The notes under the pieces were generated by a model, which did not search any database, was not told where the DNA came from, and saw only the letters and a program-made list of their open reading frames with translations. This document shows positions 1 through 64,000 of a stretch of DNA of 64,000 nt, in pieces. Origin of the DNA: Glaesserella australis (GTDB lineage Bacteria > Pseudomonadota > Gammaproteobacteria > Enterobacterales > Pasteurellaceae); the NCBI RefSeq assembly GCF_003260095.1, contig NZ_PTPX01000020.1, forward strand, positions 1 to 64,000, read 5' to 3'. Positions within the stretch are counted from its first letter, which is position 1, and each line of letters opens with the position of its first letter. The position numbers and the translations under genes are program-made.

Positions 1-50
1 AAAAAGAACGACGCACTGTAATCTTAACTGCTTCACAACAGTGCGTCGTT
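1..50 (-). terminator. Hairpin with U-tract at the left edge
   Basis: Read leftward, a perfect 13-bp inverted repeat (arms 38-50 and 7-19, 18-nt loop) is followed by CTTTTT at the window edge. It has the form of a Rho-independent terminator. It begins only about 5 nt after the predicted start of the leftward promoter at 62-89. It is therefore either the leader hairpin of a stable RNA operon continuing outside the window or the body of a very short RNA. It could also end ptsG transcripts. Confidence 0.6.
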
Positions 51-61
51 GTGTGGTGCGC

Positions 62-89
62 ATTATAGAGATTTTAGAAATACGTGCAA
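62..89 (-). promoter_or_regulatory. Strong stable-RNA-type promoter reading out of the window
   Basis: The leftward strand has TTGCAC (84-89), a 16-nt spacer and a perfect TATAAT (62-67), followed by a G/C-rich discriminator GCGCAC. That discriminator is typical of growth-rate and ppGpp-controlled rRNA or tRNA promoters. No protein start lies between it and the edge, so an rRNA or tRNA operon to the left is the best inference; a small RNA is the alternative. Confidence 0.6.
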
Positions 90-186
90 GTGTTTTTTGT
101 AAAAAATTTGAAAAATCTTTCCGCTTGCTAATTTTTAAATCAAATTGTCTATTTCAGAAACCACTTTTGATTATCTTGTATCAGTT

Positions 187-1680
187 TTAGTCTTCTTTTC
201 CTAAAATCTGATTTATCTCACTTTTATACAGTACTGCTTTAGCACCAAAAACGGCTTGAACACCGCCACCAACTTCTAACACATCAATGGCACCTAATGC
301 TTTTAATTGTGATTTATTGACTTCTTTCACCGCTTTAACCGCCACACGCAATCGGGTGATACATGCATCAACGATTTCAATATTGCTTGCAGAACCTAAC
401 GCTTCAATAATTTTATGTGCATTTTCGGTTAATGATGTTGTTTGTTGTTCTACCACTTCTTCTTGATCGTCCCCCCGTCCTGGTGTCATTACATTAAACT
501 TGCGGATTAAGAACAAGAAAGAGAAATAGTAGAGCATCGCCCACGGTATGCCAACGAATACTACACGGATCCAATGCGTATTTTCATTGCCTTGTAGGAT
601 ACCGAATAATAAGAAATCAATGAAACCACCAGAGAAAGTATTACCAATAGACACATTAAGGAAATCAGCAATATAGAATGACACACCGTCTAAGAAGGCA
701 TGGAATACATAGAGCCACGGTGCAACGAATAAGAACATAAATTCAATCGGTTCAGTGATACCCGTAATAAACGAAGTCAATGCAGCGCCAAGGAACAAAC
801 CACCTATTGCTTTACGGCGATCTTTCGGTGCTGCATGATACATTGCCAAACAGGCTGCTGGTAAGCCAAACATCATCGTATCAAAACGACCAGCAAAGAA
901 ACGAGTTCCCTCAGTAAATAATCCTTGATGATTCGGATCGGCTAATTGTGCAAAAAAGATTTTTTGCGCACCAATAATGGTTTCACCATTCACAACTTCC
1001 GTTCCCCCCAATTCTGTATACCAGAAAAGCGGATAAATCATATGGTGTAAACCCACAGCGCCACTCAAACGCATTAAGAAACCGTAGAAGAATGTGCCGA
1101 TTTCACCCATTGAAGATATACCTTCACCGGCTGAAACCAACCAATTTTGGAAGGTCGGCCAAATTAAAAAGAATACGGCACCAACAAAGATTGCCGCAAA
1201 TGCCGTTACAATTGGCACAAAACGTGAACCGCCAAAGAACCCTAAAATCTGTGGCAATTGAATATTATGATATTTATTGTGCAGTTTAACCGTGATCAAC
1301 CCCATCACTAATGAACCAATCACCCCAGTATCAATACCTTTGGTTTCTGGCGAGAAAATAGGGATTAATGCCGCAATCGTCCCGGTCATAATCAAATAAC
1401 CAACTACAGCAGCTAGTGCCGCCACGCCTTTATCTCGCTTGGCTAAACCAATCCCCAAACCGATACAGAGCAACAACGCAAGATTGGCAAATACCACACT
1501 TCCGGCTGCCGCCATAATTTGAAAGATACCTTGCAACGTTGGATTATCCAACATTGGATAAGCTTGCACCGTTGCTTTGTTTGACAACGCACCGCCTATC
1601 CCCAATAACAAACCTGCCGCAGGTAATATTGCGATCGGAAGCATAAATGCTTTACCAACCTGTTGAAGTTGTTTAAACAT
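187..1680 (-). CDS. ptsG: PTS glucose-type transporter subunit IICB
   Basis: This 497-residue membrane protein carries out PEP-dependent uptake and phosphorylation of glucose or a related hexose. Residues 1-390 form the multi-helix IIC channel, with the family signatures GFFGGSRFVP near residue 147 and GITEPIEF near 305. A linker leads to a C-terminal IIB domain (about 420-497) whose phosphorylated cysteine is in the motif CITRLR. The start has a good ribosome site (GGAG, about 8 nt upstream). Glucose specificity is inferred from the IIC signatures; an N-acetylglucosamine or maltose relative is less likely. A CRP-like site lies upstream. Confidence 0.85.
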   Translation of the reverse strand: MFKQLQQVGKAFMLPIAILPAAGLLLGIGGALSNKATVQAYPMLDNPTLQGIFQIMAAAGSVVFANLALLLCIGLGIGLAKRDKGVAALAAVVGYLIMTGTIAALIPIFSPETKGIDTGVIGSLVMGLITVKLHNKYHNIQLPQILGFFGGSRFVPIVTAFAAIFVGAVFFLIWPTFQNWLVSAGEGISSMGEIGTFFYGFLMRLSGAVGLHHMIYPLFWYTELGGTEVVNGETIIGAQKIFFAQLADPNHQGLFTEGTRFFAGRFDTMMFGLPAACLAMYHAAPKDRRKAIGGLFLGAALTSFITGITEPIEFMFLFVAPWLYVFHAFLDGVSFYIADFLNVSIGNTFSGGFIDFLLFGILQGNENTHWIRVVFVGIPWAMLYYFSFLFLIRKFNVMTPGRGDDQEEVVEQQTTSLTENAHKIIEALGSASNIEIVDACITRLRVAVKAVKEVNKSQLKALGAIDVLEVGGGVQAVFGAKAVLYKSEINQILGKED

Positions 1681-1740
1681 AGTTTTTCTCCTTTTCCTTT
1701 TAAGAATAAGATAAGGATAAAACTATTTACTGTTTAAAAA

Positions 1741-1756
1741 TGTGACTTTACTCGCA
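1741..1756. promoter_or_regulatory. CRP-like site upstream of ptsG
   Basis: TGTGA-CTTTAC-TCGCA differs at one base from the CRP consensus TGTGA-N6-TCACA. It sits about 60 nt before the ptsG start codon and after the end of rbsK. Cyclic-AMP control of a glucose PTS gene is expected from other enterics; here it is inferred from the site only. Confidence 0.4.
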
Positions 1757-1790
1757 AAACTTTGTAAAGAGCGGAGTATAAATTCAATAT

Positions 1791-2711
1791 TTACAATCCA
1801 CATGACAAAAATTCTTCAATTTCAGACCTTTTAGGAATCGCCGTCTGCGCTCCCATTCTCGTTACCGAAATCGCTGCAGCCGCGTGAGCAAAGCGAATAG
1901 CATCAAAAGCGGATTTTCCTTCCAATAAGGCTGTAACAAAAGCACCATTAAAGGTATCACCTGCTGCAGTAGTATCTACTGCTTCGACTCTAAAGCCTTG
2001 AATAATTTCCCCCTGCCCTTGCTCGCTGTAATAGACGCCTTTTGAACCTAAGGTAATTAACACCGTACTGATTCCAAGCTGATGAAAATGGTTTGCTGCC
2101 AATGCGGCACTTTGCTCGTCAGTGACTTTAATACCCGTGAGAATTTCCGCTTCGGTTTCATTTGGGGTGATAATGTCTATTTGTGATAGCAAGGTTTCGG
2201 GCAAGGTTTGAGCCGGTGCGGGATTTAGCACAACTTTTACCCCTGCTGCTTTTGCTAATTTTGTGGCTAAAGTGACCGCTTGTAACGGGCTTTCCAACTG
2301 CATTAGCAAAATATCTGCTTGTTCGATATAGGCTTTATGCTGTTCAACCAACGCTTCCGACAAATCCGCATTAGCTCCTGCGGAAATCACAATGCTGTTT
2401 TCCCCTGAATCTGCCACCTGAATCATCGCCAAACCTGTTGATTGATTAGGAATTGTGCTGATCGCTGATGTATCAATCCCGTCTTGCTCAAAGGCTTGTT
2501 TCATTGTTTGACCGATTTGATCCGCCCCTATTACCCCAATAAAAGAAACATTCGCTCCCGCACGTGCCGCTGCTACCGCTTGATTCGCCCCTTTACCGCC
2601 ATAGGCGATTTGATAGCCATAGCCACTTAATGTTTCGCCTGCTTTTGGAAAATAAGGAACTCGAATCACGTGATCGACATTGATACTGCCAAGTACACAA
2701 AGTTTTTTCAT
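1791..2711 (-). CDS. rbsK: Ribokinase
   Basis: PfkB-family kinase that makes D-ribose 5-phosphate from ribose and ATP in the cytoplasm. The N-terminal ribokinase signature GGKGANQAVAAARAG is near residue 40 and the C-terminal DTTAAGDTFNGAF motif, with the catalytic Asp, is near 245. The ATG at 2711 is preferred to an in-frame GTG at 2720, because that GTG lies inside the AGGTGG ribosome site. It is the last gene of the rbsDACBK operon and is separated from rbsB by a terminator-like hairpin, so it may be expressed less than the binding protein. Confidence 0.93.
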   Translation of the reverse strand: MKKLCVLGSINVDHVIRVPYFPKAGETLSGYGYQIAYGGKGANQAVAAARAGANVSFIGVIGADQIGQTMKQAFEQDGIDTSAISTIPNQSTGLAMIQVADSGENSIVISAGANADLSEALVEQHKAYIEQADILLMQLESPLQAVTLATKLAKAAGVKVVLNPAPAQTLPETLLSQIDIITPNETEAEILTGIKVTDEQSAALAANHFHQLGISTVLITLGSKGVYYSEQGQGEIIQGFRVEAVDTTAAGDTFNGAFVTALLEGKSAFDAIRFAHAAAAISVTRMGAQTAIPKRSEIEEFLSCGL

Positions 2712-2723
2712 CTTTACCACCTA

Positions 2724-2777
2724 TAAAAAAACAAGCGGTTAGTTTTTGCAAATTTTTTGCAAAAAACGACCGCTTGT
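2724..2777 (-). terminator. Inverted uptake-sequence pair between rbsB and rbsK
   Basis: ACAAGCGGT (2731-2739) and ACCGCTTGT (2769-2777) face each other, with an inner TTTTTGCAAA/TTTGCAAAAA repeat. Leftward the stem ends in a run of T. This is the Pasteurellaceae habit of building terminators from paired DNA-uptake sequences. Placed inside the operon, it probably acts as a partial terminator and 3' stabiliser of the rbsB message. Confidence 0.65.
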
Positions 2778-2783
2778 TTAACA

Positions 2784-3656
2784 TTATTTTGTAATCACTT
2801 TTAACGGCACAGGAATTTGTGCATCAACTTTTTCGCCTTTAAGCACTTTATCTGCAATTTCCACACCTAATTCACCGATTTTTTCTGGTTGTTGTGCAAT
2901 GGTTGCGGCAAGTTGTCCGCCATTGACCGCTTTCACAGCATCATCGGTACCATCAAAGCCGACTACCAAGATATTTTTGCCTGAGGCTTTAATTGCACGC
3001 AATGCCCCTAATGCCATTTCATCGTTTTGAGCAAATACTGCTTTAGCTGAACCGTGGCTGGCAAGTAGATTTTCCATAACGTTTAAGCCTTTGGTACGGT
3101 CAAAATCAGCAGGTTGGCTAGCAAGTAATTCAAATTGATTTGCTTCCACCGCTTGTTTGAAACCTTCGCCGCGCTCACGGGCAGCGGACGTTCCTGCAAT
3201 GCCTTCTAATTGAATCACTTTGGCATTTTTACCCACTTTTTCCGCAATAAAATCCCCAGCCATTTTACCGCCAGCGACGTTGTCTGATGCAATATGGCTG
3301 ACAACAGTGCCTTTATTTGCACCACGGTCTAAAGTGATGACAGGAATGTTTTTCTTATTTGCAACTGCAACAGCTGTACCAACCGCTTCTGAATCCGTTG
3401 GGTTGATCAGCAGTACTTTTGCACCACGCACCGTCACATCTTCCACATTAGAAAGCTCTTTGGCAGGATCGTTTTGTGAATCCAATACCACCAAGTTATA
3501 ACCCAATTCTTTTGCTTTTTGCTCCGCTCCCTCTTTTAAGGTCACGAAAAACGGGTTATCTAATGTTGAGATTGCCAGTGCAATCGTCTCTTTTGCCATT
3601 GCTGATGTGCTAAATGCCAAACCTAACGCAATTGCTAACGACGTTAATTTTTTCAT
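2784..3656 (-). CDS. rbsB: Ribose ABC transporter, periplasmic binding protein
   Basis: This 290-residue precursor has a clear Sec signal peptide (MKK, hydrophobic core, cleavage after SAMA near residue 21). The mature part is a type-I periplasmic sugar-binding fold (STLDNPFF near 31, DRGA near 112, [11 protein letters not shown] near 205). It captures D-ribose in the periplasm and delivers it to RbsC. It follows rbsC by about 40 nt and has its own GGAG ribosome site. Confidence 0.93.
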
Positions 3657-3696
3657 AAGAGTCTCCTATGTGATGAAGAATGTTGAGAAAGAACTA

Positions 3697-4656
3697 CTAC
3701 ACTTTTTTACGACCAATAAAGTTATCTAAGATAACCGCTGCTAAAATCACCAGTGCTTTTGCCACTAGCTGATAGTAAGAGTCAATGTCTAATAAATTCA
3801 AGGCATTACTCAAGAAACCGATAATCAAAGCACCAATTAACGTGCCGATAATTCGCCCTTTGCCGCCCATTAAGCTGGTTCCACCCACGACAACGGCGGC
3901 GATAGCGTCTAGCTCGTAGCCTGTTCCTGCGGTTGGTTGAGCTGAACCTAAACGAGAAGTCACAATCAACCCTGCGAGTGCGGCTAAAACGCCACTGACC
4001 GCAAACACGAACAGCTTCACTTTGTTTACATTAATGCCTGACAACGCCGTTGCTGATTCATTGCCGCCTAAAGCATAAATGTAACGACCGATTCGAGTTT
4101 GGGTGAGAATAAACCAGCCTAATGCAAATAAGCTGAACATCAACCACACTGGCACAGGAATACCGAGCCAAATTCCCGTACCGATTTCCGCAAAGGCATC
4201 AGCACTTTCAGAAAATCCCGTACTAATCGGGCGACCGCCCATATAAATCATCGTTACGCCACGTAATAACAACATCATAATCAACGTTGCCATAAAAGCC
4301 TGAACTTTGCCGAAAGCCACCAACGAACCATTCATCAAACCGATCAGTCCGCCGAAGATCAACACCAGCGGAACCACTAGATACACAGGCAGATCCATTC
4401 CAATCAATGTTGCCGCCACTGCCCCCGTGAGAGCCAATACCGAGCCGACCGACAAATCAATGCCAGCAATTAAAATCACAAAGGTCATTCCAATGGCAAT
4501 AATCGCATTCACCGACGTTTGACGCAGAATATTGAGCAGGTTATCGGCGGTAAAAAAATCGGGATTTAAAAATGAGACCACCACAATCAACACTATCAAC
4601 GCAATAATTGAACGTTGATCGATTAAAAATTTGGTTAAGTTAAATGATTTATTCAT
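3697..4656 (-). CDS. rbsC: Ribose ABC transporter, permease
   Basis: Inner-membrane permease of about 319 residues with eight to ten hydrophobic segments. It contains the family's conserved IAIGMTFVILIAGIDLSVGS and AVVVGGTSLMGGKG stretches. It forms the ribose channel with RbsA. I place the start at ATG 4656 (M-N-K-S-F), with AGGA upstream; a TTG two codons earlier is the alternative. Confidence 0.92.
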   Translation of the reverse strand: MNKSFNLTKFLIDQRSIIALIVLIVVVSFLNPDFFTADNLLNILRQTSVNAIIAIGMTFVILIAGIDLSVGSVLALTGAVAATLIGMDLPVYLVVPLVLIFGGLIGLMNGSLVAFGKVQAFMATLIMMLLLRGVTMIYMGGRPISTGFSESADAFAEIGTGIWLGIPVPVWLMFSLFALGWFILTQTRIGRYIYALGGNESATALSGINVNKVKLFVFAVSGVLAALAGLIVTSRLGSAQPTAGTGYELDAIAAVVVGGTSLMGGKGRIIGTLIGALIIGFLSNALNLLDIDSYYQLVAKALVILAAVILDNFIGRKKV

Positions 4657-4676
4657 TTGCAAATTTCCTCTTAAAT

Positions 4677-6167
4677 CTAACCGCTTGTTTTGCCAATGGC
4701 AGCCGCTAATAACTTCTCTTGTGTGGCTTCTTGACGAGAAAACTCACCGCTAATTTGCCCCTCTCGCATCACTAAAATGCGATCAGACATTCCCAACACT
4801 TCAGGCATATCGGACGACACCAAAATAATGCTCAACCCTTCGGCTTTAAATTTATTGATAAGTTGATAAATCTCTTTTTTTGCCCCCACATCAACGCCAC
4901 GAGTTGGTTCATCTAAAATCAATACTGTTGGGCGAGTCATTAAGCCTTTGGCTATCGCGACTTTTTGTTGATTACCGCCCGACAATTCACCAATCACTTT
5001 ATCGGCATTCGGCGTTTTGATATTGAACAGCTCGATAAAATCGTTGACCACCATTTGCTCTCGAATTTTGTCGATTCGTCCATAGTGGGAGAGATGTTCT
5101 AAAGCGGTGAGCGACATATTCTCTTTTACCGACATTCCCAGCACTAAACCATCGCCTTTACGATCTTCGGAAATATAGACAATGCCGTTGTCCAAGCCTT
5201 GCTGTGCTGTATGGTTATGAATCGGCTTGCCGTTTAACTTAACTTCGCCAGACGTTCTTGGCAAAGCACCATAAAGCACTTTCATCAATTCCGTTCGCCC
5301 TGCCCCCATTAGGCCCGACACCCCAAGAATTTCACCTTTTTTCAAGTTAAAAGAGACTTGCTGTACGCCACTGCCTGATAAATGATTCACTTCAAGGCAA
5401 ACATCGCCTTGAGCCGTGTCGATATGCGGATATTGCTCTTCCAATTTCCGACCAACCATCATTTCAATCAGTTCATCTTCGGTTAAATCTGCCACCGCTT
5501 TTTCACCGATAAATTGCCCATCACGCAACACGGTTACATCATCACAAATTTGGAAAATTTCTTTAATACGGTGGGAAATATAGACAATGCCACGCCCTTC
5601 GGCTTTGAGCTCACGGATCACGGCAAACAGAGCTTCGGTTTCTGTATCGGTAAGTGCGTCGGTTGGCTCATCCATCACGATGACCTGCGATTCAAAACTC
5701 AAGGCTTTCGCAATTTCAACCATTTGCCGTTCACCAATCGAAAGCTCACTGGCAGGCAGTTTACTCGAATGGCGAACACCAAGACGAGCTAACAAGCGGT
5801 CGGATTCCGCATACATTTTACGCCAGTCAATGCCACCCCACGCATTAGTAAATTCACGCCCCAAAAAGATATTTTCCGCAATCGACAAATTCCCCAAGAT
5901 ATTTAGCTCTTGGTGAATAATGCTCAAGCCAGCCTCTTGCGAAGCCTTGGGGTTGGCAAATTTTACCGCTTTGCCGAGATATTCAATCGTGCCTGCATCT
6001 CGCTGATAAATGCCTGTTAGAATTTTCATTAAGGTCGATTTGCCTGCCCCATTTTCCCCCATTAACGCCATCGCTCTACCCGCATAAACTTTCAAACAAG
6101 CATTTTTCAAGGCTTGCACACCGGGGAAAGCTTTATCTATACCGCGAATATCAAGTAAGGTTTTCAT
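4677..6167 (-). CDS. rbsA: Ribose ABC transporter, ATP-binding protein
   Basis: This 496-residue protein has two fused ATPase domains. Domain 1 has Walker [10 protein letters not shown] (near 39), signature LSIGERQ and Walker [13 protein letters not shown]. Domain 2 has a degenerate Walker A (GLMGAGRTE) and an intact LSGGNQQK and LILDEPTRG. This asymmetry is normal for sugar importers of the RbsA/MglA family. It ends in the usual C-terminal tail after [14 protein letters not shown]. It is a useful full-length comparison for the truncated paralogue at 26190-27599. Confidence 0.93.
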
Positions 6168-6175
6168 TATTTCAC

Positions 6176-6595
6176 CTAAAACGGAACGCCAGAATAGAGA
6201 ATCACATTTGCATAAGGGCTACATTCGCCTGTTCGCACCACGCCTTTTGCTTGGTTGCTCTGTTGCTTAAATTCGCTGTGGGGGAGATAAACAATCTCAA
6301 TGCTATTTTGTTGCTGTTCAGCCGTTTGCTGAATAATGGCGAGCAACTGCTGTTCAACCTGTGGATTAATAGTTTTGATCTCTTCGGCTAATACGATTTT
6401 TTCAACAAACAGCTCACTTAACACCGCTTGTAAGGTCGTTAGAAAATCAGGCACGCCTTTCGTGAGAGCAAGATCAACGCAATGCTGCTCGGTCGGAATC
6501 GGCAAGCCAGCATCGCAAATGGTTAACCCGTCTGTATGCCCCATTGTTGCAATCAAATGAGAAAGTTGAGCATTTAAAATTGTTGTCTTTTTCAT
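6176..6595 (-). CDS. rbsD: D-ribose pyranase
   Basis: This 139-residue sugar mutarotase converts pyranose and furanose forms of ribose. The start is ATG 6595 ([10 protein letters not shown]), preceded by AAGGCGG. A longer in-frame extension runs through the operator and promoter and is not real. Conserved residues are [16 protein letters not shown] with the catalytic His near residue 20, and the C-terminal [13 protein letters not shown]. It is the first gene of the ribose operon. Confidence 0.92.
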
Positions 6596-6616
6596 CGCAC
6601 ACCGCCTTTTAAAATC

Positions 6617-6632
6617 ATCGAAACGTTTCGAT
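6617..6632. promoter_or_regulatory. RbsR operator
   Basis: ATCGAAACGTTTCGAT is a perfect 16-bp palindrome with the central CG and the form of a LacI/GalR-family operator. It covers the predicted transcription start of rbsD, so repressor binding would block initiation. RbsR, encoded just upstream, is the obvious ligand. Confidence 0.8.
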
Positions 6633-6638
6633 AGCAAA

Positions 6639-6667
6639 ACAATAGATAAAAAATAACCAAAAGGCAA
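6639..6667 (-). promoter_or_regulatory. rbs operon promoter
   Basis: TTGCCT (6662-6667), a 17-nt spacer and TATTGT (6639-6644) give a sigma-70 promoter whose start falls near 6632, at the edge of the operator palindrome. A CRP-like site lies about 60 bp upstream of that start. Confidence 0.6.
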
Positions 6668-6684
6668 TTAAGTTATATTAAAAA

Positions 6685-6700
6685 TGTGAAGTGCTTCAAA
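6685..6700. promoter_or_regulatory. CRP-like site of the rbs promoter
   Basis: TGTGA-AGTGCT-TCAAA matches nine of the ten consensus CRP bases. Its centre is about 60.5 bp upstream of the predicted rbs start, the usual class I activator distance. It lies between the rbsR stop codon and the -35 element. Confidence 0.5.
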
Positions 6701-6706
6701 AAATTG

Positions 6707-7696
6707 TTAGAAAGAGTCTCGTACGACTAATTCAGGCGTTAATTTGATCGTTTCAATCGCCGTTTCAGGCTGATGAATCCGCTGAATTAATTTTTCTACC
6801 GCCGCTTTCGCCAAGCGTGCTTTGGGCTGATGAATGGTAGAAAGGGGAGGATAGAGATATTGAGCCAACTCGATATTATCGTAGCCAATCAGGGCGATAT
6901 CTTGCGGAATGCGTAAACCTGCACGGTAAATGGCTTGATATGCACCGATAGCGATGCTGTCGCTCATTGCAAATACGGCTTTTGGGAGATGATTTAACGC
7001 CAGTAGCTGATTCATTGCTTCTACACCTCCATCATAATGGAAATGGCTCTCAATAATCCATTCAGGGTGGATTGGCAAATTTTTCTCTAAAAGCGATCGC
7101 TTGTAGCCAGCTAATCGATTTGCGGCTAAAGGTTTGGTGAGTTCGCCAGTGATAACTGCAATATCGGTATAACCAGCTTCAATTAATGCATTTGTAGCAA
7201 GATAACCACCTAATTCTGAATTTTCATGAATAATATCGGCATTTAATAGTTGCTGCCACCAGTCGATTACAACCATAGGCAAAGTTAAGTCTGATATTAC
7301 ACTTAAATCAAAATCTTGCGGTTCAGCACACATCAGCAATAAACCATCGACTTGTTTAAGTAATAGCCGTTCTAAATGTTTCTGTAAATTTTGACTGTTA
7401 CCATCAGTATTGACCAAAATAAGATGATAGTTGTGTCGTTCACAATAACGCTCTACGTGATGTACTACTTCTGCAAAAAAGGGATTATTACTCGTGGTAA
7501 CAATCATTCCTATGGTGTTGGTTTCCTTTATTTTAAGGCTACGTGCAACTAACGATGGACGGTAATTGAGTTCTTCGATCACCTTTTTGACTTTCTGTGT
7601 AATCTCTTCACTCACAAAGCGTGAATTATTTACCACGTGAGAAACGGTGGAAAGTGAGACTCCAGCAATACGGGCAATATCCTTCATTGTTGCCAT
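6707..7696 (-). CDS. rbsR: LacI-family ribose operon repressor
   Basis: 329 residues. The N-terminal helix-turn-helix and hinge (MATMKDIARIAGVSLSTVSH, then RSLKIKETNTIG) are followed by a periplasmic-binding-protein-like effector domain (IGYDNIELAQYLYPPLSTI near 265). It closely resembles enteric RbsR. It lies directly upstream of rbsD on the same strand, with the palindromic operator between them, and is likely relieved by ribose. Confidence 0.88.
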   Translation of the reverse strand: MATMKDIARIAGVSLSTVSHVVNNSRFVSEEITQKVKKVIEELNYRPSLVARSLKIKETNTIGMIVTTSNNPFFAEVVHHVERYCERHNYHLILVNTDGNSQNLQKHLERLLLKQVDGLLLMCAEPQDFDLSVISDLTLPMVVIDWWQQLLNADIIHENSELGGYLATNALIEAGYTDIAVITGELTKPLAANRLAGYKRSLLEKNLPIHPEWIIESHFHYDGGVEAMNQLLALNHLPKAVFAMSDSIAIGAYQAIYRAGLRIPQDIALIGYDNIELAQYLYPPLSTIHQPKARLAKAAVEKLIQRIHQPETAIETIKLTPELVVRDSF

Positions 7697-7740
7697 AACA
7701 AATACCTTTTACAAAAAAGAGACTAAATCTAACTGCTTGT

Positions 7741-7783
7741 AAAAAACAAAACGCCTTAATACCGAACATATTAAGGCGTTTTT
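7741..7783. terminator. Bidirectional terminator after the atp operon
   Basis: The 12-bp stem AACGCCTTAATA/TATTAAGGCGTT has a 7-nt loop. It is flanked by T-runs on both strands and lies 10 bp after the atpC stop codon. It ends ATP synthase transcripts before rbsR. Confidence 0.85.
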
Positions 7784-7792
7784 AACTATGAA

Positions 7793-8209
7793 TTAACGTC
7801 TATTCGCTAATTTTGTTTTCGTAAGTTCGTAAACACGCAGTTTTGCAATTTCTCTGGACAATTTAGCAGTTAAATCTGCTTCATTTGTCTTACTCATTGT
7901 TTCTTCTGCTTTGCGTTTTGCGGCAAGAATACGTTGTTCATCGAGTTCTTCACCACGAATTGCTACATCCGCAAGGACAGTAACAACCGTTGGTTGTACT
8001 TCAAGGAATCCGCCAGAAACATAGATATATTCTTCTTTGTTATCTTCCAAAGTGAATTTAACCATTCCTGGTTTAATCGCTGTTAATAGTGGAGTGTGTC
8101 CTGCATAGACACCTAACTCCCCATCTACCCCTGAAACGCGAACACTCGTGACTTGACCTTCAAAAATTTTACGCTCTGCACTTACGACAGTGAGTTCAAA
8201 TGATGCCAT
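7793..8209 (-). CDS. atpC: ATP synthase F1 subunit epsilon
   Basis: 138 residues. It has the N-terminal beta-sandwich (FELTVVSAERKIFEGQ, GHTPLLTAIKPG) and a C-terminal two-helix arm rich in Lys and Glu. It is part of the central stalk and an inhibitor of ATP hydrolysis. It is the last gene of the atp operon, 26 bp after atpD. Confidence 0.95.
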   Translation of the reverse strand: MASFELTVVSAERKIFEGQVTSVRVSGVDGELGVYAGHTPLLTAIKPGMVKFTLEDNKEEYIYVSGGFLEVQPTVVTVLADVAIRGEELDEQRILAAKRKAEETMSKTNEADLTAKLSREIAKLRVYELTKTKLANRR

Positions 8210-8235
8210 TTTGTTCTCCTTTGTTCAAAGAACAA

Positions 8236-9624
<1,389 letters not shown>

Positions 9625-9629
9625 CTATG

Positions 9630-10496
9630 TTAAATTGCTGCGGCACCCGCGACAATTTCATTTAATTCATTCGTAATACTTGCTTGACGAGCTTTGTTAT
9701 ACACCAACTGTAACTCATTAATTAAATTACCTGCGTTATCTGTTGCTGCTTTCATCGCTACCATTCGAGCCGCCTGTTCAGAAGCGAGATTATCTACGAT
9801 CGCTTGGTAAACTTGAGATTCTAAATAGCGTACAAGTAGGCTATCTAGCAAGACTTTTGGATTTGGCTCATAGAGATAATCCCACGAACCTTTGCTGTCC
9901 AAGTCATCATTTTCAAGTTCTGGCAATGGAAGTAATTTCTGCATTGTCGGTTTTTGAGACATTGTATTGACAAAACGGTTATAGACGATATGAACTTCAT
10001 CCACCTCACCATTTCGATATGCCTCAACCATACCGTTGACAATACCAACTAAATCTTCCATTGCTGGGGTATCGCCTAAGCCTGTAACTTGCGCTTTGAC
10101 ATCAAGCCCCATTGATTGGAAAAATGATACAGCTTTATTTCCAACTAACCCTAAGCGAGCATCAATTCCTTTATCTTTGCGTGATTTTAATTCATTTAAA
10201 ACTGTTTTAAACAAATTGATGTTTAAACCACCACATAAGCCACGATCCGTTGAAACTACTAAAAGCCCAACTTTTTTGACTTCACGCTCAGTTAAAAAAG
10301 GATGTTTATAATCAATACTTCCTTTGGCAATATGGCTAATTACCTTACGAATGGCATCTGAATAAGGACGTGATGCAGACATTCTTTCTTGCGTTTTACG
10401 CATTTTAGATGCCGCAACCATTTCCATCGCTTTGGTAATTTTCTGTGTATTACGAACACTTGCAATTTTGGTTCTTATCTCTTTAGCACCTGCCAT
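9630..10496 (-). CDS. atpG: ATP synthase F1 subunit gamma
   Basis: This 288-residue central shaft subunit has long coiled-coil helices at both ends ([20 protein letters not shown] at the start, [14 protein letters not shown] at the end) that turn inside the alpha3beta3 ring. The conserved DRGLCGGLN motif is near residue 84. It lies between atpA and atpD in the standard order. Confidence 0.96.
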
Positions 10497-10518
10497 ATTT
10501 TTTCTCCGCTAAAGTAGA

Positions 10519-12060
10519 TTACCAAGCACTATTCTTTTTGAAACTATCTAAAATTTCGATCAATTTTGCTTTGATAGTGTCATTGAAATCGCCTGATTTA
10601 CTTAAATCTTTCATAAACTCTGCATAATTGCTGTTTGCATAAGCTAAAAGATTTGATTCAAACGAACCTACACGTTCAACTTCAACATCATCTAAGTAAC
10701 CAAATTCTGCAGCCGCAAGAGATAAACCTAATTGCGCGACCGACATTGGTTCAAATTGTTTCTGTTTAAGTAATTCAGTTACTTTTTGACCGTGTGAAAG
10801 TTGTTTACGTGTTGCATCATCAAGATCAGATGCAAATTGCGCGAATGCAGCAAGTTCACGATACTGAGCTAGTGCAGTACGGATACCACCCGCTAATTTT
10901 TTAACCAGTTTAGTTTGCGCAGAACCACCTACACGAGAAACCGAAATACCTGGGTTTACCGCTGGACGAATACCGGCATTAAAGAAACTCGTTTCTAAGA
11001 AGATCTGACCATCAGTAATCGAAATTACGTTGGTTGGAACGAATGCAGAAACATCACCTGCTTGGGTTTCGATGATTGGTAATGCGGTTAATGAGCCTGT
11101 TTGACCTTTTACTGCACCGTTAGTGAAACGTTCAACATAGTCTGCATTTACACGCGCTGCACGTTCAAGTAAGCGAGAGTGTAGGTAGAACACATCACCT
11201 GGATACGCTTCACGACCTGGTGGACGACGTAATAACAATGAAATTTGACGGTAAGCAACTGCTTGCTTAGATAAATCATCATAAACGATTAGCGCATCTT
11301 CACCACGATCACGGAAGTATTCACCCATCGCACAACCTGCGTAAGGTGCAAGGTATTGTAATGCTGCAGACTCAGATGCAGAAGCAACAACCACAATAGT
11401 GTTCGCTAACGCACCGTGCTCTTCTAATTTACGCACAACGTTAGAGATTGTTGATGCTTTTTGACCAATCGCCACGTAGATACATTTAATACCTGAATCA
11501 CGTTGGTTGATGATCGCATCGATTGCTAATGCCGTTTTACCAGTTTGACGGTCACCGATGATCAACTCACGCTGACCACGACCGATTGGCACCATTGAGT
11601 CAACCGCTTTATAACCAGTTTGAACTGGTTGATCAACAGATTGACGGTCGATAACGCCTGGCGCAATCACTTCGATTGGCGAGAAGCCATCGTTTTCGAT
11701 TTCGCCTTTACCATCAATTGGCTGACCTAAGGTATTTACCACACGACCTAATAAACCACGGCCTACTGGCACTTCTAAAATACGCCCCGTGCATTTAACT
11801 TCCATACCTTCCGCTAAATCTGCGTACGGACCCATTACCACGGCACCAACTGAATCTCTTTCTAAGTTAAGAGCAATCGCATAACGATTACCCGGTAATG
11901 CAATCATTTCACCTTGCATTACATCAGCAAGCCCGTGGATACGAATAACCCCGTCGCTTACTGAAACGATTGTACCAGTGCTTTGTGCTTCACTCACCAC
12001 ATTGAACTGTGCAATACGTTTTTTAATCAATTCACTAATTTCTGTAGAATTTAGTTGCAT
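10519..12060 (-). CDS. atpA: ATP synthase F1 subunit alpha
   Basis: 513 residues. Walker A is GDRQTGKTA near 169, and the C-terminal signature [17 protein letters not shown] is near 365. These are the regulatory, non-catalytic nucleotide sites of F1. Length equals the enterobacterial norm. Confidence 0.97.
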
Positions 12061-12072
12061 TTTCTATTCCTC

Positions 12073-12606
12073 TTACAAGCACAACTCTTGGCTCAAACGA
12101 TTTAACTGACCACGGCTACTACCATCAATCACAATATCATCATAACGGATGATCACACCTGCAATTAACGAAGCATCCACATTCGCCGTAATTCGCACTT
12201 CACTATTTAGCTTCTGTTTCATCGCCTTAGCGATTTTCTCTTCCTGTGCTTTGGTTAATTGTGTTGCAGATGTAACAAACACATCTTTAACTGATTCATA
12301 TTCTGCACGGATTTGATTAAAACTAGCTAAAACTGAAGGTAACGCCGAAAGACGCTTATTCTCAGCCATAACTCGAATGAAATTTTGCCCATATTGATCG
12401 AGTTGATCACCACAAATTGCGATAAACGTATCGGCAATTTGAGTGGCTGCAGAAGATGAATGAATAAAGTGTTGTACATCTTCATTTTCAGCAACCAATG
12501 CAGAAAACTGTAACATTTCCTGCCATTTATCTAACTGACCTTGTTCTAAAGCAAAATCAAAAGCTGCTTTAGCATAGGGGCGAGCTACTGTTGTTAATTG
12601 TGACAT
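12073..12606 (-). CDS. atpH: ATP synthase F1 subunit delta
   Basis: This 177-residue peripheral stalk subunit joins F1 to the b dimer. It begins with [17 protein letters not shown] and ends with [17 protein letters not shown], both conserved in the family. It sits 12-13 bp from both neighbours. Confidence 0.95.
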
Positions 12607-12619
12607 CTGCCCCCCTCAA

Positions 12620-13090
12620 TTATAATTCTGCAACTAGCTTATCAATGATGTCATTGTTTGCCGCTGCATCAACAGAACGACCCACAATTTTCTCTGCACC
12701 CGCAACTGCCAATGCAGCGACTTTCTGACGAAGCTCTTCTTGAACACGTCTGCGTTCGTTTTCCACTTCAGCATAACCTTGTTCAATAATTTTCGCTTTT
12801 TCTGCTTCAGCTTCTGCTTGTACAGATTCTAAAATTTCATTGCGACGTTTTGTTGCTAAATCAATGATATGTTGCGCTTCCTCACGAGCTTTAGCGAGCT
12901 CTTGCTCAACTAAAACTTTAGTATCCGCTTGTTCTTGTTTCGCTTTTTCAGCGCTTGCAAGCGCATCTGCAATGTTAGCTTGACGCGTTTCAATCGCTTT
13001 GATAAGCGGTGGCCACACAAACTTCATACAGAACCACACAAACAGTGCGAATGCAATCAGTTGGCCTATTAGTGTTGCATTTAAGTTCAC
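12620..13090 (-). CDS. atpF: ATP synthase Fo subunit b
   Basis: 156 residues: one N-terminal membrane helix ([20 protein letters not shown]) and a long charged coiled coil (about 35-140) that forms the peripheral stalk as a dimer. Size and composition match the enteric b subunit. Confidence 0.96.
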
Positions 13091-13150
13091 AACGCCCTCC
13101 TTAAGTCGGCTAAGTTACATAAAAGTAACTACGGTTAAAACAAATCCGAC

Positions 13151-13429
<279 letters not shown>

Positions 13430-13543
13430 TTAGCCTAACGGCTAGGGTTAATAAAAAAGTTAAATTAATATGATCGGGCTTCACAAGCGGTCAGATTTTT
13501 GTAAAATTTTACAAGAAAGCAACCGCTTACTAATCCAATTTGT

Positions 13544-14338
<795 letters not shown>

Positions 14339-14363
14339 TTATCCTTTTGAAATTAAAAGAAAT

Positions 14364-14750
14364 TTATTTTGAAAGCGATTTCAATATAATAGGCAAAAGA
14401 CTATTACAAAGCAGTATAAAAAAGAACCCACAAAAAAACGAAAAATAGTGCATCGCACCATAACTTTTCAACGCCACCACAATCACCACGATTGCCGTAA
14501 GCCATTTCAGCCCTTCCCCACGATAAAAAGCGGTCATTTTATGGGGATAATTTACCGATTGGCGAAAAAAGACCCAATAAACAAACACACAATGTGGAAG
14601 CAACGCCGCCACTTCCCCCAACAACACCGAAATCGAACGCTCGATCCCCAACCCTACACCGACAACAGCGGTAACTGCAACCAGCAAAATACACTCTATT
14701 ACAAGCGTTTTTTTATAAAGTTGTTTCGTTTGTTTAAGAACTGCAGACAT
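14364..14750 (-). CDS. atpI: ATP synthase accessory protein I
   Basis: 128 residues with four predicted membrane helices. It is weakly conserved, as this family always is. Known homologues help c-ring assembly. It is the first gene of the operon, just after the promoter at 14831-14859. Confidence 0.85.
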   Translation of the reverse strand: MSAVLKQTKQLYKKTLVIECILLVAVTAVVGVGLGIERSISVLLGEVAALLPHCVFVYWVFFRQSVNYPHKMTAFYRGEGLKWLTAIVVIVVALKSYGAMHYFSFFCGFFFILLCNSLLPIILKSLSK

Positions 14751-14830
14751 TGTTTAGCCAAAACCAAATTAAAAAGTAAACGATTTTTTTGTGTAAACTA
14801 ATCTAAAGTTACGCAATCAAAATCTTTTGA

Positions 14831-14859
14831 ATTATACGCAGATTGACGAAAATTTCCAA
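14831..14859 (-). promoter_or_regulatory. atp operon promoter
   Basis: TTGGAA (14854-14859), a 17-nt spacer and a perfect TATAAT (14831-14836) lie about 80 bp before atpI. No competing promoter of this quality is seen between rsmG and atpI. Confidence 0.7.
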
Positions 14860-14927
14860 CCTGTTAACCAAGTAAAAATGTGTGTTAGTTAACATTTTTT
14901 ATAAAAAAATTAACATTTCATTATTAA

Positions 14928-14960
14928 AAAATAAAAAGACATCCCTAAGCAGAGATGTCT
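14928..14960 (-). terminator. Terminator after rsmG
   Basis: The stem AGACATC/GATGTCT (arms 14954-14960 and 14937-14943) is followed leftward by TTTTATTTTT, 26 bp after the rsmG stop. It separates the mnmG-rsmG unit from the atp promoter. Confidence 0.75.
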
Positions 14961-14986
14961 AAAAAACATATGTTACAAAAGAATAA

Positions 14987-15598
14987 CTAAGGTCTTAACA
15001 CAACTAAATGTCTCTCGCCCACTAACTCTGGCACATTTAGTTTAATTACTTCAACTAACTTAATCGACTTACTCACTTCCGCCAGCTCTTCTTGTTGATA
15101 TTGCCCTTTTAACGCATAAAAATGACCGCTTGCATTCGGCAAGTGATAGCACCAATTAACCATATCATTCAGCGATGCAAAGGCTCGGCTTAATACGCCG
15201 TCAAATTGTTGCTCTTGATACTCTTCCACACGGCTTAACACTGGGGTAACGTTAGTCAGTTTTAGCTCTCGCACGGCGTTTTTGATAAAAGTAATACGTT
15301 TACCCAAGCTATCCAACAGCACAAACTGCTTATCAGGATTTGCAATCGCAAGGGGAATGCCCGGCAACCCCGGACCTGTTCCCACATCAATAAACTGCTT
15401 CCCTTGTAAATGCTGACTAACCACAAGGCTGTCCATAATATGTTTCACCAACATTTCATCAGGATTACGCACTGAAGTCAGGTTATATGCCTTATTCCAT
15501 TTATCTAACAATTTCACAAAATCAACCAGCTGTTGTTTTTGTTGATCGGTCAAAGAAATCTCCGCTTGGGTGAGCAAGCGGTCTAATTTGGCTAACAT
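14987..15598 (-). CDS. rsmG: 16S rRNA (guanine-527-N7) methyltransferase
   Basis: 203 residues. The AdoMet-binding Rossmann motif [16 protein letters not shown] is near residue 66, followed by [12 protein letters not shown]. The enzyme modifies G527 of 16S rRNA. It begins right after the mnmG stop codon, the classic gidA-gidB pair beside oriC. Confidence 0.95.
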
Positions 15599-15599
15599 T

Positions 15600-17492
15600 T
15601 TACAACTCGCCCCTTTTCAACATTCCCTGTTTTTTCAAATTTACGAGCAAAATTGAAATCGCCGCTGGTGTGATACCTGAAATGCGGCTGGCTTGTCCGA
15701 TTGATACAGGGCGGTGTTGCATTAACTTCGCACGTACTTCATTGGACAGGCTTTCCACTTTGTCGTAATCAAATTCTGCTGGAATTTGGGTGTTTTCGTG
15801 GCGTTTGTGGCGTTCAATCTCTTGTTGTTGATGTTCGATATAGCCTTGATATTTAATCGAAATTTCCACTTGCTCAGCAGCTTCTTTGTCTTCAATCGCT
15901 GGAGCAAAAGGCTCAATTTGCGTTAAGGCTTGGTAAGTTACTTCAGGACGGCGGATCAGATCTTCACCACAGGCTTCACGAGCTAATGGGCTGTTGAGCA
16001 ATGCATTCACTTCTGCCAAGTTTGCCATTTGTAAGTGAGCCCATGTCTGTTTTAAGCGCGCTTTCTCTTTTTCGATGTTTTCCATTTTCTCGTTAAAACG
16101 AGCCCAACGTGCTTCGTCAATTAAGCCAAATTGCTGAGCAATCGGGGTTAAACGAGCGTCTGCGTTGTCTTCACGCAATAACAAGCGGTATTCGGCACGA
16201 GATGTGAAGACACGGTACGGCTCTTTCGTTCCAAGAGTGCAAAGATCGTCCACCAACACGCCGGTGTAAGCTAAATCACGGGTTGGGAACCAAGCGTCTT
16301 TACCCTGCACTTGCAAGCCAGCGTTAATCCCTGCTAATAAACCTTGAGCAGCCGCTTCTTCGTAGCCTGTGGTACCGTTGATCTGCCCAGCAAAGAACAA
16401 GCCGTCAATGGCTTTGGTTTCTAAGGTTGGTTTTAAATCACGCGGATCGAAATAATCATACTCAATAGCATAGCCCGGTTTGATAATGCGGGTGTTTTCC
16501 AAACCTTTCATTGAGTTCACAATCCCCATTTGCACATCAAACGGCAAACTGGTTGAAATACCGTTCGGATAGACTTCAATGGTGGTCAAGCCTTCTGGCT
16601 CAAGGTAGATCTGATGGCTGTTACGATCACTAAAACGCATTACTTTATCTTCAATTGACGGGCAGTAGCGTGGACCGATCCCTTCGATAATCCCCGTGTA
16701 CATCGGGCTACGATCTAAACTATTGCGGATCAAATCGTGAGTTTGTTCGTTAGTGTGCGTGATATAGCACGGAATTTGACGTGGATGCTGCTCGACCGAT
16801 CCCATAAAGGACATCACAGGTAACACATCATCACCGTGCTGTTTGGCTAACACATCGAAATTGATGGTACGAGCGTCTAAACGTGGTGGCGTACCTGTTT
16901 TAAGGCGATCCACACACAAATTGAGATCACGCAAGCGATCAGCAAGCATTGTAGCCGCTGGATCACCTGCACGTCCACCTGCATAGTTATCCAAACCAAT
17001 ATGGATCTTGCCCGCTAAGAAGGTTCCCGCAGTTAAAATCACCGCTTTGGCTTTAAAGGTTAAACCCATTTTGGTCACTGCACCGACCGCACGGTTATTT
17101 TCAACCAAAATATCCACCACTTCTTGTTGGAAAATATCTAAATTCGGTTGATTTTCTAATGCAGTACGCACAGCTTGACGATAAAGTACGCGGTCTGCTT
17201 GAGCTCGAGTTGCGCGTACCGCTGGGCCTTTAGAACTGTTTAAGGTACGGAATTGGATCCCTGCTTTATCGGTTGCCGTTGCCATTAAACCGCCCATTGC
17301 ATCGATCTCTTTGACCAAATGCCCTTTGCCGATCCCACCAATCGCTGGGTTGCAAGACATTTGCCCTAATGTATCTACATTATGGGTAAGAAGTAAAGTT
17401 TTAATCCCCATACGAGCAGGGGCAAGTGCCGCTTCGGTGCCAGCGTGTCCGCCACCGACCACAATCACATCGTATATTTCACGATAAATCAT
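15600..17492 (-). CDS. mnmG: tRNA U34 carboxymethylaminomethyl synthase, FAD subunit
   Basis: 630 residues. The N-terminal FAD-binding motif is [15 protein letters not shown], and family signatures include [20 protein letters not shown] and [12 protein letters not shown]. With MnmE it makes the cmnm5U34 tRNA wobble modification. It transcribes away from oriC, as in Escherichia and Haemophilus. Confidence 0.97.
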
Positions 17493-17519
17493 TTTATTGC
17501 CTTGAATACTGTTTGAAAA

Positions 17520-17870
17520 AAGTTATCTATTCTACCTGAAAAAAGAGCGATCTGAAAAAAGGTTTTGTGGATCTCAAAAAAGATCGAGAAGAAAGTCGAA
17601 GATCCTTAAAAGAAAAGATCTATTTATATAAAGATCTTTATTGTTGTTTTTATTAAGGCTTATGTATAAAGTGAATAAGTTAAAAAAACACAATAAGATC
17701 AATAAAATAGGAAAGATCAAAAGTTGTCATGATCCTGAAAAGAATAGGGATCTTAATTGTGGATAAGTAGTTAAGTTATCCACAATTTAACTTTTTTTAG
17801 AAGTTATTCAAGAATAGATCTCAAGATAAATACAAGAAAAAAGAAAGTTATCCACAGAACGGAGTGGGTT
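17520..17870. other. oriC: Chromosomal replication origin, oriC
   Basis: Three perfect DnaA boxes are present: TGTGGATAA at 17758-17766 and TTATCCACA at 17776-17784 and 17848-17856, plus a degenerate one at 17566-17574. Eleven GATC (Dam) sites fall between 17549 and 17820. An AT-rich zone at 17610-17650 carries GATC-led 13-mer-like repeats (GATCTATTTATAT, GATCTTTATTGTT). The position next to mnmG is the classic gamma-proteobacterial one. The neighbour on the other side is not mioC but an orphan PTS IIB gene. Confidence 0.9.
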
Positions 17871-17880
17871 GCAAAATAAT

Positions 17881-18120
17881 CTATTTGACCAAAATTTGGT
17901 TGATTTCATCACGGTATTGAGATGCTTTGGTTCCCAAAATAATATGAATATTTTGGTTGACTTCTAATACATCTAATGCACCTAACTCAATAAGAGTCGA
18001 TTTATTAATCTGGTTAAGATCTTTTACTGCAACACGTAAACGTGTCATACAAGCTTCCGCAGAAATGATGTTTTCAATAGAACCTAAAGCGTTAACGATT
18101 TTATTGATATGTTCTGACAT
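17881..18120 (-). CDS. Stand-alone PTS IIB domain protein (glucose family)
   Basis: 79 residues consisting only of a IIB domain. The phosphorylated Cys is in EACMTRLRVAVK near residue 24, and it ends QYRDEINQILVK. It resembles the C-terminal IIB of PtsG at 187-1680 (shared TRLRVAVK, ALDVLEV, EINQIL). No IIC or IIA partner is adjacent. It may phosphorylate an unlinked IIC or act as a phosphorylation sensor; function unknown. It reads toward oriC, and the CRP site at 18212 is shared with divergent fucR. Confidence 0.85.
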   Translation of the reverse strand: MSEHINKIVNALGSIENIISAEACMTRLRVAVKDLNQINKSTLIELGALDVLEVNQNIHIILGTKASQYRDEINQILVK

Positions 18121-18211
18121 AAATTAATCTCCTATAGATATAAAATTAAACATAGATAGTCTAATCACTCTTAGTTAAAGCGCTAGATGATTTTGATAGA
18201 TTTACATAATC

Positions 18212-18227
18212 TGTGATTTAATTCACA
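18212..18227. promoter_or_regulatory. CRP site between orphan IIB gene and fucR
   Basis: TGTGA-TTTAAT-TCACA is a perfect CRP core. For fucR, a -10 candidate TACAAT (18267-18272) would put the start near 18279, with the site centred about 60 bp upstream, the class I position. It also lies upstream of the divergent IIB gene. Confidence 0.65.
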
Positions 18228-18303
18228 AATCTAAAGGAGATCTGTTTCTTTTTATGAAGAATGCCATACAATTTTATATAGCATATTACAAGGAAGAACG
18301 AGC

Positions 18304-19050
18304 ATGCAACATCGGCAAAAACTAATATTACAGTATATAGAAACTTATCATGAAGCTTCGGTTCAAGAGCTATCTGACCATCTTAATGTTTCCTTAGAGA
18401 CGATTCGCCGTGATCTCAATAAAATGGCAAAAGCAGGTTTACTATACCGTACCCATGGAGGGGCGGTGAGTCATAAAAATCGGGATATTGGACGCTCTTT
18501 TGATGCTCGCCGCCGAATGAATAGTGTGGTGAAAAAATCCATTGCGGAAAATGCATTAGATCACTTTTTTGAAGGGGCGGTAATTGGTTTAGATGCTAGC
18601 TCAAGCAGTTGGAACTTCGCCCAATTATTGCCCGATGTGCCTTGTACGGTAGTTACAAGCTCAATGCACAATATCCGTGCCTTAGCCAATAAAACCAGCA
18701 TTGAAATTATCGCAACAGGCGGTGTTTATTCCGCCAAATATGATGCCTTTTATGGCTCGTTGTCAGGGCATTTACTCTCCCGTTTAAATATCGATATGGC
18801 AATTTTCTCTTGTACAGGCATTGCAGACGGAGTGGTTTGGGAATCCAATGAAATGAATGCGATTGCCAAACGAAAAATGTTGGCGGCAAGTAAAAAGGTT
18901 TTTTTATTGGCGGATCATACTAAATTTGATCGTAAAGATCTGATTCAACTTTGTGATCTTTCAACCATTCATCATCTATTTACAGATAGAACGCCCCCTG
19001 CATCAATTCAACAAATTTGTCAGCAACATCAAATTAGCATCACGCTTTAA
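18304..19050 (+). CDS. fucR: DeoR-family regulator of fucose genes
   Basis: 248 residues. The N-terminal winged helix is of DeoR type (VQELSDHLNVSLETIRRDL, then RTHGGAV). The C-terminal sugar-phosphate-binding domain has GLDASSSSW and FLLADHTKFDRK. By position ahead of fucIKUA it is the L-fucose activator or repressor, probably sensing fuculose 1-phosphate. The start ATG 18304 has AAGGAAGAACG upstream. Confidence 0.85.
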   Translation: MQHRQKLILQYIETYHEASVQELSDHLNVSLETIRRDLNKMAKAGLLYRTHGGAVSHKNRDIGRSFDARRRMNSVVKKSIAENALDHFFEGAVIGLDASSSSWNFAQLLPDVPCTVVTSSMHNIRALANKTSIEIIATGGVYSAKYDAFYGSLSGHLLSRLNIDMAIFSCTGIADGVVWESNEMNAIAKRKMLAASKKVFLLADHTKFDRKDLIQLCDLSTIHHLFTDRTPPASIQQICQQHQISITL

Positions 19051-19055
19051 TGGCT

Positions 19056-19094
19056 TTTGCCCGATTTTCCTTTTTCCCTACTAAATCGGGCAAA
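19056..19094. repeat. GCCCGATTT inverted repeat before fucI
   Basis: A perfect 12-bp stem TTTGCCCGATTT/AAATCGGGCAAA (15-nt loop) starts six bases after the fucR stop. No clear T-run follows on either strand. The same stem recurs at 25995-26030, before the other CRP-regulated promoter of this locus. It may be a fucR terminator or a shared regulatory hairpin. Confidence 0.6.
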
Positions 19095-19141
19095 TAATTT
19101 GCAAAAAAATCATACAATCTCACCGCTTGTTGCTCGCTTTT

Positions 19142-19157
19142 TGTGAGCAAATTCACA
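19142..19157. promoter_or_regulatory. CRP site upstream of fucI
   Basis: TGTGA-GCAAAT-TCACA, a perfect CRP core within a larger near-palindrome, lies 100 bp before fucI. Several AT-rich -10 candidates follow (for example TATATT at 19225-19230), so the exact start is not settled. Confidence 0.65.
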
Positions 19158-19256
19158 AAATCCACACAAACTTCGTAAATAATCTTTTTTCACTGTTAAT
19201 TAACGGCAAAATATTCTCGTCAGTTATATTTCAACCAATCAGTCAAGGGGATTTTT

Positions 19257-21023
19257 ATGACACAGCTTAAATCAACTCCAGTAAAAATTGGTATCCGCCC
19301 AACCATTGATGGTCGCCGTCTTGGTGTGCGTGAATCGTTAGAAGATCAAACAATGAATATGGCGAAAGCCGTTGCGAAACTTATTAGCCAAGAAGTTCGC
19401 CACACCAACGGGGATTTTGTTGAGTGTGTGATTGCCGATACTTGTATCGGTGGCGTGTTTGAAGCGGCGGCGTGTGCTGAAAAATTCAAACGTGAAAATG
19501 TCGGTGCGGTGATTACTGTGACACCTTGCTGGTGCTACGGTTCTGAAACTATCGATATGGATCCGCATATGCCAAAAGCGATTTGGGGCTTTAACGGTAC
19601 AGAGCGTCCGGGAGCAGTTTATTTGGCGGCTTCCCTTGCAGGACACAACCAAATGGGCTTGCCGGCGTTCTCTATTTACGGCACCGAAGTGCAAGAAGCC
19701 AGCGATCAATCTATCCCTGCTGACGTGCGTGAAAAATTATTGCGTTTTGCCCGTGCAGGTTTAGCGGTAGCGACCTTGCGTGGTAAGTCTTATCTCTCTA
19801 TCGGCTCAGTTTCAATGGGGATTGCAGGCTCTATCGTCAATCAAGAGTTCTTCCAAGACTACTTGGGTATGCGTAACGAATATGTGGATATGTCTGAACT
19901 CACACGCCGTATGGAACGTGGCATTTACGACAAAGAAGAGTATGAATTAGCACTCAAATGGGCAAATGAGTTCTGCATTGAAGGCGTGGACGTGAACGCA
20001 CCTGAAAACCAAATGAATGCCGAAGAAAAAGCCAAATTGCGTGAAACCTTAGTGAAAATGACCATTATCACCCGTGATTTGATGGTTGGTAATCCAAAAT
20101 TAGCGAAACTGAACTTTGGCGAAGAAGCACTCGGACACAATGCGATTGCCGCTGGTTTCCAAGGACAACGCCACTGGACCGATCACAGCCCGAACGGCGA
20201 CTTTATGGAAGCATTGCTCAACTCCACTTACGACTGGAACGGCGTGCGTCCTCCATACATTCTTGCCACCGAAAACGACTCGCTCAATGCGGTCAATATG
20301 TTGTTCGGTAATCTCTTAACGGGACAAGCTCAAATCTTTGCTGACGTGCGTACCTACTGGAGCCAAGACTCTGTTGAACGTGTAACAGGCTGGCGACCAG
20401 AAAGTGGCTTTATCCACTTAATCAACTCAGGTTCAGCAGCGTTAGACGGCACAGGTCAGCACACCGACAAAGACGGCAACCCAGTGATTAAACCAGCTTG
20501 GGAAGTCACCGAAGCGGACGGCAAACGTTGCTTAGAAAACACCCGTTGGTGTCCAGCGGTGTACGAATACTTCCGTGGCGGCGGTTTATCATCTCAATAC
20601 TTAACCAAAGGCGGAATGCCGTTCACTATGCACCGCATTAACTTAGTGAAAGGCGTTGGCCCTGTGTTACAAATTGCAGAAGGTTGGTCTATCGACTTAC
20701 CAGAGAATGTTCACGATATTCTCAATAAACGCACCAATGAAACTTGGCCAACCACGTGGTTCGTGCCACGTTTAACCGGCGAAGGTGCATTCACGGACGT
20801 TTACTCTGTGATGGCAAACTGGGGTGCAAACCACTGTGTCGCCACTTACGGACACGTTGGTGCAGACTTAATCACTCTTGCGTCAATGTTGCGTATTCCA
20901 GTCAATATGCACAACGTGGCGGATAAAGACGTGTTCCGCCCAAGTGCGTGGAGTATGTTCGGACAAGACAAAGAAGGTCAAGATTACCGTGCTTGTGCGA
21001 ACTTCGGGCCACTTTATCGTTAA
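19257..21023 (+). CDS. fucI: L-fucose isomerase
   Basis: This 588-residue Mn-dependent isomerase converts L-fucose to L-fuculose. Expected metal ligands are visible: Glu in [11 protein letters not shown] (near 340), Asp in FADVRTYW (near 362) and His in ATYGHVGAD (near 529). Length matches the enteric enzyme (591). The start is preceded by AAGGGG. It is the first gene of fucIKUA. Confidence 0.95.
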
Positions 21024-21043
21024 TTCATTCTTTCCAACAAACA

Positions 21044-21143
21044 CTTCCCCCTTTGAAAAAGGGGGATTGAGGGGGATTTAAAGATCGTTGCGTTTCATCG
21101 CTCTATTTAACCCCCCCCAGCCCCCCTTTTTCAAAGGGGGGAA
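21044..21143. repeat. Inverted C5/G5 dispersed repeat between fucI and fucK
   Basis: Two copies of the word CCCCCTTTGAAAAAGGGGG face each other: 21044-21082, followed by GATTGAGGGGGATTT, and its complement at 21107-21143. Together they make a mobile-like inverted element filling the gap. A third copy lies in the phage portal gene at 48511-48548. This word is a widespread bacterial dispersed repeat; its mode of spread is not known to me. Confidence 0.8.
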
Positions 21144-21164
21144 CAAAGATAAAAAGGAGGCTCT

Positions 21165-22598
21165 ATGCCAATCGCATTTATCTTCGATTGTGGTGCGACC
21201 AACTTACGCACCGTGGCAATGGATCATCACGGCAAATTGCTGGCGGTACATCATATTGCCAACAACACCCAACAGGGTGAAGAAGCTGACGATTATCACA
21301 TTTGGGATATTGATGAAATCTGGTCAAAATTGATGACCTGTGCCAAACAGACCCTTGCTCAACTAACAGATGCACAACGGCAAGATATTGTCGGTATTTC
21401 TGTTACCACCTTTGGCGTGGACGGGGCGATTTTCGACAAACAGGGCAAACAGCTCTACCCGATTATCTCGTGGAAATGCCCACGCACCCAGCCGATTATG
21501 CAATCGCTCGGCGACTATCTCGATGTGGAAAAACTCTACCAACGCAACGGCGTAGGGCATTACAGCTTTAATACCTTGTTCAAACTACTTTGGTTGAAAC
21601 AACACAAACCTGAACTTTACGCACAAGCGGACAGTTTCTTGTTTATTTCTTCCATTCTCACCTACCGCTTAACTGGCGTACAAAGTACCGATAGAACAAT
21701 GGCTGGCACATCAATGATGACCAACATTGCAAGCGACTCGTGGGATAGCGAAGTGTTGCAACTGTTAGGCTTGAGCGAAAACCACTTCCCACCAATGAAA
21801 AGTGCAGGGGAGAAAATCGGTACACTCTTGCCACAACTTGCTCAAGAGTTAGGTTTATCGGCAAACATTCCCGTGCTTTCTTGTGGACACGATACCCAAT
21901 TTGCCATTTTCGGCTCGGGAGCAGGTTACAACCAACCTGTTTTAAGCTCAGGCACTTGGGAAATTCTAATGGCTCGCACCCAACAGGCAAAACCAGAATG
22001 GCAATATGTCAAAGACGGCTTAACCATTGAGTTCGACAGTCAGGCAGGTTATTTCAACCCGGGTGTGCAATGGGTTAGTTCAGGCATTATGGAATGGTTC
22101 GGAAAACGCTTCTTTAGCGATGTGGCGGGCACAAAAGATTACTACCCAACAATGATCGGCGAAGGTTCTACCGTTCCAGCTGGTTGTAACGGCGTGAAAC
22201 TGGTCGGCAATTTTGACGGCACTAGCCAACAAACAGGCTCAATCGAAGGGCTTTCAATGCACACCCAACGGGGAGAAATCTACCGTGCAGGTTTGGAATA
22301 TATGGCTCACCGCCTAAAAGCAGGGCTAGATGTATTACAAAAAGTCGGTAACTTCAACGCCGAAAGCATTATCTGCGTTGGCGGCGGCTCGAAAAACGGC
22401 TTATGGAACCAAATCCGTGCCGATGTGTTAAACCGCCCGATTGATGTAGTCGATATGTCCGAAACCACCGTATTAGGTGCAGCAATGTTTACGCTCACTG
22501 GTGCTGGTGTATTTGACAGTGTCGAACAAGCCCAACAAGCGATGAAACCTGCATTTAAACGGGTTGAGCCGAGTAGAAATGTGGAATTTTATCAATAA
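21165..22598 (+). CDS. fucK: L-fuculokinase
   Basis: This 477-residue FGGY-family sugar kinase phosphorylates L-fuculose at C1. The N-terminal ATPase fold is FIFDCGATNLRTVAMD, the sugar-binding side has TTFGVDGA and SCGHDTQFA, and the C-terminal nucleotide site is ICVGGGSKNGLWNQIRADVL. The start has GGAGG 6 nt upstream. It is slightly shorter than E. coli FucK (482). Confidence 0.94.
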   Translation: MPIAFIFDCGATNLRTVAMDHHGKLLAVHHIANNTQQGEEADDYHIWDIDEIWSKLMTCAKQTLAQLTDAQRQDIVGISVTTFGVDGAIFDKQGKQLYPIISWKCPRTQPIMQSLGDYLDVEKLYQRNGVGHYSFNTLFKLLWLKQHKPELYAQADSFLFISSILTYRLTGVQSTDRTMAGTSMMTNIASDSWDSEVLQLLGLSENHFPPMKSAGEKIGTLLPQLAQELGLSANIPVLSCGHDTQFAIFGSGAGYNQPVLSSGTWEILMARTQQAKPEWQYVKDGLTIEFDSQAGYFNPGVQWVSSGIMEWFGKRFFSDVAGTKDYYPTMIGEGSTVPAGCNGVKLVGNFDGTSQQTGSIEGLSMHTQRGEIYRAGLEYMAHRLKAGLDVLQKVGNFNAESIICVGGGSKNGLWNQIRADVLNRPIDVVDMSETTVLGAAMFTLTGAGVFDSVEQAQQAMKPAFKRVEPSRNVEFYQ

Positions 22599-22611
22599 CA
22601 CCGAAAAATAA

Positions 22612-22711
22612 GTAGGGACGCCACGCTTGGCGTCCGCAACAAGCGGTTGTATTTCGATAAAAATTTGCAAATTGCGAATGATTGAAACGGGCGCCAGCGT
22701 GGCGTCCCTAC
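22612..22711. repeat. Inverted GTAGGGACGCC repeat between fucK and fucU
   Basis: Terminal copies at 22612-22637 (GTAGGGACGCCACGCTTGGC) and, inverted, at 22689-22711 (GTGGCGTCCCTAC) flank about 50 bp that includes an uptake sequence (ACAAGCGGT). The structure is like a small non-coding mobile element or a BIME-type unit inside an operon. Inner arms (CCACGCTTGG, CCAGCGTGG) can fold locally. Confidence 0.7.
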
Positions 22712-22737
22712 AAAGAAATATAGGAGATACCGATTAT

Positions 22738-23178
22738 ATGTTAAAAGGCATTCACCCTGCACTTTCCCCTGAATTGCTGAAAGTGCTGGCAGAAATGGGA
22801 CACGGCGATGAAATCGTGCTGTCTGATGCCCATTTTCCTGCACATCAACTACATCACAAGGTGATCCGTGCTGATGGCATTCAAATTGCCACCTTACTTG
22901 AAGCGATCACCCCATTATTTGAATATGACCAATATGTCGAACGTCCTTTAGCGATGATGCAAGCAGTTCCGGGCGACAGCCTTGATCCTGAGGTAGAAGA
23001 GCGTTATCTCGCCGCCATTGCAAAAATCAACGGCAAAGCACCGCTTGTTGAGCGTGTTGAACGCTTTGCGTTTTATGACAGAGCCAAAACCGCTTACGCC
23101 GTAGTGATCACCGGCGAACTTGCCAAATATGGCAACATCATCTTGAAAAAAGGCGTAACCCCAGTTTTAACAGATTAG
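22738..23178 (+). CDS. fucU: L-fucose mutarotase
   Basis: 146 residues, RbsD/FucU fold. It interconverts the alpha and beta anomers of fucose. Conserved stretches are [20 protein letters not shown] (catalytic His) and [15 protein letters not shown]. Start ATG 22738 follows TAGGAGA. An upstream extension would run through the repeat and is rejected. Confidence 0.92.
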
Positions 23179-23187
23179 GAGGAGTGT

Positions 23188-23841
23188 ATGAACCGTCAAA
23201 CTTTAGCTAGAAAAATTATCGACACCTGTTTAGAAATGACCCGTTTGGGCTTAAATCAAGGCACCGCAGGCAACATCAGCGTCCGTTATCAAGACGGAAT
23301 GTTGATCACCCCGTCTGGTATGCCTTATGAAAAAATGACCGAAGATGACATCGTTTATGTGGATAACGAAGGTAACTTTGAAGCAGGCAAATTGCCGTCA
23401 AGCGAATGGCAGTTCCACCTTGCCGTCTATCAAACTCGCCCAGAGTTAAATGCGGTGGTGCATAACCACGCCATTAACTGCACCGGCGTATCTATCCTAA
23501 ACAAAGATATTCCAGCCATTCACTATATGATTGCCGTTGGCGGCACAAACCATATCCCGTGTGTTCCTTATGCCACATTCGGTACTTGGCAGTTGGCGGA
23601 ATATGTCAAACAAGGCATTGCGAAAAGTAAGGCGATTTTGTTGCAACATCACGGAATGATCGCCGCCGAAGTCAATCTCGACAAAGCATTATGGGTTGCC
23701 CACGAAGTAGAAGTGTTAGCCGCACTTTATCTCAAACTGCTTGCCACAACGCCAAATGTGCCAGTTCTTTCTGATGAAGAAATCAAAGTAGTGCTAGGCA
23801 AGTTCTCTACTTATGGGTTGAGAGTGGAAGAGAAGCATTAA
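23188..23841 (+). CDS. fucA: L-fuculose-1-phosphate aldolase
   Basis: This 217-residue class II zinc aldolase cleaves L-fuculose 1-phosphate to dihydroxyacetone phosphate and L-lactaldehyde. Zinc ligands are His-His in VVHNHA (near 92-94) and His in LLQHHGM (near 155). The catalytic Glu is in PSSEWQFH (near 73). Start ATG follows AGGAGG. It is the last catabolic gene, followed by a strong terminator. Confidence 0.95.
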   Translation: MNRQTLARKIIDTCLEMTRLGLNQGTAGNISVRYQDGMLITPSGMPYEKMTEDDIVYVDNEGNFEAGKLPSSEWQFHLAVYQTRPELNAVVHNHAINCTGVSILNKDIPAIHYMIAVGGTNHIPCVPYATFGTWQLAEYVKQGIAKSKAILLQHHGMIAAEVNLDKALWVAHEVEVLAALYLKLLATTPNVPVLSDEEIKVVLGKFSTYGLRVEEKH

Positions 23842-23855
23842 TCAAAAATATACAC

Positions 23856-23902
23856 AAGCGGTCACATTTGTAAACCTTGTTACAAATGTGACCGCTTTTT
23901 TT
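23856..23902 (+). terminator. Terminator after fucA built on paired uptake sequences
   Basis: An 18-bp perfect stem (AAGCGGTCACATTTGTAA, 6-nt loop) is followed by TTTTTTT. Its arms carry ACAAGCGGT and its complement. It separates fucIKUA from the AT-rich insert. Confidence 0.92.
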
Positions 23903-24136
23903 GTAAGCATAATAAATATATTTTCTAACTATAAATATACTCTTCAATTAGTATATGTTTATACGCAGTCTACGGTTATATTTTTTACTGTAGTTATTGT
24001 ATTAACTTGTTTGAATAATCACCATTTAGCTTGCTTGTAAGGTTATGTTTTGTTGATAAAATAGACAAAGAAAGAATAGGGTTATTTTCTATATGATATA
24101 TTATAAGAAAATAGATAAATTATATTTAAATGATTA

Positions 24137-25374
24137 ATGATGGGTTATATGACTATTAATGATGGATTATCTGTGTTACTTAAAGAGTGGCAACAATTTA
24201 ATATTGATATTGAAAATAAAACGATAGAGCAAGATAGTAAAATAGCACTTAATTTCACGCCATTTAAATTTATTTGGACAAATGAAGATGGTATCTCTGA
24301 GATTATTGCTTATTTATTAGATCCAAGAGAAAAACATTCTCAAAAAACTTATTTTTAAATCAATTTCTTAAGGTAGTTGGAAAGCAACCTATATTGGATA
24401 CGGATAGAGTTTATGTTGATATTCATAAAGCAACTTATCAAAACCGTTATCACGATATTTTTATTCAGATTTATGGTGACAATGCACCTAATCCAAAACT
24501 GATTATTTCTATTGAAAGTAAATTAAGATGGGCAAGTGATCAACCCAGACAAGTTAGTCATTATATTGATGATATAAAGAAATATAATCCAGATGATTAC
24601 TTAATGCTTTATCTCATTCCTAAAGGAAATACCCCCCCAACAGAAAATTCCATTTCTAGAATAGAATGGGATAAAGAAGCTAAAATAGAAAAAGCAAAAG
24701 TAATTTGTATTGCGAATTTAATTGAATGGTTAGAAGAAAGTAAACCTAAAGCAAATAATGTTCAAGTTTTTGTAGAACATTTTATTCATTTTTTTAAACA
24801 GGAATATATTATGACAGAGAAACAAGATAAAAAAATTGATGTGATTGCTGAATTTTTAACAAATCAACAAACGTCAGAACTTGAATCTTTATTCAATATT
24901 ATTGAATCAAAAGAGATGATTTATTCAGTAGCAAAAGAGAGAATTATTAATAAATTCAACGACAAACTTAATGAATTTTATAAAAAAACAGATATAGCAT
25001 TGGATGATCAGTGGAGTATTGATGATAGTAAATCAATTTCATCAAAGGGGTATATTTCTCCTATATACTTTACTAATAAGATTGTTAACTTCGTGATTTG
25101 TATTGAAGGTACTAAAAATAGTGCCTATTGGGGAATTAAAAGAGAAGATCAAAATAGCGATGAAGAAATATTAAATATCCTTAAAACAGGAATAAAATCT
25201 TCATCGCCAACAGATAAATACCCTCTATGGAACTATATTAACTCAGATTTTGATAGTCCAAGATGTTGGGCTGATTTTGTGACGAAAGACAGTTATATTT
25301 TTGAATCTATTTGGAATAATATAGAAAAAATACTAAATGTATATCATGGTTTATCAGTAGCTATCGAAACATAA
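24137..25374 (+). pseudogene. Frameshifted PD-(D/E)XK nuclease-family gene
   Basis: Two reading frames together give one protein of about 412 residues. Frame 1 (24137-24358) ends LLDPREKHSQ then stops. The next frame continues as NLFLNQFLKVV into 24394-25374. A tract of six A at 24341-24350 (CAAAAAAC) would restore the frame with seven. The nuclease core is visible: Asp in NRYHDIFIQIYGD, then Glu-x-Lys in LIISIESKLRW. It resembles PD-(D/E)XK proteins often found in defence islands. It could be a dead gene, a slippage-switched gene, or one using -1 frameshifting. Base composition is far more AT-rich than the fuc genes. Confidence 0.75.
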
Positions 25375-25417
25375 CTAAAAATTTATATTAGTATATAAAT
25401 TATATTTAAAATCAATG

Positions 25418-25450
25418 AGCCCTTAATTTAATTATTAAGGGCTTTATTTT
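25418..25450 (+). terminator. Terminator after the nuclease gene
   Basis: The 10-bp stem AGCCCTTAAT/ATTAAGGGCT is followed by TTATTTTT. Confidence 0.85.
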
Positions 25451-25532
25451 TATGCGATACAATTTATCGAAATGAGTGTTAAAGTTACCATTGTAGAATA
25501 AATTTTTTATGAAGTGGAGAAGTGTTATACCA

Positions 25533-25937
25533 ATGATTATCTGGAATATCAGCGATTATTTTTATCATAAAAAACGTGATCTATATTTTATTCGTTTTCA
25601 CAATACAAATATTGAAAATGATTATGAGCAACTACCAGAAAGGGAAATGCTTTTAACATGGTTTAAAGATCATTTACCGAACGTGGAAGTAAGACCTATT
25701 GCTCTTTTTTATATGGACAGTGGGATCTTATCTGGATTCTATGATGGATCAATTAGTATAGATTTTGATGAAGAATCACTAAAAAAATTCTGTGATCATT
25801 GGGAAGATGGTAATAATAAATCACTAGATGACCGCTTTCAATGTCACTGGATTACTTTGGAATTTTATAAACAGCAGAATAATGGGAAAATTCCAAACCC
25901 TAATGAGTACTATGATTCCTGCTGGGCAGATGAGTAA
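25533..25937 (+). CDS. Hypothetical protein in AT-rich insert
   Basis: About 134 residues, acidic and rich in aromatic residues (DYFYHKKRDLYFIRFHN, SISIDFDEESLKKF, ending EYYDSCWADE). No membrane segment or known motif is seen. I prefer ATG 25533 (MIIWNISD) because a GGAGA lies upstream at modest distance; ATG 25509 is also in frame but has no ribosome site. With the broken nuclease it forms an AT-rich block between fucA and the transporter gene, probably acquired. No function is recognised. Confidence 0.6.
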   Translation: MIIWNISDYFYHKKRDLYFIRFHNTNIENDYEQLPEREMLLTWFKDHLPNVEVRPIALFYMDSGILSGFYDGSISIDFDEESLKKFCDHWEDGNNKSLDDRFQCHWITLEFYKQQNNGKIPNPNEYYDSCWADE

Positions 25938-25994
25938 TATTAGAAATAGAATCTCTTAAAAAGGGTTACATCCTATATGCGATATTTGCTGTTC

Positions 25995-26030
25995 TGCCCG
26001 ATTTTCTTAAAAAATCCACAAAATCGGGCA
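25995..26030. repeat. Second GCCCGATTTT inverted repeat
   Basis: A perfect 11-bp stem TGCCCGATTTT/AAAATCGGGCA with 14-nt loop, matching the repeat at 19056-19094 in both arm sequence and position: each lies about 40-50 bp ahead of a perfect CRP site. Confidence 0.6.
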
Positions 26031-26069
26031 AATCAAATTGTTCTAAATTTCATCATTTACTGTTTTTTT

Positions 26070-26085
26070 TGTGACAACTCTCACA
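26070..26085. promoter_or_regulatory. CRP site upstream of the ABC transporter gene
   Basis: TGTGA-CAACTC-TCACA, a perfect core. A -10 candidate TATGAT at 26138-26143 predicts a start near 26150, which puts the site about 72.5 bp upstream, a normal activating distance. Confidence 0.65.
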
Positions 26086-26189
26086 AAATTAAAAGTTCAA
26101 TGTAAATCCACTTTGAAAACAGTCAGCTTTGTACAAATATGATTTCCGTTACTTAGGTAAACCATTTTTATATCCTAATGGAGGCAGAG

Positions 26190-27599
26190 ATGACCGCAGT
26201 CAATAGCAATACGCCGTTACTCTCAATGAAGAACATCAGTAAATCCTTTGTGGGGGTTCAAGCGTTGAAAAATGTTCAACTTGAGCTACATAAAGGAGAA
26301 GCTCATGCTTTAATGGGAGAGAACGGAGCTGGCAAATCAACCTTAATGAAATGCTTGATCGGGGTTCATCAAGCAGATGAAGGGGAGATCATCTATAAAG
26401 GAAAAGCCGTTAAGTACAGTTCTGTGTTAGAAGCGCAGAAAGAAGGCATTAGTATGATTTTCCAAGAGTTGAACCTCATACCTCATTTAACCGTGGCAGA
26501 AAATATCTTCTTTGCCCGTGAGCCTCATAAATTTGGCATTGTCGATAAAGCCAAAATGAACAAAGATGCGGCGGACTTGCTCAATATGTTTGATATTGAT
26601 GTAAAACCGACCGACCTAGTTAAAGACCTTTCCGTTGCTCGTCAGCAAATGGTGGAAATCGCCAAAGCTCTTTCTTTTGATGTGGAAGTGTTGATTATGG
26701 ACGAACCCACTTCTGCTCTGACCGAAAAAGAGATCGAAAAACTGTTTGAACTTGTTCGCCGTTTAAAAGAAAAAGGGGTATGTATCGTTTACATCTCTCA
26801 CCGTATGGACGAACTCAAACAGATCTGCGACCGCATTACCATTTTCCGTGATGGTACCTATGTGTCTAGCCACCGTTTTGATGAAATTACGATGGACGAA
26901 ATCATTACCAAAATGGTTGGTCGTACCCTTGATAACCACTTCCCACCGAAAACTGCTCAAATCAGCGATGAGCTACTGCTTTCAGTCATGAATGCTGAAC
27001 GTAAAGGGGTGTTTGAGCCGTTGAACTTTGACCTGTTAAAAGGCGAAGTGTTAGGCATTACTGGCTTAGTGGGAGCGAAACGTACCGAACTTGCCCGTGC
27101 GATTTTCGGGGCTGACCCACTTGACGGCGGTGAGATTTATGTTCGCAATAAGAAAGTGGTCATTCGTGACCCAAGCGACTCAATCAAAGCAGGGATTGCC
27201 TATCTGTCTGAAGACCGCAAGCTTAACGGTGTTGCGGTGCGAATGAGTATTCGTGAAAACATCACGATGGCATCAATGGATAAAGTCTGCGATCAGCTTG
27301 GCATTATTTCTCACAATGAAGAAGTTAAAGCCAGCGACACTTTCATTAAGAAAATGGAAATTAAAACGCCAACCCCAGAGCAGTTAGTCAATAACTTAAG
27401 CGGTGGTAACCAACAGAAAGTGGTTATTGGTAAATGGTTGTTCCGTGATGCAAACGTGATGATTTTCGATGAGCCAACTCGTGGTATTGATGTGGGGGCA
27501 AAATATGCGATTTATCAGCTAATTGATGAACTTGCCGCAAATGGTGTAGGTGTAATTGTGATTTCATCAGAACTCCCTGAAATTCTTGGTATTATGTAA
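26190..27599 (+). pseudogene. Sugar ABC transporter ATPase truncated by the prophage
   Basis: 469 residues of an RbsA/MglA-type double ATPase. Domain 1 has GENGAGKST and LIMDEPTSALT. Domain 2 has [17 protein letters not shown] and MIFDEPTRGID. It stops at SSELPEILGIM, whereas RbsA in this window continues about 25 residues. The stop codon TAA comes from the phage end (TGTAAAGGCG). Start ATG 26190 follows GGAGGCAGAG; an ATG at 26178 overlaps that site. Its place after fucRIKUA, with a CRP site, suggests fucose uptake. Its permease and binding-protein genes should lie beyond the prophage, where they would be cut off from this promoter. Confidence 0.88.
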
Positions 27600-27676
27600 A
27601 GGCGTAATTTTTTTTGCATAGTTTAACAGAATTATTTGCACAACCTAGCAATTAAAAACTATGCAAATAATTTTGT
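27595..27676. other. Phage right end with putative transposase-binding sites
   Basis: After the terminal TGTAAAGGCG come three related words: TTTTTGCATAGTTTAA (27611-27625, +), AATTATTTGCACAACCTA (27630-27646, +) and, on the other strand, AAAATTATTTGCATAGTTTT (27655-27674). The same core, TTTTTGCATAGGTTT, is present on the minus strand near the left end at 63953-63970. In Mu such repeats are the MuA-binding sites. The assignment here is by position and repetition only. Confidence 0.65.
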
Positions 27677-27680
27677 AATA

Positions 27681-27719
27681 CTGTATATATTGACATTTCT
27701 GCAATAGATTTATTATACT
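27681..27719 (+). promoter_or_regulatory. Promoter with LexA-like box for the DinI-like gene
   Basis: CTGTATATATTGACAT (27681-27696) differs at one key base from the SOS box form CTG-N10-CAG. It overlaps the -35 TTGACA (27690-27695). An 18-nt spacer leads to TATACT (27714-27719). LexA binding would block this promoter. Confidence 0.55.
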
Positions 27720-27750
27720 GGGTTTATGAACAGTAAAATAAGGAGTCTAT

Positions 27751-28002
27751 ATGAAAGTTGTTGATATACGCTTTGTCAAAGAAAGAGATAGCAAAAAACT
27801 TGCTGAGCAAGAGAAAACTATGCAGAAATTAGCTCGTCGAATCCCTGAAAGAATAGCAGCAAAATTCAGTGATATTGAAGTTAAAGTTAGGTTTTCAAGC
27901 TCTTCTGGGATTGATGTATCGGGCTTTAAGGGTAATGAAAAAGAAAAATTTATGTCATTCTTGGAAGAATTATGGGAAGACCCTTTTTTGCTTGATGACT
28001 GA
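27751..28002 (+). CDS. DinI-like protein
   Basis: 83 residues. The C-terminal half resembles the DinI family: RIPERIAAKFSDIEVKVRFS, then GIDVSGFKGNEKEK and FLEELWEDP. DinI proteins bind RecA filaments and modulate the SOS response. The start has AAGGAG 7 nt upstream. It lies alone on the + strand at the extreme right end of the prophage, with a LexA-like box, so it is probably an SOS-linked cargo gene that could tune induction of the S24-type repressor at the other end. Confidence 0.75.
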   Translation: MKVVDIRFVKERDSKKLAEQEKTMQKLARRIPERIAAKFSDIEVKVRFSSSSGIDVSGFKGNEKEKFMSFLEELWEDPFLLDD

Positions 28003-28005
28003 TTT

Positions 28006-28040
28006 AAACGCCCTTTAAACTAATTTTAAAGGGCGTTTTT
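28006..28040. terminator. Bidirectional terminator between dinI-like and methyltransferase genes
   Basis: The 14-bp stem AAACGCCCTTTAAA/TTTAAAGGGCGTTT has a 5-nt loop and T-rich flanks, and ends two convergent genes. Confidence 0.88.
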
Positions 28041-28041
28041 C

Positions 28042-28869
28042 TTAGAATTTATACACCATATTATCTTCGTATTTTTTGTCACAACTTACAGAAGCACTCA
28101 CCACAATCCGTTCCACCCCATCAAAAGCCTGCCAATTATCCACTTTATCTTCCTGCATATATTCAATAAATCGAATAAACTCCGATTCCTTTGAGCTGAA
28201 GAAGATATAAGGTGGTTTGGTAATATTGATTAGGCGTAGAAAATCAATTAAATCAAAATACTTCTCTTGCCTATAACTCTCTTGTCTTGTACAAAGATAT
28301 GGCGGGTCAAGGACAAGTAACACTTTTTCTTTCCCTGAGAAGCGTGGCACTAATTGATGGAACGACTCACAAACAATTTCCACGCCATCAAGATAACCCT
28401 CCGCACTTGGATAGTTACTCTGACGTAAACAATGCCAGAAATTATGTTTATACAAATCTTCAATGTTTTTTACTTGTTCTCCGCTAAATAATAACCATGA
28501 GCATAAAACATGAAGGTCTTTATATCCCTTAAACGCCTCAATAATCCCAATTAGTTGCAATTTTTTCGCCTTATCCAATCGTTTACCTTTGGGATAATCA
28601 GCAAGAGCAACCGCTAATTGTTGGCGTAGTTGATTAATGTCAGGGATATGTCGTAAACGCTCAGCATAGTTGTCAAAATCATTGTAAATCACCCTTGCCT
28701 GTGGCTTGAGTTGTTTGGCGGTATGAGATAATAAACCGCTACCACCAAACACATCTACAATCGTCCACCCTTCGCCGTCACCGTCGATATTATCATTTAA
28801 GATCTGACTAAAATGTTTCAAAAACATTCTTTTTTGCCCAATAAATGGGAGTGGAGCTTGCTTAAACAT
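28042..28869 (-). CDS. DNA adenine methyltransferase (Dam-like)
   Basis: 275 residues from ATG 28869. AdoMet motif X is APLPFIGQKRMFL, motif I is VDVFGGSGLLS and the catalytic motif IV is LDPPYL, the order of the Dam/D12 class of N6-adenine methyltransferases. It occupies the place of mom in Mu, so it may protect phage DNA or rewire host methylation. AAGGAG lies 6 nt before the ATG. A longer form would begin at ATG 28985 and pass through a GCAA tract, but the present repeat number puts it out of frame. Confidence 0.85.
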   Translation of the reverse strand: MFKQAPLPFIGQKRMFLKHFSQILNDNIDGDGEGWTIVDVFGGSGLLSHTAKQLKPQARVIYNDFDNYAERLRHIPDINQLRQQLAVALADYPKGKRLDKAKKLQLIGIIEAFKGYKDLHVLCSWLLFSGEQVKNIEDLYKHNFWHCLRQSNYPSAEGYLDGVEIVCESFHQLVPRFSGKEKVLLVLDPPYLCTRQESYRQEKYFDLIDFLRLINITKPPYIFFSSKESEFIRFIEYMQEDKVDNWQAFDGVERIVVSASVSCDKKYEDNMVYKF

Positions 28870-28886
28870 AGCACACTCCTTTACAC

Positions 28887-28984
<98 letters not shown>

Positions 28985-28985
<1 letters not shown>

Positions 28986-29464
28986 TATCGCAACATCTCC
29001 TTTTTATTTAAAATCACAGCCAACTGATTCGGACTAAACCGCCAGCCTTGCTTACTATTAAACATCGCATTAAAGCACCATTCGGAACAAAAGAACCGCT
29101 CTCCACGTTGCTTAAATCCAAGCACTACACCCAATGCTCCCCAAAGGTCATATTTCTTGCCTTTGGTCTGCTCAAAATAGGCTTTCACTTGTGTTTCTGT
29201 CACATTTTGTAACTCAACCAAATCCCACTTAGAGCGGTCAGATACATTGATAATTTTGCAACGCACACCACCATCACGGGGGCTTGAGCTATAACACTCA
29301 AACCACTCGTGATAGCTGTAATGTCCTACAACACGAGCTTTACTTACTGCAATCTCGCAATGCGAGTATTGCCCTTTGGTTACTTTTCTAATCAACCAAT
29401 CTTCAAGCCGTTCACGCCAGTTTTTTGCGTTGCCTTTATATAAAGCAAGGTAGATTTTATTCAT
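28985..29464 (-). CDS. NlpC/P60- or YiiX-like cysteine peptidase-fold protein
   Basis: About 159 residues from ATG 29464 (MNKIYLALYKG). The stretch RKVTKGQYSHCEIAV, with a candidate catalytic His, precedes RFFCSEWCFNAMF, with a candidate Cys; this His-before-Cys order is that of permuted NlpC/P60 (YiiX-like) proteins. It overlaps the tail fibre assembly gene by 8 bp. A role in entry or cell-wall cutting is possible but not shown. An earlier in-frame start would extend into the upstream gene. Confidence 0.6.
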
Positions 29465-30083
29465 TCGCAGCTCCTGCAAAATCCTCATAAGTCTGCGTCC
29501 ACCCACCCGAATAATCATACTCCAACGGGTTTTCTACTTGCTCCACCATCGCCTTATGCTTCAAGGCATTAGCGTGATTGCCAGTCTTGGCTTCCATCAA
29601 CACCTGCCAAATAACCAACAATTTTTCTTTATTGATCATCGCAACGGAATTATCCGCAAAAGTCCAAGGGATTTCCTGGTCGCCAAACAGGTCAAAAGTC
29701 GCTTTGACTGACAAGATATTGCGTTCTGCGGTGGCGTCTGTGTCAATCCACTTATCAATCGCTGGCACATAAACACCGCCGTTGATTTTCTTATCTCGCA
29801 GGGCGTTGATGGCTTCACGAACTCGTTGGCGTTGTGACCCTAATAAGACAAGATGTTTTTCTGGTGAAAGTATCCATTCTTGTCCATTCCATTCATGAGC
29901 TGATGTTGGTCGTCGAGATGTCAAAGTAAGAGTTCCATTCATTACAATAATCTCTTTTCCTTTGTTTCGACCATCAATAAAAAAGTTAAATTCTGATTCT
30001 TTAACTGGGATAGCATTTTCAGGGATGTGATTGTGCACCCCTTCAACTAAAAATACTTGATTGTCAATATCGTAAAAATACAT
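29457..30083 (-). CDS. Tail fibre assembly protein (DUF4376-type)
   Basis: 208 residues. The C-terminal DUF4376-like part (REAINALRDKKINGGVYV, FADNSVAMINKEKLLVIW) is common in Pasteurellaceae and enteric fibre chaperones. It follows the fibre gene directly, as such chaperones do. Confidence 0.75.
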   Translation of the reverse strand: MYFYDIDNQVFLVEGVHNHIPENAIPVKESEFNFFIDGRNKGKEIIVMNGTLTLTSRRPTSAHEWNGQEWILSPEKHLVLLGSQRQRVREAINALRDKKINGGVYVPAIDKWIDTDATAERNILSVKATFDLFGDQEIPWTFADNSVAMINKEKLLVIWQVLMEAKTGNHANALKHKAMVEQVENPLEYDYSGGWTQTYEDFAGAANE

Positions 30084-30084
30084 T

Positions 30085-32157
30085 TTAAATTCCTATAGCT
30101 ACATAATATGTGCGACCAACATCACCTGTTGCAAAAGACGAGAATCCTGTACTGGAGACATTTGCGACTCTTGTGTCTCTACCTGCCCCTGTTTTAGAAT
30201 GAGAAAGCATAAAAATCTTAGATGGAAATGCTATTGGAAACTTAACAGTTTGCGAGTCCGACCATCCCCATTGTAGAATCAGTCCATTCGGCAATTTAGT
30301 CCAACCGTTATCAGACAACGACTGTGTATAACCTTGCTCACCAGCATTCGGCCATCTAGTCGCTGTTGCAGGAACCCCTGTCACCTGACTCCATGGATGA
30401 CTGTGCGTTGATGGTGTAAAGGTTGCTGGCTTATTTCTCACTTCACTCCAATCTGCCCCGTCAATGCGTTTCCAAGCAGTCCACGCACTATTCAAACGTC
30501 CCCGCACATACTTATTTTTACTTCCGTAAGTTGTATATTCTTGTTGTACCCCATAGGCAGACAGAGACACAATTAGAGAACCAGATTGTGCTTCTGGATA
30601 ATTCCTTGCAGATGTCGCATTAATATCAGCGTTTTGCCCATAAATCCCTGGAATCATGACATCATTTAGATTAGATGTAGCTAATAATTTCTGGCAGAAA
30701 TTTTCAACGCCTTCTTTCAATCCCAACCAAGTTCTAATAGCAGCTGGATTGTTACAATATCGAGTATAATTGTCATTTGAGTTATTCACCCTAAAGGCAA
30801 TTGCCCCTTGAATACGTGTTTCGTCTTGATAAGTTGCTCGAAATAATCGTCCAAGAACATCACCTGCAGCATCACGTTTAACGTACGTATTTGCCGTTGC
30901 ATCAACTGCACCATCTGTATCAAGTACCACTGTGCCCGCTTTTGCAGGGATATACACATCAAATGCACCTTGCGTCCAAAACTTCCATCTTTTATCAGGT
31001 AAAGCTTCAAGGCGGCTGTCCCAGTTACCCGCACTACCTTGACGTTTAATGTTAATACCCCCATAACCATTGTTAGAAACGGACACGCCTAAATATTGAC
31101 CATTGAACGTTAAAATAGAACCTGCTAAGGTTAAAGGGTTGTTTCTAATATCTTGCCAATCTGCTCCGTCAATCCGAATCCAAGGTTTAATGGAATTACC
31201 ACTATAATAGTTACGCAAATACATCTGATTAGCGTGCGTAAAGATTAATTGAGCATGAGCATGATGCGATTTAAGCGATAAAACTGTACCATAAGAATAT
31301 GCACCAGCAGGTAGCTGTTCCCCTGTTTTATTATGATAAGAGGCGACACTGTTTCCTGTTGTCAACAGGCTATCAATCTGGTCAGCATTTTTACCAACAT
31401 TATCCACAACGATGCTGTCGTTATCTAATAATAGAGTTCCGTCTTTTCTAGGTACTAAAACACGACGTACAACTCTCTCACCAGTATCAGCTAAAACAAT
31501 AGCTGCCATGTGGTTTTCTGACGTTGGAGCGGTCTCCCAGCGTACACTTTCACCCGTGTTGTTGTATGTTCGAACGCTAGAATAACCACCACTTTTAATT
31601 AAGAGATTACCCGTCATCGTATCGCCTGACTTCGATACACGACTATTTGCGTTATCATTCGCTTGATTAGCCGTCCGTTGAGCCGCATCTGCTGCACTCT
31701 TTGCTTCAACGCCTTTGTCGTAGGCTGTTTTTGCTGCTTTTGAAGATGCTACGGTCGTCTGCGAAGTAGAATCAACGGCATCGCTAATACTGGTTTTATC
31801 AACTTTTTTGTTTAGACCATTTGTGATATCTAACTTATTTTGAGCAACCTGCTGAGCAAGAACCTTAGCACCAGCCGCACTAAATGCTAAATTAGCCGAA
31901 CCAATGCCAGTATCTGCGGTCAACCGAGATTGGAAGTAAGCCTTTATCGCTTCAGACAATTGATTTGTTGCAGATGGATTAGGTTGCATATTTGCCAATG
32001 CAAGTATCTGTTTATGCTCTTCAAATGTTGATTGCAATATATCTTGCACATCATTTAACCATACAGCGGTGACAACAGTTCCTAAAGTACCTGTTGCAGG
32101 ATTACCGTCTTGGAATCGTCCGCTATTGGACGCAATATTTGGTAGTTTTTGTCTCAT
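30085..32157 (-). CDS. Tail fibre protein
   Basis: 690 residues. The N-terminal part (about 1-120) resembles Mu/P2-type fibre attachment regions (QDGNPATGTLGTVVTAVWLN). An Ala-rich coiled segment follows (about 140-190), then SGDTMTGNLLI, two pyocin-knob-like repeats ending WIRIDGADW and WKRIDGADW, and a C-terminal receptor-binding-like domain (NGLILQWGW...TYYVAIGI). It determines host range. There is no invertible second fibre set or invertase gene as in Mu. Confidence 0.88.
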   Translation of the reverse strand: MRQKLPNIASNSGRFQDGNPATGTLGTVVTAVWLNDVQDILQSTFEEHKQILALANMQPNPSATNQLSEAIKAYFQSRLTADTGIGSANLAFSAAGAKVLAQQVAQNKLDITNGLNKKVDKTSISDAVDSTSQTTVASSKAAKTAYDKGVEAKSAADAAQRTANQANDNANSRVSKSGDTMTGNLLIKSGGYSSVRTYNNTGESVRWETAPTSENHMAAIVLADTGERVVRRVLVPRKDGTLLLDNDSIVVDNVGKNADQIDSLLTTGNSVASYHNKTGEQLPAGAYSYGTVLSLKSHHAHAQLIFTHANQMYLRNYYSGNSIKPWIRIDGADWQDIRNNPLTLAGSILTFNGQYLGVSVSNNGYGGINIKRQGSAGNWDSRLEALPDKRWKFWTQGAFDVYIPAKAGTVVLDTDGAVDATANTYVKRDAAGDVLGRLFRATYQDETRIQGAIAFRVNNSNDNYTRYCNNPAAIRTWLGLKEGVENFCQKLLATSNLNDVMIPGIYGQNADINATSARNYPEAQSGSLIVSLSAYGVQQEYTTYGSKNKYVRGRLNSAWTAWKRIDGADWSEVRNKPATFTPSTHSHPWSQVTGVPATATRWPNAGEQGYTQSLSDNGWTKLPNGLILQWGWSDSQTVKFPIAFPSKIFMLSHSKTGAGRDTRVANVSSTGFSSFATGDVGRTYYVAIGI

Positions 32158-32163
32158 ATCTTT

Positions 32164-32745
32164 CTACTTATAAGCAAAATAACAATAAGTGTGGGCTGGT
32201 TTTAAATCTTTAAAAAATTCTTCAAGAATACGATCACCGAAGTCCGTTAACCGCTCTCCAGCACATGATTGCCCAGCGCGAAAACGAGTGATATTGTCAT
32301 CGGCATTTGTGACAGTTACACGCCACATATACCCCAAATGTTCTCTAGGGGAATTTTGAATAGGAATATCACCCGCATTCGGAAGGTCATTTTGAAGATG
32401 GGAAAATTCTTTAATTTCAATGCGATAGCCAATAGATTCAGCAATTTGTTTAAAATAAGGAATAGAAAGTCCGCCTATTGCATTGAGCTGTATAATCACT
32501 TTTCTAACTCTATCGCTGTAACTTTTGCTCAAGTCAGTGGTTATGCCACAGATTCTCTCCCAATCTGCAAGCATACTTCCTGATTTTTCAGGTTCAATCA
32601 CATTTAACACTTGCTCTGCACTGCGTTGTAATACTTCAAAGACATTCCCATCTACTTCACATTGCGCTACAAAACGTTCACCATTGCGGTCATACGAAAT
32701 AGGTGGATATAAATTCTTTAAAACATCAGAATAAGATTTATTCAT
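32164..32745 (-). CDS. Mu gp48-like tail/baseplate protein (YmfQ, DUF2313)
   Basis: 193 residues from ATG 32745, which overlaps the gp47 stop (TAATG). Conserved stretches are YSDVLKNLYPP, MLADWERICG and RFRAGQSCAGERL. It is a baseplate component adjoining the fibre. Confidence 0.85.
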   Translation of the reverse strand: MNKSYSDVLKNLYPPISYDRNGERFVAQCEVDGNVFEVLQRSAEQVLNVIEPEKSGSMLADWERICGITTDLSKSYSDRVRKVIIQLNAIGGLSIPYFKQIAESIGYRIEIKEFSHLQNDLPNAGDIPIQNSPREHLGYMWRVTVTNADDNITRFRAGQSCAGERLTDFGDRILEEFFKDLKPAHTYCYFAYK

Positions 32746-33809
32746 TATGGCATTTCCGTGACATTCACATTCCCTAAACGAAACCACTCAATATTACGAA
32801 CAATATCAGCTTGCAGATTAGTACTTGGGGATAAAATATTTCTATCAACAACACCAATAAGGTCACTGACAATAGCTTCACATTGAGAAATAATTAAAGG
32901 ATCTGCTGGTGAAATCTGATTAAAGTAATGTGTCAATGCAGCTTTAATTTCTGTGGTGATTGAACTTAAACTTGCACCCCTAAGCTTTACTTTTATTTCA
33001 AAATCAACTCGTCGAGCAGTTGGTTTCACTACCTTAGCTTCTCTTGCTGTGACAGGTCTCACATCATCAATATATGCTTGAGCTCTAGCTACCGTCTCAT
33101 CACTAGGCAAATCACCATTACTTGTTACTGCAATATCAACTGTTCCTAATCCACGACGCAAGGGATAAACAAATGCGGCTTCAACGCCATCAACATCTAA
33201 TGCCCATTCTTTATAATCATACCTATTCCCACCTGCTGGCGGTCGTCGAATACGATTTAGTAGTCTCTCCAATAGAGAAGCATCCGTCTCCGCATCAGTT
33301 CCACCAACAATATCCCTTAAAACACAACTCGTTTTAACACCCACAGGTGCAGACATAAAGTTGGCATTTTGTGGCTGAATAATATTATATTTTGCCCCTG
33401 TCGATAGCGCTTTTACTCGTAAAACAAGGCTATCATTGCTTGAAATACGACCTTCATTGATTATCTCGTAGAAGCGACCATCATCAGTAACAACTTGAGC
33501 TCCGCTTTTAATCACAGAACCGACTTGTCCAAAAATCTGCAATCCCAAACCACTTGCGTAAGTTGCTTGGCGACGTCGAATACCTCGTAACGCCGCGTGC
33601 TTCTCTAAAAATTCTGTATCTGCAGTATCTGGGAAAAATTGCTTAATAATCCATTTTTGATGTGCATATAACCCTTCGGCAGCAGCAGCTAAACTACTGG
33701 CTCGGGCATAGTTATCAGAATCGACAGAAATGTCCGCATCAGGTTGAAATGACACAACATCCCTTAAAATAGCTTGCCTGATCTCATTTAATGATGGTGT
33801 TAAAAACAT
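32745..33809 (-). CDS. Mu gp47-like baseplate J-family protein
   Basis: 354 residues. Family features are DTADTEFLEKHAALRGI, DIVGGTDAETDASLLERLLNRI and RPVTAREAKVVKPT, found in P2 gpJ and Mu gp47 wedge proteins. The gene order 45-46-47-48 is that of Mu. Confidence 0.9.
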   Translation of the reverse strand: MFLTPSLNEIRQAILRDVVSFQPDADISVDSDNYARASSLAAAAEGLYAHQKWIIKQFFPDTADTEFLEKHAALRGIRRRQATYASGLGLQIFGQVGSVIKSGAQVVTDDGRFYEIINEGRISSNDSLVLRVKALSTGAKYNIIQPQNANFMSAPVGVKTSCVLRDIVGGTDAETDASLLERLLNRIRRPPAGGNRYDYKEWALDVDGVEAAFVYPLRRGLGTVDIAVTSNGDLPSDETVARAQAYIDDVRPVTAREAKVVKPTARRVDFEIKVKLRGASLSSITTEIKAALTHYFNQISPADPLIISQCEAIVSDLIGVVDRNILSPSTNLQADIVRNIEWFRLGNVNVTEMP

Positions 33810-33820
33810 TTAAACCCCTT

Positions 33821-34171
33821 TTAAATCACTTTTACCGCATGTTCAAACGAGAATGTCTCTCCCCGAGCATCTGTAACATGAATATGTAAAATAAGAGAGC
33901 CATTTTTAGGTTGTGTATACTCAACGCGAATGGATTCAGCTCGTCCATCGTCAACTAGGGGTTGTAACGCTTCTTCTGCATACTGCTGAGCCAAAAAACC
34001 TACACGGCTTAAATCTTTCTCACGTGTAATAAGATGGAGTAGAGAGCCTACACGCCCGTCTGCCCACCACGAGCCTAAAGGAGTTGTAAGTCTGATATAC
34101 ACCGCATTTTGCAAGGTGTGAATGTGTTCACTTGTGTAGTCCCGAGTGAGCGGGCTGATCTCTCTATCCAT
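33821..34171 (-). CDS. Mu gp46-like baseplate protein (GPW/gp25)
   Basis: 116 residues from ATG 34171 (MDREISPLTRD). Conserved TPLGSWWADGRVGSLLHLI. Wedge protein of the baseplate. The predicted late-promoter start falls on or next to this ATG, and no strong ribosome site precedes it, so its first message may be leaderless. Confidence 0.85.
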   Translation of the reverse strand: MDREISPLTRDYTSEHIHTLQNAVYIRLTTPLGSWWADGRVGSLLHLITREKDLSRVGFLAQQYAEEALQPLVDDGRAESIRVEYTQPKNGSLILHIHVTDARGETFSFEHAVKVI

Positions 34172-34177
34172 AATCCA

Positions 34178-34222
34178 ATAATAGAGAGAAAAGAGAAAGG
34201 AATAGAGTGGCAAGACTTCAAC
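34178..34222 (-). promoter_or_regulatory. Putative Mor/C-dependent late promoter (PP-like)
   Basis: The activator motif GTTGAAGTCTTGCCACTCT (34204-34222) is followed after exactly 20 nt by -10 TATTAT (34178-34183). No -35 is present. Predicted start is near 34171. It shares motif and spacing with 46109-46153 and 54041-54085, and lies ahead of gp46-48 and the fibre genes. Confidence 0.7.
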
Positions 34223-34273
34223 GTTGCGAGCGGTTCAATAAGACAATTTTTTGTCATATCTCACCGCTATTTA

Positions 34274-34927
34274 TTAAACATTCGGCATCCCGCGTCCATC
34301 ATTTTGATGTGTATGATTTTTCAGTGATACAGTACCTGCTTTCACATCACCATCAGTCGAAAAACTCCCACCAGATTGAATAACAGAGCCACTAAAACTT
34401 GCACCATCACCGCCTTGAACAGCCATACCGCCATTACCATTGATTTTCCCTTGAGCAGTAAAGACTTGATCGGTTTCAAGTTTTGGCGTCTTAAAACTTG
34501 CTCCATGACTTGCCGAAACTTCATAGGTTTGACAGTTTATTTTAAGGGTATCACAGTCAATTTCAACTAAACGACCATTTTTTAAAATAATGGTTGAGCC
34601 ACTTGAATCATAAATTGCGACTTCACCATCGTTCAGCCCTTTAACTCTAAAAGTCCCATTCTCTGTCGCAATAACAATAGCATGGCTTGTTTTACCCCCT
34701 AAAGGCAAAATAACCGCTTGAGTGCCACTAGGTGGGACAGAAGTGTAGCCAAATTGCTGTATTAATTCCGCATCTTGTAGGGTTTCATCAGCCAACCCAG
34801 AAACCTGAACAAGCTGAATGTTTGGTGTACTTTTCACCAGATTTAATACCCCCCTAAATGCTGAACGAGCACTTTGTTGAGCATTCTCAATAACCTGTTT
34901 AGTTTGTTTAGCTAATTTACGCATCAT
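34274..34927 (-). CDS. Mu gp45-like baseplate spike protein
   Basis: 217 residues. The N-terminal OB-like part (QLVQVSGLADE, PLGGKTSHAIVIA) is followed by a glycine-rich beta-helix-like region and a C-terminal KNHTHQNDGRG with a metal-binding HTH-type tip, as in phage central spikes. It overlaps gene P by 11 bp. Confidence 0.88.
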   Translation of the reverse strand: MMRKLAKQTKQVIENAQQSARSAFRGVLNLVKSTPNIQLVQVSGLADETLQDAELIQQFGYTSVPPSGTQAVILPLGGKTSHAIVIATENGTFRVKGLNDGEVAIYDSSGSTIILKNGRLVEIDCDTLKINCQTYEVSASHGASFKTPKLETDQVFTAQGKINGNGGMAVQGGDGASFSGSVIQSGGSFSTDGDVKAGTVSLKNHTHQNDGRGMPNV

Positions 34928-36044
34928 CTAACTCCCAAGAACCTACAATTTCAGCTTCCTGTTTACGCCCTTTACTTTTTTTACCTTTTCGCTTACGTGC
35001 TTTTTCTGCTTTTGCTTTATAAGCATCAGGTGTCCAGATACCATCTTGTTTAAGTCGTAATTCTGTTTGCGTACCACCATGGCGACTTAACATAAATCGA
35101 CGCCCCATTAAAAAGAAAATGGCATCAATATCATACTCTTCGCAAATCACATGTATACGTTGCCCTGGTTGCCATAAGATACCATCTCGCGTTTTATGGT
35201 CGGGCACAGTAATTGACAAATCAAAGGACTCCAACTGCCAATCGGAGATCTGCTTCTTCGCTTGCTTTTTCAAGGACGCCAAATCATCAACATCACTTAA
35301 CACTACCGTTTTTGGCTTATAAAGATTTAACTCAGGATTTTTATAAACCCACTTAAAATCATGTTTAGCATCATCAATATCTCTTCCATGTTTTTGAGCT
35401 AAGAAAGTGACTTCAGAATAACTTTGTGATACATCAAAAGACAAAGATGCTTCAGTAAAATTATTTCGACTATCATCACTAACTTGCACGCATAATGTCG
35501 CCACAGGTGGGCTAGAATAATCTGCACCACCTACAATTAATGTGCCATTAGGTTCAAACCAACAATGCAACCCAGCAGAGTTTGCGCAACGAATAATGGC
35601 ATCCCAAGCTGTTTCCCCCACATCAATATCAACTTTATCTAGTTTAGGATTATTTTCGGCTTTGAGTGTGATCTCTTTTATGCCTAAAGGTGTGGCGATT
35701 TTCTTAACAGCATCTAATACCGAAAGCCCCTTAACATTTGTAATAGGCGCAGAGCAATCTAATAATACAGATGCTAAATCTCGCCCGTTTAAAGTATAAG
35801 AACGCCCACCCTTACTGATTCTATGCTGAGTTGTATCCACAATGCCTGTTAAGACAACTTGTCCATTGATTTTCACCAAGGCTTTTTTTCCCGAAAAGTT
35901 AGGTAAGACTTGCATTTCACTTGATTTACCTAAATCAAATGAAAAGCTATCCGCAGGAATTAAAAAATCGCTATCAATATCGTAGCTTTTCCAGTTTTTA
36001 TGCTGTTTCCCATCAATTTCAACGATAATCTCATTTTCAATCAT
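34917..36044 (-). CDS. Mu gp44 (P)-like baseplate hub protein
   Basis: 375 residues, related to Mu gp44 and T4 gp27-type hubs (VVLTGIVDTTQHRISKGGRSY, NGRDLASVLLDCSAPI). The C-terminus is basic (KARKRKGKKSKGRKQE). It follows N by 6 bp. Confidence 0.87.
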   Translation of the reverse strand: MIENEIIVEIDGKQHKNWKSYDIDSDFLIPADSFSFDLGKSSEMQVLPNFSGKKALVKINGQVVLTGIVDTTQHRISKGGRSYTLNGRDLASVLLDCSAPITNVKGLSVLDAVKKIATPLGIKEITLKAENNPKLDKVDIDVGETAWDAIIRCANSAGLHCWFEPNGTLIVGGADYSSPPVATLCVQVSDDSRNNFTEASLSFDVSQSYSEVTFLAQKHGRDIDDAKHDFKWVYKNPELNLYKPKTVVLSDVDDLASLKKQAKKQISDWQLESFDLSITVPDHKTRDGILWQPGQRIHVICEEYDIDAIFFLMGRRFMLSRHGGTQTELRLKQDGIWTPDAYKAKAEKARKRKGKKSKGRKQEAEIVGSWELDDA

Positions 36045-36050
36045 AGCTGC

Positions 36051-37406
36051 TTATCTCGAATAACAGTTTAGTAAAGTGCCCGAAGCAATAAAATTGCTAT
36101 TACGGATTTGTGGATTTAACCGCAGCAACTCATCATAGCGAGTATGATCGCCATAGAAATCATGCGCAATTTGCTGAAGCGTTCCGTTAAAGCCAACTTC
36201 TTTAATAATTAATGGTGGTTTTTGATTGATTGCAGTAATTGCAATCTGCATGAGTTCTCCTGCCATATTTCGTAGACTTTCGCCTAATTGATAGGTTGCA
36301 GTATAAAGCCCGTTATTTGGAGCACTCACTAACGCTTCTAACTGTTCAGCGTTTTCCAAGGCTCGAATCTCATTTAAACTCTCAACAATCATTAAACGAG
36401 ACTGTTGTGTGATAAATTCAATTTCATTTGGCGTTAAATCGTGCGAGAACGATTCAATAATATCCACCGCGACTTTAGTAATAGTAGCGCACGCAAGCAG
36501 ATGTAAGACACACTTAAGACTTTGTACATCTCTTGTAGATAAACGAGTCGCAATAGCAGAGCCTTGTCTCTCTTTAACCGCAAAAAACTGAGACGCAGAT
36601 TTAATCCGCTGAGCTTGACCCGTAGTCAGCATTTTCGGAATGCTTAAGACCTGTTGGAGCTCACGTTTAATTTCACTGAATTCGGCTTTAATACCCAGTA
36701 CGGAGTGAAATCTTTTTTTTGTCACATAATCATCAATTAAAGACTTAAATAAATTTAATGCAGATAAATTTTGAGATTTAAAATCATCCAGCGTAACACC
36801 AAGTGGTAAGTAATGGTTTTGCGGATCAAATTCAAAAATCGCGCCTAATTGCTCAAAACAACCAAAGACAGCGCCCCATTGAGCCAAAATACGTGATTTT
36901 TTATGACGAGATGCCGCAATAACATCCATAATTTGCCCCCACCAATCCAGCATATTGGCAATAAATGAGTCCAGCAAAATAAAAAATTGGTCCAGTTTTG
37001 ACAATAAACTATGCTCAAACACAAAAATAGGCTGCATAGGCGTTGATTCTGAAAATGTTAAATCTAAGGTAACGTAATTCACATTTTCTGCATCATGGCG
37101 CAAATTTGCCGAAACTAACAACATATTCGGCATACGCCCGCGAATAGGATGAACTAATACATCAGCCCCTTTTTGCTGAATGACCGCCAGTAATTTCTGA
37201 TAATCCGCGTAATAATTTCGACCAAAACAAATCGCTTGTAACTTAACCGACTGGGCATTAATACCCATATCTTCTAAATCTGCACCATTCACAAAAGGAT
37301 AGTCATGTTGGACAATGGCACGATCAAAGACATCATCCACACTAATCACATCAAAGAGAACGCCTTTGTACATAGCTTGCTGTACAGGTATAGCCCAATT
37401 ATTCAT
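36051..37406 (-). CDS. Mu gp43 (N)-like DNA circularization/tail protein
   Basis: 451 residues from ATG 37406, preceded by GGGGTGATC. The N-terminal region (FRYKGVLFDV-like VQQAMYKGVLFDVISVDD) and the C-terminal LysM-like segment (LQQIAHDFYGDHTRYDELL) match the Mu N family. It overlaps the tape measure stop by a few bases. Confidence 0.85.
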   Translation of the reverse strand: MNNWAIPVQQAMYKGVLFDVISVDDVFDRAIVQHDYPFVNGADLEDMGINAQSVKLQAICFGRNYYADYQKLLAVIQQKGADVLVHPIRGRMPNMLLVSANLRHDAENVNYVTLDLTFSESTPMQPIFVFEHSLLSKLDQFFILLDSFIANMLDWWGQIMDVIAASRHKKSRILAQWGAVFGCFEQLGAIFEFDPQNHYLPLGVTLDDFKSQNLSALNLFKSLIDDYVTKKRFHSVLGIKAEFSEIKRELQQVLSIPKMLTTGQAQRIKSASQFFAVKERQGSAIATRLSTRDVQSLKCVLHLLACATITKVAVDIIESFSHDLTPNEIEFITQQSRLMIVESLNEIRALENAEQLEALVSAPNNGLYTATYQLGESLRNMAGELMQIAITAINQKPPLIIKEVGFNGTLQQIAHDFYGDHTRYDELLRLNPQIRNSNFIASGTLLNCYSR

Positions 37407-37408
37407 GA

Positions 37409-39958
37409 TCACCCCATTCTTTTATTAAAACTAAATAATCTCTCAGAAACCTGCTCGGTTAACATCCTGCCATCAACTTCGACGACTATATGATTCGCAA
37501 TCGTATGAGATTGAGATGCAAGCCCCATCTCTAATGCACTAGAAATGGATTGCCCAAACGCCGCAAAATCTGCTTGATAAGTCGCAAGCACATTTTCTAC
37601 CGCATTCACCTTAGGTTTTAATTCACCTGAAATAACACCTTGCAAATTCATCCCCATATCCATAACCGACTTCATTGCTTGGCTTGCAAAACTATGCTGC
37701 TTAGATGTCTCTGTACTAGGTGGCAAAGGTTGTCTGAATTCAGATGCATACTTAGGTGGTAAGACATTAGGTAGTAACGGTTGCTTAATTTGAGGTACAC
37801 GCTTAGAAGCAATATCAGGTCTTGAAGCTTCTTGAATAAGCGTTTCATTCCTGCTTATACGCTGCTGAGCTTGGGAAGGGCTTAATGTCCCTTGCTTTTC
37901 TCTTTCCTGTGCAATCTTGTTGTCATTCAAACGATCTGCAATCACATAAGCACCATGATAATTATGCTGTGGCTTAATCCCACCCATTGCTGTATTGCCG
38001 TAGGTAAATACCGAAGGCTTATAACTATGTTGCTGCTCTCTAAATTTTTTCTCTGCATCCGCTCGCTTTTCTTTCTCAGCTTCCTGCCTTGCCATATAAG
38101 GCACAAAACCTTCTGCTGCACCGTATAAACCTAAACCGACACTCGCTAAAGAACCAAAACTCAATGCTCTAGCAGCAACACTTCCCCCTGTGGATACACC
38201 AGCAGCACTTGTCGTTGCAGTGGTTGTTGTTTTAAAGATATTCTTAGCGAAATTCCCAAGCCCTTTTGGATTTTTACCTGCCAACAAATCAAGCACGCTT
38301 GAAGCAGCCAATGCAGCTCCAAAAGCAAAAACAGCATCTTTTGCACCGACTAAAAATTGGGTTAAATTTGGATATTCGTTTCCATATTTAACAAGCTGTT
38401 CGCTTAATGCCCCTAACACATCATTGACTTTCTCAAAATTCTGCATTTGAGCAAACTCAGTAGTATTTTTTAGTGATTCAACTTTATGAGCCGCCGTATC
38501 TCGTACGACAGCATGGGATGTTTCTGTTGCACCTTCACTTTCGTCAATACTTTTTTCTACCTTGTCTCCAAGCGCAATATTATTGCGCATAGCAACAAGA
38601 GCCATCACGGCTTGTCTATCGGAAATAACTTGCCCAATAGCAGATGCTTCAATTAAATCTGTCATCTGATTTAATAGCTTTTGTTGCTCTTCGCCTTTAG
38701 CATTTTTGATACGCTCTTGCAACCCTTTGTACTTGTCATTGTTGCCCACCGTATCTTCAATTACCGACATGAACGCTTCAAGCGAGTTTTGTCCCTTACC
38801 CTTGTAATGCTCCATGGACTTCATATAGTCAATTTTACGGGTCTTACCATCTTTGCCTTTATATTCAAGCCCTTCTATCCGTTTGGTTGTTTCGGTAGCA
38901 GTAATTTTACCCAACAGGTTAACAAGGTTATTTCCTGCTTCATCACTTGTTCCAGCAGTAACTCGCGCCTGTTGGTTAGCGACAAGTAAAGTCTTAAAAC
39001 CGTCTAATCCAGTCAAACCGATAGACTTTGCCGCAGCCATTTGTTGTGGTAACCAACGAGCCATATCTGCAAGTTCAAAATTTCCCGCTTGCCCTGCGGC
39101 AACAGCCATATCTAATACTCGACCAATATCGCCTTCTGCAATGCCAAACTGTTGCATGGCAGAAATCGCAATTTGTGCCATATCTTCAGGCGTTGCGCCT
39201 GTTGCGACAGAGCCTTTTTGCAATGTAGGTAAGAGATTCATCGCGGTTTCTGTCGAGACTGCTCCAGATGCAAGCAATTTGTCCAAGGATGCAAGGGCAT
39301 CTTCTTTTGTTCCACCACCAACTGTCACCGCTTTTTGCACCGCGTCGAACAACTCTTTTTTGCCCGAAATTCGACCTTGAACATCACGATCCGAAAACGC
39401 TGTATTTGACACCATAGCTAGACGACGGTCGAAATCCATTTGATTACGAGCAGGTTCTCTCACCACCATTGCCCCAGCAGCAACACCAGCCCCAACGCTC
39501 ATCAAACCACGACCAACACTTGCAGCCTTATCCCCAAAGCTAGATTTTCCAAGCTCCGCATTTAACTCTTTGATACGTTGTTTTGTTTGCTCAGAGGCAC
39601 GACGTAGCTCATTTTGTGATGCCACACCAGACCGTTTCAACTGCTCATAAGCCGCACGAGTTTGACCAATTTCCTGCTGTATCGCATTTTCCGAACGAAC
39701 CCCCAAGGTTTCTCTTGCTCTTGCTACATCAGTTGCAGTCTTCCTTGCATTGCGGTAAGCCTGTTCGATTCGTTTTTGTGAGGATTGTGTAGCCGTTGCG
39801 ACTTTTTCAGCCGCATTAACCTGAGCTTGACTGCTACTTTGCGCAGATTGCTCAGCATCTTTAAACGCCTTCTCGGTTGCTTTTCCAACCTTACTAATCA
39901 CTTGACTTGCATTATCTTTCGCATTGAGTTCAAGCTGAACCTTCATCTCTTTTGCCAT
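37409..39958 (-). CDS. Tail tape measure protein (Mu gp42-like)
   Basis: 849 residues. Long Ala/Gln-rich coiled coil at the N-terminus (about 1-140), the conserved phage TP901-type region (VATGATPEDMAQIAISAMQQ, AAGQAGNFELADMARWLPQ), hydrophobic stretches at 545-565 and 600-625, and a Gln-rich tail. Its length sets tail length. It follows the tail assembly chaperone, as expected. Confidence 0.92.
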   Translation of the reverse strand: MAKEMKVQLELNAKDNASQVISKVGKATEKAFKDAEQSAQSSSQAQVNAAEKVATATQSSQKRIEQAYRNARKTATDVARARETLGVRSENAIQQEIGQTRAAYEQLKRSGVASQNELRRASEQTKQRIKELNAELGKSSFGDKAASVGRGLMSVGAGVAAGAMVVREPARNQMDFDRRLAMVSNTAFSDRDVQGRISGKKELFDAVQKAVTVGGGTKEDALASLDKLLASGAVSTETAMNLLPTLQKGSVATGATPEDMAQIAISAMQQFGIAEGDIGRVLDMAVAAGQAGNFELADMARWLPQQMAAAKSIGLTGLDGFKTLLVANQQARVTAGTSDEAGNNLVNLLGKITATETTKRIEGLEYKGKDGKTRKIDYMKSMEHYKGKGQNSLEAFMSVIEDTVGNNDKYKGLQERIKNAKGEEQQKLLNQMTDLIEASAIGQVISDRQAVMALVAMRNNIALGDKVEKSIDESEGATETSHAVVRDTAAHKVESLKNTTEFAQMQNFEKVNDVLGALSEQLVKYGNEYPNLTQFLVGAKDAVFAFGAALAASSVLDLLAGKNPKGLGNFAKNIFKTTTTATTSAAGVSTGGSVAARALSFGSLASVGLGLYGAAEGFVPYMARQEAEKEKRADAEKKFREQQHSYKPSVFTYGNTAMGGIKPQHNYHGAYVIADRLNDNKIAQEREKQGTLSPSQAQQRISRNETLIQEASRPDIASKRVPQIKQPLLPNVLPPKYASEFRQPLPPSTETSKQHSFASQAMKSVMDMGMNLQGVISGELKPKVNAVENVLATYQADFAAFGQSISSALEMGLASQSHTIANHIVVEVDGRMLTEQVSERLFSFNKRMG

Positions 39959-39993
39959 ATTTAAACTCGTTTTAAACCTTATTTAATACCAAT

Positions 39994-40013
39994 AAAAAAG
40001 GGGCTTACGCCCC
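39994..40013 (-). terminator. Terminator-like hairpin at the end of the tail chaperone
   Basis: The stem GGGGC-GTAA-GCCCC is followed by TTTTTT leftward. The loop holds the stop codon of the frameshifted chaperone, so translating ribosomes would melt it. It may set the ratio of chaperone to tape measure messages. Confidence 0.65.
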
Positions 40014-40289
40014 AATTTTTCCACGTCGAGTAAAAATAAAACTCTCTTGTTTTACACTATTATCAGGGCTATGGCTGGATTTTTGTGGTTGTTTTACCCC
40101 TTCAAACTCCAAATAACTCTCAATCCAAGCCGATAACTCAATCAGCGACATTTGCCACACACGATCTGCAGAGATTGCAAATTTTGCGAACAAAATCACC
40201 GCTTGTCGGTACTGTTTAAAGGCATCCGCTACGCCAAACCGTCCTGACTGTTGCTTAGATTGTCTTGGCTCACCCCACTTTCGATACGC
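40005..40289 (-). CDS. -1 frameshift extension of the tail assembly chaperone
   Basis: Entered from the upstream frame at A-AAA-AAG (40289-40295), this adds about 94 residues: KKAYRKWGEPRQSKQQ, then FGVADAFKQYRQAVILFAKF, WQMSLIELSAWIESYLEF and a basic end RRGKIGA. A separate start (GTG 40199) is possible but unlikely. Such fusion chaperones coat the tape measure protein in many tailed phages, Mu included. Confidence 0.72.
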   Translation of the reverse strand, partial: AYRKWGEPRQSKQQSGRFGVADAFKQYRQAVILFAKFAISADRVWQMSLIELSAWIESYLEFEGVKQPQKSSHSPDNSVKQESFIFTRRGKIGA

Positions 40290-40588
40290 TTTTTTTTAAG
40301 CATTAACGTCGCTTCAATTAACTGCCAATAGTCATCCGTGGTTAAATGCTCAAATAAAAATTGTGCATCAACGTTTTCCTCGGGAATACCGTCAATAGTG
40401 ATTTGCTGAGAAAGATAAGCCATATCCACTAAAGTTTTCTCTTTGTGACTGGCGTTATCTTCATCAATCCCTAATACATCAATCATCTCAAGGGCAGAGC
40501 ATTGTCCACCCATAGTAAGTAAACGTACGTGTACTTGCTTATAAAGCTGATGATTAAATTCAATGCCCAAACCCAGTTCAATTCTCAT
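40229..40588 (-). CDS. Tail assembly chaperone (Mu gp41-like)
   Basis: 119 residues (GLGIEFNHQLYKQVHVRLLT, LFEHLTTDDYWQLIEATL). It lies between the tail tube and tape measure genes, the fixed place of this chaperone. It is abundant as the short form. A slippery A8G tract 61 bp before its stop allows the longer fusion. Confidence 0.8.
   Translation of the reverse strand: MRIELGLGIEFNHQLYKQVHVRLLTMGGQCSALEMIDVLGIDEDNASHKEKTLVDMAYLSQQITIDGIPEENVDAQFLFEHLTTDDYWQLIEATLMLKKKRIESGVSQDNLSNSQDGLA
40289..40295 (-). promoter_or_regulatory. Slippery heptamer A-AAA-AAG for -1 frameshifting
   Basis: In the chaperone frame the codons are CTT-AAA-AAA-AAG-CGT. A slip of one base gives AAA-AAA-GCG and opens the downstream frame, which is closed just upstream by TAA. 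A AAA AAG is a highly efficient slip sequence in enteric bacteria. Confidence 0.75.
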
Positions 40589-40962
40589 TATTCATACACC
40601 TTACGTAATGCACCAAGCTGAATGTCACGTACAGACTCATTATCGACCGTATATGAGCTACCTACTTCCGTAGAGAAACAACCTAGGTAAGAAGTGCGTT
40701 TATCTGACTTATTGAGAGGATAGAGCGTTAATTTCGCATTTTTAATGTTATCCCAATCAACGAAAGTGCCATCTTCAGGTTCAACCGCAGTCACGCTAAT
40801 CGTATATTCTGCAATGCCTTGCATATAACCTTTAGCTCGCCCCTGACTATTCATTGTTTTAACAACTTTTCGCCCTGTTACCGTTTTGGTATCAATTTTA
40901 GTAATATCAATTTCAACACCATCTACTTCCAATACACAGGAGCCTTCATAAACTTGAGCCAT
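40588..40962 (-). CDS. Tail tube protein (Mu gp40/M-like)
   Basis: 124 residues (VYEGSCVLEVDGVEIDITK, GIAEYTISVTAVEPEDG, SVRDIQLGALRKVYE). Small beta-rich tube protein directly after the sheath gene. Confidence 0.9.
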   Translation of the reverse strand: MAQVYEGSCVLEVDGVEIDITKIDTKTVTGRKVVKTMNSQGRAKGYMQGIAEYTISVTAVEPEDGTFVDWDNIKNAKLTLYPLNKSDKRTSYLGCFSTEVGSSYTVDNESVRDIQLGALRKVYE

Positions 40963-40972
40963 TATTTACCCC

Positions 40973-42388
40973 CTATAAAATTAATGTGATTTTATTGCGA
41001 ATGACATGTAAACCATTCACAACATCCGCAGGAATATCTAAATCTAAATAAGTCGGATCTAACGCATTTTTGACAACCACTAAACGATCTTTCCAACCAT
41101 CTACATTTTCGATAATCTCTTGCCCTTCGAGCTGATAAAGCACATCAAGCACTTCAGAACGAACCTTCGCAGGCATCCGTGGCGAGTTTTTCGCACGTGG
41201 AAAACGCAAGCGTTGACGTGTTTGAATTGCTTTGCGCACATAATCTAAGGTTCTTGGTGTTGTCAAATCCAAATAGCTAGGATCATCTGTGTTTGTGACT
41301 GACTTGGTATACGTCGTAATTGCGCGTGTAATCTGGACACGATTTACAACCACTTCAAGCGGGCTCAAACCATTGAATAACGCTTGGTTAACTTCCGAGA
41401 ATAACGGTTTTTCAGAATCATCGACCAACGTTAATCCTTTCACTTCCAACGTATTCAACGGACGAGCAGGATCTTCTTCAGCAGCAATCACCGCGCCATA
41501 GCCCGCTGCAATAATGGCATTTGGCTCAACCGCCCCCTTATACCAACCGACTGTGATACGTTCAGAATTAAGATTAGATGTAAAAGTAGTACCCGTTGAG
41601 AACGTACCACGCCACCCCATGACACCAATACCTGGTTTATCTTCAATAGGGCTTGCCATAGTTTCCAAATGCTCACGTAACGCTGTTGCATTTTCATCGT
41701 CCGAAAAAGCAGAAATAATCACGTTATAATGCGTACCTGCAACACTTGCCAGAGCATCGGCAATTTGTGCATTTCGTTGCCCACCCGAAATAGCAGTAAC
41801 CTGAGCATTTAACCCCTGAGCGTTATTTTTAACAGACAAGGCAATTTCATTACCAATTTCGCCTTTACCTTTCGCCGTCAGTTTTAATTTGCCACTTTCT
41901 TCTGTACTGGCAATTACAGGGCTATAACGAGATCTATTAATAACAGCGGCAAGACGATTATTCACCACACTTGCTTCTTCGCCTTTAGCAACAGACGTGT
42001 CATAAACTTGTCCTGCAATAACAACGCTAATCACACCATTACTACTTGCTGTGCCTGATAAGGTGACATTCCCAACAGCAGCAACGCCAGATAAATGGTC
42101 TTTCAAACCAATCACAGTTAAACGAATGGTAGGGTTATTTTTAATCGCTTGTCTTACCATGAGATGAGCTAACGAACCTTCACCAAAATATTTCTCGGCT
42201 TCCACATCGCTGAATAATTTAATCGGTTTGGTAAAAGCTTGGTTATATTCTGCGGTCATTGGAGCAATAATTAAGACTTCCTGCTCATTCGTTGGCAAGG
42301 TAGTTACTGCATCTTTATTGTTATACTCGGTATAAACCCCAGGTTTACGTAAACTATTAGGAATTTGCTCAAAATCAACCTTAGTCAT
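40973..42388 (-). CDS. Tail sheath protein (Mu gp39/L-like)
   Basis: 471 residues. It has the sheath N-terminus (RKPGVYTEYNNKDAVTTLP), the central PIEDKPGIGVMGWRG region and a C-terminal domain (ITRAITTYTKSVTNTDDPSYLD, TPRTLDYVRKAI). Confirms a contractile, myovirus-type tail. Confidence 0.94.
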   Translation of the reverse strand: MTKVDFEQIPNSLRKPGVYTEYNNKDAVTTLPTNEQEVLIIAPMTAEYNQAFTKPIKLFSDVEAEKYFGEGSLAHLMVRQAIKNNPTIRLTVIGLKDHLSGVAAVGNVTLSGTASSNGVISVVIAGQVYDTSVAKGEEASVVNNRLAAVINRSRYSPVIASTEESGKLKLTAKGKGEIGNEIALSVKNNAQGLNAQVTAISGGQRNAQIADALASVAGTHYNVIISAFSDDENATALREHLETMASPIEDKPGIGVMGWRGTFSTGTTFTSNLNSERITVGWYKGAVEPNAIIAAGYGAVIAAEEDPARPLNTLEVKGLTLVDDSEKPLFSEVNQALFNGLSPLEVVVNRVQITRAITTYTKSVTNTDDPSYLDLTTPRTLDYVRKAIQTRQRLRFPRAKNSPRMPAKVRSEVLDVLYQLEGQEIIENVDGWKDRLVVVKNALDPTYLDLDIPADVVNGLHVIRNKITLIL

Positions 42389-42569
42389 GATTCACCACCT
42401 TTTCTTTTTTAGTATTAACTTGCGTAACCACAATCAGGTCACCATCAGCAATACGACGTTGATAATAAATAGAGCTCTCAATCTCTACCGACTCTTGCTC
42501 AATATAACGATGCGGATAACCTTCAACAGGCACTCGCACCCCTTTAGCTGCTTTAACTTTTAACTTCAT
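42381..42569 (-). CDS. Mu gp38-like protein (DUF2635)
   Basis: 62 residues from ATG 42569 (MKLKVKAAKGVRVPVEG). It overlaps the sheath gene by 8 bp and gp37 by 17 bp. Family members are small tail-associated proteins of unknown role. Confidence 0.8.
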   Translation of the reverse strand: MKLKVKAAKGVRVPVEGYPHRYIEQESVEIESSIYYQRRIADGDLIVVTQVNTKKEKVVNHD

Positions 42570-43206
42570 CTTTATCCTCCGCTTCGACTTTAAATGCTGT
42601 TTTGGCATTATTTGTCGGATCAAAAATTACACCTTGTACACCATTAAAATCCCCAAAAGGCTCATCTAATTTGCCACGGTATTGTTTAAAAACCTTCTCA
42701 AGACCATCAACACCGACAGGGAATCGCCCATCTTCTAAAAAGCCGTTTTCGGCATAGCTCATTTCAAACTCAATCGCAAAAGCAGAGATTTTCTCTTTTT
42801 TCACTTCCGCATTATTCCAAATAGTGCGGATTCGCTTGGGTTGGATAGGTGACACCAATCCCCCTAAAGTTTGATTAATCAGCAAATACTTCACCGCACC
42901 AAGCAACAGATTTACACCGACTTCTTGAGATGTTACGCCACCCACACGCCCCGCAACGGCGGAACGCATAGAGCGAGCCATCACCAACACAACAAAGGTC
43001 TCTGTCGCAACATACCGTTTTCCACGAGCGTTAAGAGAACGTGAATCAAAATCAGAGCCAGCGTAAGAAACTAAACAAGCAGGCAAACGGCGTACATCAA
43101 GCTGACTATCGTCAATTTCGCCAGAATAACTCCCGACCGAATACACCATCTTGCCAAGCCCAAGTCGCAACCGCTCAATCAATGCTTGCTCAATTTTAGT
43201 AATCAT
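42553..43206 (-). CDS. Mu gp37-like tail protein (DUF1834)
   Basis: 217 residues (MITKIEQALIERLR, RRLPACLVSYAGSDFDS, LVSPIQPKRIRTIWNN). It occupies the gp37 place upstream of the sheath gene, where Mu-like phages keep tail-completion proteins. Confidence 0.85.
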   Translation of the reverse strand: MITKIEQALIERLRLGLGKMVYSVGSYSGEIDDSQLDVRRLPACLVSYAGSDFDSRSLNARGKRYVATETFVVLVMARSMRSAVAGRVGGVTSQEVGVNLLLGAVKYLLINQTLGGLVSPIQPKRIRTIWNNAEVKKEKISAFAIEFEMSYAENGFLEDGRFPVGVDGLEKVFKQYRGKLDEPFGDFNGVQGVIFDPTNNAKTAFKVEAEDKDEVKS

Positions 43207-43679
43207 CGTTGGTCACGCCCCCAAATACGATTACCGCCATTAAAAAACTGCACACTATTGTCGCCATTAGATAAATCTTCAACAGAAGACTCATCAAGCC
43301 CAAGTGACACAATCCCTTTTGAGATACTCTCAAGCTCTTTTAAGCAAAATTTATAGCGATTTTCGACTTCTTCGGTCATTGTTACCGATGATTTACTGGT
43401 CAGATGATAACGAGCCAAATCACAACAAATGCGTCTCAGATTTTGTGGTACAGACCCCAAAGGCAAGCGATAACGCCCACTCAAATAACCGTCAATTTGA
43501 CTAGATGAATCTTTTAGAGCAACAACCAATAAGGCTTCATCAACAACGCCAAGCCCATCACGATCAGTCAGCTCTATTGATTCCCGTTCACCAATACGGA
43601 CGACAAAATCTTCAACATCAGCATAAAGTGATGTTTTATCGCCAAGCGCAGAAACCACACTTTTAATGTCGGCATACAT
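43203..43679 (-). CDS. Mu gp36-like protein (DUF1320)
   Basis: 158 residues (MYADIKSVVSALGDKTSL, QIDGYLSGRYRLPLGSVP, CCDLARYHL). Head-tail connector-like protein of the Mu group. It overlaps gp37 by 4 bp. Confidence 0.87.
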   Translation of the reverse strand: MYADIKSVVSALGDKTSLYADVEDFVVRIGERESIELTDRDGLGVVDEALLVVALKDSSSQIDGYLSGRYRLPLGSVPQNLRRICCDLARYHLTSKSSVTMTEEVENRYKFCLKELESISKGIVSLGLDESSVEDLSNGDNSVQFFNGGNRIWGRDQR

Positions 43680-43681
43680 CG

Positions 43682-44035
43682 CTAGTTCTCACAAATTGGC
43701 ACAAGCTCAAGATAAGGATCTTGCGAAAGTGCAATAATCTGCTCACCCGTTAAGGCATCAAACGGAATTTCCACCGCTTTATCTTTGGTAAAGCGATAAC
43801 CGCAACGCCCATAGCTTGCTTGTGGGTGAATCGCCTTTAAGGTGATTTCAAAGGCAATTGGCTGAATTACCGCACCATCTGCTTTTGCATCTGCCACTTT
43901 TTCATCTGTTGCATTAGCTGAATCCGCAGAATCTGACTGTAACGAGTTCCCCGCTGTATCTTTGGTTTCATCTGCACCGCCTTTTTCTAACTCAGCGGTT
44001 AGCTTTTCTTTTTTTGCTTTTGCTTTTTTAGCCAT
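43682..44035 (-). CDS. Mu gp35-like protein (HI1506 family)
   Basis: 117 residues from ATG 44035 (MAKKAKAKKEKL). A low-complexity Lys/Ala/Asp N-terminus is followed by a conserved C-terminal domain (HPQASYGRCGYRFTKDKA, FDALTGEQIIALSQDPYLEL). Between capsid and gp36, as in FluMu of Haemophilus. Confidence 0.78.
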   Translation of the reverse strand: MAKKAKAKKEKLTAELEKGGADETKDTAGNSLQSDSADSANATDEKVADAKADGAVIQPIAFEITLKAIHPQASYGRCGYRFTKDKAVEIPFDALTGEQIIALSQDPYLELVPICEN

Positions 44036-44090
44036 ACTTACCTCAGATTTAAGATTTATAAAGGGTGGGAAGCTCCCCACCCCACAATAA

Positions 44091-45014
44091 CTACTCAACA
44101 ATTTGAGCGCTCACGGCTACTTTTAATACGCCTTTTAACGGATTGCTTGTACCATTAATCACATCGGCTTCAAATAGCTGACGAGCTTTGTACTCAAGTG
44201 ACGGCGGAACAAGGATCACACTTGGACGGATATTCAAGAGCTTGTCACCATCGCCTTTTAACATACGCATCTTCGCCAACACATCCATCACCACATCAGC
44301 GGTTAAGTCAGACGATTCCACACGGTGAATCAGTTGCCAGAAACCAAAGCCAGCATTACCACGAGCACGCACACCCCACAAATACACATCTTCCATAAAG
44401 ACTTTGTCGGATTTAGACGGATCAAACTTCGCTTCAATTTCAGGCTTAGTGCGTTCTTGCCAAATCAACGGCTTAATCGCATTAGTATCATCTAAAATAT
44501 AAAATGCAGGTTTGCCTGATGCTGAGCCAGTGGTGACATTACTTTGCTGTTTCGCCACGCCAGTACCGTCCACATTCGGATAAACAGGGTGGTCAGTGTC
44601 AAAAAAGTTCTGCCCGTCATAACAAAGGGTAGATTTACCTTTTTTAAGCAACCCAAACACCAAATCATCAGGTAACTCCGCAGCACTTTGTCCAGCTTGT
44701 TGCACCACTGGCGTAAATAATCCCACTTGATCGTCTTCGATATCTGTGCGTTTAATGCCAACCGTCGATTCAAATAACTTGTTTTCAATGGTCATACCTT
44801 GAGCTTGCATCTTCTGGATTTGACGCTCACCCACCCATTCACGCATTTTCGGGAACGCACCTAACCAAGCATAAGTATTGGTCGCAGTTGATGATGCAAT
44901 ACGCATTGCAAGCATTTCCCACTGCGGTTTAATTAGACTTAAACCTGCTTTAAATTCTGTTTTAAATGCCGTATCTAATGCATTTAACAACTCTGATTTT
45001 TTAAATTTATCCAT
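44091..45014 (-). CDS. Major capsid protein (Mu gp34/T-like)
   Basis: 307 residues. Conserved features include NTYAWLGAFPKMREWVGER, YDGQNFFDTDHPVYP and NIRPSVILVPPSLEYKARQL. Abundant head protein directly after the protease/scaffold gene. Confidence 0.93.
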   Translation of the reverse strand: MDKFKKSELLNALDTAFKTEFKAGLSLIKPQWEMLAMRIASSTATNTYAWLGAFPKMREWVGERQIQKMQAQGMTIENKLFESTVGIKRTDIEDDQVGLFTPVVQQAGQSAAELPDDLVFGLLKKGKSTLCYDGQNFFDTDHPVYPNVDGTGVAKQQSNVTTGSASGKPAFYILDDTNAIKPLIWQERTKPEIEAKFDPSKSDKVFMEDVYLWGVRARGNAGFGFWQLIHRVESSDLTADVVMDVLAKMRMLKGDGDKLLNIRPSVILVPPSLEYKARQLFEADVINGTSNPLKGVLKVAVSAQIVE

Positions 45015-45565
45015 TACGCACCTGCCTTTTTATATTTTTCAATGTACTCTTCAGGAGTTAAACCTAACGCTTTTGCCCCAGCCATTTCCGCATCCGACAA
45101 CGCAACTTGCTTCGTCTGCTCGTTCGGGTCTTTACCCCCAGTCTGCGTCCCCGCAAGAGCAGGGTTAGGCGATACCGTTGCCAAATAATCTGATAACGCC
45201 ACCAGATTTTCTTTACCTAATTTTTCCGCCCACGCTTTCTGTGCAGGCAACAAACGTCCATCAGATAATGCAGATTGAATTAACGCATCACGTTCTTTAT
45301 CGTTCATTTGCTGCTTAATCTGGTTAAGCTCAGTTTGCACCGCTTGCAAATCGCTTAACGCCACAAATTTTGCAGGATCGGGATTGTTTACCTTCGCAGT
45401 CAAAGCCACGACTTGCCCTTGCTCTTTGGCAAGTTCGGCATACACATCGCTTAATGCCACTGAGCTATCGCCTTTCGCTGCCGACAATGCCGTCAGCTTA
45501 GTTGTAATTTCATCGTCCGTTGCTTGAGCCGACAAGCCAAACAACTTAATCAAAAGTTCTTTCAT
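45014..45565 (-). CDS. Internal scaffold (Mu Z-like) from an in-frame start
   Basis: Inside the protease gene, ATG 45565 (MKELLIKLFGLSAQA) follows CGAGGATAAAACC. It would yield a 183-residue Ala/Gln-rich helical protein equal to the protease C-terminus, as Mu makes Z from gene I. Start inferred from the domain break. Confidence 0.55.
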   Translation of the reverse strand: MKELLIKLFGLSAQATDDEITTKLTALSAAKGDSSVALSDVYAELAKEQGQVVALTAKVNNPDPAKFVALSDLQAVQTELNQIKQQMNDKERDALIQSALSDGRLLPAQKAWAEKLGKENLVALSDYLATVSPNPALAGTQTGGKDPNEQTKQVALSDAEMAGAKALGLTPEEYIEKYKKAGA

Positions 45566-46078
45566 TTTGGTTTTATCCTCGTTAGGTTCTAAAAAGTGAG
45601 AAAACTGAGCAGACATTGCGACCGCTTCCGCCAAATTGTGTAATGCAGGGCGGTTGGTTAAAGCAGCATTTAACACCTTAATCACCGTACCCGACGCATC
45701 AGCCAAGAACAGCGGTGAAATATAGCGATAAATCCCATCTTTAATTTCAGCCACCGCCTTAGATGTCCAACGCACATCAGCAAACAAGCCTTCGCCTGAA
45801 ATATATTCCGCTCTCACAATCCAGCCTGCCGCAGGATTGCCTTTACCGTTTTCTGCAATAAAGAGAGTTTGATGCTCATAATCAATCATCAGCTCAATGC
45901 TTAACTGATTGATCTCATCTGCTAATTGATAGCCGTTAGAATCTCCTACATAAAACGCCCCCTCACGTCCATCTTGCGGATGAAACCAACCAAACGGAAA
46001 AAGCTGAATACGCCCATTGACCGCGTTAGCAAGTTCAAAACTGCAAGCTATCGGATTAAGTTTGAATTTACGCTTCAC
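45014..46078 (-). CDS. Prohead protease/scaffold (Mu gp32/I-like)
   Basis: 354 residues from GTG 46078, with GAGGTG upstream; the earlier ATG 46090 lacks a ribosome site. The N-terminal protease domain has IELMIDYEHQTLFIAENG, FADVRWTSKAVAEIKDGIYR and YISPLF, with candidate His and Ser. The C-terminal scaffold has KFVALSDLQAVQTEL and LALGLTPEEYIEKY-type helices. It is first in the capsid operon, 24 nt after the predicted start of the PI-like promoter. Confidence 0.88.
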   Translation of the reverse strand: MKRKFKLNPIACSFELANAVNGRIQLFPFGWFHPQDGREGAFYVGDSNGYQLADEINQLSIELMIDYEHQTLFIAENGKGNPAAGWIVRAEYISGEGLFADVRWTSKAVAEIKDGIYRYISPLFLADASGTVIKVLNAALTNRPALHNLAEAVAMSAQFSHFLEPNEDKTKMKELLIKLFGLSAQATDDEITTKLTALSAAKGDSSVALSDVYAELAKEQGQVVALTAKVNNPDPAKFVALSDLQAVQTELNQIKQQMNDKERDALIQSALSDGRLLPAQKAWAEKLGKENLVALSDYLATVSPNPALAGTQTGGKDPNEQTKQVALSDAEMAGAKALGLTPEEYIEKYKKAGA

Positions 46079-46108
46079 AACGCACCTCATACAAAATAAT
46101 GAGACTAG

Positions 46109-46153
46109 AGAATAAGAGATTGATTAAAAGGAATAGAGTGGCAAGACTTCAAC
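46109..46153 (-). promoter_or_regulatory. Putative Mor/C-dependent late promoter (PI-like)
   Basis: The motif GTTGAAGTCTTGCCACTCT (46135-46153) is followed after 20 nt by -10 TATTCT (46109-46114). Start near 46102, 24 nt before the protease start codon. Same spacing as the other two copies. Confidence 0.75.
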
Positions 46154-46271
46154 GTTTAACGTTTTTTTCAGAAATTATCTTGCAAGAGAATAAAGTAAGA
46201 AAGGAAACCCATTTTAAAACGTTTTAAAACCGTTTTAAATTGTTTTAAAAATTTTTGAACGATAAATCATA

Positions 46272-46305
46272 CCAATAAAAATAAAATCGCCACTACGGGC
46301 GATTT
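46272..46305 (-). terminator. Terminator ending the lysis-packaging operon
   Basis: The stem AAATCGCC/GGCGATTT (arms 46298-46305 and 46284-46291) is followed leftward by TTATTTTTATT. It lies between gp31 and the next late promoter and so separates two late transcription units. Confidence 0.75.
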
Positions 46306-46317
46306 AGAGCGTTTTCA

Positions 46318-46371
46318 CAGCCCCAGCAGGGCTGACCTATGCTTAACCTAGTACGGCTTTGCCGTGCTAGG
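46318..46371. repeat. Double-hairpin repeat, copy A
   Basis: CAGCCCCAGCAGGGCTGACC, then TATGCTTAACC, then CTAGTACGGC...GCCGTGCTAG. Two hairpins are joined by a conserved TATGC-containing linker. Copies B (49876-49924) and C (55236-55288) share the layout. Confidence 0.7.
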
Positions 46372-46378
46372 CAGAAAA

Positions 46379-46795
46379 CTAACGTAAAATCTTCTGCCAA
46401 TAGTCCTGAACATCTTGCAAAATATCTTTCTCGTCCTGCGGTGTAAGCATTAAAAACGGACGAGCAGGAATATCCACCTTACGCCCACGACCAGCCCTTC
46501 CGCCAAATTGATGAATAGCCGCATAGGCTTCATTTGTGCCGACAATCGCAACATCTTTGTCATAATCACTGGTAATACTGCTCATCAAATTTTCAGTATC
46601 AACAAGCGGAGAACCATCACGATATTTAATACCCAACCAACGAGGACGACCACCAACATCAAAGTTAGTTAATACCGCAGACTCCATTGTGCCAGCGATA
46701 TTTCGCATTAAACTCGCATTATTTTCCGTTTTGGAAGCTAATAGTTTTAAAGTTTTGATAATCTCGTCAATACCGTTGATTTGGATCTCAATCAT
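46379..46795 (-). CDS. Virion morphogenesis protein (Mu gp31/G-like)
   Basis: 138 residues (MIEIQINGIDEIIKTLKLL, NFDVGGRPRWLGIKYRDGS, AAIHQFGGRAGRGRKV, IPARPFLMLTPQD). Tail or head completion protein of the Mu G family. It is the last gene of the lysis-packaging operon and is separated from F by a structured RNA segment. Confidence 0.88.
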   Translation of the reverse strand: MIEIQINGIDEIIKTLKLLASKTENNASLMRNIAGTMESAVLTNFDVGGRPRWLGIKYRDGSPLVDTENLMSSITSDYDKDVAIVGTNEAYAAIHQFGGRAGRGRKVDIPARPFLMLTPQDEKDILQDVQDYWQKILR

Positions 46796-46850
46796 TTTTT
46801 AATCTCAATTCTGTTGCTTTATAAAGCAAAGGGGTATATATTCGCCTAAG

Positions 46851-46946
46851 TACGCTATGTGTCGCAGGAAATCTTGGAAACTGCTAAACGAAGGCTATTG
46901 GAGCTGGGAAACATTCGTGGGGACACCGAGTCCCACCCATAGCGTA
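46851..46946 (-). ncRNA. Candidate structured RNA between F and G
   Basis: A 9-bp outer stem TACGCTATG/CATAGCGTA closes a 96-nt segment with three inner stems: GTGGGAC/GTCCCCAC, ACGAA/TTCGT and GCAG/CTGC. It starts at the base after the F stop codon and is followed downstream by a 16-bp palindrome (46814-46829) and then gene G. No frame is open through it. Transcription would be leftward in the late operon, but the fold works on either strand. I do not recognise the family. Confidence 0.6.
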
Positions 46947-48215
46947 TTAATCCATTCTAAAGGATTGCATATATATCTCTTTAAATTCTTCTAAAACCTT
47001 AATCACCGCCATATAACGCCGACCATTAATTGTCTTATACAATTCAAAATGTTTGCCTTTTTTACTCTTAATCTCTTCAGGTGAATGTAAAATTTCAGGT
47101 AATAAATTATATTCTTCTACACCAAATTGACCTTCACGATGAGCAATTTGTTTTATCAATGAATCGTCAGATAGCCAAACAGTTTTTAATTCTGTACCTA
47201 ATACTGCTCTTGTTTCAGCGGTTAATACTCCAGCTGCAAATTTAAAATTCTGCTCTAGACCGTCTCTTAAGCGTTGCAAATAAGCTTCTCGTTCCGTTCT
47301 ATTAAGAGCTTTATACTCAGACAATACAGGTTTAATTTGCTTTTCTAATCGATTAAAAGCCTGCCTAAACTCTCCCCCCACCATCTCCGCTTTCGCAAAC
47401 TGATGTGCCAACTTTTCAGGGTACAAATCCAAATTTGGCTTATAACTCAAACGCCCCACATTATAGTCAAAACCTTTATCAGCGACTCGCACAGTACCAT
47501 CAGGTAGTTTAAAACCAATGGTTTCTTCTTGATTACCTAATTTATCTTTCGGGCGTTTAGCTTTTACTAACAACGCTTCACTAGAGCCTACCTGTTCAAT
47601 GCCTTTCCGTTTTAAATCACGCTCACTTAACGCAATCACCGTACAACGACAATTAAAACCATTTGGCGGATAAAATGTCGCCCAAAACGGATCGTCATAA
47701 CGATAAATTTTCCCATTTAACGCTTGATGTGCAGGGCGAGTACGTTTATCACCCACAGCGGAATACTGCCAATATGGTCGATTATCCACATTATCCATAT
47801 ACCGCTGATAGCGAGCTGCAGAATATGCCTGTTGCATATTCGTGCGATAAATCGTATTTAAACGACGGGGTGTACCAAAATGTTCACCCGTTTTCGGATC
47901 AGCCAATAATTTACCATCAACACCACGACTAATCGCTTTATCGTGACCATAAACCCAGCCTTTCCGCTCTAAGTCGTCCACAAGCGTTTTTTTCCACGCG
48001 TTAAATGATTTACCTTCACGCCGAGCCTTTTCCATTGAACCATAAATATCACGAGTAATATCCAACTCCGTCAATTTGCTGATTGTCACCGCACGAGCCA
48101 ACGCACTGTCATACAACTCTTTTTTAAACACCTTTGAAGCCAATAACTTCTTTTGGTGTAAATACTCAATCGCCGCTTTTGGTTCAAGCCCTAGCAGAAA
48201 ACTAGCCTTCGGCAT
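46947..48215 (-). CDS. Head morphogenesis protein F (Mu gp30-like) with PBECR-type C-terminus
   Basis: 422 residues. The F domain (about 1-210) has TIYRTNMQQAYSAARYQRYM, GDKRTRPAHQALNGKIY and FYPPNGFNCRCTVIAL. The C-terminal region (about 340-422) has QFGVEEYNLLPEILHSPEEI, then FELYKTINGRRYMAVIKV and EIYMQSFR. This resembles the phage Barnase-EndoU-ColicinE5/D-RelE-like nuclease domains seen on some Mu F proteins. It overlaps the portal gene by 14 bp. The nuclease reading is by pattern, not by search. Confidence 0.85.
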   Translation of the reverse strand: MPKASFLLGLEPKAAIEYLHQKKLLASKVFKKELYDSALARAVTISKLTELDITRDIYGSMEKARREGKSFNAWKKTLVDDLERKGWVYGHDKAISRGVDGKLLADPKTGEHFGTPRRLNTIYRTNMQQAYSAARYQRYMDNVDNRPYWQYSAVGDKRTRPAHQALNGKIYRYDDPFWATFYPPNGFNCRCTVIALSERDLKRKGIEQVGSSEALLVKAKRPKDKLGNQEETIGFKLPDGTVRVADKGFDYNVGRLSYKPNLDLYPEKLAHQFAKAEMVGGEFRQAFNRLEKQIKPVLSEYKALNRTEREAYLQRLRDGLEQNFKFAAGVLTAETRAVLGTELKTVWLSDDSLIKQIAHREGQFGVEEYNLLPEILHSPEEIKSKKGKHFELYKTINGRRYMAVIKVLEEFKEIYMQSFRMD

Positions 48216-49857
48216 TTGCTGCCCCCAATAAATCTGCTAAAAAGAGTGCATTTGCTAAATATCGCTCTTGCTCTCCGCTTGTTAAATTCGGATAGGCTTC
48301 CGCTAATTTTTCCGCAGCTTCATCATAAGAGCTACACGCCATCACCACCGCAACTGCTTTCTTCACCACAGCATCTAATTGTCGATTAAAATCAGGTTCT
48401 ACTAAGGCTTCATCCACCATTTCATCTAATGCATCTTGCTCTTTGATCCCTGTTTTAAACTGAGCTGAAAAGGAATGCACTCGCCCCCCACACCCACAAG
48501 GACAATCATCTTCCCCCCTTTGAAAAAGGGGGGCTAGGGGAGATTTTACAACCCTATCCGACAATCCGACCGCTTGTGTCGGCTGTGCTGCACGCCCCAA
48601 CACCGCTTCACCCTCTTGAGCTTCAGGAATACCTAACTTATCCCTTGCCCAATTTGCAGGGATTTGTAGCCCAATATCCACCAACTTCGGTAAACTCTCG
48701 GCAAACAACGCCAAATCTGCAGGTTCTTTGGTGTCAAATTCAAACGTCGGAATACGAGTAGGATCGACATTCGGGAAATTAATCAACAAATACGGCAAAA
48801 TAATTTGCTGAGTAAATGTCTGCCCCAATTGCTTCACATCTGAAACTAACAAATCTCGTCGCACTTCATTGTGTACATTACCAAGGGCATTCGTTGAGCT
48901 TTTACCGTCCGCCCCACTGGTTAAGGTTTGCCCCAAAATCAAACGAGCGATAGATTTTTCACACCAATCCACCATTTGCAAAAACGGATTATTGCCCGAT
49001 GCTCCCCCAGCATTTGCCGCATTATGCAACTCAATACTCATCGACTCAGGCATAATGCCTGCCGCATTATGTCCGATTTCAGCTAACGCACGCTTGAGCG
49101 TTTGCTTCTCGTCTTTGGTTGCCCCTGCACCATATTTACCAATGCGAATCGGCATTCCATATAACTCTAAAAACTCTGCAAAGTCGTGGATAGAGTAGTG
49201 CTTAAACATATACAGCCACGCAAGCGTACGGAACAAGTTATTGCGTGCCGACTGTGTCGAGCGAGATTTGTGCGTATGAACCACCCACCCATAAGGGCGT
49301 AATGGTTCGCCAGTTTGATTTTGTGGGGTTTTAAGCAGTAAATTGTCTAACTTATCCCATTTAAACCACGACTGCGGACGGTGTATAAATGCATTCGGAT
49401 ACCACACCTTGCCATTAAATGCCCATTCAATTTCCAAAGCAGAAAAACCGTGACCGACAGCGTCCATACAGTCAATAATCAAGTCTTCAAGATTGCCGAT
49501 CTGATAAAACAACTCATCAACTTCATCACGCAGTTTTTCTTCCGCAGGTGTCGCATTGCGTGGAGCTTGAATAAACCAATCTACCCCCAACGCCGCACGC
49601 TTACGAGTTTGAATATTCGCAAAAATTGCCGAGTCACGCTCTTCAATATCCATAAATAACTCGTGCTGGGCAGTAATATCCCCATTTTCCGCATCATCAA
49701 AAATCTGCTTCATCTTCGCAGGGGTAATAAAATTGCTAGGGTGATCAGACAACACCCGCCCTGTCGCTGTAATTTCGGCTAAATTGGTTTGTAATATCTC
49801 ATTTTTAACGTGATTTAACTCTGTTTTAACTGGTTTATTTTTCTTACGCTTTGCCAT
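48202..49857 (-). CDS. Portal protein (Mu gp29/H-like, DUF935)
   Basis: 551 residues from ATG 49857 (MAKRKKNKPVK). Family stretches are ATGRVLSDHPSNFITPAKMK, FSALEIEWAFNGKVW and LGQTLTSGADGKSSTNALG. Near residue 440 a dispersed repeat is inserted in frame (KSPLAPLFQRGED), next to a Cys cluster CPCGCGG. The portal fold probably tolerates it, because it lies in a linker before the C-terminal helical part. Confidence 0.9.
   Translation of the reverse strand: MAKRKKNKPVKTELNHVKNEILQTNLAEITATGRVLSDHPSNFITPAKMKQIFDDAENGDITAQHELFMDIEERDSAIFANIQTRKRAALGVDWFIQAPRNATPAEEKLRDEVDELFYQIGNLEDLIIDCMDAVGHGFSALEIEWAFNGKVWYPNAFIHRPQSWFKWDKLDNLLLKTPQNQTGEPLRPYGWVVHTHKSRSTQSARNNLFRTLAWLYMFKHYSIHDFAEFLELYGMPIRIGKYGAGATKDEKQTLKRALAEIGHNAAGIMPESMSIELHNAANAGGASGNNPFLQMVDWCEKSIARLILGQTLTSGADGKSSTNALGNVHNEVRRDLLVSDVKQLGQTFTQQIILPYLLINFPNVDPTRIPTFEFDTKEPADLALFAESLPKLVDIGLQIPANWARDKLGIPEAQEGEAVLGRAAQPTQAVGLSDRVVKSPLAPLFQRGEDDCPCGCGGRVHSFSAQFKTGIKEQDALDEMVDEALVEPDFNRQLDAVVKKAVAVVMACSSYDEAAEKLAEAYPNLTSGEQERYLANALFLADLLGAANAEG
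48511..48548. repeat. C6/G6 dispersed repeat inside the portal gene
   Basis: TTCCCCCCTTTGAAAAAGGG, followed by GGGCTAGGGGAGATTTTA, is the same element as at 21044-21143. On the coding strand it stays open and encodes KSPLAPLFQRGED. Confidence 0.88.
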
Positions 49858-49875
49858 ATTCGCTACCTTCAAAAA

Positions 49876-49924
49876 CAGCCCCGACGGGGCTGACTTATGC
49901 TTAACCTAGGGTGTAAGCCCTAGG
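49876..49924. repeat. Double-hairpin repeat, copy B
   Basis: CAGCCCCGACGGGGCTG, then ACTTATGCTTAACC, then CTAGGGTGTAAGCCCTAG, filling the whole gap between terminase and portal genes. It is nearly the same as copy A in the first hairpin and linker. Confidence 0.75.
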
Positions 49925-49925
49925 A

Positions 49926-51551
49926 TCAATGTCGCCACTTACTCCGATATTCCCAATCTTCATCATCTATCGACTCCCACTCAATCGGGGCAGACGCTGT
50001 TACCGCATTACGCCACAACATCTCTAAAGCATCAGGGCCGTCATCGTGATCCGCTTTTGGAAAATGTCTAAGCTGGCTCTCAAGGGTAGAGTGCGAGCGG
50101 TGGATTAAAATCAAACCGTTAGCGATATGCGGTTGTAAGCTCTCAATCCGCAACATTTTGTCGGTGTTAGGCTTAACCGCCATAGCTGGCACAGGTTTTC
50201 CACGTTGTGCCGAGCGTTTAACCAGCTCCGTCTGTAAAAATTCCTGAAACTGCACCGTTTCTACAAACCATTTATGGCAGTGGTATTGCGTATGTAGCCT
50301 AATCACATCTTCGATAATCAAATCAGGCAAACGCTTTTTAATTTGGGCTTCGACCACATATAACTTACCGCTTGCACGGTGATACCCCCCAACCAAAATC
50401 GCCGACGGGTCACGGCTTGCCCCTGCTTTCCCCATAGACGGGTCTAACGCCCCAAAATAAATCAAGTCATCAGGCAACTCCGTCCAGTATTGCAAGCTGT
50501 TGGCAAAAATCGCATCATCACCGCTTACAGGGTCGTTTTGATATTCCGAGTCAAATGCCGAGTGACCGTCTGATGCACGGATTTTCATCAATGCCAAAAT
50601 CGGTCGAGCAAGCCACGAGACGACAGCACCTTTATCCATTTCCGCTTTATGTTGCTGGTAAAATAAGTCAGATAATGTGTCATCATCGCCCTCTTCTGAG
50701 AGGTAGATGTTCTCCCACTCGTCCCATAAAACCATATTATCTGGGTAACGCAAGATGGCTTTAAATCGGGCTTTACGCCAGCCTTTGGTACTTAAAACCC
50801 TATTTAATACGCTGTCGTAATGGAGGATGGTACCAACATAGATAACGTCAAACTTTTCGCCTGCAGCTCCAAGTTTTAACACTGCTTTTAAAATCCAATC
50901 GTGTAATTTATTGCGTTGCTCTGGCGTTTGTACTGACTCATCATTCTCAATATCGTCTAAAACAACCAAATCAGGGCGATAAGCACCATGACGACGACCA
51001 CGGAGTTTTTGCCCCGCACCGACAGCCTCAACCTTTTGATTTTTACTGGTCAGAATAGCACCTGCACGCCACACCTTGCCCGCACTAAGTTCTGGGAAAT
51101 CAATGCGTAAGCGTGGATTTGATTCAATCTCAACCTTAATCGCCTCAAGCATGCCATAAGCCTGTTCTTTTGTGTCCATGGCAATGATAATGTATCGTTT
51201 TTGGTCGGTGACCATGCACCAAAGCGGGAATAATTGAGTACAAATAGTGGATTTCGCCTCACCACGGGGAGCAGCAATGGCTTGGCGAACAGATTTATCC
51301 AAATCTACTACGGAGTCAGGTAACTGCTTAAACAGGTAGTCGTGTAGCTGAGATTTATGCTTAGATCGTACATAGTGTGGAAAATAGGCTTGTACAAAGT
51401 ATTCAAACCCATAAATAGGATCTAAAACCTTTTGACGACGTTCGCAAATAGATTGTGGTTTATCGTCCCACCCTTCAAAACTAGCTTCTATGTTTTGTTG
51501 TAACTGTCGTCGTAACTCTTCTAGCTCTTTTTCAAATTCTTTAATTTTCAT
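49926..51551 (-). CDS. Terminase large subunit (Mu gp28-like)
   Basis: 541 residues. ATPase Walker A-like APRGEAKST near residue 94, Walker B DLVVLDDIEND near 195, and nuclease Asp in FGALDPSMGK near 375. It packages phage DNA by the headful route with flanking host DNA in Mu relatives. Encoded between the small membrane protein and the portal. Confidence 0.92.
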   Translation of the reverse strand: MKIKEFEKELEELRRQLQQNIEASFEGWDDKPQSICERRQKVLDPIYGFEYFVQAYFPHYVRSKHKSQLHDYLFKQLPDSVVDLDKSVRQAIAAPRGEAKSTICTQLFPLWCMVTDQKRYIIIAMDTKEQAYGMLEAIKVEIESNPRLRIDFPELSAGKVWRAGAILTSKNQKVEAVGAGQKLRGRRHGAYRPDLVVLDDIENDESVQTPEQRNKLHDWILKAVLKLGAAGEKFDVIYVGTILHYDSVLNRVLSTKGWRKARFKAILRYPDNMVLWDEWENIYLSEEGDDDTLSDLFYQQHKAEMDKGAVVSWLARPILALMKIRASDGHSAFDSEYQNDPVSGDDAIFANSLQYWTELPDDLIYFGALDPSMGKAGASRDPSAILVGGYHRASGKLYVVEAQIKKRLPDLIIEDVIRLHTQYHCHKWFVETVQFQEFLQTELVKRSAQRGKPVPAMAVKPNTDKMLRIESLQPHIANGLILIHRSHSTLESQLRHFPKADHDDGPDALEMLWRNAVTASAPIEWESIDDEDWEYRSKWRH

Positions 51552-51554
51552 GGG

Positions 51555-51701
51555 CTATACACAAATTGCGATAAATAATAACCAACCCCAACCGTCTGCA
51601 CCGCTGAGCATTAGTTTTATTGCACCAACAATACAAGCAAGTTGCACAATCCAACGGAAATAGTAATGTTTATGCACGATAACTTGTTTTTCTTCGCTCA
51701 T
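51555..51701 (-). CDS. Small membrane protein between terminase subunits
   Basis: 48 residues. Starts MSEEKQVIVHKHYYFRW, followed by two hydrophobic stretches (IVQLACIVGAIKLML and WGWLLFIAICV). Its ATG overlaps the stop of the upstream terminase gene (TAATG), so it should be translationally coupled, and it ends 3 bp before the large subunit. Function unknown. Confidence 0.65.
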   Translation of the reverse strand: MSEEKQVIVHKHYYFRWIVQLACIVGAIKLMLSGADGWGWLLFIAICV

Positions 51702-52201
51702 TACTTAAACTCCTTTTTAAACTGTATTTCTAGCTCGTCTAACATTTCTAAAAAGTCTGGCAATAAATGTGGCTTCTTGGTCTTGACGATATTTGCCATC
51801 ATCTCAATCGCACGCATAGCGGTTGCTATCGCACTCGTTTCAGGCAATAACTTTTTACTCGATGCCGTCATTTTGGCAAACGAATCAGCCAGAGCAGATA
51901 ATGCTTCAACCTTTTCAGCTGTTGTCATCTCTTGATTTTGCTCAAGCTCAGTCATCAAGGCTCGGTACTTAATCAAAAAACCAGCTAACAAGCCTTGAGC
52001 GATACTCTCAATGCCACCACTTGCCATAACTTGCACATCACGGGCTTTATCCCAATTGTCTCCGTTCTTCTCGGCATTGGCTTTCCAGCGGCGAGCCGTT
52101 CCGAACGACACACCAGCACGCTCTGCAGCCATTTCAAGGCTTAATCGGTCAAATACATAAGCCTGTCTAACCGTTTTTTGTACTTCAACATCGTGTGCCA
52201 T
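51701..52201 (-). CDS. Terminase small subunit-like protein (Mu gp27 place, DUF1804)
   Basis: 166 residues from ATG 52201. The N-terminal helix-turn-helix (SLEMAAERAGVSFGTARRWK) suits DNA recognition. The rest is helical. It sits before the large terminase, as in FluMu-type phages. Confidence 0.82.
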   Translation of the reverse strand: MAHDVEVQKTVRQAYVFDRLSLEMAAERAGVSFGTARRWKANAEKNGDNWDKARDVQVMASGGIESIAQGLLAGFLIKYRALMTELEQNQEMTTAEKVEALSALADSFAKMTASSKKLLPETSAIATAMRAIEMMANIVKTKKPHLLPDFLEMLDELEIQFKKEFK

Positions 52202-52208
52202 ACACCCT

Positions 52209-52463
52209 CTACATACCAAATTTCAAGCGTAGTAACTCAAAACCAACAGCGATAATGCCACCACCCACACCGCCAGCAATCACTGCATCACGGCGATTTT
52301 TACGAGCCATATCATCAACTAACTTTTTCGTAGCGTGGACTTCTTTCTGCAAGGCATCAATTCGCTCATTTTGCGAGTCAATCTTCTCATTTGCTGACGT
52401 AACCGCTTCTAAAATCAGGTCTAATTTTTCAGAATCTGTCTGTTTTTGCTTTCTGCGACTCAT
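52209..52463 (-). CDS. Small coiled-coil membrane protein (Mu gp26 region)
   Basis: 84 residues: a charged coiled coil (NEKIDSQNERIDALQKEV) followed by a C-terminal hydrophobic glycine-rich segment (AVIAGGVGGGIIAVGFELL). It overlaps the preceding gene by 4 bp. Role unknown, possibly lysis or membrane anchoring. Confidence 0.7.
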   Translation of the reverse strand: MSRRKQKQTDSEKLDLILEAVTSANEKIDSQNERIDALQKEVHATKKLVDDMARKNRRDAVIAGGVGGGIIAVGFELLRLKFGM

Positions 52464-52720
52464 TGTTTGTCCGCCTTTTTATCTAATTTTTGATTAACTT
52501 CTTTTAGCCCTTCCAAAATATCATCCAGCTTCTCTTTTAAGCCCTTATTGACTTCTTGAGCCAGCTCCTTAGATTGATATTTCTGCTCAATTTCTTGCTT
52601 CAACTCTTTAATGTTTTGTTCATTGCGGCTAATTCTGTCAAAAATCACCTTGGCACTAAAAGCAACAAGGGGAGCAACCACAAAAGAGACCAACATCTGA
52701 AACAGCTTCTCATCAATCAT
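52460..52720 (-). CDS. Small membrane/coiled-coil protein (Mu gp25 region)
   Basis: 86 residues: an N-terminal membrane segment (MLVSFVVAPLVAFSAKVIF) and a long Lys/Glu coiled coil to the end. It is the mirror image of the next gene, which has coil first and membrane segment last; the two could pair. Function unknown. Confidence 0.7.
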   Translation of the reverse strand: MIDEKLFQMLVSFVVAPLVAFSAKVIFDRISRNEQNIKELKQEIEQKYQSKELAQEVNKGLKEKLDDILEGLKEVNQKLDKKADKQ

Positions 52721-52871
52721 AACGCCCCCGTTTTGCTCGACCGACAGGGGACTGATTGCCTTGCTTAACTGCCATTTTTAACAAATCACGACGAGTAGCA
52801 ACGGCTGGTTTCTGTTTTCTAAAAACACGCTCACACCACCAGCTACGGAGCTTTTTGAATAGTTTTACCAT
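52713..52871 (-). CDS. Small basic protein
   Basis: 52 residues, strongly basic, beginning MVKLFKKLRSWWCERVF and ending GRAKRGRYD. GGAG lies 8 nt before the ATG. It overlaps Rz1 at its start and the next gene by 8 bp at its end, which fits the tight packing of the operon. Not recognised. Confidence 0.6.
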   Translation of the reverse strand: MVKLFKKLRSWWCERVFRKQKPAVATRRDLLKMAVKQGNQSPVGRAKRGRYD

Positions 52872-53073
52872 TACAAATCTCCTCATAGGTCAGATTGTGA
52901 GCCAGCACTTGACGCTTCGTCTCCGTCGTATCTTGACGACTTGGGTAAATCAGCCCGAATGCCGTGCAACCTGTCGTCGTCACGGAAGTAACCGTGGGCG
53001 TGCAACCGCTGATCAACAGTGGAAGCATTGCTACGCTTAACATCATCTTGATTTTTCTGCTTAATTTGTACAT
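52843..53073 (-). CDS. Outer-membrane spanin lipoprotein (Rz1-like)
   Basis: 76 residues from ATG 53073. Basic start MYKLSRKIK, hydrophobic core and a lipobox LLISGC with the lipid-bearing Cys near residue 22. It is embedded mostly inside the Rz gene in another frame, the lambda Rz/Rz1 design. A longer upstream frame exists but has no signal. Confidence 0.75.
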   Translation of the reverse strand: MYKLSRKIKMMLSVAMLPLLISGCTPTVTSVTTTGCTAFGLIYPSRQDTTETKRQVLAHNLTYEEICNGKTIQKAP

Positions 53074-53242
53074 TTTTGATCTCCGTTTTTTGAGCCTGAA
53101 TTTCTGCCTGTTTTTGGGCGTTTTCTGCGGTGAGTTGCGCATTTTTCTTACGCTCTCTCGACACTTGCCAACTTTTATAACCAACAAAAGAGACAACTGA
53201 GCCTGCAAGTACGGCTAACGGAATAATCTGGTCAACAATCAT
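52883..53242 (-). CDS. Inner-membrane spanin (Rz-like)
   Basis: 119 residues. An N-terminal membrane anchor (IIPLAVLAGSVVSFVGY) is followed by a coiled coil (ERKKNAQLTAENAQKQAEIQ). With Rz1 it fuses the inner and outer membranes at lysis. The start overlaps the preceding gene by 4 bp. Confidence 0.75.
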   Translation of the reverse strand: MIVDQIIPLAVLAGSVVSFVGYKSWQVSRERKKNAQLTAENAQKQAEIQAQKTEIKNVQIKQKNQDDVKRSNASTVDQRLHAHGYFRDDDRLHGIRADLPKSSRYDGDEASSAGSQSDL

Positions 53243-53460
53243 TCTTTACCTCCACGATTTAACGCATTGGCAAAGCCTTTTGTCGCCACGCCACCACCGC
53301 AAAATAAAGCAAATACTGTAAACAGCTCCGCCACATTGGCACGGTCTAAATAAACCGAATAAGCCAAAATCCCTGCCATGAGCAACGCCCCGAAAAACTG
53401 GATAAACGCCGTTGTGGATAAGCGTCCGTTATCGTTTGTGATTAATTCTTTAAATTTCAT
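53239..53460 (-). CDS. Small two-helix membrane protein, holin candidate (DUF2644-like)
   Basis: 73 residues with two hydrophobic segments (AFIQFFGALLMAGILAYSVYL and LFTVFALFCGGGVATKGF). It lies directly between the endolysin and the spanins, the usual holin place. The holin role is inferred from position and topology. Confidence 0.65.
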   Translation of the reverse strand: MKFKELITNDNGRLSTTAFIQFFGALLMAGILAYSVYLDRANVAELFTVFALFCGGGVATKGFANALNRGGKE

Positions 53461-53462
53461 CT

Positions 53463-54008
53463 TTACCCCTTAAATAAATGTTCTATATTCACAACTTCTT
53501 CACTATCCAACCACGCCCACACATCAAAGCAAGGGCAATCTTTCACCCACTCATTCGGGGCAATAGTGCCATCACCATTACGATCAGGACTTAAATCCCG
53601 ATGTCCATAAATCTTCGCATTCGGGTATTTCGCTTCAAGATCACGCAGTAAACGGTGTAATGCGTGCCATTGTGCTTCGGTAAATTCAGCGTGATTTTTG
53701 CCACTTGCCGTAATACCACCTACCACACAAATCCCGATAGAGTGGAGATTGTGACCTTTAACGTGAGCGCCCATTTCGCCAACTTGACGACCTGTTTCAA
53801 CAGTTCCGTCCACATCAATCACAAAGTGATAACCAAGGTGTTCAAGGTGAGAATTAAAGGTTTTCACCGCCCCCGCCAATCGTTTAAAGCCTCGTGGCTT
53901 ATGCCAACTGTCAATCACTTCAGCAGATGATTTGCCCGATTGATTTAAACTTTTACCATTACGAGTAGCTGAACAATGGATTACGATTTTTCTAATAGGA
54001 AAGGTCAT
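53463..54008 (-). CDS. Endolysin, N-acetylmuramoyl-L-alanine amidase
   Basis: 181 residues, Amidase_2/PGRP fold related to T7 lysozyme. Zinc ligands are His in IVIHCSAT (near 11), His near 113 or 130 (IYGHRDLSPDRNGDG) and Cys in CPCFDVWAWL. It has no signal peptide, so a holin is needed. It is the first gene of the late lysis operon. Its GAGG ribosome site lies in the 3' arm of the terminator hairpin at 54018-54040. Confidence 0.92.
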   Translation of the reverse strand: MTFPIRKIVIHCSATRNGKSLNQSGKSSAEVIDSWHKPRGFKRLAGAVKTFNSHLEHLGYHFVIDVDGTVETGRQVGEMGAHVKGHNLHSIGICVVGGITASGKNHAEFTEAQWHALHRLLRDLEAKYPNAKIYGHRDLSPDRNGDGTIAPNEWVKDCPCFDVWAWLDSEEVVNIEHLFKG

Positions 54009-54040
54009 AAAAAAAGCCTCTTTAAGCGATACTTAAAGAG
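54009..54040 (-). terminator. Terminator overlapping the lysis promoter start
   Basis: The 9-bp stem CTCTTTAAG/CTTAAAGAG (arms 54032-54040 and 54018-54026) is followed by GCTTTTTTT, ending at the endolysin ATG. It would stop transcripts coming from the activator gene. The late start, near 54034, is inside the 5' arm. Confidence 0.85.
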
Positions 54041-54085
54041 ACTTTAAAGGATTTATCCTTGTGTTGAGAGTGGCAAGCCTTCAAC
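54041..54085 (-). promoter_or_regulatory. Putative Mor/C-dependent late promoter (Plys-like)
   Basis: The motif GTTGAAGGCTTGCCACTCT (54067-54085; one base differs from the other two copies) is followed after 20 nt by -10 TAAAGT (54041-54046). Predicted start near 54034. The activator gene ends two bases upstream. Confidence 0.75.
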
Positions 54086-54086
54086 G

Positions 54087-54515
54087 CTAGAATAGCGTGG
54101 CTTGTGATGATTGCTGTTCTTTTATCTTTGCCTGCCGCACAATTTCCCACCCTGTTCGCCATGTAATATCAAACTGCGGACAAAGCTCTACCATTGCCAT
54201 TCGCCCACTAATATTACGAGACTGCATTTCACAAAATGCTGCATAAAAACGCTGATTACGTAAAACTTTTAATGCCTTATCACAACGCGGAATATAAATC
54301 TCATCTCGTCCATAGTGATGTAGCAACTGATTTGCAAGATCTTCCCCAACAACATTTTTCACTTTTTCAAAATATCGCGTGGATTCCCCTGCCAACCAAA
54401 ACGAGCCACCACCCAATTTACGCACAAGCTTCTCAGTCGCAGGCATGCCAATAATATCCACCATTTCAATCATGCTCTGTGGTAAATAATCAACAACTTG
54501 TTCAAATTCACTCAT
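54087..54515 (-). CDS. mor: Mor/C-family transcription activator
   Basis: 142 residues from ATG 54515, with GGGGGGA upstream. Features of the Mor family are LPQSMIEMVDIIGMPATEKL, a beta-strand region (EIYIPRCDKALKVLRNQ) and a C-terminal helix-turn-helix (GRMAMVELCPQFDITWRTGW). In Mu, Mor and C bind upstream of -35-less promoters and recruit RNA polymerase. Here one protein appears to serve both roles, directly before the lysis promoter. Confidence 0.85.
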   Translation of the reverse strand: MSEFEQVVDYLPQSMIEMVDIIGMPATEKLVRKLGGGSFWLAGESTRYFEKVKNVVGEDLANQLLHHYGRDEIYIPRCDKALKVLRNQRFYAAFCEMQSRNISGRMAMVELCPQFDITWRTGWEIVRQAKIKEQQSSQATLF

Positions 54516-54635
54516 ATTGTCCCCCCATAAAGATTTCCCCATATTGTCAGGCACTTTTTTCAAAAGAGTGAACATTTTGCAAAAAAATTTAGAAAAAGAC
54601 CACTTGCCAGGGAAGCCTAACAAGCGGTCTTAAAG

Positions 54636-54779
54636 TTATGAATGTTTACAAGAACATTGTGGAATAGGGAATGGGCGTTTTTTCGCTTTCACAACCACCC
54701 CAGTATCAGCGTGCTTGAAAGACCAGCGAAAAATAATAGGACAAACCATCCCACAATGAGAACATATGGTTGTAGCCAT
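54636..54779 (-). CDS. Small zinc-ribbon-like protein
   Basis: 47 residues from ATG 54779, starting MATTICSHCGMVCPIIFRWS and ending PIPQCSCKHS. CxxC plus CxC pairs suggest a zinc site. Mu encodes a small zinc protein (Com) that controls mom translation; this could be an analogue, but it lies before mor, not before the methyltransferase. Confidence 0.6.
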   Translation of the reverse strand: MATTICSHCGMVCPIIFRWSFKHADTGVVVKAKKRPFPIPQCSCKHS

Positions 54780-54923
54780 AGGTATTTCCCTATAAAAATG
54801 GGCTTTACCTAAACTTTAGTCTTTACTTAAAGTGAAAAAATAGTTACTATTTAGCCACTTTCTATGCCAAGAAAGACTAAAGAGAACCAATAAGCCCTTT
54901 AAAATGGCTCTTTTGTTCCATTT

Positions 54924-54960
54924 AAGCCCTAAAGGTTGCAGCCTTTGGGGCTTTTGTTTT
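54924..54960 (+). terminator. Orphan + strand terminator
   Basis: The stem AAGCCCTAAAGG/CCTTTGGGGCTT is followed by TTGTTTT on the + strand, where no + gene ends. A weak + promoter (TTTACT, 17 nt, TACTAT around 54828-54860) would give a roughly 100-nt antisense RNA. The stretch 54780-55320 has no open reading frame that I can support. Confidence 0.5.
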
Positions 54961-54982
54961 GATATAGCATCAAAACAAAATC

Positions 54983-55021
54983 ATTCTACGATCAAATTTC
55001 AAACAAATCAAGAAATTGATC
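54983..55021 (-). promoter_or_regulatory. Putative middle promoter with operator dyad
   Basis: TTGATT (55006-55011), a 17-nt spacer and TAGAAT (54983-54988) lie after the early terminator and before the zinc protein and mor. A dyad GATCAAATTTC/GAAATTGATC (54990-55021) covers it, so a repressor or activator probably binds here. Confidence 0.45.
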
Positions 55022-55228
55022 GTCAAAACCTATCATAAAACGCCCAGAATAGCCCATAGTTGCATTTTTATCAAAATTTAATGTTTAGCTTAAGCTAAAG
55101 GAATAACTCGCTTAAAATCGCTTAAATTTGCAAATTATTTTGCATAACTATTTTTTGAACAACGTTCTTTTTTCGTCTTTTTTCGTCTTTTGCACCATAA
55201 ATAGCATAATTATTCAAATTTAAAGCAT

Positions 55229-55288
55229 AAAAAAAGAGCCACGGCGTGGCTCAATTATGCGCAACCCCGTACGCTTGCGTGCGGGGGA
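55229..55288 (-). terminator. Early-operon terminator / double-hairpin repeat, copy C
   Basis: GAGCCACGCCGTGGCTC plus TTTTTTT (55229-55252) is a strong leftward terminator. With the second hairpin CCCCGCACGC/GCGTACGGGG (55266-55288) and a TATGC-type linker, it has the same two-hairpin layout as copies A and B. Confidence 0.8.
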
Positions 55289-55320
55289 TAAAAAGATCGG
55301 CAGTTAAGCAACCTTCAAAT

Positions 55321-55866
55321 TTAGAATGGAAGTAATCTTACTTGGTATTTACCATTTTGTTCATCTATTACATATTTAATAGCGGTTGGAAATGGAAATT
55401 TATCGGGAATAGAGTGCATCTCTACTTGAGCTTGACAAAATCTCATATTCTTTTCTTGCTGATAGCCAATTTCAGAAATATAAGTCAAACCTAATATATC
55501 AAATTTTCCTGCATAGATTTCCGCATTCATTTTAGTAACCATTTCAACTGTCTGTTTACTATCACACTTAGGAAGTCCAAAAAAATCTTTACCCCATTGA
55601 GACCACGCCATATAACCCAAAAACGTAAGCCAAATAAGTAATTTACCAAATGCAGTCCAATTAAAAGTTGAAACCTGAACACTCTCCTCCTTCGTTTCAC
55701 CTTCAGGCTGAGGAACAGTATCAACAACAATAGATTGCTCAATTTCTGTAGGCTTAACAGCTTCTTCTGTAGCATTATTTTGTTGTTTTCTTTGTTCATT
55801 TTCTTCAATCATCTTAGACACATTTTCTTGATGATTTTGAATTTTCTTAAAAATAGACGAGAACAT
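55321..55866 (-). CDS. Single-pass membrane protein, possible phage cargo
   Basis: 181 residues from ATG 55866 (MFSSIFKKIQNH). A charged cytoplasmic N-terminus (about 1-70) is followed by one membrane helix (FGKLLIWLTFLGYMAWSQW, near 72-90) and a C-terminal periplasmic domain with two Cys (PKCDSK, RFCQAQ). The start follows GGAG. It is the last early-operon gene after gemA and is bounded by terminators on both sides. Superinfection exclusion is a guess from its topology. Confidence 0.7.
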   Translation of the reverse strand: MFSSIFKKIQNHQENVSKMIEENEQRKQQNNATEEAVKPTEIEQSIVVDTVPQPEGETKEESVQVSTFNWTAFGKLLIWLTFLGYMAWSQWGKDFFGLPKCDSKQTVEMVTKMNAEIYAGKFDILGLTYISEIGYQQEKNMRFCQAQVEMHSIPDKFPFPTAIKYVIDEQNGKYQVRLLPF

Positions 55867-55908
55867 TGTAAATACTCCTATCTTAAAAACTATCTGGAAG
55901 ACTACCAC

Positions 55909-55933
55909 AAAAAAGCCCCGAATGATCGGGGCT
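55909..55933 (-). terminator. Terminator after gemA
   Basis: The stem AGCCCCGA/TCGGGGCT with a 4-nt loop is followed by TTTTTT leftward, 21 bp after the gemA stop. Confidence 0.85.
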
Positions 55934-55954
55934 ATGCAAAAAATTTTGTAAATA

Positions 55955-56377
55955 TCAGGTTCTTCGCCCATTTCGATGGGCATTAACCGCCAACATCTGC
56001 ACAATTTTAAAAATCTGGTCTGTCGTACACCATTGCAAACGCTCAATACCAAACGACCGCTTGCAGATAGCGTGGACATAATGCCAAGACTTACCACTAC
56101 TAGCGATAAAGGCTTCAATCTTTCTAATATAACTTTGACGCACCTCATCTGCATTACTGGCTGTCGGGCGTTTACCATATTGTTTCGATTTCACCTTAAA
56201 CCCTTTGGCACGCATACCTTGCAACACAATCATCAACTCAGAATCCGTCATCATTGAGCAACTAGGCTTATCCACCAACTCCATTAAAAAGAGCTTATAG
56301 GCTTCATCACTCATCTTCAGCTCATTCTTCCCAATATGGATTTTCTGTATCATCTGTTTACGCGTTTGTGCGTACAT
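55955..56377 (-). CDS. gemA: GemA-like regulatory protein (Mu gp16, DUF1018)
   Basis: 140 residues from ATG 56377 (MYAQTRKQMIQKIHIGK). Family stretches are MSDEAYKLFLMELVDKPSCS and LQWCTTDQIFKIVQMLAVNA. In Mu, GemA alters host gene expression and DNA supercoiling. It overlaps the upstream gene by 20 bp. Confidence 0.85.
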   Translation of the reverse strand: MYAQTRKQMIQKIHIGKNELKMSDEAYKLFLMELVDKPSCSMMTDSELMIVLQGMRAKGFKVKSKQYGKRPTASNADEVRQSYIRKIEAFIASSGKSWHYVHAICKRSFGIERLQWCTTDQIFKIVQMLAVNAHRNGRRT

Positions 56378-56921
56378 TCTCTTTCTCCTGTTGCCACTGT
56401 TTCCAATCCGCAAAGCCGTGTAAATTCACACATTCACCTTCGCCCCTTAACCGAACCAAGCGATCAATGTACTGAATATTCGCTGTCCGATTATCGCTTT
56501 TTGCCCTTTCCTGTGCTTCTTCACCCGAAAGCACCTGATTATTTTCTTCCGTTCTAACCACCGCAAACTGAGGCTTCACGCTTTCATACACTTTTTTCAG
56601 GTAATTATGATTGCTCAACGGCTCAAATTTGCCATTCTCACGACGATTGCGTCGCACCTGCTCAACCGTATCTGCCAACGCTTTTGCCAAAACATTAGAG
56701 CAAGGGTAAAGCTCCAACAAACTTTGCAAAATCCGCAACGCACGCCCATTGCTCAAACTACTTTTTGCAGGTTTAAATAGCCCCAAATATGCCACCGCAG
56801 GACGACCACAACCAGCGGTCATTTCGGTGATCGTTTTAAGTAACTCTCGCCCCGCATCATCTTCAACTAACGCCTCCAGCGTTAAATCTGAGTGACAAAT
56901 CGGGCAACGACACAATTTCAT
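56358..56921 (-). CDS. Early protein with N-terminal zinc motif
   Basis: 187 residues. It begins MKLCRCPICHSDLTLEALVE, a CxCxxC zinc-ribbon start, then a helical region rich in charge (DTVEQVRRNRRENGKFEPL). It resembles conserved early proteins next to gemA in Pasteurellaceae Mu-like phages. No specific function is recognised. Confidence 0.7.
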   Translation of the reverse strand: MKLCRCPICHSDLTLEALVEDDAGRELLKTITEMTAGCGRPAVAYLGLFKPAKSSLSNGRALRILQSLLELYPCSNVLAKALADTVEQVRRNRRENGKFEPLSNHNYLKKVYESVKPQFAVVRTEENNQVLSGEEAQERAKSDNRTANIQYIDRLVRLRGEGECVNLHGFADWKQWQQEKENVRTNA

Positions 56922-57061
56922 TTTGTACCTCCCTAAGAAAACAGAGATAAACGCTGTCGTTTATCTCTATTCTCTCAACCACCGCCCCAAGTGCTTTTAC
57001 GATTTTATTTAGGCTCTGCCGATAAATATTGAGTGGGGCGGTGTGAGTGGTTTTTTAGTGG

Positions 57062-57382
57062 TTACATAGATTCCTCCTTGTCTTTCAAATCATCTTCGTC
57101 AAAAATAAGGGAACTCTCAGTATCAAACCGATAGCAAACACTAACCCAGTAAACTTCAAAGGATTTACTACCTTTCTCTCTTATCGCAAGGCAAACTCCT
57201 TCATCTTCTTCATAAATCTCCCAACTAGAATAATTCTCCGCTAGGATCTCTTCAGCGACAAAATCAAGCACAGTATGAATACTTTCAAAGTCTTCCCATT
57301 TTTCATCTTGGTTCTGCTCAAATATTTCTTCTTTACTTGGATCATCATCGCAATCCAGCTTAATGTATTCGTATTTATGCAT
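57062..57382 (-). CDS. Acidic hypothetical early protein
   Basis: 106 residues from ATG 57382 (MHKYEYIKLDCDDDPSKEEI), very acidic (ending DEDDLKDKEESM), with no membrane segment. Small acidic phage proteins often mimic DNA or inhibit host enzymes, but nothing specific is seen here. Confidence 0.6.
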   Translation of the reverse strand: MHKYEYIKLDCDDDPSKEEIFEQNQDEKWEDFESIHTVLDFVAEEILAENYSSWEIYEEDEGVCLAIREKGSKSFEVYWVSVCYRFDTESSLIFDEDDLKDKEESM

Positions 57383-57398
57383 ACTATTTCCCCACCAC

Positions 57399-58355
57399 TT
57401 AAACAAAACTCTCTAACTTCGTTTCCCCTGTAAACTCCAGCACTGTAGCACTTGCAATTTTGAGTAAGGCATTAAGCTGACCTTCAAGGTATTCCGTTAA
57501 AATAGCGTGCTTATGTGCTTCTCTTGTACCGTTTAACTGACGAGCAATATCGGCATATTCGGTAAAACGCATTGAACGAATTTTTAAATGTTCGTCCAAC
57601 TTAAAATTTACAATAAACGCTTCTTCGCTTTCGTAACGCATCGCCATAGATTGCACACGAAAACCATTTTGTAACGCCCCTAACGCTTTTTCCTTGCCGT
57701 CTAACGTATCCAAATGGCGACAAGTCAAAAACTCTTCATTGTCGTTTGCTAACTTACGCAAGGTCGCTTCGTGCTGAAAATGTAGATATTTAAAAAGCGG
57801 TTCACCTTTTTCCAAAAATTTAGTCAATTTAGTGTTTAAGCCCAGCTTTTCATCCGACACAACAATGCTTTTAAAACCTGCAAGTTCAAACAATTTAATC
57901 AAATGGTTCAACGCTAAACGACTATGCTTAGAGCGGTTATTTGTAAAAAGTAGCTCTTTTTCAGGGCAGTAAAACACATTGACTAATTCACTCGAAAATG
58001 GCACAACTTGCAGTAAATGAGCTTCGGCAGTTTGTCGCCACTCTTTATCAGTATTCGGTACAATCTTCGGCAGTCTTTCATCTCGAAGTGATTCTGATTT
58101 TTTCAGCTCATAAATTTTGGCTGAAAGTAACTCTTTAGTAACTTTTTTAAAGGTTGTCCGCAAAGTAAAGAACAACCCATTATCCAGTTCTAACACTTTC
58201 GTATTTGTCATCGGATTTTTGACTAATTCAACGGTGGTATAGCTGTCCGCAGGCTCAAAAGTTGCGCTTTCTAACACTTCTTTCACATTGTCCACAGGGA
58301 ACTTAATGCTGTGAATGTTGCATTGTGTCATCTGAATAAAATCACTGTTTTTCAT
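57399..58355 (-). CDS. RdgC-like recombination-associated protein
   Basis: 318 residues. The middle (SLRDERLPKIVPNTDKEW, LLFTNNRSKHSRLALNHLIK) and the C-terminus (FKLDEHLKIRSMRFTEYAD, LEGQLNALLKIA) follow the RdgC pattern. RdgC forms rings on DNA and limits RecA access. It lies in the early operon between small genes and the acidic protein, so it may protect replicating phage DNA. Confidence 0.65.
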   Translation of the reverse strand: MKNSDFIQMTQCNIHSIKFPVDNVKEVLESATFEPADSYTTVELVKNPMTNTKVLELDNGLFFTLRTTFKKVTKELLSAKIYELKKSESLRDERLPKIVPNTDKEWRQTAEAHLLQVVPFSSELVNVFYCPEKELLFTNNRSKHSRLALNHLIKLFELAGFKSIVVSDEKLGLNTKLTKFLEKGEPLFKYLHFQHEATLRKLANDNEEFLTCRHLDTLDGKEKALGALQNGFRVQSMAMRYESEEAFIVNFKLDEHLKIRSMRFTEYADIARQLNGTREAHKHAILTEYLEGQLNALLKIASATVLEFTGETKLESFV

Positions 58356-58356
58356 T

Positions 58357-58542
58357 TTAGTTTTCCTCTTGGTTAGTTGATAATCTAAGCTTCACTCTCT
58401 GGATTTGCCCAGCTACGTCCATCAAAACCACGCCAGCCAGTGCAAAATCGTCCATTTCGACTAATTCCGTCGCCCCTTGTAGCTTTTCAATCAAGTCATA
58501 CAAGCGATCTTTTATTTGCCATTTTTCGCTATCGGTCATCAT
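58357..58542 (-). CDS. Small early protein
   Basis: 61 residues from ATG 58542 (MMTDSEKWQIKDRLYDLIEK), helical, with AGGGG upstream. It is followed at once by the RdgC-like gene. Unknown function. Confidence 0.6.
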   Translation of the reverse strand: MMTDSEKWQIKDRLYDLIEKLQGATELVEMDDFALAGVVLMDVAGQIQRVKLRLSTNQEEN

Positions 58543-58549
58543 TTGCCCC

Positions 58550-58741
58550 TTAAGCTCTTTTCTCGCAGAACTCGTAACGGCTTTCACACCATTTTTGGTT
58601 AAGTGGATTAGTCGCAAACTTTAACGCCTTATCCCACGCATCACTCGCCTGTAAATACTTGCCTTCACGCTCAAGCTCCGAAGCAAGCTCGCTAAAATAC
58701 TTAAACCGCTCACGTTGGAGTGCATTTGGTTTCTTTTTCAT
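58550..58741 (-). CDS. ANR-family-like small regulator
   Basis: 63 residues from ATG 58741. The pattern RFKYFSELASELEREGKYLQ, then ASDAWDKAL and NPLNQKWCESRYEFC fits the ANR family (small proteins that antagonise AraC-type regulators). It could modulate host or phage regulators. Confidence 0.65.
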   Translation of the reverse strand: MKKKPNALQRERFKYFSELASELEREGKYLQASDAWDKALKFATNPLNQKWCESRYEFCEKRA

Positions 58742-58814
58742 TTCTTTCCCCTTATGGTTAAAACACATTATGAACGCCCCTTAAAATCGGGTTTAAAGAG
58801 CGTTTAAATGGGTT

Positions 58815-59336
58815 TTAAGCGACCTGCTCAAACGGCTTAATCACAAAATCTTCCACGCCTTGCTTAATCGTCACCCCAGCAATCCCTTTGGCGACTTCAG
58901 GCTCAAGCAGTAGGGCTTCTTTGTTGATCTCGTTTTTGGTACGAATAAAGCGGTCAAAGCCCATACGTTGCATAAACTCAAGCACCGCATCTGCACCACG
59001 AATTGCCACCGACGGCGGACGTTGTCGCCATTGCACTTCGCCTGTCACAAAGTTAGCGGTTTTACTCTTGCCGTTTTCCGTCAATTCATCACGGTGAGCT
59101 TCACAGTATTCCTGCACCGCTTGCTGTAACGGCTCAATCTCTGCCTGTAAGCGTTTCAACTCAGGGGCGTAACGCTCACTGGTTTCGCCGATAATATCGT
59201 TCATCTCCGTGGTTAAACGGGTATGTTCACGACTTAAATCGCCGATCTCTTTAATTGCACTTTGCACTTGCTCTTCCGTGGTAAAACGCAGTTTTGCTGG
59301 TTGTTTTACTCGGGTTTTTGTTGGTTGTTTTGCCAT
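58815..59336 (-). CDS. gam: Host nuclease inhibitor Gam (Mu gp10-like)
   Basis: 173 residues from ATG 59336 (MAKQPTKTRVKQPAK). A Ku-like DNA-end-binding family; long coiled helices (LTTEMNDIIGETSERYAPEL), then VTGEVQWRQRPPSVAIRG and the C-terminal KGIAGVTIKQGVEDFVIKPF. It shields linear phage DNA from exonucleases. Confidence 0.9.
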   Translation of the reverse strand: MAKQPTKTRVKQPAKLRFTTEEQVQSAIKEIGDLSREHTRLTTEMNDIIGETSERYAPELKRLQAEIEPLQQAVQEYCEAHRDELTENGKSKTANFVTGEVQWRQRPPSVAIRGADAVLEFMQRMGFDRFIRTKNEINKEALLLEPEVAKGIAGVTIKQGVEDFVIKPFEQVA

Positions 59337-59347
59337 TTTCTTAACTC

Positions 59348-59641
59348 CTAAACTTTCGCTTCCCACCACACTCTAATCCCTTCGATCATCGTGTAGTAAC
59401 CTTTCCATCTACCTAAATCTTCGCTATGCCCTTGGGCATACCAGTTTGCTTTTCTTGACTCAATTAACGCTCTTGCCACCCCCTCATTACCTGCAATATC
59501 CACTTTGATTCGTGGTTTAATCTTCGTAAAATCAATCATCAACACCGTAAACCCTAACGCATTGATATGCCCAATCGCCTTTTGCGTTTGACGTAAATAC
59601 TTCACCGCCATCTGATTTGCTCTATTAATTGTGCGTGCCAT
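59348..59641 (-). CDS. Conserved Mu-like early protein
   Basis: 97 residues (MARTINRANQMAVKYLRQTQ, ARALIESRKANWYAQGHSED). Basic and Trp-rich, possibly nucleic-acid binding. It overlaps the start region of gam by none and the HTH gene by none. Confidence 0.6.
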   Translation of the reverse strand: MARTINRANQMAVKYLRQTQKAIGHINALGFTVLMIDFTKIKPRIKVDIAGNEGVARALIESRKANWYAQGHSEDLGRWKGYYTMIEGIRVWWEAKV

Positions 59642-59642
59642 C

Positions 59643-59834
59643 TCACACCACCTTTTCTTTTCCCAACTTCACAACGATCACCCGTTGCCCTTTATTTCTT
59701 CGGTGATAGCTCGGCGTTGACCACTTTCGCACCGTTTTTGCTGTCACCCCTAACTTGATTGCTAACTCTTCGGCTGTACCGTCAGCCACATTCTCTTCGC
59801 CACGATACGCCGCATAGATCTGACGGTATCTCAT
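59643..59834 (-). CDS. Small helix-turn-helix protein
   Basis: 63 residues. The stretch GTAEELAIKLGVTAKTVRKW is a helix-turn-helix, followed by a basic tail. Probably a phage transcription regulator, placed right after gene B. Confidence 0.65.
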   Translation of the reverse strand: MRYRQIYAAYRGEENVADGTAEELAIKLGVTAKTVRKWSTPSYHRRNKGQRVIVVKLGKEKVV

Positions 59835-59841
59835 TTGCCAC

Positions 59842-60723
59842 CTAGCTAATTAACATCTTGGCGTAACGCTCAACCAACTCCGCACTAATTGCCGTGCCAC
59901 TAATCTCACTTGACCGCACCACACCACGCATCAGTTTGCTTAATCGGCGAGCATTACCCCGACACGCCTTTAACAGCGGTGCATTAAACTCATCCGTGCC
60001 TAAAGCAGACTCCGCCAATAACGCCAAATCATCATCAGGCAGGGCATTACCCAAATCACAGGCAAACGCCACTCGGCTGTAAAGCTGGGCAAGCTCATTA
60101 TTTTTACCTTTAAGATTGACGATTAAGCGGGGCATACCTGCCAACACCACGCCAATCCCCGTCAAGTCGTGGATACGGCGTACAAACTCAAGAGAGCGAG
60201 TGGAAAGCAACTCCGCTTCATCAATCATCAATAACCGCTCAGAGCCTTTTAACTTACTCACAATGCCATCAAGAACATCATTGTTATTACCCCGTGCATT
60301 TGCTCCAACTGCTTCTGCAACCTTGCGAAGTAACACTTTAGGCGAACAACTAGGATCGATTTCAAGCAAAATCGCCGAGCTGTTTTCACGGGCGTACTGC
60401 TTCATCATCTGCGTTTTACCCAAGCCAGCCGCACCAAAAATCACATTAATTTCGCCTTCAACGTGTGCAAATTGCATTACTTCCATTCCCCGTCGTGCCG
60501 CCAACGTTGGCACAAATTTAGCGTTATACTTAGCTTCCACCACTTTCGCCTTATGGCGTTCAAGTAGCTCATCTACTTTGCGGTCAAGGCTCTCTGTATC
60601 ACCTTGATATTTACCGTTTAAATACTGGCTCACCGCAGCAACGGACACCCCAAACGCATTTGCCACTTGTTTTTGCCCTAGCCCTTGGGCTTTCATAAAT
60701 TCATTAAGCTGTTGGTTTTTCAT
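59842..60723 (-). CDS. B: DNA transposition protein B (MuB-like AAA+ ATPase)
   Basis: 293 residues. An N-terminal lambda-type helix-turn-helix (GLGQKQVANAFGVSVAAVSQ) precedes an AAA+ core with Walker A GAAGLGKTQ near 97 and Walker B-like LLMIDEAELLS near 165. It selects target DNA and gives target immunity with A. It lies 3 bp after gene A. Confidence 0.92.
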   Translation of the reverse strand: MKNQQLNEFMKAQGLGQKQVANAFGVSVAAVSQYLNGKYQGDTESLDRKVDELLERHKAKVVEAKYNAKFVPTLAARRGMEVMQFAHVEGEINVIFGAAGLGKTQMMKQYARENSSAILLEIDPSCSPKVLLRKVAEAVGANARGNNNDVLDGIVSKLKGSERLLMIDEAELLSTRSLEFVRRIHDLTGIGVVLAGMPRLIVNLKGKNNELAQLYSRVAFACDLGNALPDDDLALLAESALGTDEFNAPLLKACRGNARRLSKLMRGVVRSSEISGTAISAELVERYAKMLIS

Positions 60724-60726
60724 CGT

Positions 60727-62682
60727 TTAGCCTCCTACTGCTAACTTTTTTTCGTACTCATCTCTATCTGCCTGTGTAAAAAAGATCGGCACAGGCTCTT
60801 TTTTCGGTTTTTTGGTTGCCAATAAGCTAAAATCAGGCTTATGTTCAATCGTCACCACAGGGGTTAACTCTGCGTGAATGTCTGCAAGTTGTTGCTCTTT
60901 CAAACTTGCTCGACGTTTATGTCTTGCTTTACGTTGCTGTTCAACCATCGCAACAGGGAAGGCTTCTTTGGTATTACCATTCCAAACTGCATCGCAAACA
61001 AACCTACCTTCTTTGGTTCGCACCTGAATACTTTCAGCGTTGTGAATATCAATCCCAATCACTAACTCTTCACCGTCAAAATCCAACAACTTGAGATTAA
61101 AGTAGTTATTGCTATTCCAACTAATCCACCCCCGTTGCGGTATGCGGATAAATTCTGGGCGACTCATATCCCGTAATTCAATCTCGGTCAGCATCACCAC
61201 ATCTTCATCATGTAATAACTGCTGATATTTATTCGCAGGCGTACTCCTAATTTCAGAGTGCACATGCTCGTTGTTGTACCAATCGACCGCTTGTTGCACC
61301 ACATCAAGCAACTGTTGCCAGCTGGGTAACTTTCCCTGCGCCTTTTTCTGTATCGGGGTCAGCTCAGAGCCTTTGGCATTAGCCAGTGAATTAACCCCAT
61401 ACAACACTTTGCGAACCGTTTCAGGATCTGCCCCTGAACCGTAGTAAGTCTCAAATTGACGAGCAATAAACAAACCTAAGGTTTTATTTAATCGCTCAAT
61501 AATCCCACGCCCTTGCGGATTTCCTGCGATACCTGTCTCATGACGGATACCTAAGCGGGGCAACATCCCTGTAATTTCTGCATCTAAAAATTTATTCTTC
61601 TCACCGCCACCATTATCTGAGTAATAAATAGCGGGGACACCGTGAGTAGAAATGGCGTGTCGTAATGCATCAGCCACCGCAAAGGCGTTTTCTGCGAGAG
61701 CCATAGACCAGCCAACCACCTTGCGACCTGCCCCATCAATAATCAGCGTTAATTCAGGGGTAAATGGCTTCCCATGTATCGGATGAGCCACTTTTAACTT
61801 CATCGCATGACCGTCGCCAATCCATACATCATTAGCACGCAATGCCGACCAATCTCTTTTCACATAACTCAACAACGTTTTGTAATGTGAGCCAGTCCGT
61901 CTGCCATACTCTTTTACATATAAAGGCAACTTCGCCATCGCACGTTGCACCTTACTCAAACTCGGCAATGCACCTAAAAGGGTAGGATTTTCGCTATATC
62001 GCTCAACCCATTCCGTCTCAAAAGCCCGATAAGCTTCCGATAAACAAATGCCATTTTTTTGACGATAAACACCTAAAAAAGACGTCAGCCACCAAATTTC
62101 TTCAGGTTTCACTTCCTGTCTTACCTGCGGAGCAAGGAGCTTCAAACGTTGCTCAGCATTTTCAGCCTTACAATAATCAATGACCCATTGATTGAGCGTT
62201 CTGACTGATAATGTTCTGCTTGCAGATTTTTTTGCGTTCGCAATATCAACCAGCTGGTTTAAGTGCGAAGGCAAATTCCCTTCTTTTGCAAGATTGCACA
62301 AATAAGTCACCGCTTTAATCCGACTCATAGAGCCTTCAAGCTCAAGCACATACTGGATAAGTACCATTCTTGCATCAGCAATCTCACGCTGTTTGGTGGT
62401 CAAGTTCGCCAAATCCACATCGGCTTTCACCGCAGGTAATTTTTTCGGCTTACTTTCCACCACCGCCACCGCAAAACGTGAGCGGATTTCGGTTTGGACG
62501 GCTTCGGGCATTGAGATGAGTTCGTACTCTAAGCCACCACCTTTACTTTTACGTTTTTGTGCTATCCAGTTTTCCCTTTTAGCTTTTTCTAAAACGTTTT
62601 TATGAGCACTTGGCAGACTAGATAACTTAAAACTTAATAGTTCTGCGACTGAATAGTGCGTTTTTAAACTTAATTCACTCAT
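60727..62682 (-). CDS. A: Transposase A (MuA-like, DDE)
   Basis: 651 residues. The N-terminal DNA-binding domain (THYSVAELLSFKLSSLPSA) recognises phage ends. The catalytic triad is visible: Asp in VWIGDGHA (near 293), Asp in IYYSDNGGGE (near 362) and Glu in GRGIIERLNK (near 398). The C-terminal part would bind B and host ClpX. Cut-and-join enzyme for integration and replicative transposition. Confidence 0.95.
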   Translation of the reverse strand: MSELSLKTHYSVAELLSFKLSSLPSAHKNVLEKAKRENWIAQKRKSKGGGLEYELISMPEAVQTEIRSRFAVAVVESKPKKLPAVKADVDLANLTTKQREIADARMVLIQYVLELEGSMSRIKAVTYLCNLAKEGNLPSHLNQLVDIANAKKSASRTLSVRTLNQWVIDYCKAENAEQRLKLLAPQVRQEVKPEEIWWLTSFLGVYRQKNGICLSEAYRAFETEWVERYSENPTLLGALPSLSKVQRAMAKLPLYVKEYGRRTGSHYKTLLSYVKRDWSALRANDVWIGDGHAMKLKVAHPIHGKPFTPELTLIIDGAGRKVVGWSMALAENAFAVADALRHAISTHGVPAIYYSDNGGGEKNKFLDAEITGMLPRLGIRHETGIAGNPQGRGIIERLNKTLGLFIARQFETYYGSGADPETVRKVLYGVNSLANAKGSELTPIQKKAQGKLPSWQQLLDVVQQAVDWYNNEHVHSEIRSTPANKYQQLLHDEDVVMLTEIELRDMSRPEFIRIPQRGWISWNSNNYFNLKLLDFDGEELVIGIDIHNAESIQVRTKEGRFVCDAVWNGNTKEAFPVAMVEQQRKARHKRRASLKEQQLADIHAELTPVVTIEHKPDFSLLATKKPKKEPVPIFFTQADRDEYEKKLAVGG

Positions 62683-62726
62683 AAACGTTCCTTTAATCTA
62701 TCTTTTACGTTAAAGATCATTTATGA

Positions 62727-63005
62727 TTAAAACTTATTAGTTAAAATCGGTCGTTTATTACGTTCTATGCGTTCTGCATTGCGACCTGCCCATATCACTT
62801 CAGGGGCAACACCAATCGCATTTGCGATTAGGCGTTCCATTTTGGGATAAGGCTTATCTAGTGCAGATTTAAGGGTGTTGTAACTCACGTTCCCTTCTGT
62901 TGCTAAAGAACGAAGTGTCCAACCGTTTTTGCGAAGTCCCGCCAGAATATCGGCTCGATGCCAATCACTCTGAGCGGTTTTTTTAACGTCGCTAAATACA
63001 CTCAT
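62727..63005 (-). CDS. ner: Ner-like regulator
   Basis: 92 residues from ATG 63005 (MSVFSDVKKTAQSDWHRADI), with AAGGAG 8 nt upstream. Winged/HTH Ner family (LRKNGWTLRSLATEGNVSYN). In Mu, Ner dampens early and repressor promoters. First gene of the early operon. Confidence 0.88.
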   Translation of the reverse strand: MSVFSDVKKTAQSDWHRADILAGLRKNGWTLRSLATEGNVSYNTLKSALDKPYPKMERLIANAIGVAPEVIWAGRNAERIERNKRPILTNKF

Positions 63006-63045
63006 TTGATACACTCCTTTTTATCTATCTGATGTGTGTATTTAA

Positions 63046-63181
63046 CCGTAAAACTTTAAATAAATTAACCGTAAAACATAATATTTTTTAAAATATTTTT
63101 GCTTTATTCATATTTTATTTATAAATCAATGGTTTAGCTATATGTTTTACGAGTAAAACTTAAATATCGGAAACGTAAAAG
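63046..63181. promoter_or_regulatory. Early/repressor operator region
   Basis: CCGTAAAAC occurs twice as a direct repeat (63046-63054, 63069-63077). A perfect dyad GTTTTAC-GA-GTAAAAC lies at 63144-63159, and a further CGTAAAAG sits at 63174-63181 just before the repressor ATG. These are probable operators for the repressor and Ner, covering two divergent promoters in an AT-rich spacer. I cannot place the -35/-10 elements with confidence. Confidence 0.65.
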
Positions 63182-63892
63182 ATGAGTAAACCAAACATTT
63201 ACGATGAAAAGTTTTCAGAAAGAATGAAAATGATTGCTGAAAAATGTTTTAAGAGTAATTACAGTGAATTTTCTAGAGCTGTTGGAGTTGCTCAGGCATC
63301 ATTAGCTCGTTGGGTAAAAGGTGAAGCGGATCCTTCTCGCTCAAATTTAGTGAAAATAGCTGAAGTATCGAATGTAAATCTTTTGTGGCTTGCCACAGGG
63401 CAAGGGCAGAGAGATGAAACAAGTGAAGAAACGCCTGCAAGTAACACCATACGGGAAAAGCTAAAAGATAACATTTCAATGATTATCAGCTATGAAGGCA
63501 TTAATGTATCAGCAGGCTTTGGCAGTTTTAACGAAGGCACAACCGAGCCTGATGGGGAAGAGCCTTATTCAGATGAACTCTTGGCACGTTTAGGCGTAAA
63601 AGCCCACCATTGCGCCGTATTTTGGGCAAATGGCAACTCAATGAGCCCAACCATAGAAAGTGGCGACCAAATGCTTGTAGATTTAAGTAAAAAGGAAATT
63701 CAAGGCAACAAAATCTATCTAGTACAAAATGGCGAAAGTGTGTGGGTTAAGCGTGTAAAAATAGAGTGGGATAGCGTAGAGCTAATTAGCGACAACAAAG
63801 AAGAATACCGCCCAATCAGAATATCAGCAGATGAAGCCCAGAACCTGCAAATTATCGGGCAAGTGGTTCATATCGGACACAGCCTAATTTAA
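63182..63892 (+). CDS. Prophage repressor, HTH plus S24 peptidase domain
   Basis: 236 residues. An N-terminal lambda-type HTH (YSEFSRAVGVAQASLARWVK) and a C-terminal LexA/CI-like autopeptidase, with Ser in NGNSMSPTIESGDQ (near 159) and Lys in SVWVKRVKIEW (near 196). This differs from the Mu c repressor, which has no S24 domain, and implies RecA-triggered induction. It is divergent from ner and controls the early operon. Confidence 0.9.
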   Translation: MSKPNIYDEKFSERMKMIAEKCFKSNYSEFSRAVGVAQASLARWVKGEADPSRSNLVKIAEVSNVNLLWLATGQGQRDETSEETPASNTIREKLKDNISMIISYEGINVSAGFGSFNEGTTEPDGEEPYSDELLARLGVKAHHCAVFWANGNSMSPTIESGDQMLVDLSKKEIQGNKIYLVQNGESVWVKRVKIEWDSVELISDNKEEYRPIRISADEAQNLQIIGQVVHIGHSLI

Positions 63893-63952
63893 AAATTTAA
63901 AATGGGTTTTAAAATTTCTTAAACCCATTTTAAAAACCGATCAAACTTGCCC

Positions 63953-63980
63953 AAACCTATGCAAAAAATATTGCAAAAAC
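63953..63980 (-). other. Putative transposase-binding site near the left end
   Basis: On the minus strand TTTTTGCAATATTTTTTGCA runs into TAGGTTT, so the core TTTTTTGCATAGGTTT equals the right-end word TTTTTGCATAGTTT. Its place just past the repressor stop suggests that the prophage left terminus is close beyond 64000. Confidence 0.6.
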
Positions 63981-64000
63981 TGCCCATTTTCAACCATTTT

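What the first reader, a model, noticed from the sequence alone, without database searches (positions are those of the whole stretch)
46851..46946. Four-stem structured RNA between phage genes F and G
Starting at the base after the F stop codon, 96 nt fold into an outer 9-bp stem with three inner stems (GTGGGAC/GTCCCCAC, ACGAA/TTCGT, GCAG/CTGC), a multi-way junction. No reading frame passes through it in a phage that otherwise overlaps its genes. A 16-bp palindrome follows before gene G. This could be a cis-acting element for G, a processed small RNA, or an RNA with a function in packaging.
Basis: seen in the sequence. Interest (0 to 1): 0.75.

Follow-up and report, generated by a model that had tools for sequence, protein, structure and literature searches.

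The report
tRNA-like RNA partnering a phage toxin
Next to a phage head protein that carries an RNA-cutting toxin domain lies a small tRNA-shaped RNA with its own promoter; across many phages it is present when the toxin looks active and absent when the toxin has lost its active site, so it is most likely an RNA antidote that protects the cell from the toxin.

Summary
At 46851-46946 (+), antisense to late genes F and G, lies a 96-nt tRNA-shaped RNA: 9-bp closing stem, D-arm-like and T-arm-like hairpins, and a conserved kissing pseudoknot between their loops. A sigma70-like promoter (-35 46814, -10 46837) precedes it; its 3' end abuts the F stop codon. F is a MuF minor head protein fused to a PBECR3 nuclease domain. 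All 32 F-PBECR3 loci from public bacterial genomes, including beta-proteobacteria, carry such an RNA antisense at the F stop, with strong compensatory covariation. Mu-like phages with the other F toxin domain (MuF_C) carry an overt tRNA-like RNA there, but only if the putative catalytic His is present: 30 of 30 clusters by eye (23 of 30 by strict pattern), against 0 of 10 lacking it, including Mu, D108 and an H-to-Q variant. RNA type follows the toxin domain, not the capsid domain. Intact RNAs persist beside decayed toxins, in tandem arrays, and alone in a chromosome. Best reading: an RNA antitoxin for a virion-borne RNase, acting like a type III antitoxin but failing that family's defining features. 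Binding and neutralisation are untested.

The parts
   Evidence: best sigma70-type match upstream of the RNA is TTGCTT-N17-TATATT; 93% of 73 homologous upstream regions reach the same score, against 38% of shuffles. The simple scan does not list it (8 of 12 matches).
46837..46842 (+). -10 hexamer TATATT, ending 8 nt before the RNA
   Evidence: spacing from -10 to the RNA is 4-8 nt in most class A homologues, which puts the transcription start near the first base of P1.
46851..46946 (+). tRNA-shaped structured RNA (class A), 96 nt
   Evidence: homologues.
46851..46859 (+). P1 5' strand (acceptor-like stem), pairs with 46938-46946
   Evidence: 38 distinct P1 helices among 43 homologues, 95% of positions paired against 63% when 3' strands are shuffled; 8 of 9 pairs show changes on both sides in A3.
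46938..46946 (+). P1 3' strand, directly against the F stop codon (46947-46949)
   Evidence: in many homologues this strand overlaps the last codons of F.
46864..46884 (+). P2, D-arm-like hairpin GCAG/CTGC with 13-nt loop
46873..46877 (+). pseudoknot 5' side CTTGG (P2 loop), pairs with 46926-46930
   Evidence: partners switch together (CTCGA/TCGAG, CTCGG/CCGAG, CTCCC/GGGAG, CTGCC/GGCAG, CTTCC/GGAAG).
46917..46936 (+). P4, T-arm-like hairpin GTGGGG/TCCCAC
46926..46930 (+). pseudoknot 3' side CCGAG (P4 loop)
46947..48215 (-). gene F: MuF minor head protein fused to a C-terminal nuclease domain (422 aa)
   Evidence: Pfam Phage_Mu_F E 2.3e-29 and PBECR3 E 8.6e-13, both above cut-off.
46956..47243 (-). 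PBECR3 domain (residues 325-420), the putative RNase toxin
   Evidence: invariant TVWLSD..KQ, R, K, S residues in A4; AlphaFold model pLDDT 88.9.
46379..46795 (-). gene G, next late gene (Phage_tail_S, 138 aa)

Best explanation
The RNA is the immunity factor (antitoxin) of a virion-borne polymorphic RNase toxin. Steps shown by sequence: F is a MuF head protein with a PBECR nuclease domain; a promoter-driven, tRNA-shaped RNA is encoded tail-to-tail with it; RNA and active-looking toxin domain are linked and exchanged together. Steps inferred: the host sigma70 RNA polymerase makes the RNA in the lysogen and during lytic growth; the RNA, a mimic of the tRNA body (closing stem, D/T-arm elbow) that mostly lacks a usable anticodon loop, binds the nuclease domain and blocks it. 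This protects the producing cell while F accumulates, and protects lysogens when F of related phages is injected; cells without the RNA would suffer cleavage of tRNA or other RNA. Solitary RNAs in chromosomes would be captured immunity genes.
For: Toxin domain: Pfam PBECR3; Iyer et al. [quoted passage not shown] Association: an RNA of this class is antisense at the F-PBECR3 stop in all 32 loci of the genome scan (31 loci have a model hit, L275 by eye; in L245 the model hit is its second RNA and F's own RNA was read by eye). Catalytic link: MuF_C-type F with the conserved His carry a tRNA-like RNA (23 of 30 clusters by strict pattern, all 30 by eye), none of 10 clusters without it do (Fisher 2.3e-5 on the strict counts); these include Mu, D108, MP42 and L192 (H to Q, no RNA). 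Rfam tRNA is above its gathering score in 8 of those gaps; PGAP annotates 'tRNA-OTHER' there in E. coli. Allele linkage: RNA similarity follows the toxin domain (partial r 0.46, permutation p 5e-4), not the capsid domain (-0.05). Orphans: RNA intact with decayed, truncated or IS-interrupted toxin (L276, L305, L306, L278), alone beside suhB in a chromosome (L303), in tandem arrays (L236, L245, L264, L308). Promoters.
Against: No experiment: no expression, binding or toxicity data. PBECR3-type F has Lys-Gln where other BECR enzymes have the catalytic His, so its activity is unproven. Foldseek finds no significant PDB match for either domain model (RelE/HigB toxins only among weak hits). In L088 a toxin domain of one type (L048-like) sits beside an RNA of another (L042 type), so pairing is not strictly allele-specific. 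Class A RNAs have no obvious terminator. Seven His+ clusters were scored as RNA-bearing only by eye.
Confidence: 0.72

Rival explanations
1. Virion RNA: the RNA binds the C-terminal domain of F as a structural partner or cargo, is packaged in the head and injected, with a role in assembly or early infection.
For: F is a head protein; MuF of SuMu was found in virions by mass spectrometry (PMC3447690). RNA presence follows the C-terminal domain.
Against: Mu, D108 and MP42 build heads without it. Persistence of solitary and tandem RNAs outside phages (L303, L236) is not explained. The strand is antisense to the late transcript.
Confidence: 0.1
2. Cis-antisense regulator: the RNA base-pairs with, or its transcription interferes with, the F or G mRNA (a type I-like antitoxin).
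For: Encoded opposite to F and G; without a terminator, transcripts would run into F antisense.
Against: The conserved part overlaps F by 0 to about 20 nt only. Selection is on RNA shape (compensatory changes in P1 and pseudoknot), not on complementarity. RNAs persist without F (L303, L304).
Confidence: 0.08
3. Replacement tRNA: a phage tRNA that makes up for tRNAs cut by host or phage nucleases.
For: Class B RNAs match the tRNA model; ARAGORN reads three as tRNAs.
Against: Class A has no anticodon arm; most class B central hairpins lack a 7-nt anticodon loop and vary freely in length. No CCA end in those read. A general tRNA supply would not vanish together with the catalytic His of F.
Confidence: 0.05

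Closest known systems
Type III toxin-antitoxin systems (ToxIN, AbiQ, CptIN, TenpIN; AbiF/RCd22 as a related phage case)
   Same: A structured, pseudoknotted RNA next to an RNase; in type III systems the RNA binds and sequesters the toxin protein (PMC4147584, PMC12373285).
   Different: Here one non-repeated RNA, opposite strand, own promoter, downstream of the toxin; the toxin is a domain of a phage head protein of the PBECR family.
MuF polymorphic toxins of temperate phages (Jamet et al. 2017, PMC5576092)
   Same: F is a MuF protein with an exchangeable C-terminal toxin domain; displaced remnants lie nearby.
   Different: Immunity proteins were proposed there; none of the passages read mentions an RNA.
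PBECR / MuF-C nuclease domains (Iyer et al. 2017, PMC5512222)
   Same: Exactly this domain in this kind of protein; inactive copy in Mu recognised.
   Different: No RNA partner mentioned in the passages read.
tRNA and tRNA-like RNAs (Rfam RF00005)
   Same: Class B RNAs score as tRNA; class A keeps closing stem, D-arm-like and T-arm-like hairpins joined at the loops.
   Different: Anticodon arm missing or replaced; loop contact in class A is a 5-6 bp kissing helix; no Rfam match to class A gaps up to E 10.

Membership tests
Type III toxin-antitoxin | RNA antitoxin made of tandem short repeats | tested here: not met
   No repeats within the RNA; one unit per locus, occasional tandem copies are whole separate genes.
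Type III toxin-antitoxin | Antitoxin upstream of the toxin in one operon, separated by a terminator | tested here: not met
   RNA is downstream, opposite strand, own promoter.
Type III toxin-antitoxin | RNA binds the toxin protein and blocks an RNase | not testable with these tools
   Inferred only; RNase domain by Pfam.
Type III toxin-antitoxin | RNA folds as a pseudoknot | tested here: met
   Loop-loop helix with covariation.
MuF polymorphic toxin | MuF N-terminal domain with variable C-terminal toxin domain on a temperate phage | tested here: met
   capsid domains up to 97% identical with toxin domains 37-46% identical.
MuF polymorphic toxin | Immunity protein encoded nearby | tested here: not met
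   The F-G gap of 95-150 nt holds only the RNA and its promoter in most loci.
MuF polymorphic toxin | Toxic activity | not testable with these tools
   No experiment.
PBECR nuclease | Domain match above curated cut-off | tested here: met
   PBECR3 48.6 bits, cut-off 30.
PBECR nuclease | Catalytic His (or Arg) in the first helix and Ser/Thr in a late strand | tested here: inconclusive
   MuF_C type: His conserved when the RNA is present. PBECR3 type: invariant Ser, but Lys-Gln where His is expected.
tRNA | Score above tRNA model threshold | tested here: not met
   Window RNA: no Rfam or ARAGORN hit. Class B relatives: 8 of 14 loci above threshold.
Type I toxin-antitoxin (antisense RNA) | Antitoxin acts by complementarity to the toxin mRNA | tested here: inconclusive
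   Little or no overlap with F; conservation is of structure.

The most novel reading that the evidence does not exclude
A new class of toxin-immunity system: temperate phages carry RNase toxins on a head protein, and their immunity is a tRNA-shaped RNA that mimics the nuclease's substrate. Toxin domain and RNA spread as a cassette, RNAs accumulate in arrays, and bacteria capture single RNAs as protection against incoming phages.
Probability: 0.6. Interest if true: 0.95.

Novelty: categorically new. Interest (0 to 1): 0.9.

Why it matters
No RNA immunity to a polymorphic toxin turned up in the papers searched. If true, it gives the puzzling C-terminal nuclease domain of Mu-like F proteins a partner, explains why Mu itself has neither an active domain nor the RNA, makes the role of injected MuF toxins testable, and adds a family of tRNA mimics in Pasteurellaceae, Neisseriaceae and, as class B, in about 3% of complete E. 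coli genomes (159 of 5,426), where NCBI calls some of them 'tRNA-OTHER'. The RNAs may also point to the toxins' natural target.

Tried and rejected
Rfam at gathering and at E up to 10: no family for class A. Window RNA as DNA query: no match in plasmids and no useful match in phages; close copies only in two relatives. MAFFT alignment of the class A members misplaced P1 for members with a short joiner, so structure was scored by segments and the model was built from 19 uniform members. RNAalifold on class B recovered only the T-arm because the central arm varies in length. Automatic P1 search and ORF-based gap lengths gave false values in some loci (L163, L185, L196), corrected by eye. Model hits L238, L241 and L242 look like chance or decay. 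Foldseek against PDB was uninformative. PADLOC: no hit. The second contig copy of the solitary RNA in G050 is a near-identical duplicate of the chromosomal locus. The idea that the 16-bp palindrome is a terminator or operator was dropped: it holds the -35 box and is not conserved as a palindrome.

Full report
What is there. F is a MuF head protein whose C-terminus matches the PBECR3 nuclease family. Fold energy alone is only mildly unusual (z -1.76), and neither Rfam nor ARAGORN recognises the segment.

Homologues. A 131-nt query found a 93% copy (L005) and a 76% copy (L006), both right behind an F with a PBECR3 end. Fetching F relatives showed that the F-G gap is 95-150 nt in most of them and holds a similarly folded RNA on the strand opposite to F. 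The architecture is shared: P1 closing stem; AAAA or a short joiner; P2 hairpin; a variable middle; P4 hairpin; P1. The loops of P2 and P4 pair with each other, and the pairing changes in step: CTCGA/TCGAG, CTCGG/CCGAG, CTCCC/GGGAG, CTGCC/GGCAG, CTTCC/GGAAG, and CTTGG/CCGAG in the window.

Covariation. In 19 uniform members 99.1% of cells pair, 12 pairs show changes on both sides, and no shuffle of 500 reaches the observed covariation score; sliding the partners destroys it. In all 43 members, 28 of 32 distinct loop pairs have at least five Watson-Crick pairs (8.7 on average after shuffling, maximum 18), and 38 different P1 helices pair at 95% against 63%. A covariance model from the 19, which exclude the window group, puts its best match in the window region at exactly 46851-46946, + strand (17.4 bits). 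With default filters on the whole window it is missed: the window RNA belongs to a divergent branch.

Promoter. Upstream of the RNA, on its own strand, a sigma70-type promoter recurs, typically TTGATT-N17-TATATT with the -10 box 5-8 nt before P1. It falls below the cut-off of the simple scan.

A second class. Mu-like F proteins with a different C-terminal domain (MuF_C type) also have an antisense RNA behind the stop codon. These are overtly tRNA-like: 7-bp acceptor, D-loop with GG, T-arm such as GTGGGTTCAACTCCCAC. Rfam tRNA scores above threshold in eight of them. The anticodon arm is usually replaced by a hairpin of variable length, so they are not ordinary tRNAs. In E. coli prophages PGAP labels the same element tRNA-OTHER, antisense between F and G.

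The link to catalysis. Mu, D108, MP42 and others have abutting or overlapping F and G genes and no RNA. Iyer et al. describe Mu's domain as an inactive PBECR. Aligning MuF_C-type domains and clustering at 90% identity gave 30 clusters with the putative catalytic His and 10 without. A strict automatic pattern finds an RNA in 23 of the 30 and in none of the 10 (Fisher 2.3e-5). By eye the remaining seven also have one. L192, with Gln in place of His, has no gap and no RNA.

Breadth of the window's class. A scan of 84,980 species genomes with the PBECR3 alignment returned 32 loci from Pasteurellaceae, Neisseria, Bergeriella, Aquitalea, Chitinibacter, Cupriavidus, Pseudogulbenkiania, Zhongshania and others. 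An antisense RNA of this class lies behind F in all of them: 31 loci have a model hit; L275 was read by eye (P1 GTTCTGCG/CGCAGAAC, loop pairing CTCGC/GCGAG); in L245 the model hit is its second RNA and F's own RNA was read by eye.

Cassette behaviour. Capsid domains 95-97% identical can carry toxin domains only 37-46% identical. RNA similarity follows the toxin domain (partial r 0.46, p 5e-4) and not the capsid domain (-0.05). L065/L245 carry, behind the current RNA, a shortened toxin remnant and a second RNA; L264 and L308 carry two RNAs; L236 is a chromosomal array of three units, two of them degenerate. RNAs stay intact where the toxin is frameshifted (L276, L306), mostly gone (L305), cut off by an IS3 element (L278) or absent (L304), and one stands alone beside suhB with no phage gene near (L303, 97 bits).

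Interpretation. Shown by sequence: a conserved, promoter-driven, tRNA-shaped RNA tied to an active-looking nuclease domain, exchanged with it, and kept when the toxin is lost. Inferred: it neutralises that nuclease, most simply by binding it as a substrate mimic. This is how an immunity gene of a polymorphic toxin should behave, with RNA in place of protein. Type III antitoxins work by binding an RNase, but their defining repeats and operon order are not met here, so it is not filed as one.

Limits. No expression or biochemical data exist here. PBECR3 lacks the usual His, although it keeps an invariant Ser and Lys. AlphaFold models are confident but have no significant PDB match. L088 pairs a toxin of one type with an RNA of another. 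The paper library is incomplete, so an existing description elsewhere cannot be excluded.

Noticed in passing
G000:C11:53782-55191 (L092): The same genome has a second Mu-like prophage with an F-PBECR3 and a different RNA of the class; a host can hold two toxin/RNA pairs.
   Followed up: partly
L092:1049-1134 (-): Rfam match to sRNA-Xcc1 (RF02221, 73.6 bits) about 2 kb upstream of F in that second prophage.
   Followed up: no
L150, downstream of the MuF-PBECR3 open frame (G136, other phage type): A MuF-PBECR3 protein from a different phage lineage is followed by an antisense segment AAGCCACA...TGTGGCTT of unrelated sequence, perhaps a third RNA class.
   Followed up: partly
L147, L148: PBECR3 domains inside very large polyvalent proteins (1986 and 1818 aa open frames); no RNA partner was looked for there.
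   Followed up: no
L278:1298-2574: In E. coli O157:H7 Z1826 an IS3 element separates F from the tRNA-like RNA; the RNA is intact and annotated tRNA-OTHER.
   Followed up: yes
L182, L156, L160, L163: Several class B RNAs are followed by a terminator-like hairpin before the F stop, unlike class A.
   Followed up: no
L164:12-1164: A CRISPR array (CRISPR-DR34 repeats) lies beside a Mu-like prophage with a class B RNA.
   Followed up: no

Follow-up and report, generated by a model that had tools for sequence, protein, structure and literature searches.

In a Mu-like prophage of Glaesserella australis, the endolysin gene is very likely controlled by a Mor-activated late lysis promoter that is nested in a hairpin combining an intrinsic terminator with the endolysin ribosome site; the transcription start, the termination and the timing are predicted from sequence. 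The prophage lies on the minus strand of the window, by which we mean the whole 64,000-nucleotide stretch of contig NZ_PTPX01000020.1 that was analyzed, and Haemophilus phage SuMu is an example of the phages carried by relatives of this genome. The last gene ahead of the endolysin is mor, and the two are separated by an intergenic gap of 78 bases:

54087–54515, minus strand: mor, a Mor/C-family transcription activator of 142 aa (Pfam PF08765, E 5.7e-10; PHROG 836, E 1.8e-37)
53463–54008, minus strand: endolysin, an N-acetylmuramoyl-L-alanine amidase of 181 aa (Pfam PF01510, E 6.5e-18; PHROG 822, E 7e-64)

A small cysteine-rich open reading frame (MATTICSHCGMVCPII...CSCKHS) of zinc-ribbon or Com-like appearance is found shortly upstream of mor, at about 54779–54638 on the minus strand. 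The lysis element, read 5' to 3' on the minus strand, is CTTTAAAGTCTCTTTAAGTATCGCTTAAAGAGGCTTTTTTTATG, and the spacer between mor and the endolysin has the 3' end ...GCGTTGAAGGCTTGCCACTCTCAACACAAGGATAAATCCTTTAAAGTCTCTTTAAGTATCGCTTAAAGAGGCTTTTTTTATG on this strand. Its features are as follows:

54070–54085, minus strand: predicted Mor box (GTTGAAGGCTTGCCAC), with TTGAA (54084) at precisely 43 nt from the end of the −10 and its center at −43.5 from the predicted start
54041–54046, minus strand: −10 hexamer TAAAGT, which overlaps the stem foot, placed by the −10 score profile and the fixed distance from the Mor box
54034, minus strand: predicted start of late transcription, at the 12th nucleotide of the 5' arm and 7 nt after the −10 end
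54013–54045, minus strand: predicted terminator/ribosome-site hairpin, from folding and covariation (5' arm 54045–54031, loop 54030–54028, 3' arm 54027–54013)
54017–54020, minus strand: endolysin Shine-Dalgarno GAGG, inside the 3' arm and 8 nt from the ATG, from sequence
54009–54015, minus strand: U7 tract adjoining the ATG (54008), both terminator tail and Shine-Dalgarno spacer, from sequence

The hairpin is composed of 15 pairs and a 3-nt loop, with a free energy of −16.7 kcal/mol as calculated by thermodynamic, not co-transcriptional, folding. The stem is A/T-rich and contains 4 G-C pairs. A 161-nt region folds with a z-score of −4.5, and none of 200 shuffled versions folded equally well. 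The stem-loop is followed at once by the U-tract, as in an intrinsic terminator, and transcription is predicted to terminate here. A scan of positions 53800–54300 against Rfam gave no match up to E = 1. An initial annotation of this DNA had described a U-tract adjoining the endolysin ATG and a GAGG located in the 3' arm, and both descriptions are accurate (U7 at 54015–54009 ends at the ATG, and GAGG at 54020–54017 lies within 54027–54013). The same annotation placed a late start at 54034 inside a 5' arm reaching from 54032 to 54040; the start does fall inside the arm, but the arm itself is longer, at 54045–54031. Two other inverted repeats, namely an imperfect hairpin that spans the stop codon of mor and reaches into the Mor box (54106–54075, minus strand; CAAGCC ACGCTA TTC TAGCGT TGAA GGCTTG) and AAGGATAAATCCTT, a perfect palindrome of the promoter spacer (54060–54047, minus strand), are missing in close relatives and therefore fall outside the element.

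For 65 Pasteurellaceae loci, which form 40 clusters at 80% identity, we compared the DNA upstream of either the endolysin or the gene that follows mor. These loci were gathered via endolysin and whole-genome searches; a Mor protein search returned 1 locus in viral contigs and 0 in genome contigs. A hairpin ending 0–8 nt ahead of the start codon is present in 39 of the 40 clusters, and the median stem score of 30, compared with a shuffle mean of 8.0, was reached by 0 of 1600 shuffles. The sole cluster missed by the stem finder, L072, folds as a longer imperfect stem. Of the 53 starts in SuMu, only one scores higher than the endolysin start for an abutting stem. Six or more T in seven, forming a U-tract, precede the endolysin in 36 of the 40 clusters, versus 1 of 51 other SuMu genes. 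The full U-tract is absent in four clusters, of which L021, L060 and L078 retain the stem. The second Mu-like prophage of the same genome (L089) also has the lysis-hairpin layout. Strong abutting stems are also seen at the annotated SuMu (L109) starts 7850, 36941 and 6006, with scores of 41.0, 30.5 and 26.

Every one of the 11 pairs counted has two-sided changes among the 35 distinct stems. Cells were paired in 94.0% of cases versus 62.6% after shuffling, cells with two-sided changes numbered 118 versus 35.5, and the covariation score was 0.834 versus 0.246; each of these values was matched by 0 of 500 shuffles. The covariation was lost when the partner was slid by one column, and exchanging arms between loci lowered pairing from 94.5% to 63%. 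Stem sequences vary widely with the pairing kept, and G-U pairs are present. Loci within one family are related, and both the covariation and the spacing tests span more than a single clade. Because covariation of the stem extends over dozens of loci, we conclude on comparative grounds that the stem functions as RNA.

The promoter has the features expected of the Mu Pm type of Mor-activated promoter, being predicted to pair a phage-encoded Mor/C-family activator with a dyad near −43.5 that replaces the −35 element. The published center of the Mor site of Mu Pm is likewise −43.5 (PMC4390567). The −10 hexamer in the window, TAAAGT, has 4 of 6 consensus matches, and across 39 clusters the −10 score profile has its peak at the stem foot. 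The −10 was chosen as the best hexamer within a 6-nt range, a procedure that does not force the exact spacing. In Mor-class clusters, the distance from the box, [C/T/G][T/G]GAA, to the −10 end is 43 nt in 18 of 19 cases and 44 nt in one, with 42–47 nt from box to stem and 75–82 nt from box to ATG. A second class has the palindrome TTAAAN4TTTA exactly 42 nt ahead of the −10 in nine of nine clusters, and this spacing holds even in one cluster with a 6-nt shift of the stem register. Palindromes such as CTTTAAACCAGTTTAAAATC, at a fixed distance from the −10, were observed at L004, L050, L060, L065, L066, L067, L073, L074 and L078, in phages that have no mor close by. This type of palindrome is likely the operator of another Mor/C subclass; some of the phages in question encode a Mor-family protein, and where activators from the other box classes were tested, they too belong to the Mor family.

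Since the −10 is fixed by its spacing from the activator site, the predicted start falls inside the 5' arm, and it does so in all clusters evaluated with the activator-fixed −10. The late start that had been predicted near 54034 in the window agrees with the 43-nt spacing between the Mor box and the −10. Other weak −10-like strings are present upstream in the promoter spacer.

Accessibility of the ribosome site was calculated for RNAs with different starts. Opening the Shine-Dalgarno in the window requires 13.2 kcal/mol in a read-through transcript and 2.6 kcal/mol in RNA from 54034, so that the calculation favors the earlier proposal that the hairpin would hide the ribosome site in a read-through message. 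Over 37 clusters the medians are 13.1 kcal/mol for read-through and 3.2 kcal/mol for late RNA, and the two ranges do not overlap (lowest read-through value 8.7, highest late value 6.4). Of the 15 stem pairs, 11 are missing from a transcript starting at 54034, consistent with the statement in the initial annotation that late RNA lacks most of the 5' arm. When the start is shifted just 4 nt upstream, much of the block on the Shine-Dalgarno returns at many Mor-class loci, and from starts 8–20 nt upstream the site is closed, with a median unpaired probability of 0.00. From the predicted start it is open in part (median unpaired probability 0.24), as the late RNA keeps partial Shine-Dalgarno pairing. 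The mor stop codon lies about 41 nt ahead of the stem, and therefore ribosomes finishing mor should not melt it.

The mechanism that we propose builds on features established by comparison, namely the covarying hairpin with its U-tract and enclosed Shine-Dalgarno, the activator box and its spacing from the −10, and the calculated cost of opening the ribosome site. Early transcripts through mor would carry the entire hairpin, and most would end at the U-tract. In early RNA that reads past the U-tract, the endolysin Shine-Dalgarno would be locked in the 15-bp stem. Once Mor has accumulated, it would bind the box centered at −43.5, and transcription would begin at about 54034, inside the 5' arm. 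Missing 11 of 15 pairs of the stem, this late RNA should neither terminate at the hairpin nor hide the ribosome site, and the endolysin would be made late. The exact start, the efficiency of termination, the arrival of early RNA at the hairpin and the effect on the timing of lysis are what we infer. Our analysis bore out every sequence-level premise of the interpretation given in the initial annotation and thereby supports it; the interpretation would further require that early RNA reach the hairpin and terminate there, that late RNA start at 54034, and that both levels of control be important in vivo. If this is true, the element is a compact two-level safety catch on a host-killing gene, and it would explain how a late phage gene can directly follow an early operon without leaking. 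As a short DNA element with many natural variants, it is also an easily testable system. Furthermore, because the distances among box, −10, start and hairpin are constant or almost so, late lysis promoters should be predictable from sequence, together with their starts, in little-studied Mu-like phages.

Control of translation alone, with the stem masking the Shine-Dalgarno of read-through RNA in the manner of T4 gene e and the U-tract serving as a mere spacer, seems unlikely to us. It would accommodate the four clusters without a full U-tract, three of which (L021, L060 and L078) keep the stem, and likewise the Klebsiella phage and the enterobacterial prophage described below, where a stem is present without a U-tract. 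A spacer role is nevertheless hard to square with a tract of at least six T in 36 of 40 clusters versus 1 of 51 other genes. The loci that keep a stem without a U-tract bear, in the opposite sense, on the idea that the hairpin is simply a terminator of the early (mor) operon, with the overlap of promoter and ribosome site reflecting compactness and the hiding of the Shine-Dalgarno being incidental. Mu does have a terminator-like hairpin between C and lys and another right after mor, as this idea would have it, but the Mu hairpin is upstream of Plys and apart from lys, whereas here the hairpin is merged with the Shine-Dalgarno in nearly all clusters. We consider a terminator without further function to be quite improbable.

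The weak −10-like strings in the upstream spacer raise the question of whether late RNA begins there and carries the hairpin, which would then stabilize the RNA or delay lysis. The spacing between the Mor box and the −10 places the start in the 5' arm in all clusters evaluated, however, and starts 8–20 nt upstream leave the Shine-Dalgarno closed, making this explanation very improbable. An inverted repeat that overlaps a promoter could also be a DNA operator for a regulator and not an RNA element. Here, it is the complementarity that is conserved and not the sequence, G-U pairs occur, and a U-tract comes next; covariation without sequence conservation led us to reject this reading, to which we give almost no weight. 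The combined terminator and ribosome-site lock, with a late start inside its 5' arm, is the reading that we prefer.

Known systems share parts of this arrangement. In T4 gene e, long early transcripts hide the ribosome site, and late promoters start such that the 5' strand is missing, with a 100-fold effect; the leader serves lysis timing, and soc, 49 and I-TevI are further cases (PMC3014915). The layout at the window is of this type, with the ribosome site in the stem and the predicted late start inside its 5' strand, and in both systems a read-through stem covers the ribosome site and late RNA without the 5' strand is, or here would be, translated. However, the late promoters of T4 are of the gp55 type and no terminator is described in the review, whereas the present element combines a Mor box and a sigma70-type −10 with a terminator-like stem. 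The two elements are not homologous. The T4-type late promoter TATAAATA is not found at the lysis promoters compared here, where the −10 sequences are TAAAGT, TAAACT, CATAAT and similar and are accompanied by Mor boxes.

Mu Plys resembles the present promoter in having a Mor/C-family activator, an activator dyad, a position directly upstream of the endolysin as a late lysis promoter, and a terminator-like hairpin nearby. In Mu, however, the hairpin is upstream of Plys and apart from the lys ribosome site, and the late genes use C, not Mor. A related principle operates in IS10 and IS50, where RNA that reads in from outside folds so that the transposase ribosome site is hidden, whereas RNA from the internal promoter lacks one arm. 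These differ in being insertion sequences that use an inverted terminal repeat, have no role in lysis and have no terminator tail. Starting inside a hairpin to control translation is therefore already known from T4 gene e, and the merging of this device with an intrinsic terminator appears to be new. Among open-licence papers, we found neither a description of a terminator combined with a ribosome-site lock nor any account of this element for Mu-like phages; the SuMu paper never uses the word 'promoter', and the available passages of the Mannheimia phage paper make no mention of the layout.

A weight matrix built on the Mor-class promoters was run on the prophage and identified two additional minus-strand sites with a nearly identical box (CGTTGAAGTCTTGCCACTC) and the identical 43-nt spacing:

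46102–46155, minus strand: predicted second late promoter, PI-like (TTGAA 46152, −10 TATTCT 46114–46109, start 46102), preceding a gene I homologue at 46090
34171–34224, minus strand: predicted third late promoter, PP-like (TTGAA 34221, −10 TATTAT 34183–34178, start 34171), in the tail region

Both sites, at 46152–46102 and 34221–34171 on the minus strand, contain CGTTGAAGTCTTGCCACTCTATTCCTTT. By position, the 46102 site corresponds to Mu PI and the 34171 site probably to PP, and the PI-like site is also present at the same place in SuMu. Neither of the two promoters has a terminator/ribosome-site hairpin. Therefore, the hairpin belongs with a lysis gene placed directly after the early operon and not with Mor promoters in general. 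These data suggest that Mor itself, rather than a separate C protein, may run the late genes of this phage, in which the endolysin directly follows mor.

Both amidase endolysins and the unrelated GH108 endolysins are found with this layout, and GH19 is a third family. Beyond the Pasteurellaceae, in Klebsiella phage ST405-OXA48phi1.1 and in a prophage from another family of the order (L081), a GH19 endolysin is preceded by a box, a −10 at 43–44 nt (judged by eye) and an ATG-adjoining stem, with no U-tract. The layout was not seen at the Mu, D3112 and L080 loci inspected. Because it persists across three unrelated families of endolysin and three subclasses of activator that differ in their boxes, selection seems to act on the layout and not on the sequence. 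It is probable that we are dealing with a widespread and so far undescribed class of lysis-gene control element, in which one hairpin serves as early-operon terminator, ribosome-site lock and start region of a late promoter across these three Mor/C subclasses and three endolysin families. Pseudomonas phage VW-6B, likewise from outside the Pasteurellaceae, has a stem, a TTTTTT adjoining an ATG, and a CATACT 43 nt after an ACGAA box (also by eye). This in-frame ATG, right behind the U-tract (L110, 883–934), suits the start of the lysozyme better, and the annotated lysozyme start of VW-6B is probably 17 codons too late.
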